Shown here: one piece after another, positions 1 to 64,000 of the stretch | Layout: every line of letters begins with the position of its first letter | How positions within the stretch are numbered: the first letter of the stretch is position 1 | Assembly (NCBI RefSeq): GCF_000174755.1 | Contig: NZ_ACLQ01000035.1 | Span: forward strand, 62,001 to 126,000 | Direction: 5' to 3' | Length of the DNA stretch: 64,000 nt | From: Capnocytophaga gingivalis ATCC 33624 | GTDB taxonomy: Bacteria > Bacteroidota > Bacteroidia > Flavobacteriales > Flavobacteriaceae | Notes under the pieces: model-generated | Told to the model about the DNA's origin: nothing | What the model saw: the letters and a program-made list of their open reading frames with translations, nothing else | Database searches by the model: none | Program-made: the position numbers and the translations under genes

Positions 1-2
1 TT

Positions 3-401
3 TCGCCTACGATGGTGGCTATTGAGAATGATGTGAATATGGGTACAATGGCGACCCTACAAGCATCGCTCTCGAGTATAGGACTATTAGGATACAACCT
101 AACAGACAGCAATTATTTCTACCGCCGTTTGCCATTCAAACCCCAGCGATTGATAAGTCTGAACCCGCGATTGCAAAATGCCAAAAAACTCACTGAAAAT
201 AATGAAGTACAAATCGTAGAGCAACGCGGTGATTATGTAAAAGCCAATGTAAAAGGAACAGGGGGAGTGACCCATACTGTTATTCTTGATGGCGAGAAGG
301 CACAATGTACTTGCAATTGGTACACCAATCACCAAACAAATCGAGGATTATGCAAACATATCTTAGCGACTAAGATGATAAGTCAGCAGTTAGATAACTA
401 A
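3..401 (+). CDS. SWIM zinc-finger protein, C-terminal part (truncated by window edge)
   Basis: The reading frame is open to the left edge, so the first Met (position 12) is probably internal and only the C-terminal 132 or so residues are present. The end holds a SWIM zinc finger of the form C-x-C-x(n)-C-x-H, with the two close Cys in ACTCNWY and the Cys-His pair in LCKHI. SWIM domains bind DNA or protein and often sit in larger helicase-associated proteins; the role of this protein is unknown. Its TAA stop overlaps the TAG stop of the convergent acyltransferase gene in the four bases CTAA, with no terminator between them. Confidence 0.7.
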   Translation, partial: SPTMVAIENDVNMGTMATLQASLSSIGLLGYNLTDSNYFYRRLPFKPQRLISLNPRLQNAKKLTENNEVQIVEQRGDYVKANVKGTGGVTHTVILDGEKAQCTCNWYTNHQTNRGLCKHILATKMISQQLDN

Positions 402-1129
402 CCCATTAGACGCTGTAGAATAAGGGAGCGTACTTCTTCGCGTAGGGTATCTTTGTCTTGAAGAGTTTTGCCATGTGTATAGACAGGAGGTAATACATCT
501 ACCCTCATCACGCCCATACTGCCAGAGAAGAAGCGGAAAGGAAATCGCTTTTTGGTATCATAGAAAACCATAGGCACGATGGGTATTTGGCACTCAATAG
601 CGATACGAAAGGCTCCGTCTTTGAAGCTGTCAAGGACTATTGATTCATCATCAGGAACACCTCCTTCGGGGAAGATGCAGATACTAAGCCCTTCCCCGAT
701 CCGTTCCATTGCTTGGGTATAGACTTCCCTCCTACTCTGAGGGCTTTTCCTATCTACCATGATGGCCACTCGCTTGTAGAAATAGCCAAAGAGAGGTAGT
801 TTGGAGAGTTCCTTCTTCCCTACAAATACAAAGGGGTTCTTGCTACAATAGAGCATGAGCATAATATCCATCATACTATAATGATTGGCTACCAGCATAT
901 AACTATGATGGTCGTTTGGCACTGTATATTCACGTTTTATTTTAGGGAGAAAGCCCATCGCATATAGTATAGGCGTAGCCCATAGGTATCGCATTACCCA
1001 ATAGAGAGAGCGATACCATTTTTTATGAGTGGTAAGCAGAAGCAATACTGGCAATAAAAGCACTATAAGAGTACCTACCAATATATAAAACCAAGTTCTC
1101 CAAAGTAACCAGAAGAGGTATTTAGGCAT
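398..1129 (-). CDS. plsC: 1-acyl-sn-glycerol-3-phosphate acyltransferase (PlsC family)
   Basis: Membrane acyltransferase that would convert lysophosphatidate to phosphatidate in phospholipid synthesis at the inner membrane. The family signature HX4D is present as NHYSMMD and the glycerophosphate-binding motif as FPEGG. A hydrophobic N-terminus (two likely membrane segments within about 60 residues) precedes the catalytic domain. I use the ATG at 1129 (243 residues); an in-frame GTG at 1162 would add 11 residues and would abut the stop of the upstream transporter. It is downstream of and co-directional with a POT transporter with a 33-base gap, so co-transcription is likely. The exact acyl acceptor is not proven; related enzymes acylate ornithine or other lipids. 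Confidence 0.82.
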   Translation of the reverse strand: MPKYLFWLLWRTWFYILVGTLIVLLLPVLLLLTTHKKWYRSLYWVMRYLWATPILYAMGFLPKIKREYTVPNDHHSYMLVANHYSMMDIMLMLYCSKNPFVFVGKKELSKLPLFGYFYKRVAIMVDRKSPQSRREVYTQAMERIGEGLSICIFPEGGVPDDESIVLDSFKDGAFRIAIECQIPIVPMVFYDTKKRFPFRFFSGSMGVMRVDVLPPVYTHGKTLQDKDTLREEVRSLILQRLMG

Positions 1130-1162
1130 TAGGGAGTAGCTATTAGATATTGAAGGAATCAC

Positions 1163-2617
1163 TTAATGAGCAGATTTTTTCAAGTAGCGATTAAAAAGAA
1201 AAATAGAAAAGGCCGTCAGTACCCCTAATCCGAAGATGATATACCAAAACTTATTAGGATGATAAGTATTCCATAACAGATCTGAAAGTTCTGTAGCAGA
1301 AAGATGCAATTTTTCTTGAGCTAACTCAAAGTATTGCTTCTTATTCAAGCTTTCTGGCAAGGTAATAGCACGTTTCTCCAATTCCATTTTTAGCAAAGAA
1401 TGCTTATCCGACCACTTATCATATAAGTCCCCTGAGAAAAAACCTGTGAGATAACTCCCCACGGCCATAGGTAAGAAGTAAGTCCCTTGGTAGAGAGCCT
1501 CTTTCCCTTTAGGAGTGATTTTAGCAATAAAAGCTGAAATAGTAGGACCGACTGCTATTTCCCCTATCGCAAAAATAGCCGTTCCCAATACAGTGAAGAT
1601 AACTTCCTTGAACATGAAAGTAAGAGTAACTCCTATGGTCATAACTATAGTCCCTCGAATCATAGCAGAAACCTGATCCATTTTCATCACAAAATAGGAA
1701 ATTACCATCTGAGTTAGGATAATCATCACACAATCTATATTGCCAAACCACTCGGCTTTTATCTGTCCATGTTCAGTAAAAGTACTTCCAAAGAAAGGAA
1801 TATTACGATTGATCCAGTCACTTTGCTGAGAAGAATCCACCCAATCTTCTATAAAATTGGGTAAAGTGTAAAACAATTGATTAAAAACTGTCCAAAAACC
1901 AACCATAAGAAGTAATAATATGGTTAGTTTTTTATCCTTAAGAGCACCTACTATGTTTTGTACAGATCCTTTTATCTCAGTTAGTAAGGGTATATTATAC
2001 TTTCTTTCGGCTTTAGGCTCCTTATAGAAAAAAACAACTACCAAGAGATTAAAGACAATCACTACCATAGCTTGTACAAAAATCACCTTCCAACCCATAG
2101 TAGTACGTAGGTAGGACGACATAGCTGGTCCCAATAGTCCTCCTATATTACCCACCATATAGAAAAAACCAAAACCTAAGGTACTATTCTCTTCAGTGGT
2201 ATGGCGTGCGATAATCCCCTGCACTACAGGGCGGAAGAAGCTACATCCCACCGCCGCTAAGAGGAATGCAAGATAAATATCCCAGTAGGAGACAGCTGTA
2301 CCCATTAGGTAGTAGCCTACTCCCATAATGAGACAAGAGATTAGCAAGGAAAGCTTATAACCAATCCTATCGGCAATCACTCCAAAGAACAGCGGCAAAA
2401 GAAATAAAATGGCGGTGATTTGTGCCATAATATTTCCTTTTTGGGTATGAGTAAGCCCCAAGCCTCCCTCATCGGTACCAGCTACCAAGTAAAGGGCTAA
2501 TAGTGAAAAGATACTAAAATACGCCCATCGCTCAGTTAGTTGTAGGAAATTCCCTATCCAAAAAGTAGATGAGAACGATTTTAGAGTCTGTGTATAGGTT
2601 TTCTTTGTTTCTGACAT
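1163..2617 (-). CDS. POT/PTR-family (proton-coupled peptide) MFS transporter
   Basis: A 484-residue polytopic inner-membrane protein with about 12-14 hydrophobic segments, strongly similar along its whole length to the next gene upstream, so the two are a tandem duplication. It has MFS loops (for example GVIADRIGYK) and an extended loop between the two halves (GQIKAEWFGNIDCV), as in POT proteins. The ExxER motif of helix 1, which takes part in proton coupling, reads Q-L-T-E-R (residues 26-30): the first Glu is Gln. Substrate is probably di- or tripeptides but is not shown by the sequence. It has its own promoter at 2640-2670. Confidence 0.85.
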   Translation of the reverse strand: MSETKKTYTQTLKSFSSTFWIGNFLQLTERWAYFSIFSLLALYLVAGTDEGGLGLTHTQKGNIMAQITAILFLLPLFFGVIADRIGYKLSLLISCLIMGVGYYLMGTAVSYWDIYLAFLLAAVGCSFFRPVVQGIIARHTTEENSTLGFGFFYMVGNIGGLLGPAMSSYLRTTMGWKVIFVQAMVVIVFNLLVVVFFYKEPKAERKYNIPLLTEIKGSVQNIVGALKDKKLTILLLLMVGFWTVFNQLFYTLPNFIEDWVDSSQQSDWINRNIPFFGSTFTEHGQIKAEWFGNIDCVMIILTQMVISYFVMKMDQVSAMIRGTIVMTIGVTLTFMFKEVIFTVLGTAIFAIGEIAVGPTISAFIAKITPKGKEALYQGTYFLPMAVGSYLTGFFSGDLYDKWSDKHSLLKMELEKRAITLPESLNKKQYFELAQEKLHLSATELSDLLWNTYHPNKFWYIIFGLGVLTAFSIFLFNRYLKKSAH

Positions 2618-2639
2618 TCGTTAGTATTTGTTATGGGCG

Positions 2640-2670
2640 CAAAAGTACAAAAATAATGCCAAAAAACAAA
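2640..2670 (-). promoter_or_regulatory. Bacteroidota-type promoter for the POT gene at 1163-2617
   Basis: On the minus strand TTTG (2667-2670) is followed after 19 bases by TACTTTTG (2640-2647), matching the TTTG / TAnnTTTG consensus. It lies 23 bases before the ATG, so the leader is very short. Confidence 0.6.
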
Positions 2671-2707
2671 CCATTGTCAAGTACAGTCGTGTGGGCAATC
2701 AATAGCC

Positions 2708-4165
2708 TCATCTCTCTTTAGTCTTTATCATCATTTTATTATAGATATAAACAGAGATTATAGTGAAAGCCCCCATCGCTAAAACAAGAAACCACAGCTT
2801 ATTAGGTTGGTAAGTATTCCAAAGAAACTCAGTAAGCTCAGCGGGGGACATGTGTAGTTGTTGCTCAGCTTGCTCAAAGAACTGTTTTTTGCTTAAGCCC
2901 TCTGGTAGAGAGAGCTGACGCTGAAGAAGTTCCACTTTGAGCAAGGAATACTTATCCGACCACTTTTGATACAGATCACCAGTAACAAAGCCTGTAAGAT
3001 AATTCGCCACTGCCACCGGCAGGAACAGAGTCCCTTGGTAAAGAGCCTCTTTCCCTTTAGGAGTTATCTGAGCGACATAGGCATAGAGAGTAGGCCCTGC
3101 AATCATCTCCCCTATGGCAAAAATCACCGTACCTATGATGGTAAACCATACATTGTTAAAAACAAAAGTAAGCACTACTCCCAAAGTAGCGATCAGTGTT
3201 CCGCGAATCAGGGCACTGATTTGCCTAATACGCATCACCATATAGGAGATCGATACCTGAAAAAGAATAATCATCACACAATCGATATTCCCATACCACT
3301 CTGCTTTGATCTGTCCTTTCTCAGTAAGAGTAGTTCCTAAGAAGGGAATATACTTATTGATCCAAGCACTCTCTGGGGCAGAATCCACCCAGTCCTCTAT
3401 GAAGTTGGGCAGGGTATAAAAAAGCTGATTATACACCATCCAATATCCCACCATAAGGAACAGAAGTATAGACAATTTCTTATCCCTAAGCGCTTCTATG
3501 ATATTGCCAAAAGAACCCTTTATCTCCTGAAGAATAGGCACATTATACTCTCTGTTTATTTTTTTCTCTTTGTAGAAAAACAATACAACCAGAAGGTTGA
3601 TAAAAATAATGATGGCTCCCTGTAGGAAGATAATACGCCATCCCATAGTAGTACGCAAATAGGAGGAAAAGGAAGGACCAAAGAATCCTCCTATATTAGC
3701 CATCAGATAGAAGAGCCCAAAGCCCATAGTGTTGGTCTGTTCATCAGTAGTACGGGCAATAATCCCTGATGCTACTGGTTTGAAAAGGCTACCTCCTATA
3801 GCCGCAAAAAGGAAAGCCAAATATACTGCCCAATAGCTACTTACGGTTCCCATCAGGTAATATCCCACACCTATGATTACAAAAGCAATAATAAGAGAAA
3901 TCTTATAGCCTATACGATCCGCAATCACCCCAAAGAAAAGAGGAAGAAAGAATTGTATAGCTGTTACATTGGCTAATATATTTCCTTTTTCTACATGACT
4001 GAGCCCTAATCCTCCCTCATCTGTGGAAGCCACTAAATAAAGACCTAAAACAGAAAAAATACCAAACCAAGCACCACGTTCCATGATTTGGAGAAAATTG
4101 GCAACCCAAAAAGTAGGCGAGAAAGACTTAATTGTCTGAGAAAAGGACGGTTTGTTCTCCTGCAT
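2708..4165 (-). CDS. POT/PTR-family MFS transporter, tandem paralogue
   Basis: A 485-residue inner-membrane transporter, colinear with the neighbouring 484-residue protein (shared blocks such as FADRIGYK-like and TPKGKEALYQGT, and the same Leu/Gln-rich region before the last helix). Here too the first Glu of the helix-1 ExxER motif is Gln (Q-I-M-E-R, residues 26-30). A 90-base gap and a separate promoter (4187-4220) suggest that each copy is controlled on its own. Peptide uptake is the family role; divergence between copies may mean different substrates. Confidence 0.85.
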   Translation of the reverse strand: MQENKPSFSQTIKSFSPTFWVANFLQIMERGAWFGIFSVLGLYLVASTDEGGLGLSHVEKGNILANVTAIQFFLPLFFGVIADRIGYKISLIIAFVIIGVGYYLMGTVSSYWAVYLAFLFAAIGGSLFKPVASGIIARTTDEQTNTMGFGLFYLMANIGGFFGPSFSSYLRTTMGWRIIFLQGAIIIFINLLVVLFFYKEKKINREYNVPILQEIKGSFGNIIEALRDKKLSILLFLMVGYWMVYNQLFYTLPNFIEDWVDSAPESAWINKYIPFLGTTLTEKGQIKAEWYGNIDCVMIILFQVSISYMVMRIRQISALIRGTLIATLGVVLTFVFNNVWFTIIGTVIFAIGEMIAGPTLYAYVAQITPKGKEALYQGTLFLPVAVANYLTGFVTGDLYQKWSDKYSLLKVELLQRQLSLPEGLSKKQFFEQAEQQLHMSPAELTEFLWNTYQPNKLWFLVLAMGAFTIISVYIYNKMMIKTKER

Positions 4166-4186
4166 TTTTTATGTTTTAAAAAAAGA

Positions 4187-4220
4187 CAAAACTACGTTTT
4201 TTCTCTTATTTAAAAGCAAA
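4187..4220 (-). promoter_or_regulatory. Bacteroidota-type promoter for the POT gene at 2708-4165
   Basis: Minus strand: TTTG (4217-4220), 22-base spacer, TAGTTTTG (4187-4194). The spacer is at the long end of the usual range, so this is weaker than the promoter of the sister gene. Confidence 0.45.
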
Positions 4221-4247
4221 TTATTTGTTAAAAATTTATTTTATACC

Positions 4248-5144
4248 TCACCAATTGAACTTTACCATCAACTCATGGATATTGCGTATGCTTGCTGAGG
4301 CCTTGGGCTGTAGCGTACTTTCGAATCCATAACCTACTGAGAGATAGAACTTAGGAATATTAAACAATATATATCCATTGGCCGCTTGAGTGGTTCTATA
4401 GGTAGCCCCTGCCTCCAAGAAACCCCTATAAATAACAGAAGCTGTAGCACTCAGCTGATATTGACTCCCTTTGGAAACATAGAATAGATAAGAAGGCTTC
4501 ACTGTAAAGTCGTCTGTAAGAGGGAAGTAATACCCCCCAGTACTATAGAGAAGCATTCTTTCAGAGACTGTGGTTACCCTATCCTCTACAAGCTTTGTTT
4601 TATCCGAAGCGAGCAGGTTGGGAGCTGAAACTCCTATATAGAACTGCGGTCTTGTATAATAAACACCTACCCCTACATTGGGCTGGAATTTTCCTGAAAT
4701 CCCTTGTAGATAAGGGTCATACTCCTTGTTATAGGTTTTAAATCGTGTTCCATCAAGGTAATATAAATTTCCTCCAGCCTTAAGCCCTAAATAAATAGTA
4801 GAACTTTCTGTAAGAGGTAAGGAATAAGAAAAATCAGCAAAAAAAGCGGTTTGCCTCTGTAGAAACACCTTATCACTGACCACCGAACCAGCTAAGCCTA
4901 TACGATTGGTAATACGGTGAGTGGTATTGAGTGTCTGTACCTGAGGGGCATCTGCATTCAAGGATTGCATCCATTGGCTACGCAAGTTCAGTGAAATTGT
5001 ATGTCCTTTTTCTTCTCCTACAGCAGCAGGATTATTTATATTCTTGAGCTGATCATAGAAGATAAAATCTGTAGATTGTGCATTGAGAACTTCCCCCAAA
5101 AGGGTTACTGTCAGAAATAATAAGATTTTTTGTGCTTTTTTCAT
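4248..5144 (-). CDS. PorP/SprF-family type IX secretion outer-membrane protein
   Basis: A 298-residue protein with a signal peptide (about residues 1-22, ending LNAQ) followed by the family opening block in which a strand of aromatic and Asn residues leads to NNPAAVG, then beta-strand-rich sequence typical of an outer-membrane barrel (RSQWMQSL, GLAGSVVSD). PorP/SprF proteins work with the T9SS and, in flavobacteria, SprF-like proteins are needed for secretion of cargo with type B C-terminal domains. The gene lies 3 bases downstream of exactly such a cargo gene, so it is most likely its dedicated partner. The function as partner is inferred from context. Confidence 0.85.
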   Translation of the reverse strand: MKKAQKILLFLTVTLLGEVLNAQSTDFIFYDQLKNINNPAAVGEEKGHTISLNLRSQWMQSLNADAPQVQTLNTTHRITNRIGLAGSVVSDKVFLQRQTAFFADFSYSLPLTESSTIYLGLKAGGNLYYLDGTRFKTYNKEYDPYLQGISGKFQPNVGVGVYYTRPQFYIGVSAPNLLASDKTKLVEDRVTTVSERMLLYSTGGYYFPLTDDFTVKPSYLFYVSKGSQYQLSATASVIYRGFLEAGATYRTTQAANGYILFNIPKFYLSVGYGFESTLQPKASASIRNIHELMVKFNW

Positions 5145-5147
5145 TTG

Positions 5148-8100
5148 TTAGTAATTAATATACAACCATCCTTCTTTGGTTTCTTTCGCTTTTTTAAGAG
5201 TAAGTATATAGTAATAGAACCCTTGAGGTACTTTCATACCATCGGTACCTATTCCCTGCCATTGGTTTTTATATCCATTTGCCTGATAGATAAGCTGTCC
5301 CTGACGTGTGAATATTTGTAAGGTATTCTGTGGGTACAAGCTTATTCGCTGTATGTAGAAACTATCATTGATTCCATCACCATTAGGAGTAAATGCATTA
5401 GGAATCAGTACTATATCAAATTCGTTATCCTCCTCATCAGCTATTCCATCTCCATCAGCATCGGTATCACATACGTCCCCTACTCCATCCTTATCAGTAT
5501 CTTTTTGGTCAGGATTTGCCTTCGCTGGACAATTGTCTTTCTCATTAGGGACTCCATCCCCATCTATATCGTCATCACACACATCACCTATGCCATCCCC
5601 ATCAGTATCTACTTGATCAGGGTTGGCTACATAAGGACAATTATCCCGAGAGTTAGGGATACCATCATTATCCATATCCTCATCACATACATCCCCTACT
5701 CCATCTCCGTCAGTATCTGTCTGGTCAGGGTTTGAGGTCTTAGGACAGTTATCTTGGGCATTGAGTACTCCATCTCCATCTATATCCTCATCACAAGCAT
5801 CGCCTATGCCATCCCCATCGGTATCTACTTGGTCTGGATTAGGGGTATCAGGACAATTATCTACCTCATCCAAGACCTTATCATTATCCCTATCTCCACT
5901 ACATATATCACCTTTTCCATCTCCATCAGAATCTTTTTGGTCAGGATTGGGTTTGTAGGGGCAGTTATCCCTACCATTGGGGACACCATCCCCATCTATA
6001 TCCTCATCACACACATCCCCTATACCATCTCCATCAGTATCTTTCTGGTCAGCATTGGGCGTATTGGGACAATTATCGTATGTATTGAGTACCCCATCTC
6101 CGTCCAGATCATCATCACATACATCCCCTATACCATCTAGATCGGTGTCCTTCTGATCAGCATTGGGTGTTTCTACACAATTATCTTGGCTATCCAAGAT
6201 TCCATCACCATCCATATCTCCATCTTCACGTACTGTGATTGGCGCAAGGTTCACCGCCAAGAAAATATTCTCCTCAGCCCTGATCATAAACCTTCCTTGA
6301 GTAGTGGCCAAAGAAGTAGGAACTGTAAAGGTATAGCTACCATTATTCGGAATGTTCCGAGCCAATACGATAGGAAAAGTTGCTCCTTCATCCAAAGAGA
6401 AATAGATACTGACCTTCTGGGTATTGACACTTCCTTTGTCTGTATCAGCCACATCCCAAGTGATGGTATGAGGCTTATTGACAAACCAATATGCCCTATT
6501 CTTATCCGAGGTAACCTTAAAAGGTCCTGCATCGGAGGCTACATTGATCTCCATCAGGGCATAACTGGTATTCCCTGTTACCCGATCATGCTCTCTATCA
6601 TTACGTGCTCCTACCTTCTTATCCATCACTACAAAAGCCCATGTAAGTTTTCTCTTCACATTGGAGACTGTCTCCCAAGCACTTCTTCGGGTAGGGTTTC
6701 TTTCGGTCAAGGTCCCTTGTAAGATACGTGACATACGAGGGATATAGCGCTGTGTGGACTCAGTGGGAGGAAGTGAACGTGCCATAGGCCCACGAGGAAT
6801 ATTAGGAGAGAAGCGATCATAGGTAATAGAACCCAAATTATCTGCTTGCTCCCAAGTGTAATAGAGCTTATCCCCATCAGGATCTGTTGCTGTACCATCA
6901 AGTACATAGGCAGTCCCTTTAGGAATAGTATAATTAGGCAAATCCGCTATCTGAGGGGGAGTATTACTTACATTCTCAGTGGTAGGACAACTTTGCTTTT
7001 TGATATAATCCACTATTTGTCGGACACTGATATGATTAAAATAAGGATCTGTACGAGATTGTACATCATTATTACCTGTAATCCCTGCATATCCCATGAT
7101 TGTAGAGCCACTACCTGGTTCTACCTGTACTCCATAACCTTCATTCTGTAGATTGTGTGTATGGTTTGCTCCCATTTGGTGACCCAACTCATGGCAGAAG
7201 AAATCAATATCAAAGCGATCTATATCCATCGATCCTAAATTTCCTGCTGAAAAAGCCTTTCCCTTGCTGTTATCATCACACACACAGCCTATGCACCCTG
7301 CATTCCCATTGGGATTGGTGGTATTGTGGAACAAGTGCCCTACATCATAATTAGCCGTCCCGACCCTATCATCCAAGAATTTCTGTAACTGAGAACCTGT
7401 CCAATTTTGATTGATATAGTTTGAGAGATTATCATCCCTTCTATGTTCGATAAGTGTCTCCTCACCACTGACCAATTGGAACTGTACAGACATCTGGGAA
7501 CGATATACTTGGTTAGCTCGCTGAATGGTTGAGGCGATCTGAGCAAGCGTCTGAATTTTCCCTCCGAAGTATTGTGTAAAACTGCTGGTAGCAGCCACCG
7601 CAATACGTATTGTCCGTAATGTATGTTCGCTCTCATAGCTATTACGTTGTGTAGCAGAAGAAGTGGGTGTTTTCTTAGCGGCACCTTGAGTAGTACAATC
7701 AAAATGTACACTCTCTAAGACATCACTTCTTTGATACACCTTATGATTTTTCCCTCTCTTATCGGTAGGTTGTACAAAAGTATAACTAAAATCCTGTTGA
7801 AATATAGCCGACAACCCCGCTGGAGACCAAGTGAAGCTAACTAATTGATCTGAATTATCAAGAGCATAACCCGAATAGGTCTCTATCTGAGGATATCTCT
7901 GTGCCAACTCAGGAGAAAGTACTGCTGTCCTGCGTACCTTATAGGTTTTTACGGAAGTACCATCCGGTATATCTATATAGGTATAGTCTTGGGACGAACG
8001 TGCACTTGTGTTGTGCAAAGCTTTTTCAAAAGCCTTTCTTTCAAGAGTGTAATAAGTGTAAGTTTTTTCCTGTGCTGTAGATCGTTGTGTATTATTCTCT

Positions 8101-8183
8101 TTCCAATAAGATTGTGCGTAGAGTTTTGGCCATGAGAATAAAAGTAATAACAACACCAAAGAACGTAATTTGATTGTGAACAT
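5148..8183 (-). CDS. Secreted reprolysin-like metalloprotease with TSP3 repeats and T9SS type B sorting domain
   Basis: 1011 residues. A signal peptide (about 1-23, ending LYAQS) is followed by a propeptide-like region, then a metallopeptidase domain with the zinc motif [11 protein letters not shown] near residues 330-341 and a Met-turn (IMGYAG) about 30 residues later, as in metzincins. A central domain follows, then seven thrombospondin type 3 repeats of 36 residues (about 653-905) rich in DxDxDG calcium-binding loops and paired Cys. The last 90 residues begin [16 protein letters not shown], the hallmark of the gliding-motility/type B sorting domain used by the T9SS. It should be secreted and probably surface-attached, with calcium-stabilised repeats as a stalk. 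The PorP/SprF gene directly downstream is the likely secretion partner. Substrate unknown. Confidence 0.88.
5450..6224 (-). repeat. Seven tandem TSP3 coding repeats (about 108 bp each)
   Basis: The stretch encodes seven consecutive 36-residue units with the pattern DGDGxxNxxDNCPxxxNPDQxDTDGDGxGDVCDxD. Unit 4 is the most diverged ([13 protein letters not shown]). The high DNA similarity between units makes slippage or recombination, and so length variation between strains, likely. Confidence 0.85.
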
Positions 8184-8443
8184 GAAGATTTGTTTTAGAT
8201 AAAAGTATTTTTATTTAGATTATTTATTTGTTTTTATAAGCGTTGCAAAGTTACTACTTTTTACTGAGATTTTTAGATAAATTTTATATCCTTGCTAAGA
8301 TTTCTTCTTTAATACCCTACAAATGAATGTATTAATTTAAAAAATTTAACATTTAATCAAAAATACATTAGTAAATATCACTATGTATTTAGATTTTTTT
8401 AGCTATTTTTTTTAATTCACATCTTAAAAATAGTCTATCATAA
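8184..8443. other. AT-rich intergenic region upstream of the metalloprotease and LRR operon
   Basis: The divergent intergenic region of 420 bases (8184-8603) carries no gene. On the minus strand TAACTTTG (8246-8253) fits the -7 element for the metalloprotease gene, but no good -33 element lies at the right distance. The remainder is very AT-rich, which could favour bending or regulator binding, but no clear operator was seen. Confidence 0.4.
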
Positions 8444-8475
8444 TTTGGATTAAAAAAGAATTAAACGTAAATTTG
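8444..8475 (+). promoter_or_regulatory. Bacteroidota-type promoter of the LRR/TonB/HmuY locus
   Basis: TTTG (8444-8447), 20-base spacer, TAAATTTG (8468-8475). Transcription would start near 8482, leaving a leader of about 120 bases before the first ATG at 8604, unusually long for this window and large enough for post-transcriptional control. Confidence 0.6.
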
Positions 8476-8603
8476 CAGCCAAAGATGTTATTTATAATTA
8501 ATCTTAGTTTATTTCTACATTTCTGAAGATTATCATACATGAGCCTTATCTTAAGTTCATATAAAATAAGAATTAATTTTTACAATCTATAATTTACACA
8601 AAA

Positions 8604-9773
8604 ATGAGAAAAATAATCATCTGCTCAGTGATGCTCCTAAGTCTCACTACTACAGTGCAATGTACTAAACAAACTACCGAAGAGCGTGAGGTAGAACAAG
8701 CTGGATCTGCTATCCTAAGGGGGGAAACGCCTCCTGTAGATAGTGTGGGAAAAGTTGGGGATTATTACATTAATGAAAAAACAGCAGAGTTCTATGGTCC
8801 CAAAAAATCTGCCGAAGAGGGAGGTTGGGGTGCTCCTGTTCGCTTTGGAAAAGATATCAGTAGCAAAGCACGTATCCTCTCCGGCACTGGAATGCCTAAG
8901 AATACTGATGGAAACGAGGGGGATTGGTATCTTGATAAAGAGACTAAAAAACTCTATGGCCCCAAGACTAAAAACCAATGGGGAAATGGTATCGTACTGG
9001 GAGGAAACCCTAACAATGGTTCCAATCAGGATAACGATGCTTCCTTACCTAATTACCGCTTAGGAGATGAAGGGAAAACCCTGCTTGCTTGGACGAACCC
9101 TAAAACTCAAGTTATTGATATGCGTAAGGATGCCAAGCTAAACCAAGTAGAAAAGCTCGAAATTGGAGCTGTTTCTGAGCAACGTGCTTTACAGAAATTT
9201 GTTCTCGGCGACCAAGTGGGAATCATAGGAGCCTCTGCTTTTAAGAACTGTTTTTATTTGGAAGAATTTGTATTCAATCGCAAACTAACTACCATAGAGG
9301 AAACTGCCTTTCAGTATTGCTTATACTTGGAAACCATGGAGCTCCCTGAAGGATTGGAGGTCTTAGGCCAGCAAGCCTTTGTCAGCTGTGTAAAACTTAA
9401 AAAAGTAGTAGTTCCTTCTACTTGTAAAAATATACATGGGGCTGCTTTTGAAAAATGTGAAGCCTTAGAAGAAGTTGTCCTCAAAGAAGGTATAGAGAAT
9501 ATCTATACCAATGCTTTTCAAGGTTGTAAAACCCTACGAAAGGTGGTATTTCCAGCTTCTTTGAAAGGCTTAGGTGCTGGAATCTTCAAGGATTCTGGGG
9601 TGACAGAGGTGACTTTCAAAGGAAATGTTCCTGAGAGTGGTCTCGGACAGGGTACTGGAAGTCCTTTCGAAGGAGTCGCTACTCTTGAAAAAATCTATGT
9701 CCCTGAGCAGTTCATAGAGGATTATAAAGCTCAACTCTCTGACTATAAAAATATTATTCATCCTATTAAATAA
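8604..9773 (+). CDS. BspA-like leucine-rich-repeat lipoprotein 1
   Basis: 389 residues. A lipoprotein signal peptide ends at Cys20 (VQCTKQ). Residues about 45-135 hold two copies of a module with the core GDYYINEKTAEFYGPK / GDWYLDKETKKLYGPK followed by a Trp-Gly motif. After a short linker come BspA-type (LRR_5) repeats of about 23 residues (for example IGASAFKNCFYLEEFVF, IEETAFQYCLYLETMEL, IYTNAFQGCKTLRKVVF), closed by a conserved end IYVPEQFIEDYKAQ. Such LRR proteins are usually surface adhesins or ligand-binding proteins; Lys two residues after the Cys resembles the Capnocytophaga surface-lipoprotein signal. First gene of the locus, 7 bases before the next. Confidence 0.85.
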   Translation: MRKIIICSVMLLSLTTTVQCTKQTTEEREVEQAGSAILRGETPPVDSVGKVGDYYINEKTAEFYGPKKSAEEGGWGAPVRFGKDISSKARILSGTGMPKNTDGNEGDWYLDKETKKLYGPKTKNQWGNGIVLGGNPNNGSNQDNDASLPNYRLGDEGKTLLAWTNPKTQVIDMRKDAKLNQVEKLEIGAVSEQRALQKFVLGDQVGIIGASAFKNCFYLEEFVFNRKLTTIEETAFQYCLYLETMELPEGLEVLGQQAFVSCVKLKKVVVPSTCKNIHGAAFEKCEALEEVVLKEGIENIYTNAFQGCKTLRKVVFPASLKGLGAGIFKDSGVTEVTFKGNVPESGLGQGTGSPFEGVATLEKIYVPEQFIEDYKAQLSDYKNIIHPIK

Positions 9774-9780
9774 TAATTCC

Positions 9781-10959
9781 ATGGGAAATCTAATCAAATC
9801 AATTGTTATATCTACCTTGGGATTATTCACTATCGCCTTTATCTCTACCAGTTGTAACAAGGAAACAGTAGAGCAGCTCAAGGTAAAAAAAGCCAGTCGT
9901 ATCTATATAGGTGACGGCACTCCACTCTTGGACAAAGGAGAAGCAGGTGATTATTATATTGATAAACTCACAGGACTTCTCTATGGCCCCAAATCCGAAG
10001 AAAATGGTTGGGGAAAAAATCCTATCAAGCTCCTTGATGACAAGCAGTTATCTGGTAATACTTTTGTATCTGGTCAAGGTGCTCCCTCAGCTGACCAAGG
10101 AAAAATAGGTGACTTATACATTGACAAACAGAATCTTAAGATGTATGGTCCTAAAAGTGAACAAGGTTGGGGCAACCCTTACGAATTGGGGGATAGAACC
10201 CCTCATACTCCCAAAGACGAATGGCCTGACTATAGGCTTAGCAAAGATGGCAAAACCCTCCTTGCTTGGGTAAACCAACGTACTATACACATTGACATGC
10301 GTACTGACTCGAAACTCAATCAAGTAACTACTATTGCCAAAGAAGCTTTTACCCCTTCGTATGGTCTTACTTCTATTATCATTTCTGACAATGTAACCAA
10401 AATAGAAGAAAGTGCTTTCTCCGCACTGCCCTTCTTAGAAGTGGTCACTCTTCCTGGTAGTATCAAGGAAATTGTACGAGGACTATTCAACCAATGTCCT
10501 AGACTTAGGGTCATCAATCTTAATGAAGGAATACAGAGCATAGGAGATTTTTCTCTCTCAGATGCAAGTTTTGAAGAAATTAACCTACCTTCCTCCGTAC
10601 GCAAGATAGGTGGATATGCCTTTGCCAACAATGAAAAACTACTGAAAATAAAACTGCGTGAAGGCCTTAAAGAAATCGGAAGTAGTGCTTTTGCCCATTG
10701 TACAGAACTCACTCATTTTGAGATTCCTGCAAGTGTAGAACGCATAGGAGAAGGAGCTTTTTCAGACTGCCATAATGTAAATACCCTTGTACTCCACTCC
10801 AAAGAGATTCCTAAGTGGCCTAACTATCACTTAGCTGATTTCGAAGAACTTGTGGACATATACGTTCCTGATGAAAGTGTAACCCTCTACAAAAATGACC
10901 CAGAATGGGAACCCGATTGGGGAAAGATAAAACCTATCTCCAAAATGCCCAAACAATAA
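9781..10959 (+). CDS. BspA-like leucine-rich-repeat lipoprotein 2
   Basis: 392 residues and a paralogue of the previous gene over its whole length. Lipoprotein signal peptide to Cys25 (STSCNKE), two N-terminal modules with cores GDYYIDKLTGLLYGPK and GDLYIDKQNLKMYGPK, the shared linker (WPDYRLSKDGKTLLAWVN), then LRR_5 repeats (IEESAFSALPFLEVVTL, IGGYAFANNEKLLKIKL, IGEGAFSDCHNVNTLVL) and the end IYVPDESVTLYKND. The two genes probably arose by tandem duplication and diverged in the repeats. A strong hairpin follows before the next gene. Role inferred as a surface binding protein. Confidence 0.85.
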   Translation: MGNLIKSIVISTLGLFTIAFISTSCNKETVEQLKVKKASRIYIGDGTPLLDKGEAGDYYIDKLTGLLYGPKSEENGWGKNPIKLLDDKQLSGNTFVSGQGAPSADQGKIGDLYIDKQNLKMYGPKSEQGWGNPYELGDRTPHTPKDEWPDYRLSKDGKTLLAWVNQRTIHIDMRTDSKLNQVTTIAKEAFTPSYGLTSIIISDNVTKIEESAFSALPFLEVVTLPGSIKEIVRGLFNQCPRLRVINLNEGIQSIGDFSLSDASFEEINLPSSVRKIGGYAFANNEKLLKIKLREGLKEIGSSAFAHCTELTHFEIPASVERIGEGAFSDCHNVNTLVLHSKEIPKWPNYHLADFEELVDIYVPDESVTLYKNDPEWEPDWGKIKPISKMPKQ

Positions 10960-10969
10960 AAAGGAGTTT

Positions 10970-10999
10970 GACTTAGCCTACACTGATGTAGGCTAAGTC
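10970..10999. other. Perfect hairpin between LRR lipoprotein genes 2 and 3
   Basis: A 13-bp perfect stem (GACTTAGCCTACA and its complement) with a CTGA loop. The plus-strand side is not followed by a T run, so it is not a classical terminator; it may be an attenuator, an mRNA-stabilising or an RNA-processing element that sets the ratio of upstream and downstream genes. Confidence 0.6.
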
Positions 11000-11043
11000 A
11001 GCCCCTAATCATTCTTCTATTTTTTAATTCCAACTATCACTTT

Positions 11044-13962
11044 ATGAAAAAAGTATTCTTAGCCAGTTTAGCCATTTTCACAGCTATTCTTATCCTCAAT
11101 TGTAGCAAAGAGGAATCCAAAAACAACGCTTCTTTGAAGCCGTTCGAACTTACCCCTACCGAGGTAAAAGTACCCATAGGAGAAACTACAACACTTACCA
11201 TTAGCTCTGGCAATGGCTCATATAGAATTAATCAAAGTACTGAAAGTAAGGAAATTGTAGAAATCACTCTAAACAACGAAAATCAAAATATCCTTATAAA
11301 AGCTCTTAAGTCAGGTACTACAACCGCCTCTGTCACTGATCTGCTCAGCAAGACAGATCTTACTATCTCCATACAAGCAATCATTCCTCCTTCTTACTAT
11401 ACCTTGAGTGAAGACAAAAAAACACTGCTTAAGTGGAATGATACTCATTTGGAAGAACTTGACCTTTCTTCTGACCCTATTCTCAAAGAAATTACTTCTA
11501 TCGGACAAGGTGCTTTCAAGGAAAATAGTACCCTAAAGAAAATTACACTTCATGAAAAGATTGTTTTCCTCTCTAAGGAAAGCTTTGCAAAGGTATCCAA
11601 ATTAGAGACTATCAAGCTACCTAATTCTATAACTTCTATAGGTGAAGGTGCTTTTGCTGGTTGTACAGCACTAAAGGAAGTTACACTTCCTGAAAATGAT
11701 TCCTTTACCTCTATTCCTAAAAGAGCTTTTGAAGAATGTAAGAGCCTTAGTACCTTACACCTTCCTAACACAATTAATGAGATAGGTATTCTTGCTTTTG
11801 CTGATGCAGGGCTCAAGGAAATACATTTCCCTGAGAACCTACTGACAATTAACCAGCAGGCTTTTGCTGGCAATAAAGAGCTTACTGAAATTACAATTCC
11901 TAAGAATGTGACCCTTATCAGCTTAGCGGCTTTCCAAGAAACAGCCCTGAAGACTATTAAAATAGAAGCCACCCTCCCACCTGCCCTGAAGTTTGGCATA
12001 GACTCCCAAACACAACAAGCGATAGAACCTTTCCCCTCCTCTACCCTACAGAATATCTTTGTTCCTGAGCATGTGACCCAGACCTATCGTGACAAAGAAG
12101 GATGGCATAACTACGCTACTATTATCAACAAAAACAGGGAATTCAAGCACTTAATTATCCGCCCTACTGAGGTAACTCTTTTTGTAGAGGAGGTAAAACA
12201 GTTAGAAATTGTATCTGGAAACGATGATTATGATCTCGAAAGATCAGAGAGCTCTAAAGAAATTGCGTTCATTGGAATCACTAACAATCAGAAAATATTA
12301 GGTATCCGAGGAAAAAAAGTAGGCGCTTTCAAAGCTACCATTGTGGATAAGATAACCAAAGAGAAAGTAGAAATCTCTATCACAGTACTCAATTCTTTTA
12401 CACTTTCTCCCAAGCAATTAACTCTTACTGTTGGGCAGAGCAAAGAAGTTATCATAGATGGCAATGGAGACTATGAAATCCCTACCAATACTCATGTAAC
12501 CCTGAGTCTTTCTGGAGATAAAAAGAAACTTATAGTCAAGGGATTACAAGAGGGAGATACACAAGTGGTTATCAAGGATAAGAAAGCCAATCTGTCAGCT
12601 ACCCTAAGTATCAAAGTAATGGCCGCAGCACCCTCTATCAAAGAATTTAGCCTATCTGCAAGCCAACTCACTCTAAAGATGAACGAAGAGAAAAGAGTAA
12701 TCCTACAAGGAAATGAAGATTATGAGATAGGAAACTGCCAAATCGCACAGCTTACCCTATCAGATGATAAGAAAACGCTTACTGTAAAAGCAGTAAAAGC
12801 AGGAGAAGAAACCATTAAGATAAAAGACAAAAAGGCGAACAAGGAACTGCCCTTACATATTGCTGTCCTAAGGCCTTTTAGTATCAATCCTAGTACTTTG
12901 AATATCAAAGTAGGGCAAACTCAATCCATTGCTATAGAGGGAGGAGGACGTTACCAGATAAGTCAAAACTCTTTGGTAGAGGTAGTCTCCCAGAGCGAAC
13001 ATCTGATTACCTTCAAAGGGAAAACTGTAGGTAGTGGAAGTATCTCTATCAAAGACGAGCGTGCCAATAAGACCCTTGAGCTTACTGTAAAAGTTACACA
13101 AGCTTTGGTTCCCTTTCATATCTCCCCTTCTACCATACATGTGAAAGTAGGTGAGACAAAGACTGTAACTATCACCGGCAATGGAAAATATGAACTAAGT
13201 AAAACCTCCAGCCCTTATGTAGAACTAACCCTTAACCAAGCAGGAACACTTACTATCAAGGGAAAAGCCAAGGGAGAAGAAACACTCTATGTACGTGACC
13301 TCAATAGTGTTAGTGAAGAGAAAGACAAAAATGACGACAAGGATCATGATTCCGAGGACAATGAAGAAGCCAAAAACTATGAGTCTCGTAAACTCACCAT
13401 TACGATACTCCCCGCTACTATGGAGAAACAATTCGAAGCGGATGGATATACTCTTAACAAATGGCTGGATATGAGTACTGAAGAGGTGGATTTCACCCAG
13501 ATTCCCGCACTAAAAAATATAGGAATGATAGGCGAAGGGGCTTTCAAAGGACTTACACAGCTAAAAAAGATAGTTTTACCCAGTAGCCTTGAGTATATAG
13601 ATTCTGATGCTTTCGCTCATTGTTCCCTCTTAGAATCTGTTAAATTGCAAGGAAATAACTTAGATGAGATAGCAAGAGGCGCCTTCTCTGACTGTAGAAA
13701 CCTCCGACGTTTGGATATACCTTCCTCTGTTCGCAAGATCAATGGAGAAGCTTTTAATGGCTGTACTTCATTAAGAACCATTATTCTCAGACACACCTCT
13801 GTTTGCTCCTTACATATGGCCATGGGGTATATAGAAAACTTAGTTGCCATCTATGTACCTGATTCTCTTGTAGAATCCTACAAAAATGATATGGACTGGG
13901 AACTTTATAAAAACAAAATAAAGCCTATTTCTGAGCTAACTAATAGAAAAATAAGAAAATAA
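11044..13962 (+). CDS. Large lipoprotein with Ig-like (BIG2-type) repeats and two LRR blocks
   Basis: 972 residues. Lipoprotein signal peptide to Cys20 (LNCSKEE; Lys and acidic residues after the Cys match the Capnocytophaga surface-export pattern). A first Ig-like repeat (about 30-118) is followed by LRR_5 block 1 (about 119-355), five more Ig-like repeats starting near residues 369, 450, 532, 610 and 688 with the pattern LSPxxLTLxVGxxxxVxIxGNGxYEI, and LRR block 2 (about 793-972). The last Ig-like repeat carries a very acidic insertion (about 755-783), possibly a metal site or linker. The stalk-like Ig repeats would hold the LRR blocks away from the membrane. Ligand unknown. Confidence 0.83.
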   Translation: MKKVFLASLAIFTAILILNCSKEESKNNASLKPFELTPTEVKVPIGETTTLTISSGNGSYRINQSTESKEIVEITLNNENQNILIKALKSGTTTASVTDLLSKTDLTISIQAIIPPSYYTLSEDKKTLLKWNDTHLEELDLSSDPILKEITSIGQGAFKENSTLKKITLHEKIVFLSKESFAKVSKLETIKLPNSITSIGEGAFAGCTALKEVTLPENDSFTSIPKRAFEECKSLSTLHLPNTINEIGILAFADAGLKEIHFPENLLTINQQAFAGNKELTEITIPKNVTLISLAAFQETALKTIKIEATLPPALKFGIDSQTQQAIEPFPSSTLQNIFVPEHVTQTYRDKEGWHNYATIINKNREFKHLIIRPTEVTLFVEEVKQLEIVSGNDDYDLERSESSKEIAFIGITNNQKILGIRGKKVGAFKATIVDKITKEKVEISITVLNSFTLSPKQLTLTVGQSKEVIIDGNGDYEIPTNTHVTLSLSGDKKKLIVKGLQEGDTQVVIKDKKANLSATLSIKVMAAAPSIKEFSLSASQLTLKMNEEKRVILQGNEDYEIGNCQIAQLTLSDDKKTLTVKAVKAGEETIKIKDKKANKELPLHIAVLRPFSINPSTLNIKVGQTQSIAIEGGGRYQISQNSLVEVVSQSEHLITFKGKTVGSGSISIKDERANKTLELTVKVTQALVPFHISPSTIHVKVGETKTVTITGNGKYELSKTSSPYVELTLNQAGTLTIKGKAKGEETLYVRDLNSVSEEKDKNDDKDHDSEDNEEAKNYESRKLTITILPATMEKQFEADGYTLNKWLDMSTEEVDFTQIPALKNIGMIGEGAFKGLTQLKKIVLPSSLEYIDSDAFAHCSLLESVKLQGNNLDEIARGAFSDCRNLRRLDIPSSVRKINGEAFNGCTSLRTIILRHTSVCSLHMAMGYIENLVAIYVPDSLVESYKNDMDWELYKNKIKPISELTNRKIRK

Positions 13963-13974
13963 TTACTTATAAAG

Positions 13975-14847
13975 ATGAAAAAAATATATATACTTCCGTT
14001 ACTTTCCTTACTACTATTTGCTTGTCAAAAGGAGAACTCTCAAGGAAAAGAAAACCCTGGCAAGCCTACACCAGAGAAGCCTCAGCCTACACCTATACCT
14101 CCTACTCCCCCTACCAAGGAGAAGACCCCTGAGGAATTACTCGAAGGAGAATGGCGCTTGCTTTCTATCAAAGATAGCAATGATCCTTTGGAGAGAGAAC
14201 TCTCCAACTGTAAGCGACAATCCTCTATTACCTTTTCCAAAGAGTACAAAGCATCAGAAGTTTCTTATTACTTAGACAAAGAATTGGGAGAATGCAAACA
14301 TAATTCTCACCAATATACCGTAAGTATTCAGAAGGATCAACTTACCCTTACAGAAGGAACCCAAAAAGAGACTTACACCTATCAGATTCAGGAAAATATT
14401 CTTACCCTTAGTTTCCCTCTAAAACAGAAAGATGGAAAAACTATCACAGTAACTACCACCTATAAAAAGCATTACCTATACAATCCTAAAAAGGAATTGG
14501 TGGGTACTTGGTATATTCATCACTTAAAAAGAGCGGGATATGATTACAATGATATACTGGAAAATGGACAATGTATGACTAAAGAAAAGATCATATTTAC
14601 AGATACAGATATCAAAATCTATCAATATGATTTGGGTAGCTTACAGTGTAAAGAAGTCATTTACCAAGGAGCATATGAGATTTCTGAAGATCTGAGTAAA
14701 ATCATCGTTACCTCCAAAAGAAATGGATTCAAAGGTAACCGAGAATTCTTCCTCAATGATGGCACTTTGGAACTGTTTGGATATATAGCCAATGGGGATT
14801 TAGAACAGAAATTTTATAGAAAAGAAAAGAAATATACTGATGAGTAA
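13975..14847 (+). CDS. Lipoprotein with two lipocalin-like domains
   Basis: 290 residues with a lipoprotein signal peptide to Cys17 (FACQKEN), a Pro-rich linker (about 27-50), and two similar halves of about 110 residues. Each half starts with a G-(E/T)-W motif (LEGEWRLLSIKD; LVGTWYIHHLKR) and continues as beta-strands with a Cys pair (ELGECKHN; LGSLQCKEV), typical of Bacteroidota lipocalin-like lipoproteins. Its end overlaps the start of the TonB receptor gene by 8 bases, so the two are translationally coupled. It could bind a small hydrophobic ligand passed to the receptor, but that is inference. Confidence 0.75.
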   Translation: MKKIYILPLLSLLLFACQKENSQGKENPGKPTPEKPQPTPIPPTPPTKEKTPEELLEGEWRLLSIKDSNDPLERELSNCKRQSSITFSKEYKASEVSYYLDKELGECKHNSHQYTVSIQKDQLTLTEGTQKETYTYQIQENILTLSFPLKQKDGKTITVTTTYKKHYLYNPKKELVGTWYIHHLKRAGYDYNDILENGQCMTKEKIIFTDTDIKIYQYDLGSLQCKEVIYQGAYEISEDLSKIIVTSKRNGFKGNREFFLNDGTLELFGYIANGDLEQKFYRKEKKYTDE

Positions 14848-16942
14848 TAGGATTTTTTTCACCTTATTTTTCTCTTTATTCCCATATATCCTCCTCTCTC
14901 AAGAAGAAAAAGATAAGATGTATTCTTTGGATTCTGTGGTCGTATCTGCTCAAATAGAACCCCAATCGATTAAGAAATCTGTTAAGAATGTACAGGTCAT
15001 TAGCAAGGAACAGATTCAAAAAATGGGTGCAGTAAACCTCGCTGATGTGCTCAACCAATATGTCAATATCACAGTGCTTCCCAATGTCAATACTGGAAAA
15101 CAGACAGTATCCATGATGGGATTAGGAGAAAACTATTTCAAGGTTCTGGTAGATAATATCCCCTTAGTCAGTGAGAATGGTTTTGGTAATAATACAGACC
15201 TTTCACAGGTGAACTTGGACGATGTAGAACGTATCGAAATTGTAGAGGGAGCTATGGGGGTCACCCATGGAGCTAATGCTGTCACGGGTATACTCAACAT
15301 CATTACTAAGAAATCAAATAAACATCGTTGGGAAGTGGGCTATACCATACAGGAAGAAAGTATTGGTTCCGAATACAATCTTTCGAATAAGGGACGACAT
15401 ATACAAACCTTCAAGGCCTCTCATAGCCTAAATGATTCTTGGTTTTTCTCCTTGGGAAGTACTCATAATAAGTATCAAGGATTTTGGAATGGATATCATG
15501 GAAAAAACTATTTCCAAACAGATGGGAAAAGAGGGTATCGCACCTCTCCCTATGAGAGCCTACAGAGCAATGCTCTACTTAGCTATCGAAAAGATAAGCT
15601 AAAGCTCCTCTATAAGTTTGAATATATGAACGAACGGTTTGAGGCTTATGATCGCACTGCTGAATCTACCTTTAGTCCGCTCTACAGAAGTTATCATTTT
15701 GGGGATGACCGTCGTGATTTTTATTTGCGCTATTTCCATCATCTGAATCTCAATGGAGCACTCTCTAAGTGGCTCTATAATGTTTCTTTTTCTTACCAAT
15801 ACCAAGAACGCAAAGAAGAAGAGTTTCGCTATATGATCGAGTATCAAAAGGAAATCAATAATAAGGAAAGAAAAACACATTCGATGCGGGTATTCTACTC
15901 CACCGGAAGTGTAAGTCGTCCCTTAGCCCACAAGAAACTCCTCTGGCAAATGGGGTATGAACTGACACGTAATACCGGATTCTCCTTGATCACTGATCAA
16001 GGACAAACCCTCAAGGAAGTAGAGCGACAGGTGGATAACTATGACCTATATTCTGTATTAGAATGGCATCTTTCTGATCATTTTTCCCTTCGCCCTGGGG
16101 GCAGAGTTTCCTTCCAGCGTCTTTTTCAGAACCAATATGCTTATTCCTTGGGTAGCAGATGGACTCTTGATAACCATTGGGAATGGAGGGCTTCTGTAGG
16201 AAAATCCTATAGAACTCCCAGCTTTGAGGAACTATATACTAAGAGTGTCTTCTTAGGGCATGCTTTCTTAGGAAATGAAAACCTACTTCCTGAAAAAGGC
16301 CTCTCGGCAGAGACCAGTATCAAAAAAACTTCTCTCATAAGAGAGGAAGGGGTACTAACCCAGAGCTTAGGGCTTGATTATAACAATATCAAGGACAAAA
16401 TCCATAGTGTACTCTTGGATATGACCAATGGAATGCCACATACGCAATATATCAATATCAGTAAGTACACAAGCTATAACCTCTCTACCTCTCACAGTCT
16501 AAAGCTATCAGCCTGGGAGGCTTCTCTAAGAGGTGCTTTTACTTGGATTTCTCAAAAAATTGATACAGAACGCTATAGGACTGATGATCGCTACCTACTG
16601 AATATCAATGCCAATGCTAGCCTTTCCTATACAGTAGAGAAGTGGAACACTTCTTTTTCAGCTTATTACAAATTCGTAGGAAAGTCTCAGATGTGGCAAA
16701 TGTCCAGTACAGGATATGTCATAGCTGACTTAGACCCCTATGGGTGGTTGGATGTTTCTATACAAAAAAGATGCTTTCAGCGAAAGTTAGAAATCACCTT
16801 AGGCTCACGAAATGTACTTAATACTATGGATGTGGGACTGTATCAAAAAACTATGGCTGGGGAAAAAGTGCGACTTAACTTTCCTATGGGAAATGGACGA
16901 AACTATTTTCTAAAGCTTACTTATAACCTGAATATAAATTAA
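14840..16942 (+). CDS. TonB-dependent outer-membrane receptor (probable heme/iron type)
   Basis: 700 residues: signal peptide (about 1-20), a TonB-box-like stretch (LDSVVVSAQ), a plug domain (about 40-150, with VERIEIVEGAMGVTHGANAV and GILNIITKK) and a 22-strand-type barrel. There is no N-terminal carboxypeptidase-like extension, so it is not SusC-like. Near residues 455-485 it has YRTPSFEELY and GNENLLPEKG, corresponding to the YRAP and NPDL signature blocks of heme receptors such as HmuR, with changes. The HmuY-like lipoprotein gene 12 bases downstream supports a role in heme or iron uptake. Substrate is inferred, not proven. Confidence 0.85.
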   Translation: MSNRIFFTLFFSLFPYILLSQEEKDKMYSLDSVVVSAQIEPQSIKKSVKNVQVISKEQIQKMGAVNLADVLNQYVNITVLPNVNTGKQTVSMMGLGENYFKVLVDNIPLVSENGFGNNTDLSQVNLDDVERIEIVEGAMGVTHGANAVTGILNIITKKSNKHRWEVGYTIQEESIGSEYNLSNKGRHIQTFKASHSLNDSWFFSLGSTHNKYQGFWNGYHGKNYFQTDGKRGYRTSPYESLQSNALLSYRKDKLKLLYKFEYMNERFEAYDRTAESTFSPLYRSYHFGDDRRDFYLRYFHHLNLNGALSKWLYNVSFSYQYQERKEEEFRYMIEYQKEINNKERKTHSMRVFYSTGSVSRPLAHKKLLWQMGYELTRNTGFSLITDQGQTLKEVERQVDNYDLYSVLEWHLSDHFSLRPGGRVSFQRLFQNQYAYSLGSRWTLDNHWEWRASVGKSYRTPSFEELYTKSVFLGHAFLGNENLLPEKGLSAETSIKKTSLIREEGVLTQSLGLDYNNIKDKIHSVLLDMTNGMPHTQYINISKYTSYNLSTSHSLKLSAWEASLRGAFTWISQKIDTERYRTDDRYLLNINANASLSYTVEKWNTSFSAYYKFVGKSQMWQMSSTGYVIADLDPYGWLDVSIQKRCFQRKLEITLGSRNVLNTMDVGLYQKTMAGEKVRLNFPMGNGRNYFLKLTYNLNIN

Positions 16943-16954
16943 TTACATAAAGAT

Positions 16955-18151
16955 ATGAGAAAATATTTTTTGATGCTCTCCCTCATTGGAGGGCTATTGG
17001 TAAACTGCTCTAAAGCAGATGAAACGGAGAAAAAACCGCTTCCCCCTACCCCCTCCCCAGCTCCTACCCCTTCTCCTGAGAAGAATCTTATAGAAGCAGG
17101 TAAGGCATATACCCTACTCCCTGAAGTAGGTGGAGCTAACGAACCCAATCAGGTATATGTAGATCTCAGTTCTGGGAAAATGACTTCCATAAGAAGAGAT
17201 GCTTGGGACTTGGCTTTCTATTGTGGAGACGATTTCAGGGTTATCCTAAATCCCTCTATTGCTATGACGGTAAAGGAAACTCCTTTTACCGATATACACA
17301 AGTTTGTAGCTCCTGTATCTGAAATTCTCTTTGATGATGACCCTAAGCTACCTTCTCGAAAACCTATTGCCGATCACCTAATTGATGATCCTAGAGGTAT
17401 CCTACAAGAAGAAGCAGGACTAAAAGGAACCGGTACGGCTATTGCACAGATTTCTGAAAAGGAAGAAGAAAATAAAGTATACCTCCTAAACCTTGGGAAT
17501 GAGATAAGTACCACTACTCCTGAAACTGGAGGTATAAACCTACAAGGAGCACACCGAGGTTTTATGAAGATACGTGTAAAAAGAAGTGGTAATGGATATG
17601 AGATCTCTTATGCCAAAAATGATGAACTCAAAGATATCAAAACTGTTACTATCTCTAAAAATGCAGATTATAACTTTGTTTTCCTAAACCTCTCCACTGG
17701 AAAAACCGTACAAGTACAACCCAAAAAGAAGGATTGGGATCTATGCTTTACCCCCTCTACTAGTTGGTTCAGTACTGAAAAAGAGAAAATAGGTTCTCCT
17801 TTTAATAGTACTACTTTTTTTCCTGATATGATTATCAGTAACCTACATGGCCAAACGAAAGCTACTATATTTCAATCCTCTGATAAGAGTGAAGAAAAGC
17901 GTAATGTTGAATATAGCGCTTATACGAAGGAGAAAGCCTTGAAAATTAATTTTTCTTTAGAAAAATATAATAACCAGATGATTATAGGTAGAAATTGGCG
18001 TGATAATCAATTGGGAGCTCTTATAAGAAATGAGTTATTTTATCTTATCAAAGATGGAGATGGAAACTACTTCAAGCTCAAGATATTATCTATGAAAAAT
18101 GATAAAGGAGAGCGTGGTTACCCTGCCTTCGAATATGAGTTGCTAAAGTAG
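16955..18151 (+). CDS. HmuY-family lipoprotein with two HmuY-like modules
   Basis: 398 residues. Lipoprotein signal peptide to Cys18 (VNCSKADE), a Pro-rich linker (about 28-46), then two modules that each start with the same pattern: VYVDLSSGK...AWDLAF (about 67-90) and VFLNLSTGK...DWDLCF (about 246-270). This pattern opens HmuY-family domains, which in Porphyromonas gingivalis capture heme at the cell surface and hand it to the TonB receptor HmuR. Usual family members are near 200-220 residues, so this one seems to be an internal duplication. The heme-ligand histidines of HmuY are not obvious, so the ligand may differ. Last gene of the locus. Confidence 0.75.
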   Translation: MRKYFLMLSLIGGLLVNCSKADETEKKPLPPTPSPAPTPSPEKNLIEAGKAYTLLPEVGGANEPNQVYVDLSSGKMTSIRRDAWDLAFYCGDDFRVILNPSIAMTVKETPFTDIHKFVAPVSEILFDDDPKLPSRKPIADHLIDDPRGILQEEAGLKGTGTAIAQISEKEEENKVYLLNLGNEISTTTPETGGINLQGAHRGFMKIRVKRSGNGYEISYAKNDELKDIKTVTISKNADYNFVFLNLSTGKTVQVQPKKKDWDLCFTPSTSWFSTEKEKIGSPFNSTTFFPDMIISNLHGQTKATIFQSSDKSEEKRNVEYSAYTKEKALKINFSLEKYNNQMIIGRNWRDNQLGALIRNELFYLIKDGDGNYFKLKILSMKNDKGERGYPAFEYELLK

Positions 18152-18167
18152 AGACAAAGGGTAAAAC

Positions 18168-18350
18168 AAAAAGGCTGTCTGAAAAGTCTAAAATATTGTC
18201 TTTCAAAAGTTTAAATTGAATATTTTTATATTTTATTCTATTGAAAATCAGGTATTTTAGATTCTGTTGTAGGGGCAAAGTCCGCGAACAAGCGGAGTAT
18301 GTGATGCAATTTGCCCGCTAAAAACAAGACTTTTCGGACAGTCTCTTTTT
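18168..18350. repeat. 183-bp element with terminal inverted repeats (MITE- or REP-like)
   Basis: The left end (GCTGTCTGAAAAGTCT, 18174-18189) and the complement of the right end (ACTGTCCGAAAAGTCT) match at 14 of 16 bases and are bordered by A and T runs. Inside lie nested palindromes: GGGCAAA (18273-18279) with TTTGCCC (18310-18316), and CCGC with GCGG (18282-18295). It encodes no protein. It separates two convergent genes and could also terminate both. The internal palindrome resembles dispersed intergenic repeats seen in several Bacteroidota genomes. Confidence 0.6.
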
Positions 18351-19252
18351 TAGCACCTCTCGGCTACTTCCTTACAATCTCTCCTTATCTTCTTATAGAA
18401 AAGCGGATAGGTAAGCCAGTAGAAGAGCCATACAATAGGCATTAGTATCCATATAGCAAAGTACAGATATGCATGGAAACACTTAAGAAGAAACTTCCTC
18501 CGGGGACTCTGATAAATAGCTCTTGCCCAAATTCTAAACAAACGATTAGCTTTCTTTTCAGCTGAGAGTAGAAAAGGCTTTACTTGTACCCCCCCTTGAG
18601 CAACAATCTCTTTTTGTAAAGACTGCTGATACTCTCCTTTTTGTGAATGGTTTAAAACCAATTCTCCGTATTGAGTAGCATTGGTTATATCCTTCTGAGA
18701 AACTCCTGGTAGAGGGAAAACACCTAAGTACTTATCTTTCTTGCCTGTAAAGAGCCAATGAACAATTGTCAGCACACTGATATGGTTATAATGGCGATCA
18801 GTAAGAGCAATATTAGCAACTATACAGGCACCCTTCTTCACAAGCATACTTCGCACTTTCTCTTGTGCTTTTATCCACATATTACGAGTCCCTGAAAGAG
18901 TTACTACTGGTTTTCCCTCCAAAAGTGCTCGTGCTTGCTCACTTTTAAGAAAGGAAGTCACCGGAATAGATGGGGAAAGATACCATACTTGGTAGGCTAA
19001 AACCACAAGATCATATTCTTGTGTCTCGATATCAGGAGGCATTGCCTTTATTGGTTGAGGTAACTCTAAAAAAGACTCTGGAAAAGCCCCAAAAAAACTC
19101 TCATTTGTCCATGGAAAAGGATAAGGAGTCTCCATTTGTATCTCATAGAAATCTACAAGTATCCCTTGTTTTTGAAAAGGAGCTACAAAATTATCCGCTA
19201 TTTCCTTGAGTTGACCTGACTGGGTGTAATATATGACTAATATACGTTTCAT
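18350..19252 (-). CDS. Flavodoxin-like / NAD(P)H-dependent reductase family protein with C-terminal membrane segment
   Basis: 300 residues. The N-terminus MKRILVIYYTQSGQ is a flavodoxin-type FMN phosphate-binding loop, followed by the alternating beta-alpha pattern of that fold to about residue 190 (VVLAYQVWYLSPSIP, VVTLSGTRNMW). The last 40 residues form one or two hydrophobic segments (YFAIWILMPIVWLFYWLTYP), suggesting attachment to the inner membrane. Proteins of this layout occur in flavobacterial dialkylresorcinol/flexirubin clusters (DarA-like), but none of the partner genes is here. I chose the ATG at 19252; an ATG at 19273 would overlap purL. Specific activity unknown. Confidence 0.7.
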   Translation of the reverse strand: MKRILVIYYTQSGQLKEIADNFVAPFQKQGILVDFYEIQMETPYPFPWTNESFFGAFPESFLELPQPIKAMPPDIETQEYDLVVLAYQVWYLSPSIPVTSFLKSEQARALLEGKPVVTLSGTRNMWIKAQEKVRSMLVKKGACIVANIALTDRHYNHISVLTIVHWLFTGKKDKYLGVFPLPGVSQKDITNATQYGELVLNHSQKGEYQQSLQKEIVAQGGVQVKPFLLSAEKKANRLFRIWARAIYQSPRRKFLLKCFHAYLYFAIWILMPIVWLFYWLTYPLFYKKIRRDCKEVAERC

Positions 19253-19259
19253 CCGAATT

Positions 19260-22200
19260 CTATTTCTCTGCATTACGCGCCTCTATCCACTCGCGGGCAT
19301 TGATAAATGCCTCTAACCAAGGGCTAACCGCTGTTTTTTCACTCGGATAGTACGCCCATTGCCAAGGGAAAAGCGAACGCTCTATGTGAGGCATCGTTAC
19401 CAAATGGCGTCCTGATTTGTCGCATAGCATAGCCGTGTTGTAATCAGAGCCATTAGGGTTGGCAGGGTACTCCTGATAAGCGTATTTACCTACAATATTA
19501 TATTCGGTTTCTGCCAATGGCAAGTGGAATTTCCCTTCGCCGTTTGATATCCATACCCCTAAGGTACTACCGGCAAGGGTGGAGAGCATCACCGAGTTGT
19601 TCTCAGGAATGGTTACTGATACAAAGCCACTTTCGTGCTTGCCACTATCATTATGCCACATTTTTCCGTGTTCAGTGTGCTCAGGATTGATGACCTCTAA
19701 TTCCATAAACAACTGACAGCCATTGCAGATACCTACTGAAAGGGTATCGGGGCGGGCAAAGAAGTTATCCAATGCTTTTTTAGCCTGCTCGTTGTAGAGC
19801 AAAGCCCCTGCCCAACCTTTGGCACTGCCTAACACATCGGAGTTAGAGAAACCACCTACAGCCCCTATAAATTGTACATCTTCCAAAGTTTCACGTCCGC
19901 TGATAAGGTCGGTGGTATGCACGTCTTTCACATCAAAGCCTGCTAAGTAAAGGGCATTTGCCATTTCGCGCTCGGAGTTGCTACCCTTTTCACGTATCAC
20001 TGCCGCTACTGGGCGTTTGCCTGCGGGGCGTGCGGGTTTTTCGCCCGTGAAATGTGCTGGGAAAGTGTATTGTAAAGGCTGTTCAGAATAGTTTTGATAA
20101 CGCTCGGTTGCCTTGTCGTTTTGCGTTTGCTGTTTGTCTAACAGATAAGAAGTGAGATACCACACATCGCGCAATTCGGGGATGTTGAAATGATAGTCTC
20201 TACCGAAATGGTGAATGGTAAGTTCTTGTGAAGTAGTTACTTCGCCTATATTCGCCCATTCTAAGAAGTGTGCTTCCAAAATGGCTTCAATGCTGCTATC
20301 GGCTTGTATTACCACCCCTGCATTTTCTGCAAATAGGGTTTTGACAAGGTCTTCATCGGCAGAGAGTCCGCTCAAATCGATGGTAGCCCCTAAGTCGTTT
20401 TCGGCAAAACACATTTCTAAGAGCGTTGTGATAAGTCCGCCGCTACCAATGTCGTGTCCTGCTTGTATTTTACCTTCTTTTATCAGAGATTGTACTACGT
20501 TGAAAGCTGTTTTAAAGCCTTCGGCATCTGTTACGGTAGGGGCTTTATCGCCTATTTTGTTTAACACTTGGGCAAAAGCCGAACCCCCTAATTCAAAATG
20601 AGCGCCTGAGAAGTTGATATAATAAATATTGCCTCCATTGCGTTTGAGTACGGGTTCTACCACTTTTTGTACCTCATTACAATGGGCAGCCGCCGAAATA
20701 ATTACCGTACCAGGGGCAATCACATCACCTCCTTCGGGGTATTTTTGTTTCATTGATAGGGAATCTTTACCAGTAGGGATATTGATACCCAATTCAATTG
20801 CGAAATTAGAAGCGGCTTCTACAGCTTCGTACAAACGGGCGTCTTCTCCTTTATTGCGGCACGCCCACATCCAGTTGGCTGAAAGTGATACACTTTGCAA
20901 GCCGTCTTTTAGTGGCGCCCAAACGATATTAGTAAGTGCTTCGGCAATAGCATTGCGGCTACCTGCAGTAGGGCTGATGAGTGCCGTAAGAGGCGAATGA
21001 CCTATGCTGGTAGCAATTCCTTCTTTGCCATTGTAGTCCAAAGCCATCACCCCTACGTTGTTCAAGGGGAGTTGTAGTGCGCCTGCACATTGCTGTTTGG
21101 CGACTTTGCCCCCTACACAACGGTCTACCTTGTTAGTAAGCCAGTCCTTACAAGCCACACTTTCTAATTGCAGTACTTGTACCAAATAGTTCTGTAACTG
21201 ACTTGCATAGTAGTGTAGCTCTTGGTAGTTAGTAATGACAGTTTCATCGGTCATTACGGTTTTTGGCGAACTGCCAAAGAGCGCACTGAGGTCTAAATCC
21301 ATTGGGTGGGTGCCTTTTTTTGCAGAGGCAATGCTGAAATGCTTGTCGCTGGTAACCACACCCACTTCGTACATAGGCGCACGCTCGCGGTCGGCAATGG
21401 TTTTTAGTTTGGCAATAGCCTTTTCGGGCAATACCAGTCCCATACGCTCTTGAGATTCATTGCCTATAATCTCTTTATCCGATAAGGTAGGGTCGCCTAC
21501 AGGCAGTTTATCCAAATCTATTTTACCACCGGTTTCTTCAATAAGTTCAGAAAGGCAGTTGAGGTGTCCACCAGCCCCGTGGTCGTGTATAGAAACGATA
21601 GGGTTCTCGTCCGATTCTACCATTGCGCGGATCGCATTGGCAGTGCGTTTTTGCATCTCGGGGTTAGAACGCTGTACGGCATTCAGCTCAATACCTGCGC
21701 CAAAAGCCCCCGTATTGGCAGATGATACTGCCGCGCCACCCATACCGATGCGGTAGTTTTCACCGCCTAAGATAACTATTTTGTCGCCTTCCTTGGGGGT
21801 GTGCTTTATGGCTTGTGAGGCTTTGGCATAACCCACGCCTCCTGCTCGCATAATCACCTTGTCAAAACCTAATTTGCGCCCGCCTTCTTCGTGTTCAAAA
21901 GTGAAAAGCGAACCTGTAATGAGTGGTTGCCCAAATTTATTACCAAAATCGCTTGCCCCATTAGAGGCTTTAATGAGGATATCCATTGGTGTTTGGTAGA
22001 GCCATTTACGCTCTGCCATTCCTTTTTCCCAAGGGCGGTCTTCTTCTAATCGGGGGTAAGCCGTCATATACACAGCCGTACCTGCCAATGGCAAAGAACC
22101 TTGTCCGCCCGCGAGGCGGTCGCGTATTTCACCTCCCGAGCCTGTAGCAGCCCCGTTGAAAGGCTCTACGGTAGTGGGGAAGTTATGAGTTTCGGCTTTG

Positions 22201-22931
22201 AGGGAGAGCACTGCCTCAAAAGGTTTTACCTCGTAGAAATCGGGTTTATCGGCACTTTTGGGTGCGAACTGGTCTACGGTAGCCCCTTGGATGAAAGCCA
22301 CATTGTCCTTATAAGCCGAAACAATGCTATTAGGGTGTTCTTGTGATGTCTTTTTAATGAGTTTGAAGAGGGTAGAAGGTTTTTCCTCACCATCGATGAC
22401 AAAAGTACCATTGAAAATTTTATGGCGGCAGTGTTCGGAGTTGATTTGCGAGAATCCAAAGACTTCCGAGTCGGTGAGTTTGCGCCCCAGTTGTTTAGAT
22501 AAATTTTCTAAGTAGGCAACTTCTTCAGCGCTTAGCGCAAGCCCCTCTTGCTGATTATACGCCTCGATATCATCGATTTCGAGTGTTGTTTGCGGTTGAA
22601 TGTCGATAGTAAAGCTATCTTGAGTAAGACCGTTGTATCGCTCAAAGAGCATAGGGTCGAAAGGCGTATTGGGTTCGGCTACCTCGCGGAACTCCTCGAT
22701 ACGAGTTATCCCGTGAATATCCATATTTTGAGTAATTTCTACCGCATTGGTACTCCAAGGGGTAATCATCGCCGCACGGGGTCCGATGAAAGTACCTTGA
22801 AGCGTTTGCTGATCGAGTTGCTCAGCATTACCAAACAGCCATTTAAGTTTGTTAAGATCAGTCTCAGTAAGGGCAGCTTCGGTAGCTACCACATAGATAG
22901 TGTTTTTTGGGTTTTTAAAGAAAAGAAGCAT
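19260..22931 (-). CDS. purL: Phosphoribosylformylglycinamidine synthase (single-chain)
   Basis: 1223 residues, the full length expected for the single-chain FGAM synthase of purine biosynthesis (FGAR + ATP + glutamine to FGAM). The synthetase half shows conserved blocks such as SEHCRHKIFNG and LKAETHNFPTTVEPFNGAATG with GxGGEIRD; the C-terminal glutaminase (from about residue 970) has the nucleophile in GICNGCQLF and the His/Glu pair in MPHIERSLFPWQW. The third bases look richer in G and C than in the neighbouring genes. A few bases downstream of its TAG stop begins the flavodoxin-like gene. Cytoplasmic. Confidence 0.97.
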   Translation of the reverse strand: MLLFFKNPKNTIYVVATEAALTETDLNKLKWLFGNAEQLDQQTLQGTFIGPRAAMITPWSTNAVEITQNMDIHGITRIEEFREVAEPNTPFDPMLFERYNGLTQDSFTIDIQPQTTLEIDDIEAYNQQEGLALSAEEVAYLENLSKQLGRKLTDSEVFGFSQINSEHCRHKIFNGTFVIDGEEKPSTLFKLIKKTSQEHPNSIVSAYKDNVAFIQGATVDQFAPKSADKPDFYEVKPFEAVLSLKAETHNFPTTVEPFNGAATGSGGEIRDRLAGGQGSLPLAGTAVYMTAYPRLEEDRPWEKGMAERKWLYQTPMDILIKASNGASDFGNKFGQPLITGSLFTFEHEEGGRKLGFDKVIMRAGGVGYAKASQAIKHTPKEGDKIVILGGENYRIGMGGAAVSSANTGAFGAGIELNAVQRSNPEMQKRTANAIRAMVESDENPIVSIHDHGAGGHLNCLSELIEETGGKIDLDKLPVGDPTLSDKEIIGNESQERMGLVLPEKAIAKLKTIADRERAPMYEVGVVTSDKHFSIASAKKGTHPMDLDLSALFGSSPKTVMTDETVITNYQELHYYASQLQNYLVQVLQLESVACKDWLTNKVDRCVGGKVAKQQCAGALQLPLNNVGVMALDYNGKEGIATSIGHSPLTALISPTAGSRNAIAEALTNIVWAPLKDGLQSVSLSANWMWACRNKGEDARLYEAVEAASNFAIELGINIPTGKDSLSMKQKYPEGGDVIAPGTVIISAAAHCNEVQKVVEPVLKRNGGNIYYINFSGAHFELGGSAFAQVLNKIGDKAPTVTDAEGFKTAFNVVQSLIKEGKIQAGHDIGSGGLITTLLEMCFAENDLGATIDLSGLSADEDLVKTLFAENAGVVIQADSSIEAILEAHFLEWANIGEVTTSQELTIHHFGRDYHFNIPELRDVWYLTSYLLDKQQTQNDKATERYQNYSEQPLQYTFPAHFTGEKPARPAGKRPVAAVIREKGSNSEREMANALYLAGFDVKDVHTTDLISGRETLEDVQFIGAVGGFSNSDVLGSAKGWAGALLYNEQAKKALDNFFARPDTLSVGICNGCQLFMELEVINPEHTEHGKMWHNDSGKHESGFVSVTIPENNSVMLSTLAGSTLGVWISNGEGKFHLPLAETEYNIVGKYAYQEYPANPNGSDYNTAMLCDKSGRHLVTMPHIERSLFPWQWAYYPSEKTAVSPWLEAFINAREWIEARNAEK

Positions 22932-22965
22932 TTTTTCAATGATTAATGGTCAATGATTAATGATT

Positions 22966-23005
22966 AATGACGAATGACAAACGACTTAGTTTGTTATTCG
23001 TCATT
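22966..23005. other. Hairpin between purL and a lipoprotein gene
   Basis: 17-bp arms (22966-22982 and 22989-23005) with one mismatch and a 6-base loop, next to short direct copies of an AATGATT-type repeat (22939-22968). Probably an intergenic repeat, possibly a terminator for the lipoprotein gene on the minus strand. Confidence 0.5.
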
Positions 23006-23011
23006 GATAGG

Positions 23012-23458
23012 TTAGTTTTTCGCAGTATAAGTTACTCTTCCATCAATGGAAAGTTCTTGTTTCTTAGGATTATAGAGATATTTACCCCCTTTGTAAGTTC
23101 CATCAGCTTCGTGTTTTAAGATCGGATTTTGGTTTTCATTTGTGATGAATAACTCTACTTGGCTGTTGTCACCTTCTTTGGAGACAATAAAAGCACTAAT
23201 TACAGCTTCCTCTTCCTTCACATCCACAGGATTGAGGCGTGTACCTACTTCAAACACTTGTATACACTCCCCTCGGAGCACACTCCATGTATATCCTGCA
23301 CTTCCTATACAGCCGTGTTCGTCCCTATCACCTCCTACCACAGGAACTTCCTGAGTAACTTCAGGGGTTTCTGTAGTGTTTTCAGATTGATTTGGAGTGG
23401 CGTTGTTACAAGCTGCAAAAGAAACAGCTATTATAGGAAGTAGAAATGTTGCTTTCAT
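23012..23458 (-). CDS. Small hypothetical lipoprotein
   Basis: 148 residues; lipoprotein signal peptide to Cys17 (FAACNNA), followed by a Thr/Glu-rich linker and a domain of about 100 residues with two Cys (HGCIGSAGYTWSVLRGECIQV) that could form a disulfide. The C-terminal half has beta-strand-like alternation (SQVELFITNENQNPIL). The DEHGCIGSAGYTWS block is seen in uncharacterised Bacteroidota lipoproteins. No function can be assigned. It lacks the Lys/acidic surface-export pattern after the Cys. A TATCTTTG -7 element (23483-23490) precedes it. Confidence 0.7.
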   Translation of the reverse strand: MKATFLLPIIAVSFAACNNATPNQSENTTETPEVTQEVPVVGGDRDEHGCIGSAGYTWSVLRGECIQVFEVGTRLNPVDVKEEEAVISAFIVSKEGDNSQVELFITNENQNPILKHEADGTYKGGKYLYNPKKQELSIDGRVTYTAKN

Positions 23459-23583
23459 AAAACTTCATTTTGGATTAAGGCACAAAGATAAGAAATAAAA
23501 AGCAAAATAACATCCTCTGAGAAAAAATAATTTTTATCTTTCACACTCTACAAAAAATATGTACATTTGTAAAAAATTTCATC

Positions 23584-24819
23584 ATGAATATTCTCTATAC
23601 CTTAATCACTCGCTTGGTGGCTTGTGCCCTCCCCCTACTCTCTTTGTTTAGTAAGAAGATAAAGCTCTTCTACCGAGGGCGGAAGGAGAGTTTTCATATC
23701 TTAGAGACACATATTCAGGAGGATGACCAGGTCATCTGGCTACATGCAGCCTCGCTTGGCGAATACGAACAAGGACTCCCTATTATCAAAAAACTTAAAG
23801 AGGTATTCCCTGAGAAAAAAATAGCTGTCACCTTCTTTTCTCCTTCTGGCTATGAGGCGAAAAAGCATAGCAAGGATGCCGATGTTATTCTTTATCTTCC
23901 GATGGATATTCCCAAAAAAGTAAATCGTTTTCTTGACTTACTACATCCTCAGATGGCTATCTTTATCAAATATGAATTTTGGCAAAACTACCTATTTGCT
24001 CTTAAGAACAGACATATACCTACTTATCTGGTTTCTGGTGTGTTCCGCAAAGACCAATTATTCTTCAAAAAAAGAAGCTATGGAATGCGTGCTGTGCTTC
24101 CTTGTTTCACTTATTTCTTTGTTCAGAATGAGAATGCCAAACTGCTATTGCAATCTATAGGATTTACCAATGTAATGGTAAGTGGAGACACTCGTTTTGA
24201 CCGTGTGATGGAAATACTCTCTCGTGATAACAAGCTTTCTTTCGTAGAGGAATTTCTCTCTGGTGCTCCTTGTATGGTTTTTGGTAGTTCATGGAAGGCT
24301 GACGAAGATGTATATATTCCTTTTCTAAATTCTTACAAAGGAAATATGAAGTTTATCATTGCTCCTCATGAAGTAGGTAACAAGGATAAAATATTATCTC
24401 TCAAAGAAAGAATTCATAAATATGTAGGCATTCTTTCAGAAGTAGATAAACAAAAATTACCCTCATACGAAGTTCTTATAGTAGACAAAATTGGTCTACT
24501 TACTAAAATATATAGTTATGCTTCTATTGCTTATGTAGGAGGAGGAATGGGAAAAAAAGGATTGCACAATATTTTAGAGCCTGCTGTATTCAGTATTCCT
24601 GTAGTAATAGGGAAAAATTATGAAAAGTTCAACGAAGCTAAAGATCTGATAGAAAGAGAAGGAGTTTTTTCTATAAAAGATACTGATGAATTTACAAAAA
24701 TCGCTTCTTTTTTATTCACCAATGTTATACAAAGGAAGAAAGCTGGAGTACTTAACTATAATTATATCATTTCAAACACAGGAGCTACTAATGCTTTCGT
24801 TGATTTTGTAAATAAATAA
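23584..24819 (+). CDS. waaA: 3-deoxy-D-manno-octulosonic acid (Kdo) transferase
   Basis: 411 residues. Transfers Kdo from CMP-Kdo to lipid A precursor at the inner membrane. An N-terminal membrane segment (about 1-22) is followed by the family motifs WLHAASLGEYEQ (with the Glu of the active site), KYEFWQNYL, and near the end GGGMGKKGLHNILEPA for the donor site. Length and order fit WaaA. A TACATTTG -7 element (23562-23569) lies 15 bases before the ATG, so the transcript is almost leaderless; a strong terminator follows. Confidence 0.93.
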   Translation: MNILYTLITRLVACALPLLSLFSKKIKLFYRGRKESFHILETHIQEDDQVIWLHAASLGEYEQGLPIIKKLKEVFPEKKIAVTFFSPSGYEAKKHSKDADVILYLPMDIPKKVNRFLDLLHPQMAIFIKYEFWQNYLFALKNRHIPTYLVSGVFRKDQLFFKKRSYGMRAVLPCFTYFFVQNENAKLLLQSIGFTNVMVSGDTRFDRVMEILSRDNKLSFVEEFLSGAPCMVFGSSWKADEDVYIPFLNSYKGNMKFIIAPHEVGNKDKILSLKERIHKYVGILSEVDKQKLPSYEVLIVDKIGLLTKIYSYASIAYVGGGMGKKGLHNILEPAVFSIPVVIGKNYEKFNEAKDLIEREGVFSIKDTDEFTKIASFLFTNVIQRKKAGVLNYNYIISNTGATNAFVDFVNK

Positions 24820-24842
24820 TATTATTTTTCATATATACAAAT

Positions 24843-24880
24843 AAAAACAGAATAAATAGCCTACTATTTATTCTGTTTTT
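24843..24880 (+). terminator. Terminator after waaA
   Basis: Perfect 17-bp stem (24843-24859 with 24864-24880), 4-base loop, A-rich left and T-rich right flanks: a rho-independent terminator. Confidence 0.8.
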
Positions 24881-24884
24881 ATAT

Positions 24885-25041
24885 ACTTTTATAAGTTTTT
24901 TTTTCTAATTATCCGAATAACAAAGGCGAAACCTATGTCTGCCTGATCAATTGAACTCTTTAGCAATACAGTACTATCTTAGAAAAAAGACTACTCACCA
25001 AGTGAATAGTCTAAATTTTTAGATATATAATTACTAAAAAC
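24885..25041. other. Intergenic stretch with a second stem-loop
   Basis: No gene seen. An 11-bp stem with one mismatch (24988-24998 with 25002-25012) flanked by A and T runs could be another terminator. The remaining 100 bases show no recognisable structure. Confidence 0.4.
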
Positions 25042-25069
25042 AAATAAAACCCTTATAAGGGTTTTATTT
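25042..25069 (-). terminator. Terminator of the rpmB-rpmG-DUF4295 operon
   Basis: A perfect 28-bp palindrome (14-base arms, AAATAAAACCCTTA and its complement). It shares two bases with the DUF4295 stop codon, so the hairpin begins inside the gene's end. Confidence 0.75.
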
Positions 25070-25220
25070 ATTTCTTTTTCAAGAATTCTTCTGCTAATTC
25101 TGGGGCCATTACTCCTTCGACGAAGGTATAAGCACCTGTTTTAGGAGATTTTACCATCTTTATTACTTTGGTCAATCTCTTTGATTTTCCTTGTAAAGTT
25201 GCTACTGTTTTCTTTGCCAT
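25068..25220 (-). CDS. DUF4295 family small protein
   Basis: 50 residues, starting MAKKTVATLQGKSKRLTKV and ending in three Lys. This very basic protein is found next to rpmG and rpmB in Bacteroidota and is thought to be ribosome-associated because of that linkage; no activity is established. It starts 8 bases after the rpmG stop, so it is the third gene of the operon. A Thr-Gly-Ala-Tyr-Thr-Phe block (SPKTGAYTFVEGV) lies in its centre. Confidence 0.85.
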   Translation of the reverse strand: MAKKTVATLQGKSKRLTKVIKMVKSPKTGAYTFVEGVMAPELAEEFLKKK

Positions 25221-25228
25221 AGTTTCGC

Positions 25229-25411
25229 TTATTTAATTTCTTTGTGAACAGTTACTTTCTTCAAGATAGGATTGTACTTTTTAAGCTCTAGCCTATCTGG
25301 AGTATTCTTTTTATTTTTAGTAGTAATATATCTTGAAGTTCCAGGCATTCCTGAATCTTTGTGTTCTGTACACTCTAAGATTACTTGTATTCTATTTCCT
25401 TTTTTAGCCAT
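25229..25411 (-). CDS. rpmG: 50S ribosomal protein L33
   Basis: 60 residues, [19 protein letters not shown] then [22 protein letters not shown], the standard L33 sequence. It has a single Cys rather than the four Cys of the zinc-binding form, i.e. the Cys-poor type. Co-transcribed with rpmB (20-base gap). Confidence 0.97.
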
Positions 25412-25431
25412 TGTTACAGTAAATTAATGAG

Positions 25432-25668
25432 TTATTTTATAAATCCTTGTTTTTTTGCTTCTTTGAGTACTGCGGAAATTCCTTTTTTATTGATGGTTTT
25501 GATTGCATTGGTTGATACACGCAAAGTAATCCATCTGTCTTCCTCTGGAATATAGAAACGCTTAGTGGTTAAATTCACCTTAAACTTTCTTTTTGTTTTG
25601 TTCATAGCGTGAGAAACATTGTTTCCCCCCATAGCTTTTTTACCTGTCAATTCGCAAACTTGTGCCAT
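25432..25668 (-). CDS. rpmB: 50S ribosomal protein L28
   Basis: 78 residues starting [27 protein letters not shown], the usual L28 start; an in-frame upstream ATG at 25695 is rejected because it adds an atypical 9-residue leader. First gene of a three-gene ribosomal operon. Confidence 0.97.
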
Positions 25669-25703
25669 TTTATCACTTTTTAGTTTATTATTCAATCAGG
25701 GTG

Positions 25704-25735
25704 CAAAGTAACGAACTTTTATTGAAACCACCAAA
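25704..25735 (-). promoter_or_regulatory. Promoter of the rpmB operon
   Basis: Minus strand: TTTG (25732-25735), 20-base spacer, TTACTTTG (25704-25711; one mismatch to TAnnTTTG). Confidence 0.45.
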
Positions 25736-25781
25736 TTTTTTTTTCATTATTTTTTTTCAATAAATCGTGAATCATACTTTT

Positions 25782-26450
25782 TCACTCTTCACTTTTAATT
25801 CTTCCATCTTGCATAGTGAAAACCTTATCCGCCATTTGAGCTAATTCAGTATTATGAGTAACAATTACAAAGGTCTGTGAGAAGGTATCTCTCAGGTCAA
25901 AGAACAATTGATGTAATTGCTGAGCACTCTCGGAATCAAGGTTTCCACTGGGCTCATCGGCAAAAATCACCGAAGGTTGATTGATCAGCGCTCTGGCTAC
26001 CGCCACCCGTTGTTGCTCTCCCCCAGAGAGCGCTTGTGGCTTATGAGTGATGCGATGAGAAAGCCCCAAATAGCCTAACAGCTCCTTTGCTCTAGCCTCT
26101 GCCTGCCTCTTAGATAGTCCTTTGATAAATGCCGGTATGCAGACATTCTCTATTGCTGTGAACTCAGGCAAAAGCTGGTGAAACTGAAATATAAATCCTA
26201 TCTGCTCGTTGCGAAACTGTGCAAGCTTCTTTGCCGAAAGCTTTGTTACATCTATATCATTGATCAGAAGCGAACTACCCTCCTGCTTGGTCATCGTATC
26301 CAAAGTACCTAAGATATGTAACAGTGTAGTCTTCCCTGCCCCAGAAGCTCCCACTATGGAAACTACTTGAGCTTTATCTACCTGTATATCTACTCCTTTG
26401 AGTACATCTACTTGTCCAAATTTCTTATGTATATTTGTTGCTTTTATCAC
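25782..26450 (-). CDS. lolD: ABC transporter ATP-binding protein, LolD-like
   Basis: 222 residues with Walker A GASGAGKTTLL, Q-loop region IGFIFQFHQLLPEFTAIENV, signature LSGGEQQRVAVARAL, Walker B VIFADEPSGNLD and switch His in IVTHNTEL. The NV(C/A)IPAFIKG block and size are those of the LolD/MacB type, which powers lipoprotein release from or peptide/drug export across the inner membrane. No permease gene is next to it, so the partner must be encoded elsewhere. Same strand and 49 bases downstream of the lytic transglycosylase gene. Confidence 0.88.
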   Translation of the reverse strand: MIKATNIHKKFGQVDVLKGVDIQVDKAQVVSIVGASGAGKTTLLHILGTLDTMTKQEGSSLLINDIDVTKLSAKKLAQFRNEQIGFIFQFHQLLPEFTAIENVCIPAFIKGLSKRQAEARAKELLGYLGLSHRITHKPQALSGGEQQRVAVARALINQPSVIFADEPSGNLDSESAQQLHQLFFDLRDTFSQTFVIVTHNTELAQMADKVFTMQDGRIKSEE

Positions 26451-26499
26451 ACCGTTAGTTGTTAGTATTCGAAGGATCAGAGGTTAGTAACAATACCGA

Positions 26500-27462
26500 T
26501 CACTGTTTTGGCACTTTGATAACATACGTCTTACCTGTCTTATTCTCCAAGGTAAAATCACGTATCCAAGGATTGAGCAGACGGATAGTCTTATAATTGG
26601 TTTTATAGAGCTTGGCAAAGTTTGCCAAATTCGTAATGGTCGAATCCACTGTAACATATTGTACTGGTTCTAGATCGTACAACTGACTTTTCTTATAGAT
26701 AAATCCATATTTTTTAGGATTCTTCATTATCTCCTTCAGTGCCAAGATACGAAATACATAACGACTGGTTTCATTATTCAAGTGTAGATCATAATAATCA
26801 TTCACTTGTTGTTTGTTCAGCTGAGTACGGATTCCACTCTTACCAGCATTATAGGAAGCAGCAGCCAATGTCCAGCTCCCCATTTCTTCTTTTGCCTTTT
26901 TCAGATACAGACAAGCGGCTTCTGTAGCTTTTTCTAAGTGATAGCGCTCATCCACCGTATTTTCCATTTCTAAGTTATACTCCTTCGCTGTTCCTTTCAT
27001 AAACTGCCAAAATCCCGCAGCTCCAGAGGGAGAAACGACATTCTGTAATCCACTTTCGATAAGCGCTAAGTACTTAAAGTCATTAGGTACATCATACTTG
27101 GCTAGGATAGGTTCTATAATGGGAAAGAACTTATGGGCACGCTTGATCAAGAGAAGTCCATTCGATTGCCAATATACGTTGACAAGTAGTTCACGGTCCA
27201 AGCGCTCACGTACATCTGATATTTGCAGCGGCACAGACTCACCTGCAAAATCCATTTTTTTAGGTAAGTCCCATGCCTTTATCTGATAGGTAGGCAAAGT
27301 ATCTCTTTCGCCTGAAGCGGCCAACATCAAGGGGTCATCCTCACTTAGGGTAGGCACTGCCACCTCTGTAGGAGCTGCTACTGCATTGATAAGCAACAAA
27401 GCAACTGCAGCAACCCCTATTCCACTGAATACTTCTTGGCAAATAGAACAAACTTTTTTCAT
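26500..27462 (-). CDS. Membrane-bound lytic murein transglycosylase (SLT domain, MltD-like)
   Basis: 320 residues. N-terminal hydrophobic segment (about 10-30) then an SLT domain (about 105-240) with the catalytic Glu in LALIESGLQN, followed by SPSGAAGFWQFM, and AAASYNAGKSGI, all family motifs. The last 60 residues (VTVDSTITNLANFAKLYKTNYKTI) look like a single degenerate LysM-type peptidoglycan-binding unit. It would cleave glycan strands of the wall, forming anhydromuropeptides, in the periplasm. Its promoter is at 27551-27584. Confidence 0.88.
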   Translation of the reverse strand: MKKVCSICQEVFSGIGVAAVALLLINAVAAPTEVAVPTLSEDDPLMLAASGERDTLPTYQIKAWDLPKKMDFAGESVPLQISDVRERLDRELLVNVYWQSNGLLLIKRAHKFFPIIEPILAKYDVPNDFKYLALIESGLQNVVSPSGAAGFWQFMKGTAKEYNLEMENTVDERYHLEKATEAACLYLKKAKEEMGSWTLAAASYNAGKSGIRTQLNKQQVNDYYDLHLNNETSRYVFRILALKEIMKNPKKYGFIYKKSQLYDLEPVQYVTVDSTITNLANFAKLYKTNYKTIRLLNPWIRDFTLENKTGKTYVIKVPKQ

Positions 27463-27550
27463 CTTTTATTTATTACATCATTATTATTAGTGTTCTACGG
27501 TCTGACTTGTGTAAATCATAACCCTGCAACACCTTATCATTTTCAATCTG

Positions 27551-27584
27551 CAAAGGTAAATATTTTTCTTATAGAATATCAAAA
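27551..27584 (-). promoter_or_regulatory. Promoter of the lytic transglycosylase gene
   Basis: Minus strand: TTTTG (27580-27584), about 21-base spacer, TACCTTTG (27551-27558). The leader would be about 80 bases. Confidence 0.5.
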
Positions 27585-27631
27585 TATTTTCCTACTTATA
27601 TTTTTTTTGTGCTTTTTTAAGAATACAAGAA

Positions 27632-27660
27632 AAGACTGCCTGAGAAATTCAGACAGTCTT
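27632..27660 (-). terminator. Terminator after the 27689-28123 gene
   Basis: 12-bp stem with one mismatch (AAGACTGCCTGA / TCAGACAGTCTT) and a GAAA tetraloop-like loop, A/T runs on both sides. Its arms resemble the ends of the repeat element at 18168-18350. Confidence 0.65.
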
Positions 27661-27688
27661 CTTTATATTGTTCAGGTATCAAGATCTA

Positions 27689-28123
27689 TTAATCTTCATT
27701 TTTCCCTTTGCGAGAGAGTCCACTCCATACAAGTACGCCTATGATAGCTACCGCTACCAATTTTCCTCCATAACGAGTATAGAAATCCAATTTGTTAAGC
27801 TTTTCACCATCCAAATTATTCTCTTTTAGGATTGCATCCATATCTTCCTTCTTTATATCATAATAAGCATCCTTATTATTGGCTTCTATAAGAACCAATT
27901 TAGGCTCTTCTTGTATCCAGAGAGGAAGGAAATAAGCCACATTGAACTCTTTGTGAAGACGGCCTATATCGACATAAGTAGACCCATTTTTGTACTCGTC
28001 TGTATCAGGTAAATCATGCACTTTCTCTAATACCTCACGACTCCCAATAGGAATTCCTACCTTAGCAAAGGCTTGTGTGGAAGCAAGTAGGAGAAATGCT
28101 CCCAAAAAGAATAATTTATTCAT
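27689..28123 (-). CDS. Hypothetical protein with signal peptide and C-terminal membrane helix
   Basis: 144 residues: signal peptide (about 1-20, ending AFA), a soluble stretch of about 90 residues facing the periplasm (GSREVLEKVHDLPDTDEYKNG ... YFLPLWIQEEPKLVL), then one membrane helix (LVAVAIIGVLVWSGL) and a short charged cytoplasmic tail. Membrane topology is therefore clear but no family is recognised. It stands alone between its own promoter and a terminator, so it is a monocistronic gene. Confidence 0.7.
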   Translation of the reverse strand: MNKLFFLGAFLLLASTQAFAKVGIPIGSREVLEKVHDLPDTDEYKNGSTYVDIGRLHKEFNVAYFLPLWIQEEPKLVLIEANNKDAYYDIKKEDMDAILKENNLDGEKLNKLDFYTRYGGKLVAVAIIGVLVWSGLSRKGKNED

Positions 28124-28150
28124 GGTAAAAAAATATTAAGAATTGAGGGA

Positions 28151-28181
28151 CAAAAGTAACATTTATTTCACAATAAACAAA
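28151..28181 (-). promoter_or_regulatory. Promoter of the 27689-28123 gene
   Basis: Minus strand: TTTG (28178-28181), 19-base spacer, TACTTTTG (28151-28158), ending 28 bases before the ATG. Confidence 0.6.
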
Positions 28182-28239
28182 CATAGAAGATAGTTATTTT
28201 TTTGTTAAATAAAATAACCGAAATTATTTCCTTCAAATA

Positions 28240-28270
28240 TTGGTCATTTCAAGTATTTTTATTACCTTTG
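28240..28270 (+). promoter_or_regulatory. Promoter of purM
   Basis: TTG (28240-28242), 20-base spacer, TACCTTTG (28263-28270), 33 bases before the chosen ATG. Its position inside a longer open frame supports the downstream start at 28304. Confidence 0.6.
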
Positions 28271-28303
28271 GCACTTAAAAAAACTGCAAAAAACCGTACA
28301 TTT

Positions 28304-29473
28304 ATGGACAGCCGATATACGATGCGTGGTGTCTCTGCCACCAAAGAAGAAGTACATAATGCTATCAAAAATATAGATAAAGGTTTGTTCCCTAAAGCCT
28401 TTTGTAAAATAATACCCGATGATCTTACAGGCGATGAGAACTATTGCTTAGTGATGCACGCTGATGGTGCGGGTACCAAATCGGCTTTGGCATATATGTA
28501 TTGGAAGGCTACAGGCGACCTAAGTGTATGGAAAGGTATTGCCCAAGATGCGCTTATTATGAATATAGACGATCTAATATGTGTAGGGGCAGTAGACCAC
28601 ATTATGCTTTCATCTACCATCGGTCGTAATAAAAATCTTATCCCTCAGGAGGTAATTTCTACCATTATCAATGGGACAGAAGAACTGATTGCGGAATTGA
28701 AAACTTTTGGGATAAACATCCATTCTACAGGAGGGGAAACAGCTGATGTAGGCGACTTGGTACGCACTATTATCGTGGACTCTACCGTTATAGCACGTAT
28801 GAATCGCAGAGAGGTAATTGACAATGCCAATATCAGAGAAGGAAATGTAATTGTAGGCTTGGCCTCCTATGGGCAGGCTACTTATGAAAAGGAATACAAT
28901 GGTGGTATGGGGAGCAATGGACTCACTTCAGCACGCCACGATGTATTTGCAAAGGATTTAGCGCATCAATTCCCTGAAAGCTTTGATCCCTCAGTTCCTA
29001 ATGAGCTTGTGTATGCAGGTAGCAAACAACTCACTGATAGGGTAACTAATAGCCCTTTGGATGCTGGTAAACTTGTCCTCTCCCCTACTCGCACTTATGC
29101 TCCTATTATCAAAGAGATATTAAGACACTACAACAATACACAAATATGTGGAATGGTGCATTGCAGTGGTGGCGCACAAACTAAAATATTACACTTTATA
29201 GACAATCTACATATTGTTAAAGACAATCTCTTCCCTGTACCTCCTCTCTTCCAGCTTATTCAAAAAGAATCCAATACTGGTTGGAAGGAAATGTACCAAG
29301 TGTTCAACTGTGGCCATCGCATGGAGCTCTACGTACCTGAAAAGGTTGCCACTGATATTATAGCTATCTCCGAATCCTTCGGCGTGCCAGCCCAAGTAAT
29401 AGGACACGTAGAAAATTCGGATAAGAAACGCCTGACTATAAAAAGCGAATACGGCACTTTTGAATATTGTTAA
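28304..29473 (+). CDS. purM: Phosphoribosylformylglycinamidine cyclo-ligase (AIR synthase), Bacteroidota type
   Basis: 389 residues, starting MDSRYTMRGVSATKEEVHNAI. It converts FGAM to AIR with ATP, the step after PurL, whose gene is also in this window. Conserved blocks include MHADGAGTKSALAYMYW, GIAQDALIMNIDDL, STGGETADVGDLVRT and GGMGSNGLTSARHDVF. The Bacteroidota form is longer than the 345-residue enterobacterial enzyme and often annotated only as AIR synthase-related. The frame is open further upstream (28202) but the promoter at 28240-28270 lies inside that extension, so I take the later ATG. Confidence 0.9.
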   Translation: MDSRYTMRGVSATKEEVHNAIKNIDKGLFPKAFCKIIPDDLTGDENYCLVMHADGAGTKSALAYMYWKATGDLSVWKGIAQDALIMNIDDLICVGAVDHIMLSSTIGRNKNLIPQEVISTIINGTEELIAELKTFGINIHSTGGETADVGDLVRTIIVDSTVIARMNRREVIDNANIREGNVIVGLASYGQATYEKEYNGGMGSNGLTSARHDVFAKDLAHQFPESFDPSVPNELVYAGSKQLTDRVTNSPLDAGKLVLSPTRTYAPIIKEILRHYNNTQICGMVHCSGGAQTKILHFIDNLHIVKDNLFPVPPLFQLIQKESNTGWKEMYQVFNCGHRMELYVPEKVATDIIAISESFGVPAQVIGHVENSDKKRLTIKSEYGTFEYC

Positions 29474-29492
29474 AAACTAAATGGCAATACCC

Positions 29493-29523
29493 TTTGCGAA
29501 ATCATCCTAATTAAGTATCTTTG
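29493..29523 (+). promoter_or_regulatory. Promoter of ftsK
   Basis: TTTG (29493-29496), 19-base spacer, TATCTTTG (29516-29523): full match to the consensus. It excludes the TTG at 29521 as a start codon. Confidence 0.65.
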
Positions 29524-29559
29524 CCACTGTTTTTTAATTTTACAAAGAGCTATCAGCCA

Positions 29560-31965
29560 ATGTCAAAAACCAAATCCACCCCCGCAAAGAAAGAAACCAA
29601 AAAAAATTCCACTTCCTTCCTTGAGAGAAAAGTCTCAATAGGAGTAGTTCTGCTATTTGTTTGTTTTATCCTTTGTGTCTCTTTCATCTCATTCATTTTC
29701 AGCTGGCAAGCTGACCAAAGTATTCTTTCAGAGCTTGCCGATAGGAACATACAATCACAGAATATTTTCAATAAGGTAGGCGCCTATATTGGGAATCTAT
29801 TTATATACAAAGGGTTTGGTATTGCAGTCTTCATTCCCTTAGCTATCTTATCCCTTACCGCACTGAAGCTCATTCTTTCGACCAAAACCAAGCTGCTCAA
29901 CAAATGGTTTTGGGGAATTTTGTGGATGCTCTTCATCTCAATTTCCTTAGGCTTTTTCTCCTCCGATGCAACTATCCTTAGTGGAATAGGCGGATACGAA
30001 ATCAATGCCTACCTAAGAGACTACATAGGACGATTGGGGACAGCCTTGTTGTTACTTCTCATTTTATGCTTATACCTCATTGGGAAGCTACACCTTACCC
30101 CTGAAAAAATAAAAAATAGTTTTTCTTCAGGAGAACTTTGGTTGAAAAATAAAAAAACTATCTGGAAATCCTCTGAGAAAATAACAAAAGAGGATGATAA
30201 AACAGCAGAAAAACCATCTGACTTACCAGAAGAAGAAATTTTCACAATGCCCTCTACTGAGAGAGAGGAAGAAAGAAAAGAGGAGGAGAACAATGCTATT
30301 GATATCTATACCCACAGGAAAGATATTCCTCTGTTGTATGACCAAGAGGAAAGCCAAGACACCACCATAGAAGATAAAGAGTTCAAAGTAGAAATCAAAC
30401 AAGAGGAAATGGTCAATCCAGAGGATGTAGCTCGCCGCTTGGTGGAGGATTTCGGAGAATATGACCCTACCCTAGAACTCAAGAGTTATCAATTTCCTCC
30501 TATAGACCTACTCAAGGAATACAAAGAAGCAGGTGTAGTACGCAATGATGAAGAATTGGAGGAGAACAAAAACACCATTATCCAGACACTGCGTGATTAC
30601 AAGATTGAGATTTCTCGTATCACAGCTGTCATAGGTCCTACCGTTACTCTTTATGAAATAACCCCTGCTCCTGGAGTACGTATCTCTAAAATAAAAAGCT
30701 TAGAGGATGATATTGCTCTATCCTTAGCCGCCTTAGGAATTCGTATCATTGCCCCTATCCCTGGAAAAGGTACTGTAGGTATAGAAGTCCCTAATAAAAA
30801 TGCAGCCATGGTGCCTATGCGTTCGGTTATCAGTTCTGTTAATTTCCAAAAAGCAGAAATGGAACTACCTATCGCCTTTGGTAAGACTATTAGTAATGAA
30901 ACCTTTGTCGTTGACCTTGCTAAAATGCCACATATGCTCATGGCAGGGGCTACAGGACAAGGGAAATCCGTTGGGCTCAATGCAGTACTTACCTCCCTAC
31001 TCTACAAAAAGCACCCTGCTGAGGTGAAGTTTGTCCTTGTAGATCCGAAGAAGGTCGAGCTTACACTCTATAACAAAATAGAGCGCCACTTCTTGGCAAA
31101 ACTTCCTGATAATGAAGAAGCTATAATTACCGATACTACCAAGGTTGTCAATACACTGAACTCTCTGTGTATAGAAATGGACAACCGATACACCCTACTA
31201 AAGAATGCTATGGTGCGCAATATCAAGGAATACAATGCCAAGTTCAAAGCACGCCAACTCAATCCTAATGATGGTCACCAGTTCTTACCTTATATAGTAT
31301 TGGTAGTAGATGAGTTTGCTGACCTTATCATGACCGCTGGCAAAGAGGTAGAACTTCCTATCGCTCGCTTAGCACAGCTGGCACGTGCGGTGGGAATCCA
31401 TCTGATTATCGCAACCCAGCGACCTTCGGTCAATGTGATTACAGGTCTTATCAAGGCCAACTTCCCTGCTCGTGTAGCCTTTAAGGTTTCTCAGTCCATT
31501 GACTCCAAGACTATTCTGGATGGTCCTGGTGCCCAACGACTTATCGGAAAAGGGGATATGCTCTACACCCAAGGCAATGACTTGATACGTATCCAATGTG
31601 CTTTTGTCGATACCCCTGAAGTAGAACGTATCGCCAACTTCATAGGTTCCCAGCGAGGATACCCTGATGCCTTCCTACTCCCAGAATATGTAGGAGAGGA
31701 AGGTGGAGGAAGTAGCCCTGAGGTGGATATGTCCAAAAAAGATTCCCTCCTGAGAGAGGCTGCTGAAGTCATCATCAGTGCCCAACAAGGATCTACTTCA
31801 TTGCTCCAACGTAAGCTGGAGATAGGTCATGCACGCGCCGGACGTATCATGGATCAGCTAGAAGTATTGGGAGTAGTAGGCCCTTTCAAAGGAAGCAAAC
31901 CCAGAGAAATTTTCTTTGCTGATACGATGAGTCTACAAGAATTTTTAGATGAAAAAGGAATTTAG
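29560..31965 (+). CDS. ftsK: DNA translocase FtsK/SpoIIIE
   Basis: 801 residues from the ATG at 29560. Four membrane helices in the first 190 residues, an acidic linker (about 200-290), then the motor: alpha domain, Walker A GATGQGKSVGLNA and Walker B IVLVVDEFADLIM, followed by ATQRPSVNVITG and a C-terminal winged-helix gamma domain (about 730-801, GHARAGRIMDQLEVLGVVGP) that reads chromosome-orienting sequences. It pumps DNA at the division septum and helps chromosome dimer resolution. Confidence 0.95.
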   Translation: MSKTKSTPAKKETKKNSTSFLERKVSIGVVLLFVCFILCVSFISFIFSWQADQSILSELADRNIQSQNIFNKVGAYIGNLFIYKGFGIAVFIPLAILSLTALKLILSTKTKLLNKWFWGILWMLFISISLGFFSSDATILSGIGGYEINAYLRDYIGRLGTALLLLLILCLYLIGKLHLTPEKIKNSFSSGELWLKNKKTIWKSSEKITKEDDKTAEKPSDLPEEEIFTMPSTEREEERKEEENNAIDIYTHRKDIPLLYDQEESQDTTIEDKEFKVEIKQEEMVNPEDVARRLVEDFGEYDPTLELKSYQFPPIDLLKEYKEAGVVRNDEELEENKNTIIQTLRDYKIEISRITAVIGPTVTLYEITPAPGVRISKIKSLEDDIALSLAALGIRIIAPIPGKGTVGIEVPNKNAAMVPMRSVISSVNFQKAEMELPIAFGKTISNETFVVDLAKMPHMLMAGATGQGKSVGLNAVLTSLLYKKHPAEVKFVLVDPKKVELTLYNKIERHFLAKLPDNEEAIITDTTKVVNTLNSLCIEMDNRYTLLKNAMVRNIKEYNAKFKARQLNPNDGHQFLPYIVLVVDEFADLIMTAGKEVELPIARLAQLARAVGIHLIIATQRPSVNVITGLIKANFPARVAFKVSQSIDSKTILDGPGAQRLIGKGDMLYTQGNDLIRIQCAFVDTPEVERIANFIGSQRGYPDAFLLPEYVGEEGGGSSPEVDMSKKDSLLREAAEVIISAQQGSTSLLQRKLEIGHARAGRIMDQLEVLGVVGPFKGSKPREIFFADTMSLQEFLDEKGI

Positions 31966-31988
31966 ATTAAGTAAGATATAGAAGCACA

Positions 31989-33278
31989 ATGAATACTATA
32001 AAGATAGCGGTTATTGGTCTGGGATATGTAGGCCTCCCGTTAGCACGCCTTTTTGCAACACGCTACCCCGTAGTAGGTTACGACAAAAAACAATCACGCG
32101 TAGATTCTCTAAAAAAAGGAGAAGATATCACCTTGGAAATAGACAGTTCCCTCCTTCAAGAAGTCTTATCTGAAAAAAATCCTACTACTACAGAAGGTGA
32201 AAAAGGGCTTTTTTGTACTGATAACTCAGATGAATTAAAGGATTGTAATTATTTTATCATCACTGTACCTACTCCTGTGGACATACATCATCGTCCCTTG
32301 TTGACCCCTTTGTATTCAGCGAGTGAAGTGGCAGGTAAATATCTCAAAAAAGGAGATATTGTCATCTACGAGTCCACTGTATATCCTGGTTGTACCGAAG
32401 AGGAATGTGTACCCATCTTAGAACAAGTCTCTGGACTGAAATATAACGAAGATTTCTTTGTAGGATACTCACCGGAACGTATCAACCCAGGGGATAAGCT
32501 CCATACTGTAGCGCATATTCTAAAAATCACCTCCGGATCCACTCCTGAAGTAGCTCAAAAGATAGATGCTCTATACCAGTCTGTCTTAGAAGCTGGCACT
32601 CATTTGGCACCTACTATCAAAGTTGCTGAAGCTGCTAAGGTTATAGAAAACTCTCAGAGGGATATTAATATCGCCTTTGTAAACGAACTTGCCAAGATAT
32701 GCAACCTCTTGGAGATAGATGTAAGAGCCGTTTTGGAAGCCGCAGGCACCAAATGGAATTTTCTAAGATTCTCTCCCGGACTGGTGGGAGGGCATTGTAC
32801 AGGAGTAGATCCATATTACTTAGCCCAAAAAGCACAAGAGGTAGGCTATCACCCAGAAATTATCTTAGCCGGACGCCGAATGAATGATTCCATGGGAAAG
32901 TATGTAGCTGATCAAGTAATCAAACTCATGATAGCGCGCAATATCACCATTCATAAAGCCCATATTTTAGTATTAGGTATTACTTTCAAAGAAAATTGTC
33001 CTGATGTACGCAACACTAAAGTTACCGATGTGGTACGTCAGTTAGAATCTTTCCATACCCAAGTAACTGTATATGATCCATGGGCTAACCCTAAAGAAGT
33101 ATGGGAAGAGCATCAGATACACTCTGTAACTACACTTCCTATCGAAAAATATGATGCTATTGTACTGGCTGTTGCTCATAAGGAATTCCTTGACCTCCCT
33201 TGGAAGGAATTGAGAAAAACACACAGTATTCTCTATGATGTAAAAGGAATACTCCCCGAGGCCGATGGACATTTATAA
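31989..33278 (+). CDS. UDP-N-acetyl-hexosamine 6-dehydrogenase (nucleotide-sugar dehydrogenase)
   Basis: 429 residues, 23 bases after ftsK. N-terminal Rossmann fold AVIGLGYVGLPLA, the NAD/central motif VIYESTVYPGCTEE, and the active-site Cys in GLVGGHCTGVDPYYL; C-terminal sugar-binding domain from about residue 320 (ILVLGITFKENCPDVRNTK). The sequence type is that of the TviB/WbpA enzymes that oxidise UDP-GalNAc or UDP-GlcNAc to the uronic acid for capsule or O-antigen. No polysaccharide genes are adjacent, so its pathway is not visible here. Confidence 0.88.
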   Translation: MNTIKIAVIGLGYVGLPLARLFATRYPVVGYDKKQSRVDSLKKGEDITLEIDSSLLQEVLSEKNPTTTEGEKGLFCTDNSDELKDCNYFIITVPTPVDIHHRPLLTPLYSASEVAGKYLKKGDIVIYESTVYPGCTEEECVPILEQVSGLKYNEDFFVGYSPERINPGDKLHTVAHILKITSGSTPEVAQKIDALYQSVLEAGTHLAPTIKVAEAAKVIENSQRDINIAFVNELAKICNLLEIDVRAVLEAAGTKWNFLRFSPGLVGGHCTGVDPYYLAQKAQEVGYHPEIILAGRRMNDSMGKYVADQVIKLMIARNITIHKAHILVLGITFKENCPDVRNTKVTDVVRQLESFHTQVTVYDPWANPKEVWEEHQIHSVTTLPIEKYDAIVLAVAHKEFLDLPWKELRKTHSILYDVKGILPEADGHL

Positions 33279-33315
33279 AAAATAAAAAGCGTAGTTACCT
33301 ACGCTTTTATTTTTT
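33277..33315. terminator. Bidirectional terminator between the dehydrogenase and cmk
   Basis: GCGTAG / CTACGC stem (33289-33294 and 33299-33304) with a TTAC loop, lengthened by A and T runs on each side. It works for both convergent genes and includes the stop codon and last codons of cmk. Confidence 0.75.
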
Positions 33316-34009
33316 CTTGAGCCAATTGTACAATCTGGGAGACTACCTCAATAACTGTAGTGTCTGAATTGTCTATTTCTATAGCGTCGTCTGCTTTCTG
33401 TAGGGGAGATTCTGTTCTGTGAGTATCCTGATAATCACGCTCTTGTATATTCTTAAGTACCTGTTCATAGGAAGCCTGTTCCCCCTTCTGTTGTAGTTCC
33501 TCAAAGCGTCTTTGCGCACGTATTTGCTCTGAAGCTGTCATGAATATCTTTAGTTCGGCTTCAGGAAATACGACGGTGCCTATATCACGTCCGTCCATAA
33601 CTATTCCCTTTTGCTCTCCCATTTGTCGCTGTAGGTTCACCAAGTAAGCACGTACCTGTGGAATTTTAGCCACTTCACTCACATAGGTAGCTACTGTCAT
33701 ACTACGTATCTCTTTTTCTATATTCTCCCCATTGAGATATAGTTCAGAAGCTCCCCGCTGGGAGTTATATCGAAAGCTGATAGCGCTTTGCTCAAGAGCT
33801 CTCAATAATCCCTGCTCGTCTATAGACTGTTTTTCTTTTCCTTCTTCAGAAGAAGAAAGAAACTTCTGTTGGAGTGCCAAATAAGTTACAGCTCTGTACA
33901 TAGCTCCTGTATCTATATATACATATTGCAAGGCATTAGCTACGAGCTTGGCTGTTGTGCTCTTTCCTGTGGAGGAATAGCCATCTATGGCAATGATAAT
34001 TTTTTTCAT
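33299..34009 (-). CDS. cmk: Cytidylate kinase
   Basis: 236 residues from the ATG at 34009, starting MKKIIIAIDGYSSTGKSTTAK with the P-loop. Other family blocks: YIDTGAMYRAVTY, MDGRDIGTVVFPEAELKIFMTAS, QERDYQDTHRTESPLQKADDA. It phosphorylates CMP and dCMP in the cytoplasm. Its last four codons and stop lie inside the terminator stem. An upstream ATG at 34036 adds nine residues before the P-loop strand and is less likely. Confidence 0.95.
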   Translation of the reverse strand: MKKIIIAIDGYSSTGKSTTAKLVANALQYVYIDTGAMYRAVTYLALQQKFLSSSEEGKEKQSIDEQGLLRALEQSAISFRYNSQRGASELYLNGENIEKEIRSMTVATYVSEVAKIPQVRAYLVNLQRQMGEQKGIVMDGRDIGTVVFPEAELKIFMTASEQIRAQRRFEELQQKGEQASYEQVLKNIQERDYQDTHRTESPLQKADDAIEIDNSDTTVIEVVSQIVQLAQEKIKA

Positions 34010-34108
34010 GGTTTTAGGCAAAAAATAACTTACCAAAAAACAGAATATGATTTTCAGTAAGTTATATTATTAAAGTATGATTTTGATTATTGTTCGAAAG
34101 TTGTTGTA

Positions 34109-34486
34109 TTAGAAGGATTTTGCTTCAGCTTCAGTGCGTATTTTTCGGATAAGGAGCTTAGCCATACCTATATTGGCTGTATCGTCCAAGATAATATGAT
34201 GCAATATTTTTCTACTTTGCAAGAGTCCTATAAGATGTGTCTGCCCCTCATATACCAAGCACACATCATCCACACTTTTATCAGCCAACCCTTCTGTATT
34301 TTCAAAAGAAAGTACTGCATTTCGAAAGATTTCTACTTGATAAGAACTGGCCAAACGATTATCTACCCCAAGACGCGCCTTGTAAGCCAAGATAGAGCCA
34401 TCCAAAGTACTTACCAAAGATACAGAAATAGTACCTGATATATTAGAAAAAAGCTCTTCTACATATCCGTTAAGAAATTGTTCCAT
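34109..34486 (-). CDS. Possible roadblock/LC7-like small protein 1
   Basis: 125 residues with no signal peptide. Pattern of alternating helix and strands with SVSLVSTLDGSILAYKARL and, later, VCLVYEGQTHLIGLLQ and IILDDTANIGMAKLLIRKI; this resembles the roadblock/LC7 fold (MglB-type), whose members dimerise and control small GTPases. No GTPase gene is adjacent. Starts 11 bases after its neighbour, which has the same layout. Assignment rests on pattern only. Confidence 0.5.
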   Translation of the reverse strand: MEQFLNGYVEELFSNISGTISVSLVSTLDGSILAYKARLGVDNRLASSYQVEIFRNAVLSFENTEGLADKSVDDVCLVYEGQTHLIGLLQSRKILHHIILDDTANIGMAKLLIRKIRTEAEAKSF

Positions 34487-34497
34487 GATTTAATGCT

Positions 34498-34968
34498 TTA
34501 GCTAAAAAATAATTTTCTGAAATGACTTTCCTTTTTAGGGGCTTCCTGTGTTATTTTAGGATAAAGCTCTGTTTGTACAGAGTCAAAAGTAACCACCTTA
34601 GTCATCGCTTCATAACATTTTTTATGGATGATACTAAGGATTCCATAGTTTACTTTTTTGGCATCAGTAATAAGATGTATAAGGTAATCAAAATCCTTAG
34701 ACACATAGATCACATGAATCTGTTGACTGTTTGAGATAGTAATCTCTCGAAGAGAATCCTCGTGTATATTATCAATATATTTGATCTCCTGAAGCGCATT
34801 TTTAGCTATTTCTGCTTCAAACTTTGCAGTAGCAGTATAATCCAATCCACTAAAAGATTGATTGTACAAGACTTCGCCATGTTCAGTTCCTATGAAGCTA
34901 ACTGAGAGTATACCAGAGAGTTGGGCTCCCATCTGGTCGGCATATTTTTTGAATTCTTCTAAAATCAT
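34498..34968 (-). CDS. Possible roadblock/LC7-like small protein 2
   Basis: 156 residues, cytoplasmic. Like its neighbour it has SGILSVSFIGTEHGEVLYNQSF in the first third and ITISNSQQIHVIYVSKDFDYLIHLITD later, then a helix and a disordered, basic C-terminal tail. The matching order of elements suggests an ancient duplication and a heterodimer. The pair probably forms an operon with cmk downstream (100 bases). Function unknown. Confidence 0.5.
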   Translation of the reverse strand: MILEEFKKYADQMGAQLSGILSVSFIGTEHGEVLYNQSFSGLDYTATAKFEAEIAKNALQEIKYIDNIHEDSLREITISNSQQIHVIYVSKDFDYLIHLITDAKKVNYGILSIIHKKCYEAMTKVVTFDSVQTELYPKITQEAPKKESHFRKLFFS

Positions 34969-35000
34969 ACTTTTAAAATTTTAATTAGGTTATCACACTG

Positions 35001-35031
35001 CAAATCTACAACGTTTTTCTGTAAAAAGCAA
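35001..35031 (-). promoter_or_regulatory. Promoter of the roadblock-like pair
   Basis: Minus strand: TTG (35029-35031), 20-base spacer, TAGATTTG (35001-35008), 33 bases before the ATG of the 156-residue protein. Confidence 0.5.
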
Positions 35032-35144
35032 GTATTGTAATAGAATATAATCAACAAAATAACAAACCCTGTTAATAACAACACAAGATATTGTAAATTA
35101 ATTCATTACAAACAAGCATTACTTTTTACTTATCAATATATTTA

Positions 35145-36071
35145 TCAGAAGCCAAATATCTGAGCATCTTCCTTATTCTGCTTATCTCTGGCCTTTTTCT
35201 TTTCTATATATTCTATATCTCTGTACCGATCATAGAAGCGGTAAGAAACTCCTACCCCTCCAAGATATCGTGTAGGAGTAGTTTTCCAACTGGCTCCTAT
35301 AGAAGCATTTATCTGAAAATTCTCATCTATCAGATAGGAAGCTCCCATCCTTAGCAAAGAATCCTTGTAATAGTCACTGGTAATCCCTTCACTTTCCAAG
35401 AAAATACTCCAACGATCATCATAAAGATTGTGTGTTAGAGTAAAAATATAGCTATATTGTGCATGTTTAGAAGCCATATTGTTCCCCACCAAGTTCAAGA
35501 CCAAAGCCACTTCGTTAAGTGGATGGCTCTGTAGAGCTATAATAGCCTTAGGAGTTATAATCTTATAATCCTCATTGTTTAATTCATAGAGATAGCGATT
35601 TTTCTCTAATATATTGAATCCAAGATACAGAGAGATAGCAGGAATCATCTTTCTCCAACTAAAATCGGCATTGGCCTTCCAGCTATAGACATTTGATTTG
35701 CTCAAGAAGACAGGATCATAGAAGAGGTATTTCGCTCCTATGGTATTGCGCTGGAAGCCCAACTTACTGGAAGAAAGACCATCTGCTGTGCGATTGCTAT
35801 ATAGAAAAGTACCATCACCAATGATCTCAAACTCATTTCTCCATACTCCATAACGAACCATATAGTTAAGCCCTATATTCTCCTGTGAAAGGTTGAGTGC
35901 TTCGTGTTTGTTTGTCTCATAATACACATCTGCTTCGGCTTGAGCTACCTTTTGCCCTACAGAATATGCTCCCATAGACCTTCCTGGCTTATTAGAGTTA
36001 ATAATATCTGTATACTGAGCATGGGCTGTAATAGCCAATAGTACAAAAAAAGAAAACAACCCTTTTTTCAT
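35145..36071 (-). CDS. Outer-membrane beta-barrel protein (transporter-like)
   Basis: 308 residues from the ATG at 36071. Signal peptide about 1-19 (ITAHAQ), then SNKPGRSMGAYSVGQKVAQAEADVYYE, the opening block of the family annotated as transporter/phenol-degradation MetA-pathway porin-like, then amphipathic strands up to a short charged tail. No specific substrate is indicated. A TATCTTTG -7 element (36163-36170) lies upstream, without a well-placed -33 element. Confidence 0.65.
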   Translation of the reverse strand: MKKGLFSFFVLLAITAHAQYTDIINSNKPGRSMGAYSVGQKVAQAEADVYYETNKHEALNLSQENIGLNYMVRYGVWRNEFEIIGDGTFLYSNRTADGLSSSKLGFQRNTIGAKYLFYDPVFLSKSNVYSWKANADFSWRKMIPAISLYLGFNILEKNRYLYELNNEDYKIITPKAIIALQSHPLNEVALVLNLVGNNMASKHAQYSYIFTLTHNLYDDRWSIFLESEGITSDYYKDSLLRMGASYLIDENFQINASIGASWKTTPTRYLGGVGVSYRFYDRYRDIEYIEKKKARDKQNKEDAQIFGF

Positions 36072-36274
36072 AAACAAAATCCTTTTATTCATATCTAATC
36101 TTATAATTTAGTATCACAATCTATAAAATAATTTCTATTTTCTCCATAGGTATTATAAGGCACAAAGATAAAAAATTATTATTACAAACCCTATTTTTGT
36201 GTATTTTTTATTTGCAAAAAAAAACAGCAATAAGTTTCCCTATTGCTGTAAAAAATATAAACTATGAAAAAATT

Positions 36275-38281
36275 TTACATTTCGGTAATGATAAATTCAC
36301 TACGTCTGTTCTTTTGATGTTCTTCTTCAGAACAAGGAACTCCATTGGAGCATCCATTAACAAGCTGTGTTTCTCCATATCCTTTAGCAGTGAGCCTGCT
36401 TCTATCAATACCTTGCTGTACCATCCACTCTAAAGTAGATTTTGCACGCCTATCAGAAAGAGCTAGGTTATAAGCGTCAGAACCACGGCTATCCGTATGA
36501 GACTTGATGGCTATCTTAATAGTAGGATGTTCCTTCATTACTTCAACAATCTTAGCCAAGTCCACAGCTGCATCCGGACGGATATTTGATTTGTCAAAAT
36601 CAAAGTATATAATTTCTATATTAAAGAATTTAGCCAAATCATCCCCTACAGTAACTTTTTTCTTGATACTCTTTAGGAATATTTCTTGGTGAATTTCTCC
36701 ATTCTGACGAATATTGATTTGTTCTTCAGCTACTGCATAATCTTCCTTCTGAGCTCGTACAAAGACAAAAGTATCATCACAATCTACAGGATTTTTTCCA
36801 AAGTCAAAAGTACCATTTGCTTCATTAGTTTTTCGGGTAATCTCTTTCTGTTGGCTATCAGAAAGAGTAAGCAATACATCGGAGAGTGTCTCGTGAGTAT
36901 CAGCATCTTTTACGACACCCTTTATCACTTTATAACAATCGAACTCCAAAGGTCTGTTCTGTATAAAAGAGTAAATATCATCTTTTCCTTTCCCTCCAGG
37001 TCTATTAGAAGAGAGGAATCCCATGCTCTTTTGTTCATCAAGAATAAAAGCAAAATCATCATCGGGAGTATTCCCAGGGCGACCTATATTCTGTAATCCT
37101 TTGAGAGAACCATCCTGATTGATCTTTACAGCAAAGATATCCAATCCTCCTAAACCAGGCAATCCATCAGAAGCAAAAAATAGTACATTATTCTGAGAGA
37201 TAAAAGGAAAAGTCTCTCTTCCTTCGGTATTGATAATCTCTCCCAGATTCTCTGGTTTGCCATAGGTACCTTTATCATGATTTATTTTCACTCTGAAAAT
37301 ATCAGATTTCCCATGAGTTCCTACAATATCTGCAGCAAAATAGAGATATTTTCCATCAGGAGTAAGTGCAGGATGAGCTACACTATATCCGGTAACATTG
37401 AAAGGTAAGCGTACAGGCTCTGCCCAGGTATTATCTCCTTTCTTAACAGAACGATATAGCTCCAAGAGTATCTTTTCATCTCTATTTTTCTTTTTCTTTT
37501 CCTCTTTTGTAAGTGGTACCAAGTAGTTACGAGTAAAATAGATAGTATCCAAACTCTTAGTAAAAATAGGACTTGATTCATTGAGAGAGGTATTCAGTAC
37601 AGAAGAGAAACGCTCTTCTCCATGTAAATTACCGTCTTTCAAAGAGGTCTTGAAAAGATCATAATATCCTTCTCCTGTCCACTTGGAAGCTTCTCTAAAT
37701 AAAGAAGGTTTTCTACTTGCTGTAAAGACAACCGCATCAGGTCCATAAAAAGCAGTACCATACTCAGAATATTCTGTATTGATATCGACTGGTTTTATAG
37801 TAAGCCTGCCTGAATTATCTTTGATAACTTTCAGATAATCAGTATTTTCTTCCAATTTACGAGCTCTGATATCCTCACGACCAGTAAGCTTCATGAATTG
37901 TTGGAGTATAGCAGTAGCCTCTTGGTAACGTTCTGCAGATTTAAGAGTTTGAGCATAACGATAATAGTACTCTGGAGTAAGGGTATAATTATCCTTTTGC
38001 GCATTTTTGAACAGTTGGTCATACCATTTTAAAGCATTTGTATAATCTGCATTAAAATAATAGGAATTCCCCAAATTCTGCAAAATGGTCTGGTCTACAT
38101 ATCCTTGTTCTGCTATGCGTTCGTATATTTTGATAGCGTCCACATAGGCATACTTACTATATAGTTCATTGGCTTTCTGTGCCTTTTTTTCATTTTCTTC
38201 TTTTTGTTTGTCATCTACTTGTGCAAAAATAGTTGAGAAAGGAAAAAGAAGAAGCATCAATATTGTTATCCTTTTTATCAT
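36275..38281 (-). CDS. PorE-like protein: TPR, PD40 propeller, carboxypeptidase-regulatory and OmpA domains
   Basis: 668 residues. Signal peptide (about 1-20), TPR repeats (about 25-150: ANELYSKYAYVDAIKIYERIA, LGNSYYFNADYTNALKWYDQLF), WD40/PD40 beta-propeller units (about 195-440, with HPALTPDGKYLYFAADIVG), a carboxypeptidase-regulatory-like domain (about 455-545) and a C-terminal OmpA peptidoglycan-binding domain (about 555-668, with FDFDKSNIRPDA and SHTDSRGSDAYNLALSDRRA). This order matches PorE of the P. gingivalis T9SS and OmpA proteins next to sprF in flavobacteria. It would anchor a T9SS complex to the wall. It follows a PorP/SprF gene that carries a nonsense codon. Confidence 0.85.
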   Translation of the reverse strand: MIKRITILMLLLFPFSTIFAQVDDKQKEENEKKAQKANELYSKYAYVDAIKIYERIAEQGYVDQTILQNLGNSYYFNADYTNALKWYDQLFKNAQKDNYTLTPEYYYRYAQTLKSAERYQEATAILQQFMKLTGREDIRARKLEENTDYLKVIKDNSGRLTIKPVDINTEYSEYGTAFYGPDAVVFTASRKPSLFREASKWTGEGYYDLFKTSLKDGNLHGEERFSSVLNTSLNESSPIFTKSLDTIYFTRNYLVPLTKEEKKKKNRDEKILLELYRSVKKGDNTWAEPVRLPFNVTGYSVAHPALTPDGKYLYFAADIVGTHGKSDIFRVKINHDKGTYGKPENLGEIINTEGRETFPFISQNNVLFFASDGLPGLGGLDIFAVKINQDGSLKGLQNIGRPGNTPDDDFAFILDEQKSMGFLSSNRPGGKGKDDIYSFIQNRPLEFDCYKVIKGVVKDADTHETLSDVLLTLSDSQQKEITRKTNEANGTFDFGKNPVDCDDTFVFVRAQKEDYAVAEEQINIRQNGEIHQEIFLKSIKKKVTVGDDLAKFFNIEIIYFDFDKSNIRPDAAVDLAKIVEVMKEHPTIKIAIKSHTDSRGSDAYNLALSDRRAKSTLEWMVQQGIDRSRLTAKGYGETQLVNGCSNGVPCSEEEHQKNRRSEFIITEM

Positions 38282-38306
38282 TTTCCGTTTTTTTATTAGT
38301 CTATTA

Positions 38307-39254
38307 TTAGAAGAATCGAGGAGAGATAATTTTCTTAATATCTCTGTAGAACTCATATCTGAGGAAAATCTCATGAGATCCAGAATTATACTTTCTCAAT
38401 TCAGTAGTTTCCCAATCATAAGCATATCCTACAAACCAGTTTCTATCTATCTGGAAACCAGCCATAGCACTCACAGCAGCACTCCATCGCCAAGCAGCCC
38501 CTAGGACAAAACGCTCGTTGAAAAGGAAGTTCCCTGAAAGGTCTAACTGCAAAGGGCTCCCTGATACAATCTTCATCAGTGCTGCAGGTTTGAACTTAGT
38601 ATTCTCAGAAAGGTCGAATACATATCCCCCCATGATATTATAATGCGGTTTTTCATTGATATCAGAAATAATTTTTCTTTCATCACTTCTAGAAAAAGTC
38701 TTTGTATCCAACAGGTAAGGAATAGAGAAACCTACATAGTATTTTTCTCCATAATAGTATAGACCAGCACCTATATTAGGTAAGAAAGAAGTCTCTTTTC
38801 CCTGAAAAGCATAATCATCAGCATCTACCAGATTCATCTTACTTCTATCAAATCGGTAGAAAGCACCTGCTGCTTTCAGACCAAAAGCCAACTTAGATTC
38901 CTCAAATTCCAAAGTATAAGAGAAATCTACATCTATCATATTGGTAGATTGAGGCCCTATACTTTCATGATAGATAGCCCCTCCCAAGCCAACATGTTTG
39001 CCTTCAATAGGAGTATGGATACTCAAAGATGCTGTCTTAGGAGCTCCATCCAAGCCTACCCATTGGTTACGATACAATCCAAATATACTGGTTGCTCCTC
39101 AAGAACCTGTATAAGCTGGATTTACCATCATTGTATTGTACATGTACTGTGTGTATTGCGAATCTTGTTGCGCTTTTGCTTGGTCTGCAAACAAAATCAA
39201 CACGAACAATACGATCAATTGCGTTCCTTTTTTTAACATATTCTTTTTATTCAT
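38307..39254 (-). pseudogene. PorP/SprF-family gene interrupted by an in-frame TGA
   Basis: The first 51 codons (from the ATG at 39254; MLKKGTQLIVLF at 39239 is an alternative start) encode the signal peptide and the family opening MYNTMMVNPAYTGS. The next codon is TGA (39101-39099), and the same frame then continues without break for 263 codons: GATSIFGLYRNQWVGLDGAPK to the C-terminus RFF. Other family members have Arg here (TGSRG), so CGA or AGA to TGA is the simplest change. No frameshift is needed, and the rest of the reading frame is intact, so the mutation is recent or a sequencing error. UGA is a normal stop elsewhere in this window. The downstream OmpA protein could still be made. Confidence 0.8.
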
Positions 39255-39261
39255 GAGCGTG

Positions 39262-39294
39262 CAAAGGTACAATAAAAACAAATGAATAAACAAA
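39262..39294 (-). promoter_or_regulatory. Promoter of the broken porP-like/porE-like operon
   Basis: Minus strand: TTTG (39291-39294), 21-base spacer, TACCTTTG (39262-39269), just before the ATG at 39254. It favours a start at 39239 or 39254 and a very short leader. Confidence 0.5.
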
Positions 39295-39455
39295 TATTAG
39301 CTATCTATTCGAATCATTTTTTATACATTTTTTAATAACTTAATGAAAATCAATATTTTACACCTTTAAAAGTTATTAACAATTATAAGTTATTTTTTAA
39401 ATACCAAATAAATATATTTTGTAAAAGAAAATATATTTTTCTTAGCATATAAAAT

Positions 39456-39492
39456 AAACAAAGGCTATCAAAATATATGATAGCCTTTGTTT
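39456..39492 (-). terminator. Terminator after the third POT transporter gene
   Basis: Perfect 15-bp stem (AAACAAAGGCTATCA and its complement) with a 7-base loop and A/T flanks. Confidence 0.8.
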
Positions 39493-39519
39493 CTAAAATA
39501 ATTAAATGTAACAGATATT

Positions 39520-40986
39520 TTATCTAATTCCGTGCATCATACGTTCTATAAGTCTATTGAGAGAAACCATGAGTATACCCAATATAAGCACAAAAGTCGA
39601 AATAGAAGCAAATACAGTACTTGCTCCAAGCTCTACTACATAGGAAGAGATAAGTCCTGCAAGCATATTAGCAAAAGCAGCTGCCATAATCCACACTCCC
39701 ATGAATAAGGACGCAAAGCGAGCTGGAGAAAGTTTGGTTACTATAGAAAGTCCTACTGGAGAGAGAGAAAGCTCACCTATAGTATGCATCAAGTAAGTAA
39801 GAATCATCCAGATCATACTTGCCTTAACCATTTCGTTAGAGTTGTCTACGATATTGAGTCCTCCTTCCCATACAGCGCCTCTTTGGAAACCAGCTATAAG
39901 CATAAACCAGAACCCTATTCCCAATACAATGAGACCAAATCCCATCTTCAAAGGAGTATTGAGAGCTTGTCCCAAACGTGTATTCCAGAAATAAGCAAAT
40001 ACTGGAGCTAATAGTATCACAAAGAAAGGATTAACCATCTGTAACCAAGCGGTAGGTACTTCAAATCCGAATACATTTCTATCTATATATTTATTAGCAT
40101 ATAAGTTAAAGGAAGCTCCTGCTTGTTCCATACCGGCAAAGAAGAAAACAGCAAAGAAGAAGAAAATAAAGATTACAGCAATTCTCTCTTTCTCTACACG
40201 AGTAAGAGGTGTCTTTTCTTCTTGTTTTTCTCCAGCTTCTAAGGAGTGGACATTAGCATTTTTAGGTTTGATTCCTATATCTCCTAAATATTTATTACTC
40301 AAGAATACAAATAAAAGCTGTCCCAATAGCGCTCCTATAGAAGCTGCCAAAAACCCATAACGATAGCCGTGAGTAATCTGAACTACGCCATTGGCATCAG
40401 TATAAGTGGTAGCAAATATATTATCAGCAAGTAGTCCTACAATGAGTGGCGCTAATACAGAGCCTAAGTTGATCCCCATATAGAAGATAGAGAAAGCTGA
40501 ATCCAATCGTTTGTCGCCTGGTTCATACAAATCCCCAACAATAGAGGAAATATTAGGCTTGAAGAAACCATTACCAATAACTAATAGGAACAAACCTCCA
40601 TATAGGCCTATACGCCCTATCAATTGATTAGATTGTATATCTTCAGCAGACAAGGTAGATGCTGTAGAGGTAAAGAGTTCAGGTACAAAGAGCACAAATA
40701 GCGCCAAGACTATGATAAATCCTCCAATGAGAATAGACTTACGTTGTCCCAAATATCTGTCAGAGAGCCATCCTCCAAAGAGAGGCGTAAAGTAACAGAG
40801 TCCTGTAGCAATACCATAAAGGGTTGTACTAAATTTTTCGTCATACCCAAGCCCCCCATTTAGCCATGTAGCTGTTAGGTAAAGCACCAAAATACCGCGC
40901 ATCGCATAGTAGCTAAAGCGCTCCCACATTCCTGTAAAAAATACGAGATAAAGTCCCGCGGGGTGTCCTTTTTTTTCTGTATTCAT
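39520..40986 (-). CDS. POT/PTR-family peptide transporter, third copy
   Basis: 488 residues, about 14 membrane segments. Closer to the classical bacterial POT proteins than the tandem pair: FFTGMWERFSYYAMRGILVLYL at helix 1 and FFKPNISSIVGDLY in helix 4-5. The helix-1 ExxER motif reads G-M-W-E-R (Gly19 for the first Glu; one GAA to GGA change would do). It lies 28 bases downstream of the dipeptidyl peptidase IV gene on the same strand, so peptide release and uptake seem coupled. Confidence 0.9.
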   Translation of the reverse strand: MNTEKKGHPAGLYLVFFTGMWERFSYYAMRGILVLYLTATWLNGGLGYDEKFSTTLYGIATGLCYFTPLFGGWLSDRYLGQRKSILIGGFIIVLALFVLFVPELFTSTASTLSAEDIQSNQLIGRIGLYGGLFLLVIGNGFFKPNISSIVGDLYEPGDKRLDSAFSIFYMGINLGSVLAPLIVGLLADNIFATTYTDANGVVQITHGYRYGFLAASIGALLGQLLFVFLSNKYLGDIGIKPKNANVHSLEAGEKQEEKTPLTRVEKERIAVIFIFFFFAVFFFAGMEQAGASFNLYANKYIDRNVFGFEVPTAWLQMVNPFFVILLAPVFAYFWNTRLGQALNTPLKMGFGLIVLGIGFWFMLIAGFQRGAVWEGGLNIVDNSNEMVKASMIWMILTYLMHTIGELSLSPVGLSIVTKLSPARFASLFMGVWIMAAAFANMLAGLISSYVVELGASTVFASISTFVLILGILMVSLNRLIERMMHGIR

Positions 40987-41014
40987 TATTTATACAATTA
41001 AATTATTGTTATTA

Positions 41015-43183
41015 TTACAAATTGTTCAAGACAAAGTTAGTTAACTTTTCATACAAATGATGACGTGTATTTCCTCCATAGATACCATGGTTCTTATCTG
41101 GATAAATAGCCCATTCGAACTGCTTGTCGTATTGTACAAAGGATTCTATCAAGCGCATAGAGTTTTGTACATGTACATTATCATCGGCAGTACCATGCAC
41201 CAAAAGGAATTTTTTATTCAAATTCTTAGCATAAGTAAGTGGAGAGTTATTGTCATATCCTTCTGGATTTTCCTGAGGAGTTTGCATATAACGTTCTGTA
41301 TACACAGTATCATAGAAGCGCCAATTGGTCACTGGAGCTACAGCTATTGACATTTTGAACACTTCTCCCCTTAGGATACAGTTGGAAGCCATAAAGCCAC
41401 CAAAGCTCCATCCCCAGATACCTATACGATCTTTGTCGATATATTTGTAATTTCCTACAATCTTAGCAGCCTCTACTTGGTCTTCCAATTCGTATTTACC
41501 TAATTGTTTGTAAGTACATTTCTTGAAAGCAGCTCCTTTGTATCCTGTACCACGACCATCTACACAGAGTACAATATAACCCTTTTGAGCAAGCATATAA
41601 TACCAAAAAGTATCAAATCCTGAGAAAGAGTTGTGTACTTGCTGAGAACCAGGACCTGAATATTGGAACATAAGCAATGGATATTTTTTATTTTCATTAA
41701 AATCACTTGGCTTAATCATCCAAGCATTGAGCTTGTCTCCATTCTTAGTAGTGAGTTCAAAGAATTCTTTTTTACCTGTATTATAGGTAGCAATCTTATC
41801 CTCTAATTCTTTGTTGTTGAGGATTTCCTTTACTACTTTCCCTGTCTTACTATCATTCAGTGTATAGAAATTAGGTTTTTGAGCACTTGAATATTCGTTG
41901 ATAAACAAAGAAAAGTCAGGGCTGAAAGTGGCTTCATTAGTTCCTTCTGTAGTAGCTAATCCTTTTTTGTTCTTTCCTGAAAGGGCTATACTATAGATTC
42001 CTCGGTTGATAGACCCTGGTTCAGTAGATTGGTAATAGATTTGTTTTGCCTTAGGATTGTATCCGTAATATTCTGTCACTTCCCATTTTCCTTGTGTAAT
42101 TTGCTTAATAAGCTTTCCATTCTTGTCATAGTGATAGAGATGATTGTTACCATCTTTTTCAGAAGAGATGATAAAGCTATTGTCGTCCAAGAAAGTAAGA
42201 TCATCGGTAATACTTACATAAGCCTTATCTACTTCGTGGTATACGGATTTGAATTTCTTAGTAGAAGCATCTACAAAAATAATATTGAAATCATTTTGGT
42301 GTCTGTTCAATGTCTGTACACTGAGAATATTGGCTTCTTTTGTCCATTGCAAGCGAGGGATATAGTAAGCATCCAAAGGAATCTGTGTAGGTTTTCCTGC
42401 TTTTACATCATACAAATAAAGGCTTACTACAGAGTTCTTTTCTCCTGCTTTTGGATATTTGAAAGTGTCTTTAGTAGGATACAGAGTAGTTCCATAGATA
42501 TCCATAGAAAATTCTGGCACTTCATGTTCATCAAAACGAATATAAGCCAGTTGAGTACCATCCGCATTCCAATCAAATGTTCTTACAATAGCAAATTCTT
42601 CCTCATATACCCAATCGCTGGTACCATTGATTATTTTATTTTTCTCTCCATCAAAAGTTACTTGTTGTTCCTTTTTGGATTGAGTATCATATATGTAAAT
42701 ATTATTTTTATACACATACGCTACTTTATCTCCTTGTGGAGAGAAGAGAGGTTCTTGGATTTTTTTATCTGTAAGCTTAGCCAATTCTTGCTTTTTTAGG
42801 TCAAAAACATAGAAATCGGCTGAGAAAGAACGCCTAAAGATTGGCTCTTTGTTAGTAGCTATAAGGATTTTATCCTCCTGTTTGTTGAAAGTATAGCTAT
42901 TGATACGTTTGATTTGTGGGAATTTTTTGGTATCAAAAAGCGTTTTTTCCTTTTCCAAAGTAGAAAAGTTATACAAATCAATAGTATAGTTAAGATTTGT
43001 ATAATCATAATTGAGCACTGTATACTGGTTGGTATTCTTAAGTGCTGACAGATTGGTCATTCCCTTAGGATAAAAGGCATAATCTATCCAGATGTCCTTT
43101 AGGGTAATTTGTTTGTTTTGTGCACTCACATTCAGTGAGATAGCTAGCAAAAACAGCCAGAAATAATTCATTTTAGTTCTCAT
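41015..43183 (-). CDS. dpp4: Dipeptidyl peptidase IV (S9B serine peptidase)
   Basis: 722 residues from the ATG at 43183. Signal peptide (about 1-21, LNVSAQ), beta-propeller domain (to about residue 480) with the Glu pair DWVYEEEF that binds the substrate amino terminus, then an alpha/beta hydrolase: nucleophile in GWSFGG, Asp in HGTADDNVH and His in DKNHGIYG. It removes Xaa-Pro dipeptides from peptides, in the periplasm or at the surface. Such enzymes are known in Capnocytophaga and Porphyromonas. The products could enter through the POT transporter encoded next. Confidence 0.94.
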   Translation of the reverse strand: MRTKMNYFWLFLLAISLNVSAQNKQITLKDIWIDYAFYPKGMTNLSALKNTNQYTVLNYDYTNLNYTIDLYNFSTLEKEKTLFDTKKFPQIKRINSYTFNKQEDKILIATNKEPIFRRSFSADFYVFDLKKQELAKLTDKKIQEPLFSPQGDKVAYVYKNNIYIYDTQSKKEQQVTFDGEKNKIINGTSDWVYEEEFAIVRTFDWNADGTQLAYIRFDEHEVPEFSMDIYGTTLYPTKDTFKYPKAGEKNSVVSLYLYDVKAGKPTQIPLDAYYIPRLQWTKEANILSVQTLNRHQNDFNIIFVDASTKKFKSVYHEVDKAYVSITDDLTFLDDNSFIISSEKDGNNHLYHYDKNGKLIKQITQGKWEVTEYYGYNPKAKQIYYQSTEPGSINRGIYSIALSGKNKKGLATTEGTNEATFSPDFSLFINEYSSAQKPNFYTLNDSKTGKVVKEILNNKELEDKIATYNTGKKEFFELTTKNGDKLNAWMIKPSDFNENKKYPLLMFQYSGPGSQQVHNSFSGFDTFWYYMLAQKGYIVLCVDGRGTGYKGAAFKKCTYKQLGKYELEDQVEAAKIVGNYKYIDKDRIGIWGWSFGGFMASNCILRGEVFKMSIAVAPVTNWRFYDTVYTERYMQTPQENPEGYDNNSPLTYAKNLNKKFLLVHGTADDNVHVQNSMRLIESFVQYDKQFEWAIYPDKNHGIYGGNTRHHLYEKLTNFVLNNL

Positions 43184-43346
43184 CTTTAGAATATTTTTTG
43201 TAGGATACAATTTTACGTTTTTTTTTTTGATATATCAGTGTTTTTTATGCTTTTTTTAATCCACTTTGCTTATTTTTTTCTCCAAACAAATGTATTAAAC
43301 TGATTTACAGCTAAATACAAATATCAATATTTATTTTTAACAAAAA

Positions 43347-43372
43347 AGCGACCTGATGTTTATCAGATCGCT
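43347..43372 (-). terminator. Terminator after the 43398-43628 gene
   Basis: 11-bp stem with one mismatch (AGCGACCTGAT / ATCAGATCGCT), GTTT loop, A run on the plus strand (T run on the minus strand). Confidence 0.7.
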
Positions 43373-43397
43373 ATGATAAAATACAGCTATCCCTTTT

Positions 43398-43628
43398 TTA
43401 TTTGAAAAATGAATGAGCAGTGACATCCATTCTCTCAGTTCCTTCTTTAGAGAATTTCACTAATTGTTTTACCCAATAGAAAAAGAATCCAAAGAGTACC
43501 ACAAGCATAATCCAAGTGGCAATGTTGGCACCCCACCAAGAAGATAATTCTAATTTTCTTAGATAATCATAAGGAGCAAAAGCATATTGCTCAAAAAAAT
43601 ATTTGATTCCTCTGAAAAATGATGTCAT
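43398..43628 (-). CDS. Small membrane protein, DUF6341-like
   Basis: 76 residues from the ATG at 43628, starting MTSFFRGIKYFFEQYAFAPYDYLR. One strongly hydrophobic segment (ATWIMLVVLFGFFFYWV) lies at about 36-52, followed by a charged tail. Similar short proteins occur in flavobacteria; no function is known. The position 41 bases downstream of the ABC ATPase gene suggests one transcription unit. A TATATTTG -7-like element (43651-43658) could provide a separate start. Confidence 0.7.
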   Translation of the reverse strand: MTSFFRGIKYFFEQYAFAPYDYLRKLELSSWWGANIATWIMLVVLFGFFFYWVKQLVKFSKEGTERMDVTAHSFFK

Positions 43629-43669
43629 GATGTTGTTGTTTTTAATGGTGCAAATATACAACTTTTTTT

Positions 43670-44590
43670 CTATTTTCCTACTTTTAAAAAAACTTTTTTT
43701 CCTTTTTCTATTTTTTCATTGTGTTTTATATAAAACAATTGTTTATCCGAACGACAGAGAATCAAGTAATCTCCTCCTTGAAAAAAGCAATTTTCTACCT
43801 CTGTTTGCCAAGGGGATTGATTGACAATATGTATCTGGTGAGGGTAGTATAAGTGTTCTTTTCCTTCCACTTGTACCTTATTGACCTCATCGAAGAGGGT
43901 AGCTATATACTCATTCTGTGAGTAATAGACCTTCTCTGGAGTATCTATCAGGAGTTGTTTGCCATCCTTTATAATCATAATCCTATCCGAGAATCCCAAA
44001 GCTTCTTGGCTTTCATGAGTAGCAATAAGAGTGGTAATCTTATGATCCTTGAGAAAGGTAAAAAGATTTTGGCGGATACGATTCTTAAGAAAGCTATCCG
44101 TTTGGCTAAAAGGTTCGTCCAAAAGCAGCAGTTCAGGTGCTTGTGCCAGCGCTTGCGCCAAGCCTACACGCTGTTTCTGCCCTCCACTAAGGAAAAGAGG
44201 CTTTACCTTGGCATAGTCCTGCATGAGGGTCATCTCCAATAGCTCTGCTACACGAGCTCGCTTCTTAGGCAAGTCCAGATTTGAGAGAAATTTTCCCACA
44301 TTTTCCTCCACTGTCATATAGGGCATCAGACCAAAATCCTGTGCCAAATATTTCATTTTAGGGAAGCCTGGCACCAGATTGTGCGAAGGTCCCAAGACAG
44401 GTGTTCCTTTCCAAAAGATTTTGCCTTGAGAGAGGTCAAACAAACCATAGAGCGCCTTGAGTAAGGTGGATTTGCCTGAGCCACTGGCTCCTACTATGGA
44501 GAGTACCTCGCCCTGTGAGAGGGTAAAGTGAATATTTTCAAGGACTTGAGTATCTGTATAGGTATAAGATAGATTTTCTACAATAAGCAT
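43670..44590 (-). CDS. ABC transporter ATP-binding protein
   Basis: 306 residues. Walker [17 protein letters not shown], signature LSGGQKQRVGLAQAL, Walker B ELLLLDEPFSQTD, switch His in LIATHESQEAL. The C-terminal 90 residues (from about 220) form an extra domain of TOBE type (EYIATLFDEVNKVQVEGKEHLYYPHQIHI), as in importers of ions or sugars. No permease or binding protein is adjacent, so substrate and partner are unknown. Confidence 0.87.
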   Translation of the reverse strand: MLIVENLSYTYTDTQVLENIHFTLSQGEVLSIVGASGSGKSTLLKALYGLFDLSQGKIFWKGTPVLGPSHNLVPGFPKMKYLAQDFGLMPYMTVEENVGKFLSNLDLPKKRARVAELLEMTLMQDYAKVKPLFLSGGQKQRVGLAQALAQAPELLLLDEPFSQTDSFLKNRIRQNLFTFLKDHKITTLIATHESQEALGFSDRIMIIKDGKQLLIDTPEKVYYSQNEYIATLFDEVNKVQVEGKEHLYYPHQIHIVNQSPWQTEVENCFFQGGDYLILCRSDKQLFYIKHNEKIEKGKKVFLKVGK

Positions 44591-44685
44591 TGACTCTATA
44601 TTTTATGGTGCAAAAATAAGAATTATTTCCCAAATGACCATTCTATCTCATTTGTTTGTTGTACCTTTGCCAAAAATTTATCTTT

Positions 44686-46815
44686 ATGAAAGCACTGCTA
44701 AGTAGGCTTAAACCCTTCCTCTATGTAGGTGGGTTATATATAGTTATCTCTTTTGTCCTGAGGATTATCTTTATGGGACACCCCATTACCACAACCTCCT
44801 TTTCATTGGGTCAGGTCTTGGGCATGCTTTTAGTAGGCTCCTTCAATGACATATTTATCACCATCTTAGCTCTTAGTATCTTGGTGATTTACTTCCTTTT
44901 TATCGCCAATGTGAAGTACCAAAAGCCCTATGGCTATATTATCCTTGGAGCAATGCTCTTGCTCTTGTGCTATATACAGTTTGTACCTAACAATATATTC
45001 TATCAGTATGGAGGTTCAGTAGAGGAAATCGCCTTATTCTTCTTTGGGGCAAAGACCCTTTGCTTTGCTGCGATGCTCTTTGCAGGTAAGTGGCGCAGAC
45101 AGGTACGCCAAGTACTCTATTTCATTACTCTATTTATCTATACCTTTGCTATAGTGATGAATGCCGTTAGCGAATATTTTTTCTGGAATGAGTTCGGGAT
45201 ATGGTACAACTTTATCGCGGTGGATTACCTCATCTACACTACGGAGGTTATCGGCAATATTATGGAGAGCTACCCTGTAGTACCGCTCTTCTCAGGGGTG
45301 TTTGTCGTGGTACTTGCACTGACTATTTTCCTTTATAAAAAAACAAAATCTACCCTTGAGACTATCCCTAACCTCAAAGAAAAAGGCTTGTTCTTGGGGG
45401 GCTATGTGGTATTGTTCCTTTTGAGCTTGTGGGTTACCCCCAAGTTTGACAATATCAAGTCCAACAACGTGTTTGTTCAGGAGATACGCGCCAACGGGGT
45501 CTATAAGTTCTATTATGCTTTCACCCATAGCGAGCTGGACTTCTTCCAGTTCTACCCCACCCTGCCTGAAGAGGAGGCAAGAAGCACCTTTTTCAGTAAT
45601 TTCATGATACCTTATCCTGGGTTTGGTGAGTGTGGCTTTCGAAACTTTGCCCCTATTAGGGAGCTACCTTATCCTGTAGAAGGAGAAGATGACGAACAGC
45701 ATAAGAATGTGGTGCTTATCTCAGTAGAGAGCCTCTCTGCGGAGTTTATGGCGGCTTATGGCAATACTGAGGGCATTACTCCGTTCCTTGATAGCTTAGC
45801 GCAAAAGAGTATTTTCCTGACTAACTTATACGCTACGGGTAATCGCACCGTGCGAGGTTTGGAGGCTCTGACCCTTTGTGTACCACCTACACCAGGTGAG
45901 AGTATCGTTAAGCGCAAGGACAACAAGAACAAATTCACCACGGGGAGTGTCTTCAAGTCCAAAGGGTATAGCGTGAAATACCTTTACGGGGGCTATAGCT
46001 ATTTTGACAATATGAAAGACTTCTTCGGAGGTAACGGCTACGATATCATAGATAGAGACAACTTTACTCCTGAGGAGATTACCTTTGCCAACATCTGGGG
46101 AGTGAGTGATGAGGATATGGCACGCAAAGCCATTAAGGAGATGAATGCCCAAGCGAAAACAGGCAAACCGTTCTTTAACCACTGGATGACCGTGAGCAAC
46201 CACCGTCCTTTTACCTATCCAGAAGGTCGCATTGATATCCCTGGTACGGCTAAGTCGCGACAAGGTGGGGTAAAATATACTGACTATGCACTCAAGCTGT
46301 TCTTCGAGTTGGCTAAAAAAGAGTCGTGGTTTAAGGATACGGTATTTGTAATTGTTGCCGACCACTGCGCTTCGAGTGCTGGGCGTACCGAATTGCCCTT
46401 GGATAGGTATCGTATTCCCTGCCTTATCTATGCTGACTTCTTAGAAGCCGAACAGATAGATAAGCTCGCTTCTCAAATAGACGTGATGCCTACCGTAATG
46501 GAACTCTTGAACTTTTCTTATGAGAGCAAGTTCTTAGGTCAGGATATTTTCAGTAGGTTCTACAAGCCACGTGCTTATATCGCTACCTACCGCGAGCTGG
46601 GATACCTTACCCCTGACACTCTTTCCATTATCAAGCCTTTGCGTGAGCAGATACAATATAAAATAGTTCCAGAGGCTGAACAACCTAAGGTAGAGCTTCC
46701 TATTTTTTACCAACAGCTCAAAGTAGCTCAACCTGATGGAAAGTTAATGAAAAAATGTATATCCGCTTACGAAACCACCTATTTCTTGCTAAAGAATGGG
46801 GAACTGGATAAATAA
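44686..46815 (+). CDS. LtaS-like phosphoglycerol/phosphoethanolamine transferase (alkaline-phosphatase superfamily)
   Basis: 709 residues from the ATG at 44686. Five membrane helices in the first 240 residues, then a periplasmic catalytic domain: metal and nucleophile region VLISVESLSAEFMAAYG and the nucleophile Thr in GNRTVRGLEAL, later FFNHWMTVSNHRPF and the metal motif VIVADHCASSAGR. Gram-negative members transfer phosphoglycerol or phosphoethanolamine to envelope glycans or lipid A, or act as lipoteichoic-acid synthase homologues. The acceptor is not clear. A TACCTTTG -7 element is at 44662-44669. Heads a cluster with two unknown genes and gamma-carbonic anhydrase. Confidence 0.87.
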   Translation: MKALLSRLKPFLYVGGLYIVISFVLRIIFMGHPITTTSFSLGQVLGMLLVGSFNDIFITILALSILVIYFLFIANVKYQKPYGYIILGAMLLLLCYIQFVPNNIFYQYGGSVEEIALFFFGAKTLCFAAMLFAGKWRRQVRQVLYFITLFIYTFAIVMNAVSEYFFWNEFGIWYNFIAVDYLIYTTEVIGNIMESYPVVPLFSGVFVVVLALTIFLYKKTKSTLETIPNLKEKGLFLGGYVVLFLLSLWVTPKFDNIKSNNVFVQEIRANGVYKFYYAFTHSELDFFQFYPTLPEEEARSTFFSNFMIPYPGFGECGFRNFAPIRELPYPVEGEDDEQHKNVVLISVESLSAEFMAAYGNTEGITPFLDSLAQKSIFLTNLYATGNRTVRGLEALTLCVPPTPGESIVKRKDNKNKFTTGSVFKSKGYSVKYLYGGYSYFDNMKDFFGGNGYDIIDRDNFTPEEITFANIWGVSDEDMARKAIKEMNAQAKTGKPFFNHWMTVSNHRPFTYPEGRIDIPGTAKSRQGGVKYTDYALKLFFELAKKESWFKDTVFVIVADHCASSAGRTELPLDRYRIPCLIYADFLEAEQIDKLASQIDVMPTVMELLNFSYESKFLGQDIFSRFYKPRAYIATYRELGYLTPDTLSIIKPLREQIQYKIVPEAEQPKVELPIFYQQLKVAQPDGKLMKKCISAYETTYFLLKNGELDK

Positions 46816-46827
46816 CCAACTACACCT

Positions 46828-47169
46828 ATGGCCTTAGAACTGAGTACTTTTATTCCTATCATTAAGGAATTGGTGTATCATATTTCTATTGACGATTACG
46901 CCTCCATAGAGCGCAAGGGGCAAAATGGAGATATCCTTGTAGAGGATTTGGCTGAGGTGATTCATTGGTATCCTTATAAAATAATCCCTTTGCCTGATGA
47001 AGCATTTGACTTAGCAGAAAGTTGCTTCATAGAGGAGAAAAAGAGCCTTGATGTATATATTCCCTTCTGGACAAAAGAAGAGGGAAGAAGTGACCTAATG
47101 CTTGCTCTTTCGTGCTATATGAACGATGGGGCTGAGGAAGTCGTTATCTATGATGTATTTGTTCCCTAA
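46828..47169 (+). CDS. Hypothetical protein, 113 residues (possibly DUF7668/immunity-like)
   Basis: No signal peptide, acidic. Begins MALELSTFIPIIKELVYHIS and has a conserved-looking centre VIHWYPYKIIPLPDEAFD. The small acidic cytoplasmic type, tight spacing (12 bases after the upstream gene, 14 before the next) and company of another unknown gene suggest an inserted accessory pair, maybe immunity proteins against a toxin. The family cannot be assigned with certainty. Confidence 0.5.
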   Translation: MALELSTFIPIIKELVYHISIDDYASIERKGQNGDILVEDLAEVIHWYPYKIIPLPDEAFDLAESCFIEEKKSLDVYIPFWTKEEGRSDLMLALSCYMNDGAEEVVIYDVFVP

Positions 47170-47183
47170 TACCCCCCTTATCT

Positions 47184-47870
47184 ATGATTGATGTAGAACC
47201 CTTTATAAAAGAAGTGCTTGAAAAGAAAATCCCCGAAGAGAACCTAAGGTTTTTTGGGGAGGATAACGAGGGCATAGTGGTGGATTTCGAAACCGAAACG
47301 CACCTGAAAAGGTTCACCGTATGGAGGAATTACCTACGTTGTGATTACGAAGCCTTGTGTATAGCTACTGATAAGCTAAGCGTGTATGAGAGTAAGGAAT
47401 TTGATAATATGAGCCAGCTCATAAGTATCTTCAACCGATTCTATCATACCGCCTACTCAGAGGTAGATACATTCATCAACCAACTTTATGAGGACTACCG
47501 AGCACGCCTAACAGATAGAGAAGAAATAGCAAATATCATAAGAGAAGACCATTATAGCAAGTACAAAGGGGATAATTATCCATATGAAAAATATCTTTCG
47601 CTCCTTTGGAAAGAAGAATACTTGAACGAAAAGGATATAGACCTATTAGACCTCTGTTTATTTTACCAATACATAGGTGAGGAGATAGAAGTATTAGGCT
47701 ATTGGGTAACCGGTCATGGGGGAGGTACCTATGAAGAATTTGAAGCAACAAAAGGAACTCTTGAAGTGCTAAAGCCTAAAATGCAAGCCTTTGTAAACCG
47801 GTGTTATGAGCGTTATGAGGAGGTAATGCAAGAGTATATAGAAGCTCCAGAAAGATTTAAGAAGAAATAA
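47184..47870 (+). CDS. Hypothetical protein, 228 residues
   Basis: Acidic cytoplasmic protein (for example EEYLNEKDIDLLDLCLFYQY and a GHGGGTYEEF loop near residue 180). Mostly helical by appearance, no membrane segment. I do not recognise its family. It lies between a hypothetical immunity-like protein and gamma-carbonic anhydrase (8-base gap). Confidence 0.5.
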   Translation: MIDVEPFIKEVLEKKIPEENLRFFGEDNEGIVVDFETETHLKRFTVWRNYLRCDYEALCIATDKLSVYESKEFDNMSQLISIFNRFYHTAYSEVDTFINQLYEDYRARLTDREEIANIIREDHYSKYKGDNYPYEKYLSLLWKEEYLNEKDIDLLDLCLFYQYIGEEIEVLGYWVTGHGGGTYEEFEATKGTLEVLKPKMQAFVNRCYERYEEVMQEYIEAPERFKKK

Positions 47871-47878
47871 ACCATTTT

Positions 47879-48403
47879 ATGCCTATCATCAGAGAAATTA
47901 GGGGAAAAGCCCCGATTATAGGAAAGAACGTATTTATAGCCGAGACTGCTGTCCTTATTGGCGAGGTTACTCTCGGAGAGGATTGTAGTATATGGTACAA
48001 TGCCGTCCTTAGGGGCGATGTGAATGCTATTGTCATCGGCAATAAGGTAAATATACAGGACAATGTGATGGTACATTGTACCTATCAGAAAACCTCTACC
48101 ACTATCGGCAACAATGTCTCTATAGGGCACAATGCCATCATACACGGCTGTACCCTTAAGGACAATGTACTTATTGGTATGGGAGCCATCGTCTTGGATG
48201 GGTGTGTGGTGGAGAGTAACTCCATCGTGGCAGCAGGTGCCGTAGTTACCAAAGGCACCCATATAGGTGCAGGCGAAGTATGGGCAGGCATCCCTGCCAA
48301 GAAAATTAAGGACATCTCTCCCGAACTCACCGAAGGAGAAATCAATCGTATCGCCAATGCTTATGTAAAGTATGCCCAGTGGTACCAAGAAAGTGAAAAG
48401 TGA
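47879..48403 (+). CDS. Gamma-class carbonic anhydrase family protein
   Basis: 174 residues. A left-handed beta-helix of hexapeptide repeats ([22 protein letters not shown] ...) with zinc-ligand histidines in MVHC and GHNAIIHG, and the RGDVN region. Family members hydrate CO2 or have lost activity; the active-site residues seen support a functional zinc site. It ends with TGA at 48401-48403, and a short AGTGAAAA repeat precedes uvrA, so its coupling to uvrA is likely. Confidence 0.88.
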
Positions 48404-48414
48404 AAAGTGAAAAA

Positions 48415-51162
48415 ATGAAAGAAGAACAAATCCTTATCAAAGGAGCTAAATTACATAATCTTAAAAATATCAGTGTAGCTATTCCCAAAGGGAAATTGGT
48501 GGTGGTAACGGGGCTTTCAGGCTCTGGGAAATCCACATTGGCATTTGATACCCTCTATGCAGAGGGACAACGCCGTTATGTGGAAAGCCTAAGTTCCTAT
48601 GCTCGCCAATTCTTGGGTAGGTTGGACAAGCCTAAGGTGGATTTCATTGAGAACATCTCCCCTGCTATTGCTATCGAACAGAAGGTCAATACCAGTAACC
48701 CTCGCTCTACAGTAGGTACCTCCACCGAAGTGTATGACTACCTAAAGCTACTCTTTGCTCGGGTGGGACACACCTTTTCACCCATTTCAGGTAGAGAGGT
48801 CAAGAAAGATACTGTCTCGGATGTGGTAGACTTTATCCTTTCCTTCCCTGATGAGCACAAGCTATTACTGCTCTCCCCTATTACCCTTAGTGCTGGGCGT
48901 ACCTACGAGCAAACGCTCCGTCTATTGGAAGAACAGGGATACGCTCGTATCAAGTATCAAGGGAAAGTAGAGCGCCTGAGTGATTTGGATTTCAAGAAGG
49001 TTAAAGGTGATTTTTCCTTAGTAGTAGAGCGTATCGTGGTGGATCATGAAGAGGAAACCACCCAGCGCTTGGCTGATTCGGTAAGCACAGCGTTCTTCGA
49101 AGGGAAAGGGGTATGTTTTGTGGAGGACTTAACCACAGGAGAGGTACATCACTTCTCCAACCAGTTTGAGGCAGATGGGATTACTTTCTTAGAGCCTAAT
49201 GTGCATCTGTTTAGCTTCAATAACCCTTATGGGGCTTGCCCTGTATGTGAAGGCTACGGCGATACTATAGGACTTGATGAAACTCTCATTGTACCCAACA
49301 CCTCCCTTTCAGTATATGATAATGCTATTTATCCTTGGCGTGGGGAGACGATGTCGTGGTTCAGAGATCAGTTGGTGAACAATGCCTACAAGTTTGACTT
49401 CCCTATCCACCGTCCTTGGTATGAGCTCACCGAAGCACAAAAGCAGCTTGTTTGGGACGGCAACGAGTACTTTACAGGACTTACCGCTTTCTTCCAAGAA
49501 TTAGAAGAAAAGAACTATAAGATACAAAACCGAGTAATGTTGGCACGCTATCGAGGCAAGACCACCTGCTATGCCTGTGGAGGTAAGCGGCTCCGCCCTG
49601 AAACCAATTATGTACGGGTAGGAGGAAAGTCTATTTCTGACTTGGTCTCTATGCCTATCTCCGATTTGGTGGTTTTCTTTGATAACCTATCACTCAATAC
49701 CTACGAACAAAAGGTCGCCGAGCGCCTCTTAAGAGAAATACACAACCGCCTGCACTACCTGTTGGACGTTGGTTTGGGCTACCTTACCCTCAACCGAAAG
49801 TCCAATAGCCTATCAGGGGGAGAGAGTCAGCGTATCAACTTGGCTACCTCCTTGGGGAGTAGTTTGGTAGGCTCCATGTATATCTTGGACGAACCAAGCA
49901 TTGGGCTACACCCCAAAGATACCGAACGTCTTATCCATGTACTCGAATCACTTAGAGACTTGGGCAACACCGTCATTGTGGTAGAACACGATGAAGATAT
50001 CATGAAAGCGGCTGACTATATCATAGACATAGGACCCGAAGCGGGTACCCTAGGCGGAGAAGTGGTTGCCACAGGTACCTATGAGGAGATCCTCAAGGCT
50101 CCTACCCTTACGGGAGAATACCTCAGCGGCAGGCGCACTATAGAAATGCCTAAAAAAGCGCGTACCTCCAAGCACTTTATCGAAATCAAAGGCGCCCGTG
50201 CCAATAATCTAAAGAATATAGATGTTACCTTCCCCTTGGATATGCTCACCGTAGTAACCGGTGTATCAGGCAGTGGAAAAAGTACCTTAGTAAAGAATAT
50301 CCTCTACCCTGCCCTTTTGCGCAAGCTCGACCAACCTACAGACAAGATAGGTGAGTACAGCAGTATGGATGGGAAGTTCTCCTATATCAAGCGGGTTGAG
50401 TTTGTCGACCAAAACCCCATAGGAAAGTCCACCCGTTCCAATCCTGTAACCTATATCAAGGCTTACGATGATATTCGTCAGCTCTTTGCCTCCCAGAAAC
50501 TTGCCAAAATGCGTGGCTATACCGCCAAGCACTTCTCTTTCAATACCGAGGGGGGACGCTGTGAGACCTGCAAAGGCGAAGGAGAGGTAACTATAGAAAT
50601 GCAGTTTATGGCCGATGTACATCTGACTTGTGAGGCTTGTGATGGGAAGCGATTCAAGCCTGAGATTCTGGAAGTTACTTTCCAAGGGAAGAATATACAC
50701 GACCTACTGGAGACCACTATCGACGATGCAGTAGCCTTCTTTACCCAGCACAAGCAGGAGAAAATTGCCCAAAAGCTCCTCCCCTTGCAAGAGGTAGGCT
50801 TAGGCTATGTAACCTTAGGGCAACCCTCCTCCACCCTCTCTGGTGGGGAAGCACAGCGTATCAAGTTAGCATCTTTCTTAGTAAAATCATACCAAGAAAC
50901 CCCAACTCTCTTTATCTTTGACGAACCTACCACAGGGCTACACTTCCACGATATAGGCAAGCTACTACGTTCCTTCAATGCCCTGATCGAGCGTGGGCAC
51001 TCTATTATCGTGATAGAACACAATGTAGAGGTCATTCGCCGTGCTGACTATATCATAGACTTAGGCCGAGAAGGCGGAGCACAGGGAGGAAACCTCATAG
51101 CCACAGGTACCCCAGAGGAAATTAGGAAAAACAAAAATAGCTATACAGGACAATATATATGA
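48415..51162 (+). CDS. uvrA: Excinuclease ABC subunit A
   Basis: 915 residues from the ATG at 48415 (a GTG at 48400 overlapping the previous stop is possible but less likely). Two ABC-type ATPase halves: Walker [24 protein letters not shown] and [11 protein letters not shown], signatures LSGGESQRI and LSGGEAQRI, and zinc-finger Cys pairs (ACPVCEGYG ... CYACGGKR and CETCKGEG ... CEACDGKRF). With UvrB and UvrC it carries out nucleotide-excision repair. The next start codon overlaps its stop in ATGA. Confidence 0.97.
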
Positions 51163-51722
51163 ACAAAAAAGCCCTCCGCTCCCTCTATAGGCAAAAGCGA
51201 GCTGCTATCCCCCCTGAGCAACAAGCCCTCTTAAGCCAGCAGATAGCCCAACAGGCTTTGAGGCTTCCCATTTGGGATAAACAGGTTTTCCATAGCTTTC
51301 TTTCTATCATCTCTTTTGGAGAAGTGGATACCAGCTACCTTATTCACCTTTTGCAGGAGCATGAAAAGACCCTGGTCGTCTCTCGCACCCTAATGGAGAC
51401 GGTACGTATGGAACATTTCTTATATGATCCTACCCAGATAGATACCAATAACAAATGGCATATCCCTGAACCCCAAGGAGGAATTCCTATAAAGAGTGAA
51501 GAGATTGAAGTCGTTTTTGTCCCTCTCTTAGCTTATGACACCAAGGGCAACCGTGTAGGCTATGGTAAGGGCTTTTATGACAATTTCTTAGAAGAGTGCA
51601 AGGCAGATACTCTCAAGATTGGACTTTCTTTCTTCCCTGCAGAACCTCATATAGAAGACGTAAGAGAAGGCGATATTCCTTTGGATTATGTAGTAACACC
51701 AGAAGGCGTTTTTAAGTTTTGA
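51159..51722 (+). CDS. 5-formyltetrahydrofolate cyclo-ligase
   Basis: 187 residues; starts in the ATGA overlap with the uvrA stop, so translation is coupled. [22 protein letters not shown] is the usual start and GNRVGYGKGFYDNFL the nucleotide/folate motif of 5-formyl-THF cyclo-ligase, which converts 5-formyl-THF to 5,10-methenyl-THF with ATP. Cytoplasmic. Confidence 0.93.
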   Translation: MNKKALRSLYRQKRAAIPPEQQALLSQQIAQQALRLPIWDKQVFHSFLSIISFGEVDTSYLIHLLQEHEKTLVVSRTLMETVRMEHFLYDPTQIDTNNKWHIPEPQGGIPIKSEEIEVVFVPLLAYDTKGNRVGYGKGFYDNFLEECKADTLKIGLSFFPAEPHIEDVREGDIPLDYVVTPEGVFKF

Positions 51723-51738
51723 ATTAAGGGTTATAGGA

Positions 51739-52194
51739 ATGAAGAAACATCTATTGGAAGGAAAAGTAATAGGGCTACCTTTGAAAGAGCATCTGTTTCT
51801 GACAGGCTTAGTAACTCGTCAGAATAAAGATATCCTATTAGGTTACTTTTTTAGACAGACCTATAGAAACTTACCCACTATTACAGAGTGGAAACCGTCA
51901 GAAGTCTGCCTAATATGCTTATTTAGCGCATTGGGTATAAAAAACAAGGAATGGGAAATCATTGGAGACTTCCCTATGTGGAATAGGCAAGAATGGGAAG
52001 TGCCCACTTTCAAACTAAGAGACCCTATCAATGAAAGCGTATGCTATGCTATTGTACATGATGACGATATCATTTCTTCTAAAAGATACTGCATAACAGA
52101 AGAAGAAGCGGAGAAATATTACAGTGATGGAATCTATGGTTATAAAGCTGTAGAGGCTGTTCTATCTAATAAAATTGACCTGATGATTCATTAG
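51739..52194 (+). CDS. Imm26-like immunity protein
   Basis: 151 residues. The start (EGKVIGLPLKEHLFLTGLVTRQNKDILLGYFF) with a beta-hairpin-like pattern, and later EWEIIGDFPMWNRQEWEVPTF, resemble Imm26-type immunity proteins that neutralise polymorphic toxins. The 16-base gap to the previous gene puts it in the uvrA operon. No toxin is nearby. Assignment is by pattern. Confidence 0.5.
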   Translation: MKKHLLEGKVIGLPLKEHLFLTGLVTRQNKDILLGYFFRQTYRNLPTITEWKPSEVCLICLFSALGIKNKEWEIIGDFPMWNRQEWEVPTFKLRDPINESVCYAIVHDDDIISSKRYCITEEEAEKYYSDGIYGYKAVEAVLSNKIDLMIH

Positions 52195-52196
52195 TT

Positions 52197-52532
52197 ATGA
52201 AAGAAATAGAATTGTTTAAACATATAAAGGATCGCCTTGGCTTGTTCGTACCCAATAGCTCCTATGACAATTATGTATCCCTTATTATTGGCTATGATTT
52301 GGCTAAGGAACATACGCTGCTGAAAGGATTCAACGAATGGTTAGCTTCTAAGTATAAGTTACCTCCTAACTTTGTCTTCTCTCAACAAATCAAATATTAC
52401 CTATTCGAAAAAGAATTTGCTAAGACTTTAACCAAAGAAGATGAAATACTCTTAATCAATTGTTTGTATGAGAAATTAGTGGAATTTTGTCTTGATAAAG
52501 CTCTATTTGATTCATCTATTCCTAAAAATTAG
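52197..52532 (+). CDS. Hypothetical immunity-like protein, 111 residues
   Basis: Starts 2 bases after the previous stop. Helical (KEIELFKHIKDRLGLFVPNSSYDNYVSLIIGYDLA) with no signal peptide. Not recognised by family; I treat it as immunity-like because of its size, acidity and neighbours on both sides. Confidence 0.45.
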   Translation: MKEIELFKHIKDRLGLFVPNSSYDNYVSLIIGYDLAKEHTLLKGFNEWLASKYKLPPNFVFSQQIKYYLFEKEFAKTLTKEDEILLINCLYEKLVEFCLDKALFDSSIPKN

Positions 52533-52558
52533 ATTAAGGGAACAAATTTGTCCGTATT

Positions 52559-52852
52559 ATGAGTAAAATAGATACCTTTACAGTAGAAAAGTTTATAGAC
52601 AGATTAGAAAAGTTTGTTAAGCCTAACTTACCTACTAACGAACTTATCTCCTATGTGACAGCAATTATCAAAGATGCGAGAGAACTCATCTCCTTTGGTA
52701 AGAAAAGATTAGCCTTAGATATTCTATTGGAAAATCTCATAGAAGAAAAGATTATAATAGATAAAAAGACTTTATCATTATTAGCTACTATTGAGGATGA
52801 GGAGATTCGTTCATCCATATCTTACTTATATAGTCTATCAGACAAAGGGTAA
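52559..52852 (+). CDS. MafI-like immunity protein
   Basis: 97 residues. The centre IIKDARELISFGKKRLALDILLENLIEEKIIIDKKTLSLLATI matches the pattern of MafI-type immunity proteins (helical, with a paired Leu/Glu motif after a conserved LISFG/DHGE-type turn). Last gene of the run; a strong terminator follows. Confidence 0.6.
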   Translation: MSKIDTFTVEKFIDRLEKFVKPNLPTNELISYVTAIIKDARELISFGKKRLALDILLENLIEEKIIIDKKTLSLLATIEDEEIRSSISYLYSLSDKG

Positions 52853-52917
52853 TGCATCGGCTGTATTGTTCAGGGTTCAACCTCCTTTTCAGTCTATCAA
52901 ACATCAAGTATAATTAT

Positions 52918-52947
52918 AAAGGCACGAGCGAAATGCTCGTGCCTTTT
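52918..52947 (+). terminator. Terminator after the immunity genes
   Basis: Perfect 9-bp GC-rich stem (GGCACGAGC / GCTCGTGCC), 5-base loop, A run before and T run after: ends the uvrA to immunity transcription unit. It can act on both strands. Confidence 0.85.
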
Positions 52948-52992
52948 ATATCAAGAATTTGTAGGAATTCTCTCAAACAAACTCCTCTTTCA

Positions 52993-54159
52993 TTAGCGTA
53001 TTATAACAGAGATATCTACTCTTCGCGCTTTTTCTTTATCCACTGAATCGTCTATTCCTCTAAAAGCGGTAAGTATCCTTTGTAATGAGATTCCTTGCTT
53101 TTGAAGTAAGCGCGCTACACTCTCTGAACGCTTCATTGACAACTGATTATTGTACTCGGCTGTACCCACATTGCTCGCATATCCTTCTAATAGAATGGAT
53201 AGTTCTGGATTATCTCGGAGCATAGCAACTATCTGATCCATAGCTTCTGTATCGTGTGGCAAAGGTACATACGCATTGTTTGCAAAGTAAATAGGAGTCT
53301 TTTTATTCCCATATTTAGCCAATAGGTCTTCTAATGTACGTCTTCTTTCTTCTGAAATAACCAAATTATCTCCTTTATGCTCTGGTGTTTTTACATTTTG
53401 TACTGCAATAGAAGATTCTTTTTGATCTTGTACATTATTATGATCCATTTGCTTTTTAGAGAGTAATAAGATAGAGTCTGTTCGCTGTTGAATTTTGTCA
53501 AGCTTATCCTTATTATTCAATGTAGCTAATGGAACCACTGCAGCTGCTAATAGTTTTTGCTGATTACTTAAATCTTTTATTGATTTATCTATCATGTCCA
53601 ATTGCTTTTGTAGCGAAATATCCTTATTGGAATTATTAGCTACAGGCTTTACTGCATTAGGACTACTTTTAGCTACATACTTTGCGCTATTAGGAGCATT
53701 TCCAGCTACATACCTTGCTGCATTAGGGTTATTAGCTGCATATTTTGCTCTATTGAGATTACTATTAGCTACATACTTTACTGTATCTGTCAAATGAATA
53801 ACCGATACACTGTCTTTTTTCATCATATAAGCCAATAGGATATCCAATTTTCTATTTACTTGCTCTATATCTGTATATGCTGAGTCTGCATTTTGAGCTA
53901 AATAGTAAAAATTCTTCACCTCATTGGATTCATATATGTTTGAAAGAGCCTTTTTCTGTTGAGATTTATGCAAATTAGCCAGTTTTTCTCCTCTTATTTT
54001 TCTCAATTTAGCCTCTGCAACCTTTTGTAAGAGTAATTGTAGTTCCTCTTTCGATAAAACAATATCTTTCTGCTGATTGTATAGTTTATCTTGAGCACAA
54101 ATAAGAGTTGGAATAAACACTAATATAAATATAATCCCCTTTTTTATGATATTATTCAT
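52993..54159 (-). CDS. OmpA-domain protein with a degenerate 11-residue repeat linker
   Basis: 388 residues. Signal peptide (about 1-22, LICAQ), a helical region (about 30-115), a linker of about five diverged 11-residue units (K/R-Y-V-A-x-x-x-P-N-x-A; about residues 125-175), and a C-terminal OmpA-like domain (about 280-388, with LLEGYASNVGTAEYNNQLSMKRSESVARLLQ) that binds peptidoglycan. Probably an outer-membrane protein anchored to the wall. It follows a beta-barrel gene with a 13-base gap. Confidence 0.8.
   Translation of the reverse strand: MNNIIKKGIIFILVFIPTLICAQDKLYNQQKDIVLSKEELQLLLQKVAEAKLRKIRGEKLANLHKSQQKKALSNIYESNEVKNFYYLAQNADSAYTDIEQVNRKLDILLAYMMKKDSVSVIHLTDTVKYVANSNLNRAKYAANNPNAARYVAGNAPNSAKYVAKSSPNAVKPVANNSNKDISLQKQLDMIDKSIKDLSNQQKLLAAAVVPLATLNNKDKLDKIQQRTDSILLLSKKQMDHNNVQDQKESSIAVQNVKTPEHKGDNLVISEERRRTLEDLLAKYGNKKTPIYFANNAYVPLPHDTEAMDQIVAMLRDNPELSILLEGYASNVGTAEYNNQLSMKRSESVARLLQKQGISLQRILTAFRGIDDSVDKEKARRVDISVIIR
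53630..53785 (-). repeat. Degenerate tandem repeat encoding the [KR]YVA..PN.A linker
   Basis: About five units of 30-33 bp inside the OmpA-domain gene, encoding Asn/Ala-rich peptides. Units are diverged, so slippage is old. Confidence 0.6.
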
Positions 54160-54172
54160 ATTTCTGGGCTTT

Positions 54173-55939
54173 TTATTTACTTCTATTTATTGTAGTAGTT
54201 GTTTTTTTCCTTACAGGTACAACGACATTTGTTTTTTGGATATTTTCTTCTAAATTCTTAACAGAATCAAGTATAGACTGATTTATTTTTTGCTGTTCTT
54301 CTATCTTTTGGTTATCCTTATTAATCTCTAACAACAATTTTTCGAGTCTATCAATGCGTTGATCTGGGGTTTTTCCTTCTCCTTCTTCAATTTTATTAAC
54401 TATTTCAGAGATCAATGTTTGTAATTGCTCCGGTGTCATTCTCACCAAGTTTGTTTGATTTTCGGAAGGATAAGGGATATGCTCAGCTACATAATTATTA
54501 CGTAATTTTTCCCATTTTTCCTTTTCTTTTAACAATAAAGAAGCGTTATTAATATCGTTTTGACGATAAGCAAGCTGTATTTGTTTTTCAACAGTTGCGA
54601 TTTGTGCATTATAATAGTCTATATCTTTTTGTTTTTGGGATATTGGCGTTGTTTTTGTATTATTTTGAACCTTTACTTGTTCTTTTCCTTCCTTAATCTC
54701 TGAGGTATGGATTTCATTAGCAAGATCTTGATAAGTATATTTTTCGTTTTCTTTGGCGAACTTGATACGAATACCGGCATTGTAGAAGACATTACTTTGC
54801 AACTTATTAGGTGATTTTAGAGCATTACTTGCACTCTCATTACCTGTAGTATATAAAAGATTGGCTACTCCAAAAAGTTCCAAATGTTTGCTTAAAGGAA
54901 TAGCCAAGCCAATACCTCCTTTGGCAAAAATACTTGATTTGTTCTCCACAGTAGCCACTTTACCTTGATAGCCATTACCTACATTAAGATATCCTGCTCC
55001 TACTGTAATATAAGGAACCACACCATTAGATACATTAAGACGCGCTAAGAAATCTGCTCCATACAATGAGAGCTTATCAAAGTCTAAGGATACTTTTTCA
55101 TCTTTCATTGCTTGATAATAGAATCCTCTTACTCCTATGTATTCTGTAAAGTCAAAACCTAACGAAGCTCCTGCTAAATATGTGTTGCGGAAGTTGTTAT
55201 CACTGTCAAAATCAATATATCCAATTGCAGGAGCCACTACAACCTTAAAATTCTTAAGATTCGTATAAGAATTGTCTAATTCTGTAAGCTCATCAGGATT
55301 ACGACCTCCCAAATACAATTGTAAGCCGGCCTGCAAAGACCAATTGAGCATATTTTTATTGGAAACATTATCTGTTATCCATTGGTTATAAGTACTTGTT
55401 TTAGCTTCAGAAGGGTTGTGAAGGATATTAGAAGCATCAGAATTAAAATGTGTACCCCTTGCCTGAACATTGAGCGTAAGACGTCTTGTCAAATTAAATT
55501 TGCTCCCTAAGCCGAAGGCAAAATAAATGGCATCTTGTGTTGTCTGATTTGCTTTTACCGTTTGTATCCCAGATCCTAAGGTAATATAAGGCTGAAAAGA
55601 GTAAGTCATCGGTATATTGCCTTTGAGTTCTCCTCCCCAGCTATGAACGTTTACATCGGTAGGGGTAAATACAGCCTTTATATTATCTGGCGCAGAAAAC
55701 CCATCAATTCTGGATTTTAATCCTAATGATTGACTATACGAACCGAGTAATTCTAAGTTTTTACCAAAACCAAAACCAACATATCCACCAACCATAAAAC
55801 CATTTTCTATTGCTGATTTCTTATTCCATAGTACATATTCTGCTGTGGGAGCTATAGCAAAACTAATATCCTTAACTTGCGCTACTGCATTAAAACCTAA
55901 TGTAATAGCAAAAAAACTTGTGAAAATTTTTCTTTTCAT
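54173..55939 (-). CDS. Outer-membrane beta-barrel protein with C-terminal coiled coil
   Basis: 588 residues from the ATG at 55939. Signal peptide (about 1-20, NAVAQ), two beta-barrel-like halves with repeated pattern (GGYVGFGFGKNLELLGSYSQ; LAGASLGFDFTEYIGVRGFYYQ) to about residue 400, then a helical, charged region to the end (QKDIDYYNAQIATVEKQIQLAYRQ). The second part probably forms a periplasmic coiled coil. With the OmpA protein encoded next, it may build an envelope structure. No known family role. Confidence 0.7.
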   Translation of the reverse strand: MKRKIFTSFFAITLGFNAVAQVKDISFAIAPTAEYVLWNKKSAIENGFMVGGYVGFGFGKNLELLGSYSQSLGLKSRIDGFSAPDNIKAVFTPTDVNVHSWGGELKGNIPMTYSFQPYITLGSGIQTVKANQTTQDAIYFAFGLGSKFNLTRRLTLNVQARGTHFNSDASNILHNPSEAKTSTYNQWITDNVSNKNMLNWSLQAGLQLYLGGRNPDELTELDNSYTNLKNFKVVVAPAIGYIDFDSDNNFRNTYLAGASLGFDFTEYIGVRGFYYQAMKDEKVSLDFDKLSLYGADFLARLNVSNGVVPYITVGAGYLNVGNGYQGKVATVENKSSIFAKGGIGLAIPLSKHLELFGVANLLYTTGNESASNALKSPNKLQSNVFYNAGIRIKFAKENEKYTYQDLANEIHTSEIKEGKEQVKVQNNTKTTPISQKQKDIDYYNAQIATVEKQIQLAYRQNDINNASLLLKEKEKWEKLRNNYVAEHIPYPSENQTNLVRMTPEQLQTLISEIVNKIEEGEGKTPDQRIDRLEKLLLEINKDNQKIEEQQKINQSILDSVKNLEENIQKTNVVVPVRKKTTTTINRSK

Positions 55940-55968
55940 AAAATAATTATTCAATATAAAATCGACGG

Positions 55969-55999
55969 CAAAAGTACAAAAATTTATATCTCCAACAAA
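55969..55999 (-). promoter_or_regulatory. Promoter of the beta-barrel/OmpA gene pair
   Basis: Minus strand: TTTG (55996-55999), 19-base spacer, TACTTTTG (55969-55976): complete consensus match. Confidence 0.6.
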
Positions 56000-56338
56000 A
56001 AAATTTTATATTTAAAACTTCAGAAATTCTATAATTTTATACCAAAATAATATATTTTTATTGATAATCAGAAAGTTACAAACATAATAAAAATTAAATT
56101 CTTTATTTTTAGTAAAGTCAAGAGAGATAAAACTAACTTGGTTACAAATCTTAGTTCCTTTTTACCAAAATCAATTGATATATTTAAATAGACCCTTTAA
56201 ATAAATGCACATTTTACTTAAGCTCCTTATATCATGATAGAGCCTAAAGTTCTATAACCTAAAACTCTTAATTTATTTAACAAACAATTAACGATTAATC
56301 ATTAAAAATTAATCATTAAAAATTGTACTTTTGCCCTT
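56000..56338. other. AT-rich intergenic region with a 14-bp tandem repeat
   Basis: No gene seen. ATTAATCATTAAAA occurs twice in tandem (56294-56307 and 56308-56321), directly before a TACTTTTG -7 element (56326-56333) that would serve the PhnA-like gene; there is no clear -33 element, so the repeat may stand in for it or bind a regulator. Confidence 0.45.
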
Positions 56339-56917
56339 ATGTTATTAGATGATTTAAAAAAGCGCAGCGGGAACTGTTGCGAACTATGTGGAAGCACCGC
56401 TTCCCTAAGTATCTACCAAGTACCACCATCCAAGGTTGGAGGAGTAGATGATAGCCTTTTGGCTTGTGAAACATGTATCAGCCAAATAAATAACCCTGAA
56501 ACTATGGACAGCAACCATTGGCGTTGTCTGAACGATAGTATGTGGAGTGAGTATCTCCCGGTAAAAGTGGTGGCTTGGCGCATGCTAAACCGACTCAAAG
56601 GAGAGGGATGGTCGCTAGATTTGCTCAATATGCTATATCTTACAGATAAGGAACTGGCCTTTGCCCAAGCGCTTAATGACCACTTGGAAGAAGGAGAAAA
56701 AATCATCCACAAAGATAGCAATGGGGCAGTACTTTCTGCTGGGGACAATGTGGTGCTTATCAAAGACCTAAAAGTGAAAGGTAGCAGTATGGTCGCCAAG
56801 CAAGGTACTGTAGTGCGCAAGATAGCCTTAGACCCTGAAAATTCGCAATATATAGAGGGGAAAGTAGAAGGACAACAGATTGTAATCCTTACCCAATATG
56901 TAAAGAAAACCACCTAA
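56339..56917 (+). CDS. PhnA-like zinc-ribbon domain protein
   Basis: 192 residues. N-terminal zinc ribbon with Cys pairs (CCELCGSTASLSIYQVPP; CETCISQINN) and a C-terminal SH3-like beta domain (about 125-192, NVVLIKDLKVKGSSMVAKQGTVV). This is the PhnA (YjdM) family, once linked to alkylphosphonate uptake but of uncertain role. The promoter lies 5 bases upstream, so the mRNA is nearly leaderless. Confidence 0.8.
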   Translation: MLLDDLKKRSGNCCELCGSTASLSIYQVPPSKVGGVDDSLLACETCISQINNPETMDSNHWRCLNDSMWSEYLPVKVVAWRMLNRLKGEGWSLDLLNMLYLTDKELAFAQALNDHLEEGEKIIHKDSNGAVLSAGDNVVLIKDLKVKGSSMVAKQGTVVRKIALDPENSQYIEGKVEGQQIVILTQYVKKTT

Positions 56918-57013
56918 TAATCAGTCTCAAACGATAATCTTTTGTTAAAGTATATTGAGGGAGAAAAAAATACACTACTTTTACGGCTGTAAAATCATTA
57001 ATGACATACTATT

Positions 57014-57361
57014 ATGAGTAAACAAGTTGAATTAATCGAACTTTACACCGCTGATCTAAAAGAAAAATGTGGTGTTGCTGAGCCTGATGTGGAACTACTT
57101 ACCAAAGTAACCAAAGGATTAGGACCCTCTATCTACAATAACGATGCATCCAAAGTATCTGGTTCTGACCAGAAAGAATTGGACTTGGTTAAGAACAACT
57201 TCTTAATCAAAAAATTAGGCTTAAAGGATAGCCCTGAACTTGATACGGCTATCAATACCGTATTAGAACAATATGGCAAGTCCAACAAAAACAAGTATCG
57301 TGCTGTGGTTTATTATTTATTGACCAAACACTTTAAGAAAGAGAGTGTTTACAATAACTAA
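57014..57361 (+). CDS. DUF2853 family protein
   Basis: 115 residues, acidic and helical, starting MSKQVELIELYTADLKEKCG with ADLKEKCGVAEPDVELLTKV and KKLGLKDSPELDTAINTVL. This matches the DUF2853 family, of unknown function. Ends with a terminator. Confidence 0.8.
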   Translation: MSKQVELIELYTADLKEKCGVAEPDVELLTKVTKGLGPSIYNNDASKVSGSDQKELDLVKNNFLIKKLGLKDSPELDTAINTVLEQYGKSNKNKYRAVVYYLLTKHFKKESVYNN

Positions 57362-57382
57362 TCTGTACTAACACATCTTCAG

Positions 57383-57413
57383 AGGCTGCCCCTATCATAA
57401 GGTAGCCTTTTTT
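57383..57413 (+). terminator. Terminator after the DUF2853 gene
   Basis: Stem AGGCTGCC / GGTAGCCT with one mismatch, 10-base loop, T run after. Confidence 0.65.
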
Positions 57414-57430
57414 CATTGAAAGAAAGAAAA

Positions 57431-58573
57431 ATGAAAAGAATCATTCTATGCTTGCTCCCGCTGCTTATTGTAGGGTGTCAGTCGCAACAAAAAGAAAAAA
57501 AGGAAGAAAAAAAGGAAGCCAAGAGTGTGTATATCAAGAATTACACCTATCCTGAACTCTCCAAGGAAGCCGCCGAGAATATACGCAATTGGTATGAACT
57601 AAAAACCATCTACCAGATATTGCTGAGTATCTCTCCTGAGCGACAAGCGGTCTCTATTCTACAAAATACCAATCCTGATTCGCTCTATGTATACAAGCGC
57701 CTTTACCCAAATACCAATGAAAATATCCATATCAATGGGAATATACAGCAGGATTGGGGTATCATAGAAAGTCCTTCGGATACTATCTACAAGTTTGTCA
57801 AGCAAAAAGCTGAGGAAAGCGCTTTGTTCGCCTGGCAGGAAATTCTTCTTAAGGACATTCCTTACACTTTCTCTCTGAGGGTGCGCCCCTCTTCTGGCAT
57901 CAAACATATCCAACTAGAGATCACTCGCCAGAAGGATAAAAAGGCCATTCGTGAACAAGCACTCCGATTGGATAGTCTTTCTCTCAATACACTAGAACCC
58001 TACACCAAAGTCACCCCATTAGAAGATGGATGGGTCAAGGTAGATATGCAGGTTGAGACCCCTCTATATGGGGAATATACCTTTGGCTTTGCTTACCAAG
58101 ACAAAGAAGTTGCCAATGATTATGTTTCTTTTTATCGCTCTGAACTTCTCCTACCTATAAAGTATCAGGAAGAAATAGAAAAATCTGCAGAAAAACTCCT
58201 TGGCAAAGAAAAAAATATCAAGAGTTCATATAATAGCATTTATTTTTGGCTCTTCCAGCTCGAAGATGAACTTCGCCAGCTATGGGCTAAGAATAATTTC
58301 CCTGAAAAGCTACAACGGGACGAGATCAAGGCGCGCCTTAAGCTCTTTGAAACCTATGTAAGAAACCTCTCCAGTGAGGTGAAGGAGAATCCCAATCTAA
58401 ATAAGGAAGAAGTACAACAGGGAATATTAAACATTCGCAATGCCTTTGCTTCGGTGCTCCGTTATATCAATTTCCTTAATGAGGAAAACCTTGATGACAA
58501 GTTGGGCACCCTACTTAGAAGTCCCGATACACTGACTATTACCCCTGCAAAACCCACACCCTCTCAAGAATGA
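57431..58573 (+). CDS. Hypothetical lipoprotein, 380 residues
   Basis: Lipoprotein signal peptide from the ATG at 57431 to Cys16 (IVGCQSQQ), then a Lys/Glu-rich linker (about 20-35). The soluble part has two regions with IEKSAEKLLGKEKNIKSSYN and long helices. It has beta-strand-rich parts near residues 140-230 (YTFSLRVRPSSGIKHIQLEIT). No family recognised. Its stop overlaps the recO start in ATGA, so the two are coupled. Confidence 0.7.
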   Translation: MKRIILCLLPLLIVGCQSQQKEKKEEKKEAKSVYIKNYTYPELSKEAAENIRNWYELKTIYQILLSISPERQAVSILQNTNPDSLYVYKRLYPNTNENIHINGNIQQDWGIIESPSDTIYKFVKQKAEESALFAWQEILLKDIPYTFSLRVRPSSGIKHIQLEITRQKDKKAIREQALRLDSLSLNTLEPYTKVTPLEDGWVKVDMQVETPLYGEYTFGFAYQDKEVANDYVSFYRSELLLPIKYQEEIEKSAEKLLGKEKNIKSSYNSIYFWLFQLEDELRQLWAKNNFPEKLQRDEIKARLKLFETYVRNLSSEVKENPNLNKEEVQQGILNIRNAFASVLRYINFLNEENLDDKLGTLLRSPDTLTITPAKPTPSQE

Positions 58574-59280
58574 TACGCACCAAAGCCATTGTGCTCTCTC
58601 ACCTAAAATTTCGAGACACAAGCCTTATCGTACGTTGCTATACCTTGGAGGGAGTGCGTTCCTACCTGCTCAAAGGGGTATTGTCTCAGAAGAAAAAAGC
58701 ACTCTCCCCTGCTTATTTCGAGCCCTTAAGTCAGTTGGAATTGGTCACCACCGAGCGCAATGATGGCTCCTTAGAGTACATCAAGGAGGCTAAGGTATGT
58801 TTCCCCTACAAGAAGCTACAACAGAGTGTCATACGCAGTTCTGTCTTGTTCTTTCTCTCAGAAATAGGTTGTAGTGTCCTACAGGAAGAACATCCCAATC
58901 CCTCGCTCTTTTCCTTTTGGGAAGAGAGCCTACAATGGTATGACAGAGCCGAATATTTTGCTAATTTCCACCTAAAGTTTCTGGTAGACCTCACCCTATA
59001 TTTAGGAGTATTGCCCAACACCTCGGCCATGGAACTTCCTTACTTCGACTTGGAGGCAGGAGTATTTGTCGCCATGCACAATGGTCACTCGCTTATGAGT
59101 GAGCAGGATAGTCTCTTGCTCAAGTTCTTTCTCTCTCACTCTCTGGAGGAAGTCTGTCTGCTAAAAATAAGCAGGGAGGAGCGCAATGGTCTCTTAGAAC
59201 AGTTACTGAACTACTACCTGTGGCACCTACCCAATTTCAAAATACCAAAGTCTTGGGAAGTACTCAAAAGCGTATTATAG
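58570..59280 (+). CDS. recO: DNA repair protein RecO
   Basis: 236 residues, starting MIRTKAIVLSHLKFRDTSLIV with the OB-fold N-terminus and SYLLKGVLSQKKKALSPAYFEPL, the family pattern. RecO loads RecA on SSB-coated DNA with RecR. Its start overlaps the stop of the preceding lipoprotein gene. No zinc motif is seen, as in many members. Confidence 0.9.
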   Translation: MIRTKAIVLSHLKFRDTSLIVRCYTLEGVRSYLLKGVLSQKKKALSPAYFEPLSQLELVTTERNDGSLEYIKEAKVCFPYKKLQQSVIRSSVLFFLSEIGCSVLQEEHPNPSLFSFWEESLQWYDRAEYFANFHLKFLVDLTLYLGVLPNTSAMELPYFDLEAGVFVAMHNGHSLMSEQDSLLLKFFLSHSLEEVCLLKISREERNGLLEQLLNYYLWHLPNFKIPKSWEVLKSVL

Positions 59281-59282
59281 GT

Positions 59283-59313
59283 TTTGTTGCTAAAAAAATT
59301 TGTTGTACTTTTG
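59283..59313 (+). promoter_or_regulatory. Promoter of ruvB
   Basis: TTTG (59283-59286), 19-base spacer, TACTTTTG (59306-59313): complete match, starting just after the recO stop. Confidence 0.6.
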
Positions 59314-59343
59314 TGGCGTGGTTATTATTGAACCATTGATGCT

Positions 59344-60369
59344 ATGAATGCAAACCTAAATCCTGATAAAAGCAACCTTTCTCCCCAAGAATTGGATATA
59401 GAACGAGCCTTACGACCGCTTTCCTTTGACGACTTTACGGGGCAAGAGGCTATTTTGGAAAATCTTAAAATATTTGTCAAGGCTGCCAATCTGCGTGGAG
59501 AAGCCCTTGACCACACCCTCTTTCATGGGCCTCCAGGACTAGGAAAGACAACCCTAGCCAACATCTTAGCCAATGAGCTGGGGGTAGGTATCAAAATCAC
59601 CTCAGGACCTGTCTTGGACAAGCCTGGGGACTTGGCAGGTCTTTTGACCAACTTAGAGCCACGTGATGTGCTCTTTATTGACGAGATTCACCGCCTTAGT
59701 CCCATAGTGGAAGAGTACCTCTATTCGGCTATGGAGGATTATAAGATAGACATCATGATAGAGTCCGGCCCCAATGCACGTACTGTACAGATCAGTCTCA
59801 ACCCCTTTACTCTTATTGGGGCAACCACCCGTTCGGGCTTACTCACCGCTCCTATGCGAGCACGTTTTGGGATACAGAGCAGGTTGCAGTACTATACCAC
59901 AGAACTACTGGCCAATATCCTCCAGCGCAGTGCTCAGATATTAGGAGTACCTATCTCCGAAGAGGCTGCCATAGAGCTGGCCGGACGTAGCCGAGGCACT
60001 CCTCGTATCGCCAATGCGCTCCTAAGGCGTGTACGCGATTTTGCCCAAATAAAAGGCAATGGTAAGATAGACATAGAAATCACTCGTTTTGCCCTAAAAG
60101 CTCTCAATGTAGATGCTCACGGCTTGGACGAAATGGACAATAAGATACTCCTTACTATCATTGATAAGTTCAAGGGAGGCCCTGTAGGGATCACCACCTT
60201 GGCCACTGCCGTTTCCGAAAATGCTGAAACTCTTGAGGAAGTATATGAACCTTTCTTGATCCAACAAGGGTTTATCATTCGTACCCCCCGCGGTAGAGAA
60301 GTTACCGACCTTGCTTACAAACACTTAGGGAAAGTACGATTCAAAGATGGGCAACCAACATTGTTTTAA
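59344..60369 (+). CDS. ruvB: Holliday junction DNA helicase RuvB
   Basis: 341 residues. Walker [13 protein letters not shown], Walker [12 protein letters not shown], sensor I GATTRSG, arginine-containing [22 protein letters not shown] and C-terminal winged helix (about 265-341). It drives branch migration with RuvA. Full length for the family. Confidence 0.97.
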
Positions 60370-60383
60370 GTGAATAATAAATA

Positions 60384-60530
60384 ATGAAAAATATGCAATC
60401 CAATATAAAAGTAGTTACAGAGAATTTCCGAGCCATTGGTCATGCTGCTATACAAATCAATGGGATCACAGTAGTTGCAGGAGAAAATAGCTCGGGGAAA
60501 CCTACTTTTAGAAAAAGATTTTTGCCATAA
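60384..60530 (+). pseudogene. N-terminal remnant of an AAA-type ATPase
   Basis: 48 codons, MKNMQSNIKVVTENFRAIGH followed by GITVVAGENSSGKPTFRKRFLP. The strand-loop layout and GENSSGK are those of an ATPase of the OLD/SMC-like kind, in which the P-loop reads GxNSSGKST; here Ser is replaced by Pro and the gene ends a few residues later. No continuation was seen in the next 80 bases. It looks like what is left after a deletion between ruvB and lysS. Confidence 0.6.
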
Positions 60531-60563
60531 TAAAAAACACTGTTAATAATTAACCTTTAATCA

Positions 60564-60594
60564 TTGCTCATTACTCATTATTTTTGTATTTTTG
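60564..60594 (+). promoter_or_regulatory. Promoter of lysS
   Basis: TTG (60564-60566), 20-base spacer, TATTTTTG (60587-60594). A second, overlapping TATTTTTG copy at 60579-60586 shares the same region. Confidence 0.5.
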
Positions 60595-60615
60595 CGCCCT
60601 TAAATATCTAACAAA

Positions 60616-62301
60616 ATGACTGAACAAGAAATTATCCGTCGAGAGAAGCTCACTAAGCTCAGGGAATTGGGTATCAACCCATATCCGGCAGAGCTATTCC
60701 CTGTGAACTTCCTCGCTAAAGACATAGAAACCCAATACGAAGAAGGTAAGGACGTGGTCGTAGCTGGCCGCCTGATGTCCTTCCGTATTCAGGGGAAAGC
60801 CTCTTTCGCTACCTTGCAAGACAGCTCTGGTCGCGTACAGCTCTACTTCAAGCGTGATGACCTCTGCCCAGGGGAGGACAAGACCCTCTATAATGAAGTG
60901 TTCAAAAAGCTCCTAGATTTAGGGGACTTTATCGGGGTGGAAGGTACCCTCTTCACCACCAATATGGGGGAAAAATCCATTGAGGTAAAGCAGTTCAAAG
61001 TCTTGTGTAAGACCCTACGCCCACTCCCTCTCCCTAAGGTAGATGCCCAAGGAAAGGTACACGATGAGTTCAACGATGTAGAACAGCGTTACCGTATGCG
61101 CTATGTGGACTTGGTAGTGAATCCTCAGGTGAAAGAAGTATTCCTAAAGCGTAACCGCCTATTCAATGCCATGCGTGAGTACTTCAACAACCACGGATAT
61201 ATAGAGGTAGAAACTCCTATCCTTCAGGCGATCCCTGGGGGAGCTTCTGCGCGTCCTTTTATTACTCATCACAATGCTTTGGATATTCCACTCTATATGC
61301 GTATTGCCAACGAACTCTATCTTAAGCGCCTTATTGTAGGGGGCTTTGATGGGGTATACGAGTTTGCGAAGAACTTCCGCAACGAGGGAATGGACAGAAC
61401 CCACAATCCTGAATTTACAGGAATGGAGATCTATGTGGCTTACAAGGACTACAACTGGATGATGGAATTTACCGAAAACCTCTTAGAGTACTGTGCTAAG
61501 GCGGTGAATGGCACCACCAAAACTACCTTTGGCAAGCACGAAGTGGATTTCAAAGCGCCTTATCCACGTGTTACGATGACCGAAGCCATCAAGCGCTTTA
61601 CAGGCTTTGACATTACAGGAAAGAGCGAGGACGAACTCAGAACTTTTGCCCAATCCATTGGCATAGAAGTAGATGATACCATGGGCAAGGGCAAGCTCAT
61701 TGATGAGATATTTGGTGAAAAGTGCGAAGGCAACTTTATCCAACCTACTTTTATCACTGACTATCCTAAAGAGATGTCTCCACTTACCAAGGAACACCGC
61801 TCGGATAAGAACCTTACCGAACGCTTTGAACTCATGGTATGTGGTAAGGAAATCGCTAATGCTTATTCGGAGCTGAACGACCCTATCGATCAGCGCGAAC
61901 GCTTTGAGGCACAAATGGCACTCTCCGAACGTGGTGATGACGAGGCGATGTTCATAGACCAAGACTTCCTCCGCGCCTTAGAGTATGGTATGCCGCCTAC
62001 TTCAGGATTGGGTATCGGTATGGATAGGCTTATTATGTTCCTTACCAACAACGAGACTATACAGGAAGTACTCTTCTTCCCTCAGATGCGCCCTGAACAC
62101 AAGGAAGTAGAACTCTCCGAGGACGAAAAACTAATCCTTGACCTGCTTAAAAAGGATAACAAATTACCTTTGGAAGACCTTAAGGCTAAGACCGAATTTT
62201 CCAATAAGAAATGGGACAAGGCTATCAAGGGACTTACCGCTAAGAAAGTAGCAGCTGTCAGCAAAGAGGGGGAAACGCTTTTTGTTTCTATTAATAGCTA
62301 G
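60616..62301 (+). CDS. lysS: Lysyl-tRNA synthetase (class II)
   Basis: 561 residues. N-terminal OB-fold anticodon-binding domain (about 55-150), then the catalytic core with motif 2 FRNEGMDRTHNPEFTGMEIY and motif 3 GLGIGMDRLIMFL. After the normal class II end (around residue 495, FPQMRPEHK) about 65 extra residues follow with a helical, Lys-rich pattern (LDLLKKDNKLPLEDLKAKTE), seen in Bacteroidota enzymes. Charges tRNA-Lys in the cytoplasm. Confidence 0.97.
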   Translation: MTEQEIIRREKLTKLRELGINPYPAELFPVNFLAKDIETQYEEGKDVVVAGRLMSFRIQGKASFATLQDSSGRVQLYFKRDDLCPGEDKTLYNEVFKKLLDLGDFIGVEGTLFTTNMGEKSIEVKQFKVLCKTLRPLPLPKVDAQGKVHDEFNDVEQRYRMRYVDLVVNPQVKEVFLKRNRLFNAMREYFNNHGYIEVETPILQAIPGGASARPFITHHNALDIPLYMRIANELYLKRLIVGGFDGVYEFAKNFRNEGMDRTHNPEFTGMEIYVAYKDYNWMMEFTENLLEYCAKAVNGTTKTTFGKHEVDFKAPYPRVTMTEAIKRFTGFDITGKSEDELRTFAQSIGIEVDDTMGKGKLIDEIFGEKCEGNFIQPTFITDYPKEMSPLTKEHRSDKNLTERFELMVCGKEIANAYSELNDPIDQRERFEAQMALSERGDDEAMFIDQDFLRALEYGMPPTSGLGIGMDRLIMFLTNNETIQEVLFFPQMRPEHKEVELSEDEKLILDLLKKDNKLPLEDLKAKTEFSNKKWDKAIKGLTAKKVAAVSKEGETLFVSINS

Positions 62302-62337
62302 TGATTAGAGGCTATACTGCCAACGGATTAACATAAC

Positions 62338-62370
62338 AAAGCCCCGAGCCTTATAGCTTGGGGTTTTTTC
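62338..62370 (+). terminator. Terminator after lysS
   Basis: 10-bp stem (GCCCCGAGC / GCTTGGGG with G-T pairs), 6-base loop, then six T. Typical rho-independent terminator. Confidence 0.85.
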
Positions 62371-62387
62371 ATCATTGCATAGCAACA

Positions 62388-62876
62388 TTATATGGAATCA
62401 TAGGCATCTCCGTATGAGATAAAATCCTCTTGCAACCAGTACCATTGTTGTCCTTTGCAGGCATAGATTCGCTCCAACAATTCTGTAAAACTCTTAGCAA
62501 TAATAGCCTGCTCGCCCACCACTCCATAGCAATCCCAAAAGCTATCGTAACAATATCCCCATCTGTCTTTTGACAAATCAATGGTGATATATTGAGAGTT
62601 ACTATCATCAGCTATAAGAAACCAATTATGGCTGATATCCTCCTTATGTTCTTCTCCTATAAGTACTTTATTGGCTCTTTCAAATTCCGTTAGTCCCACT
62701 ATTTTTATCGAATAGGGAGCCTTTGGAAAGAAAACAATAGAATGATAGTTTTCCAAATAAAACGTCAGATCTTCAGGAAGTCCTGAAGGTACATTTTTAT
62801 GGGGTATAGACAATTTTTGAACCATACACTCTTTGTCTCTCTCTATTTCTACAATTATTTCATTGATTTTTCGCAT
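62388..62876 (-). CDS. SMI1/KNR4-family immunity protein
   Basis: 162 residues. FYLENYHSIVFFPKAPYSIKIV, WFLIADDSNSQYITIDLSKDRWGYCYDSFWD and the final SFTELLERIYACKG follow the SMI1/KNR4 (SUKH) order, common as immunity proteins to polymorphic toxins. Minus strand, last gene of a chain of immunity-like genes that continues to the right edge. Confidence 0.8.
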   Translation of the reverse strand: MRKINEIIVEIERDKECMVQKLSIPHKNVPSGLPEDLTFYLENYHSIVFFPKAPYSIKIVGLTEFERANKVLIGEEHKEDISHNWFLIADDSNSQYITIDLSKDRWGYCYDSFWDCYGVVGEQAIIAKSFTELLERIYACKGQQWYWLQEDFISYGDAYDSI

Positions 62877-62895
62877 AAGATAAACTGAGCACCAG

Positions 62896-63132
62896 CTATT
62901 TTCCTAATTTTATTTTCTTCCCTTTAAGGGTATAAGTTCTTTCTAAAGATATGCCAATCAATCGTTTTGAACTATCAACTATGTATTGAGATAAATTGTT
63001 GTAATCATTAAAGTCAAAAGGAACTACGACAGAATATTTCTCATAGACTTTTTGCGAAAAATTATAAAATTGGTCTATATATGTCTCTTTTATAGATATA
63101 GTTAGAATATTCTTATAAACATCTATTATCAT
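62896..63132 (-). CDS. Hypothetical immunity-like protein, 78 residues
   Basis: No family recognised. Starts MIIDVYKNILTISIKETYID, basic tail ending LKGKKIKLGK. Its ATG overlaps the TGA end of an open frame whose last residues look like a toxin tail (see 63129-63197), which is how toxin and immunity genes are normally joined. Could also be a truncated copy. Confidence 0.5.
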   Translation of the reverse strand: MIIDVYKNILTISIKETYIDQFYNFSQKVYEKYSVVVPFDFNDYNNLSQYIVDSSKRLIGISLERTYTLKGKKIKLGK

Positions 63133-63197
63133 AATGATTTACACCCTCTTGCTTTACTTTTAGTTACATACACTTGTCCAGCTTTTCTATTCTTCTG
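63129..63197 (-). pseudogene. Orphan toxin C-terminal tail fragment
   Basis: 22 codons ending GQVYVTKSKARGCKSL and TGA, read in frame upstream to a stop. No start codon and no remaining catalytic domain, so it is likely the cut-off end of a polymorphic toxin. The stop overlaps the ATG of the 78-residue gene (ATGA). Confidence 0.45.
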
Positions 63198-63229
63198 TCA
63201 GCTCATTAAAATTCATGTCATTATGAAGA

Positions 63230-63475
63230 CTAAATATACAATTTGTCTACCAGTTCCTCTGCCAATATTCCTGATTCTGTCAGTTCATAATCTTTATCAA
63301 AGCCATATATATCAAGATAATCTAATGCTAAATCTCTTATTTTATCCATATCATCTTCAGATAACTCAATAATGACTATATGATTATCCTTATAGAAAAC
63401 GTTAGTAATTATAGATTGTTTTATCAAATCCTGCAAAAAATAATATTGTTTTATCGTTAATTTCACTCTTTGCAT
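63230..63475 (-). CDS. Hypothetical immunity-like protein, 81 residues
   Basis: Acidic, with IVIIELSEDDMDKIRDLALDYLDIYGF in the middle, of a helix-rich two-part fold by appearance. No family recognised. Its ATG lies 11 bases inside the end of a toxin-tail-like frame (TGA at 63463-63465), again the classical toxin-immunity overlap. Confidence 0.6.
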   Translation of the reverse strand: MQRVKLTIKQYYFLQDLIKQSIITNVFYKDNHIVIIELSEDDMDKIRDLALDYLDIYGFDKDYELTESGILAEELVDKLYI

Positions 63476-63552
63476 AATCTTTTTGCTTTTTTAGTTGAAG
63501 TTGGATTAACAGATATAATTTTACCCGTTGTTGGATTAATAACTACTTCGGC
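63463..63552 (-). pseudogene. Orphan toxin C-terminal tail fragment (INPTTGKIISVNPT type)
   Basis: 29 codons containing EVVINPTTGKIISVNPTSTK, then a Lys/Arg-rich end and TGA. The INPxTGKIISVNPTS pattern is that seen near the end of many polymorphic-toxin C-terminal domains. No start codon; preceded directly by TAA (63553-63555). Confidence 0.5.
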
Positions 63553-63705
63553 TTATCTTTTTTCTACATAGAAGGACAATATATCACCATAGTTATAGGG
63601 ATTTCTAATATATCCATTTCTATTTAGATAAATTGGTGTTTGTTGAATGTTCCTTATTTCTAAAAATATTCCTATCTTCCAAAGAAAAAAGACGGGATAT
63701 TTACA
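63553..63705 (-). pseudogene. Degraded immunity or toxin remnant
   Basis: Open frame of 50 codons with IGIFLEIRNIQQTPIYLNRN followed by GYIRNPYNYGDILSFYVEKR and TAA. No start codon in frame, preceded by a TGA (63706-63708). The order of remnant and tail repeats what is seen at 63129-63475. It may be the C-terminal end of an immunity protein. Confidence 0.4.
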
Positions 63706-63736
63706 TCAAACAGATAGGATATATTCCATAAATTAA

Positions 63737-64000
63737 CTATTCCTCTACTTTGGGATTATCTTTTAACCATTCTTAATGTTCTTTGCTTCATTGAGTAAAA
63801 AGGCTCTATCTACATCAGAATTATCGTTAGGAATACACTCAACGTTGATATAGACTTGCTCTCTCGGCTGATTGATTGAGAAAATACCCTCTTGATCCAA
63901 TTTTTGCATCGCTTGTACCATTGCCGAGATTCTTAGTTCAAACTCTCGTTCTATTTCATCTTCGTCTTCCATATTAAGAATACTAGGATAAGTATCTAAC
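63737..64000 (-). pseudogene. DUF4303-like/immunity gene, partial and probably frameshifted
   Basis: Frame open to the right window edge (LDTYPSILNMEDEDE ...). The protein ends in NIKNG, but a +1 shift near 63770 gives NIKEWLKDNPKVEE and TAG at 63737-63739, a more natural end. Residues with MQKLDQEGIF and PREQVYINVECIPN recall the DUF4303 type. The 5' end is outside the window; the shift may be genuine decay or a base-call error. Confidence 0.45.

What the first reader, a model, noticed from the sequence alone, without database searches (positions are those of the whole stretch)
8444..18151. LRR lipoproteins, TonB receptor and HmuY-like protein in one locus
Six tightly packed genes (gaps 7, 84, 12, -8 and 12 bases) run from one promoter: three BspA-type LRR lipoproteins, a lipocalin-like lipoprotein, a TonB receptor and a HmuY-like lipoprotein. 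HmuY/HmuR heme capture is established; coupling to LRR lipoproteins and a lipocalin-like protein suggests a surface complex that binds a host heme protein (or other carrier) before TonB transport. I infer the complex from linkage only.
Basis: partly seen in the sequence, partly recalled or inferred. Interest (0 to 1): 0.66.

Follow-up and report, generated by a model that had tools for sequence, protein, structure and literature searches.

The report
Heme-uptake operon with LRR lipoproteins
An oral Capnocytophaga carries a known type of heme-import gene pair expanded, in this genus only as far as we searched, with leucine-rich-repeat and lipocalin-like surface lipoproteins and a neighbouring secreted protease, which suggests a machine for stripping heme from a host protein; the extra parts are untested.

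Summary
The six genes and five gaps are as described. The order LRR1-LRR2-(LRR3)-lipocalin-TonB receptor-HmuY-like recurs at 6 loci in 5 of 20 Capnocytophaga genomes, window included, one locus split over two contigs. A Bacteroidota-type promoter precedes LRR1 in 7 of 7 clusters. The receptor/HmuY-like pair differs from Porphyromonas HmuR/HmuY and resembles flavobacterial rhuR-rhuA: in 73 of 73 named non-Capnocytophaga loci its neighbour is a homologue of the solved hemophore RhuH (66) or a HemS-HmuTUV heme operon (7). The LRR-associated receptors form one clade (100/100). RhuH is absent from all 5 module genomes (chance 0.13). Best reading: a heme receptor pair plus surface capture and proteolysis accessories. 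Heme for the core pair is well supported by context; the roles of LRR proteins, lipocalin and protease are inference. A strong hairpin between LRR2 and LRR3 leaves a single transcript unproven.

The parts
4248..5144 (-). PorP/SprF-type T9SS outer-membrane protein, likely partner of the protease
   Evidence: PF11751 E 8e-47, TIGR03519 181.9 bits over a cut-off of 90.55; directly behind the protease also in G015:C65, G001, G008, G013 and G015:C64
5148..8183 (-). Secreted metalloprotease (1011 aa): M12B reprolysin domain, TSP3 repeats, T9SS type-B C-terminal signal; [11 protein letters not shown] zinc motif intact
   Evidence: PF13583 E 1.2e-33, TSP_3 E 1.3e-91, CHU_C E 3.3e-28; TIGR04131 57.5 bits over a cut-off of 35; zinc motif; adjacent to all 6 LRR-type loci
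8444..8475 (+). Bacteroidota-type promoter TTTG-N20-TAAATTTG
   Evidence: same pattern upstream of LRR1 in 7 of 7 clusters, window included
8604..9773 (+). LRR1: BspA-type LRR lipoprotein with two N-terminal GDYYIN..YGPK modules
   Evidence: PF13306 E 3.2e-39; model pLDDT 81.7, pTM 0.62, best PDB matches are Bacteroides LRR surface proteins; orthologues
9781..10959 (+). LRR2: paralogous BspA-type LRR lipoprotein
   Evidence: PF13306 E 1.7e-45; orthologues
10969..11000 (.). Perfect 14-bp hairpin between LRR2 and LRR3; possible attenuator or RNA processing/stability element
   Evidence: z -6.1; a hairpin of different sequence at the same place in L062 (z -5.9)
11044..13962 (+). LRR3: 972-aa lipoprotein, LRR blocks at both ends with Ig-like repeats between; C-S-K-E-E matches the published surface-export signal
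   Evidence: PF13306 E 1e-60 and weaker Ig-like hits; signal
13975..14847 (+). Double Lipocalin_4 lipoprotein
   Evidence: PF13648 E 6.5e-20, two stretches; no full-length relative outside the genus in 397 family genomes, where up to 6 candidates per genome were scored
14840..16942 (+). TonB-dependent receptor, heme type by context; start overlaps the end of the lipocalin gene
   Evidence: FRxP, His474 and NxxL conserved; heme-gene context; tree
16955..18151 (+). Double-length HmuY-type lipoprotein
   Evidence: PF14064 E 1.2e-24; model pLDDT 88.6, pTM 0.85, HmuY-type structures Z 8.4-10.6
18165..18351 (.). MITE-like dispersed repeat with 25-nt terminal inverted repeats, directly downstream of the operon
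   Evidence: 23 matches, mostly partial, the window's own copy included, in the own genome

Best explanation
This is an expanded flavobacterial heme-acquisition locus. Core, well supported by context: the TonB receptor (14840-16942) imports heme handed to it by, or shared with, the double-length HmuY-type surface lipoprotein (16955-18151), as in rhuR-rhuA of Riemerella. Expansion, inferred: LRR1, LRR2 and LRR3 and the double lipocalin are surface lipoproteins that dock a host heme carrier or receive the released heme. The type IX-secreted M12B metalloprotease encoded next to them opens or degrades the carrier. The module could thereby do the heme-releasing step for which Riemerella uses the hemophore RhuH, which is missing here. 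Shown here: gene content, conserved order, promoter element, families, predicted folds, heme-gene context of relatives, single origin of the associated receptors. Inferred: surface assembly, the nature of the carrier, co-operation of the protease, iron regulation.
For: Gene order at 6 loci in 5 of 20 Capnocytophaga genomes, one split over two contigs. Receptor followed by the HmuY-like gene in 79 of 80 named loci by script; in the 80th (L142) the ORFs follow too but my mechanical start overlaps by more than the script allowed. RhuH homologue (PDB 8xjc 'haemophore', E 5.6e-92) in 66 and HemS-HmuTUV in 7 of 73 non-Capnocytophaga loci (families). The published rhuH / rhuR-rhuA locus has the same divergent layout and serves heme use from hemoglobin; its receptor/HmuY genes are up in iron limitation. 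hfpR-hfpY, a similar pair, serves heme use and HfpY binds heme. His474 and NxxL invariant. HmuY fold. Protease adjacent to all 6 loci, co-directional downstream with PorP at three; in a further cluster LRR1-LRR2-lipocalin-protease-PorP run on one strand with gaps of 1-26 bp. Full-length protease orthologues (57% or more) only in the 5 module genomes; a decayed copy in G007, which also has a receptor remnant. Receptors of the expanded type form one clade, 100/100. LRR proteins act in heme acquisition elsewhere: HupY, Hal.
Against: No binding, expression or iron-response data for any of these genes. Orthology with RhuR or HfpR could not be tested directly, and loop 7 of HfpR is reported as extended with partial motif conservation, unlike this receptor. 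The receptor scores 95.9 bits on the NCBIfam heme-receptor subfamily, cut-off 316.85. His/Met heme ligands of HmuY could not be assigned in the double-length protein. In the window the protease is divergent, so not in the same transcript. RhuH is missing also from 9 genomes that lack the module, and non-overlap of 5 and 6 among 20 has a chance of 0.13. HemS is absent in 20 of 20 genomes, so the cytoplasmic fate of heme is open. A second HmuY/receptor locus exists. LRR_5 proteins are common in the genus, so LRR by itself says little. An F. columnare hmuY mutant grew normally.
Confidence: 0.6

Rival explanations
1. The core pair imports heme, but the LRR, lipocalin and protease genes are a separate adhesion or tissue-degradation module that merely became linked to it.
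For: The module exists once without the receptor pair (LRR1-LRR2-lipocalin-protease-PorP at G015:C64) and the pair exists without the module (G012, G014, two G015 loci). BspA-type LRR proteins are commonly adhesins (recalled); the LRR1 model resembles Bacteroides surface proteins.
Against: Conserved order with the receptor at 6 loci; lipocalin and receptor genes overlap by 4-14 bp at all 5 loci where both lie whole on one contig; one receptor clade goes with the module.
Confidence: 0.28
2. The expanded-type receptor clade has shifted to another ligand (for example another porphyrin, a cobamide or a transferrin-derived iron form) and the surface lipoproteins bind that ligand's carrier.
For: The clade is separated from the other receptors by a well supported branch, none of the 7 named Capnocytophaga loci has RhuH or HemS nearby, and the closest PDB receptors by sequence are Cir, with BtuB and FepA-type receptors next.
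Against: His474 and NxxL are kept in all 81 receptors, expanded type included; the HmuY-type partner is kept.
Confidence: 0.1
3. A Sus-like iron capture system as described in C. canimorsus for transferrin.
For: Same genus; a multi-lipoprotein TonB machine (recalled; I saw only its citation, the paper itself was not held).
Against: None of the six proteins has a SusD family match and the receptor shows no N-terminal CarboxypepD domain.
Confidence: 0.01

Closest known systems
rhuH / rhuR-rhuA of Riemerella anatipestifer (PMC11967795, abstract and passages seen)
   Same: TonB receptor followed by a HmuY-like (so annotated in PMC5429918, passages seen) heme-binding outer-membrane protein; flavobacterial relatives of the window's pair carry a RhuH homologue next to the receptor, divergent in 65 of 66
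   Different: No RhuH in this genome; LRR, lipocalin and protease genes added.
hfpR-hfpY of Flavobacterium psychrophilum (PMC9331221, passages seen)
   Same: Receptor and distant HmuY-family hemophore in one operon; heme/hemoglobin use under iron scarcity
   Different: A DoxX gene lies between them there; no LRR, lipocalin or protease reported in the operon; loop L7 of HfpR is extended with only partial motif conservation, so orthology is doubtful
hmuYRSTUV of Porphyromonas gingivalis
   Same: HmuY fold, TonB receptor; heme capture aided by secreted proteases (gingipains, recalled)
   Different: Order reversed, no hmuSTUV here, double-length HmuY-type protein
HupY of Streptococcus (PMC6593403, abstract and outline seen) and Hal of Bacillus (one passage in PMC8977872)
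   Same: LRR surface proteins involved in heme acquisition
   Different: Gram-positive, no TonB system; resemblance of g1-g3 to the HupY model is far under its cut-off
Iron capture system of C. canimorsus (citation seen in PMC4447898; paper not held)
   Same: Same genus, TonB plus lipoprotein machine for host iron (recalled)
   Different: Sus-like (recalled); this cluster has no SusD

Membership tests
HmuY family (PF14064) | Pfam profile match over cut-off | tested here: met
   87.6 bits against 27, two stretches
HmuY family (PF14064) | HmuY fold | tested here: met
   Top eight rows (five titled HmuY, HmuY-like, HmuY analogue or PinO; three B. fragilis proteins, HmuY-type by recall) Z 8.4-10.6, 137-160 residues aligned, rmsd 2.4-4.5; then a DUF4466 protein at 6.8 and the rest at or below 3.3. 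Foldseek alone gave weaker hits, best E 4.8e-4. Aligned ranges span both halves, so two domains versus one fold with a long insertion is open
HmuY family (PF14064) | Two axial His or Met heme ligands | tested here: inconclusive
   No pair of ligands could be assigned from A2/A6; ligands differ between known members
hmuYRSTUV operon | hmuSTUV (CobN-like and membrane proteins) downstream | tested here: not met
   After 18151 come a repeat, a minus-strand 307-aa ORF and a minus-strand 1223-aa ORF that I read as PurL
rhuR-rhuA type heme system | Receptor directly followed by a HmuY-like gene | tested here: met
   12-bp gap; 79 of 80 relatives by script
rhuR-rhuA type heme system | RhuH gene upstream | tested here: not met
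   Absent in the window's genome; present in 66 of 73 non-Capnocytophaga loci. I therefore call it a relative of this type, not an instance of the whole RhuH system
rhuR-rhuA type heme system | Orthology with R. anatipestifer RhuR and RhuA | not testable with these tools
rhuR-rhuA type heme system | Heme uptake and iron regulation | not testable with these tools
   needs mutants and RNA
BspA-type LRR lipoproteins | LRR_5 repeats and lipobox | tested here: met
T9SS type-B substrate with PorP/SprF partner | TIGR04131 C-terminal domain and adjacent PorP/SprF | tested here: met
C. canimorsus Sus-like iron capture system | SusC/SusD pair | tested here: not met
   No SusD family among the six proteins

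The most novel reading that the evidence does not exclude
A Capnocytophaga-specific, protease-armed heme-piracy machine: a surface assembly of LRR and lipocalin lipoproteins holds a host hemoprotein at a RhuR-like receptor while a dedicated type IX-secreted M12B protease opens it, taking over the heme-extraction step that relatives give to the hemophore RhuH.
Probability: 0.35. Interest if true: 0.68.

Novelty: new variant of a known kind. Interest (0 to 1): 0.5.

Why it matters
Flavobacterial heme receptors are described, but how the heme is taken out of the host protein is still being worked out; R. anatipestifer RhuA, for instance, cannot take heme from hemoglobin. A conserved cluster that places LRR surface proteins, a double lipocalin and a type IX protease beside such a receptor gives a concrete, knock-out-ready candidate for that step in oral bacteria, and would bring LRR proteins into Gram-negative heme uptake, as HupY and Hal did for Gram-positives.

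Tried and rejected
HmuY/HmuR operon of the Porphyromonas type: rejected for this pair (no hmuSTUV in the flanks, other gene order); a separate HmuY/receptor locus lies at G000:C28. Sus-like iron capture: no SusD. HemS route: absent in 20 of 20 genus genomes, so the Flavobacterium HemS-HmuTUV context could not be carried over. Mutual exclusion of RhuH and the module: consistent, but 0.13 by chance and confounded by descent. Sequence search of the double lipocalin against PDB gave nothing useful. Pfam on the N-terminal parts of LRR1 and LRR2 gave no family. The sigma-70 scan was no better than shuffles (35 against 34.8); only the Bacteroidota-type motif, recalled from memory, was informative. 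PDB folds not listed for the HmuY-like model beyond the HmuY-type rows say nothing. Paper searches for the combination listed no paper whose title or shown abstract describes LRR lipoproteins or a lipocalin with a receptor/HmuY pair, or this protease; most hits were not opened, so this is only absence in those listings.

Full report
OBSERVATION. Families: three LRR_5 lipoproteins, a double Lipocalin_4 lipoprotein, a TonB receptor and a HmuY-type lipoprotein. The window's five lipoproteins have C-X-K at the predicted lipidated Cys, and the third LRR protein has C-S-K-E-E, which fits the published surface-export signal C-X-K-(D/E)2 of Capnocytophaga canimorsus (passages of PMC5080379 seen); the other four fit it only in part. 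In the homologues the script picked an upstream Cys for three LRR1, one LRR2 and one lipocalin protein, so I judge those by the alignments. The start coordinate 8444 is the -33 box of TTTG-N20-TAAATTTG (consensus recalled). A site of this pattern lies within 400 bp upstream of LRR1 in 7 of 7 clusters, window included. The generic sigma-70 scan was uninformative.

WHERE IT IS. The window is G000:C3:62001-126000 of a 2.66-Mb genome.

CONSERVATION. In the genus (20 genomes) the receptor/HmuY-like pair occurs at 10 loci in 7 genomes. At 6 of these 10 loci, in 5 genomes (G000, G001 twice, G008, G013, G015), LRR1, LRR2 and the lipocalin precede it; an LRR3 gene stands between LRR2 and the lipocalin in G000, G015 and one G001 locus, while in G008 and G013 an LRR3-like gene follows PorP instead. 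The G015 locus is split at contig ends. The other 4 (G012, G014, two in G015) are bare pairs. Lipocalin and receptor genes overlap by 4-14 bp at all 5 unsplit loci. A receptor remnant lies in G007. In a tree of 18 receptors (10 Capnocytophaga, 8 of 73 others) the six of the expanded type form one clade (100/100); the bare-pair receptors fall on the other side with Flavobacterium. The double-length HmuY-like protein is widespread: 58 of 299 family genomes at E 1e-3, 52 of them at 1e-60 or better. The double lipocalin had no full-length match outside the genus among 397 family genomes; both searches scored at most 6 candidates per genome.

THE CORE PAIR IS A HEME SYSTEM BY CONTEXT. Among 80 named loci (best 80 of 230 relatives), 79 show the HmuY-like gene directly after the receptor by script; the last differs only in my start choice. 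Seven are Capnocytophaga. In the other 73, 66 have a DUF6607 gene next to the receptor (65 divergent, 1 on the same strand; in one the mechanical starts overlap) and 7 have HemS with an ABC transporter whose ATPase passes the heme-ABC equivalog cut-off in the one tested. One such DUF6607 protein (L095) matches PDB 8xjc, 'haemophore', at E 5.6e-92, i.e. RhuH of R. anatipestifer, whose gene shares a bidirectional, Fur-box promoter with rhuR-rhuA (PMC11967795, passages seen). F. psychrophilum hfpR-hfpY is a second tested pair of this layout (PMC9331221, passages seen), though HfpR has an extended loop 7, so I do not claim orthology. The HmuY-like model folds like HmuY (Z 8.4-10.6); plain Foldseek gave weaker hits (best E 4.8e-4). 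In 81 receptors, the Arg and Pro of FRxP, His474 and N479/L482 of NxxL are invariant; the paper names FRAP/NxxL and a loop-7 His as features of heme/hemoglobin receptors. That His474 lies in loop 7 is by analogy; no receptor model was made. FRxP- and NxxL-like motifs also occur in other receptors. A caution: an F. columnare hmuY mutant grew normally.

On the minus strand next to LRR1 lie an M12B metalloprotease with TSP3 repeats and a type-B T9SS signal, zinc motif intact, and a PorP/SprF gene. A protease of this type adjoins all 6 expanded loci (divergent in G000, G015:C65 and toward one G001 locus). In G008, G013 and the other G001 locus protease and PorP follow HmuY on the same strand, 62-147 bp behind it. 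G015:C64 carries LRR1-LRR2-lipocalin-protease-PorP on one strand without the receptor pair. Full-length orthologues of 57% identity or more were found only in the 5 module genomes; shorter paralogues at 43-50% over the protease part occur in others, and G007 has a decayed copy.

MECHANISM. Shown: composition, order, families, predicted folds, context, single origin. Inferred: LRR and lipocalin proteins hold a hemoprotein or receive heme; the protease opens it; the HmuY-type protein passes heme to the receptor. RhuH is missing in all 5 module genomes and present in 6 of the other 15; chance 0.13, so this is only consistent with replacement. LRR proteins bind heme or act in its uptake in Streptococcus (abstract) and Bacillus (one passage).

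TRANSCRIPTION. The 84-bp gap holds a 14-bp perfect hairpin (z -6.1), and G015 has a hairpin of other sequence at the same place (z -5.9). On the + strand the window's hairpin lacks a T run directly behind it. It may attenuate, process or do nothing. A MITE-like repeat (25-nt inverted ends, 23 mostly partial matches genome-wide) lies behind the operon at 18165-18351.

VERDICT. A new variant of a known kind: a flavobacterial heme receptor pair with a genus-specific (as far as searched) surface and protease module.

Noticed in passing
window 18165-18351: MITE-like dispersed repeat with 25-nt terminal inverted repeats, 23 mostly partial matches in the genome (own copy included), directly downstream of the operon.
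   Followed up: partly
window 10969-11000 and L062:11751-11784: Hairpins of unrelated sequence but similar design at the same intergenic place in two genomes, which might mean selection for structure rather than sequence.
   Followed up: partly
L071:10141-14248 (G000:C28): A second HmuY locus: a two-domain HmuY protein, a single-domain one and a TonB receptor with a carboxypeptidase-like N-terminal domain.
   Followed up: partly
L178:1409-9217 (G015:C64): LRR1-LRR2-lipocalin-protease-PorP cluster without receptor or HmuY; its lipocalin protein matches Lipocalin_4 in four stretches.
   Followed up: partly
window 8604-9005 and 9781-10200: N-terminal tandem modules with GDYYIN..YGPK..GWG motifs in LRR1 and LRR2 match no Pfam family.
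   Followed up: partly
20 Capnocytophaga genomes: No HemS-family (PF05171) heme-degrading protein in any of 20 genomes, so the cytoplasmic fate of imported heme is open.
   Followed up: no
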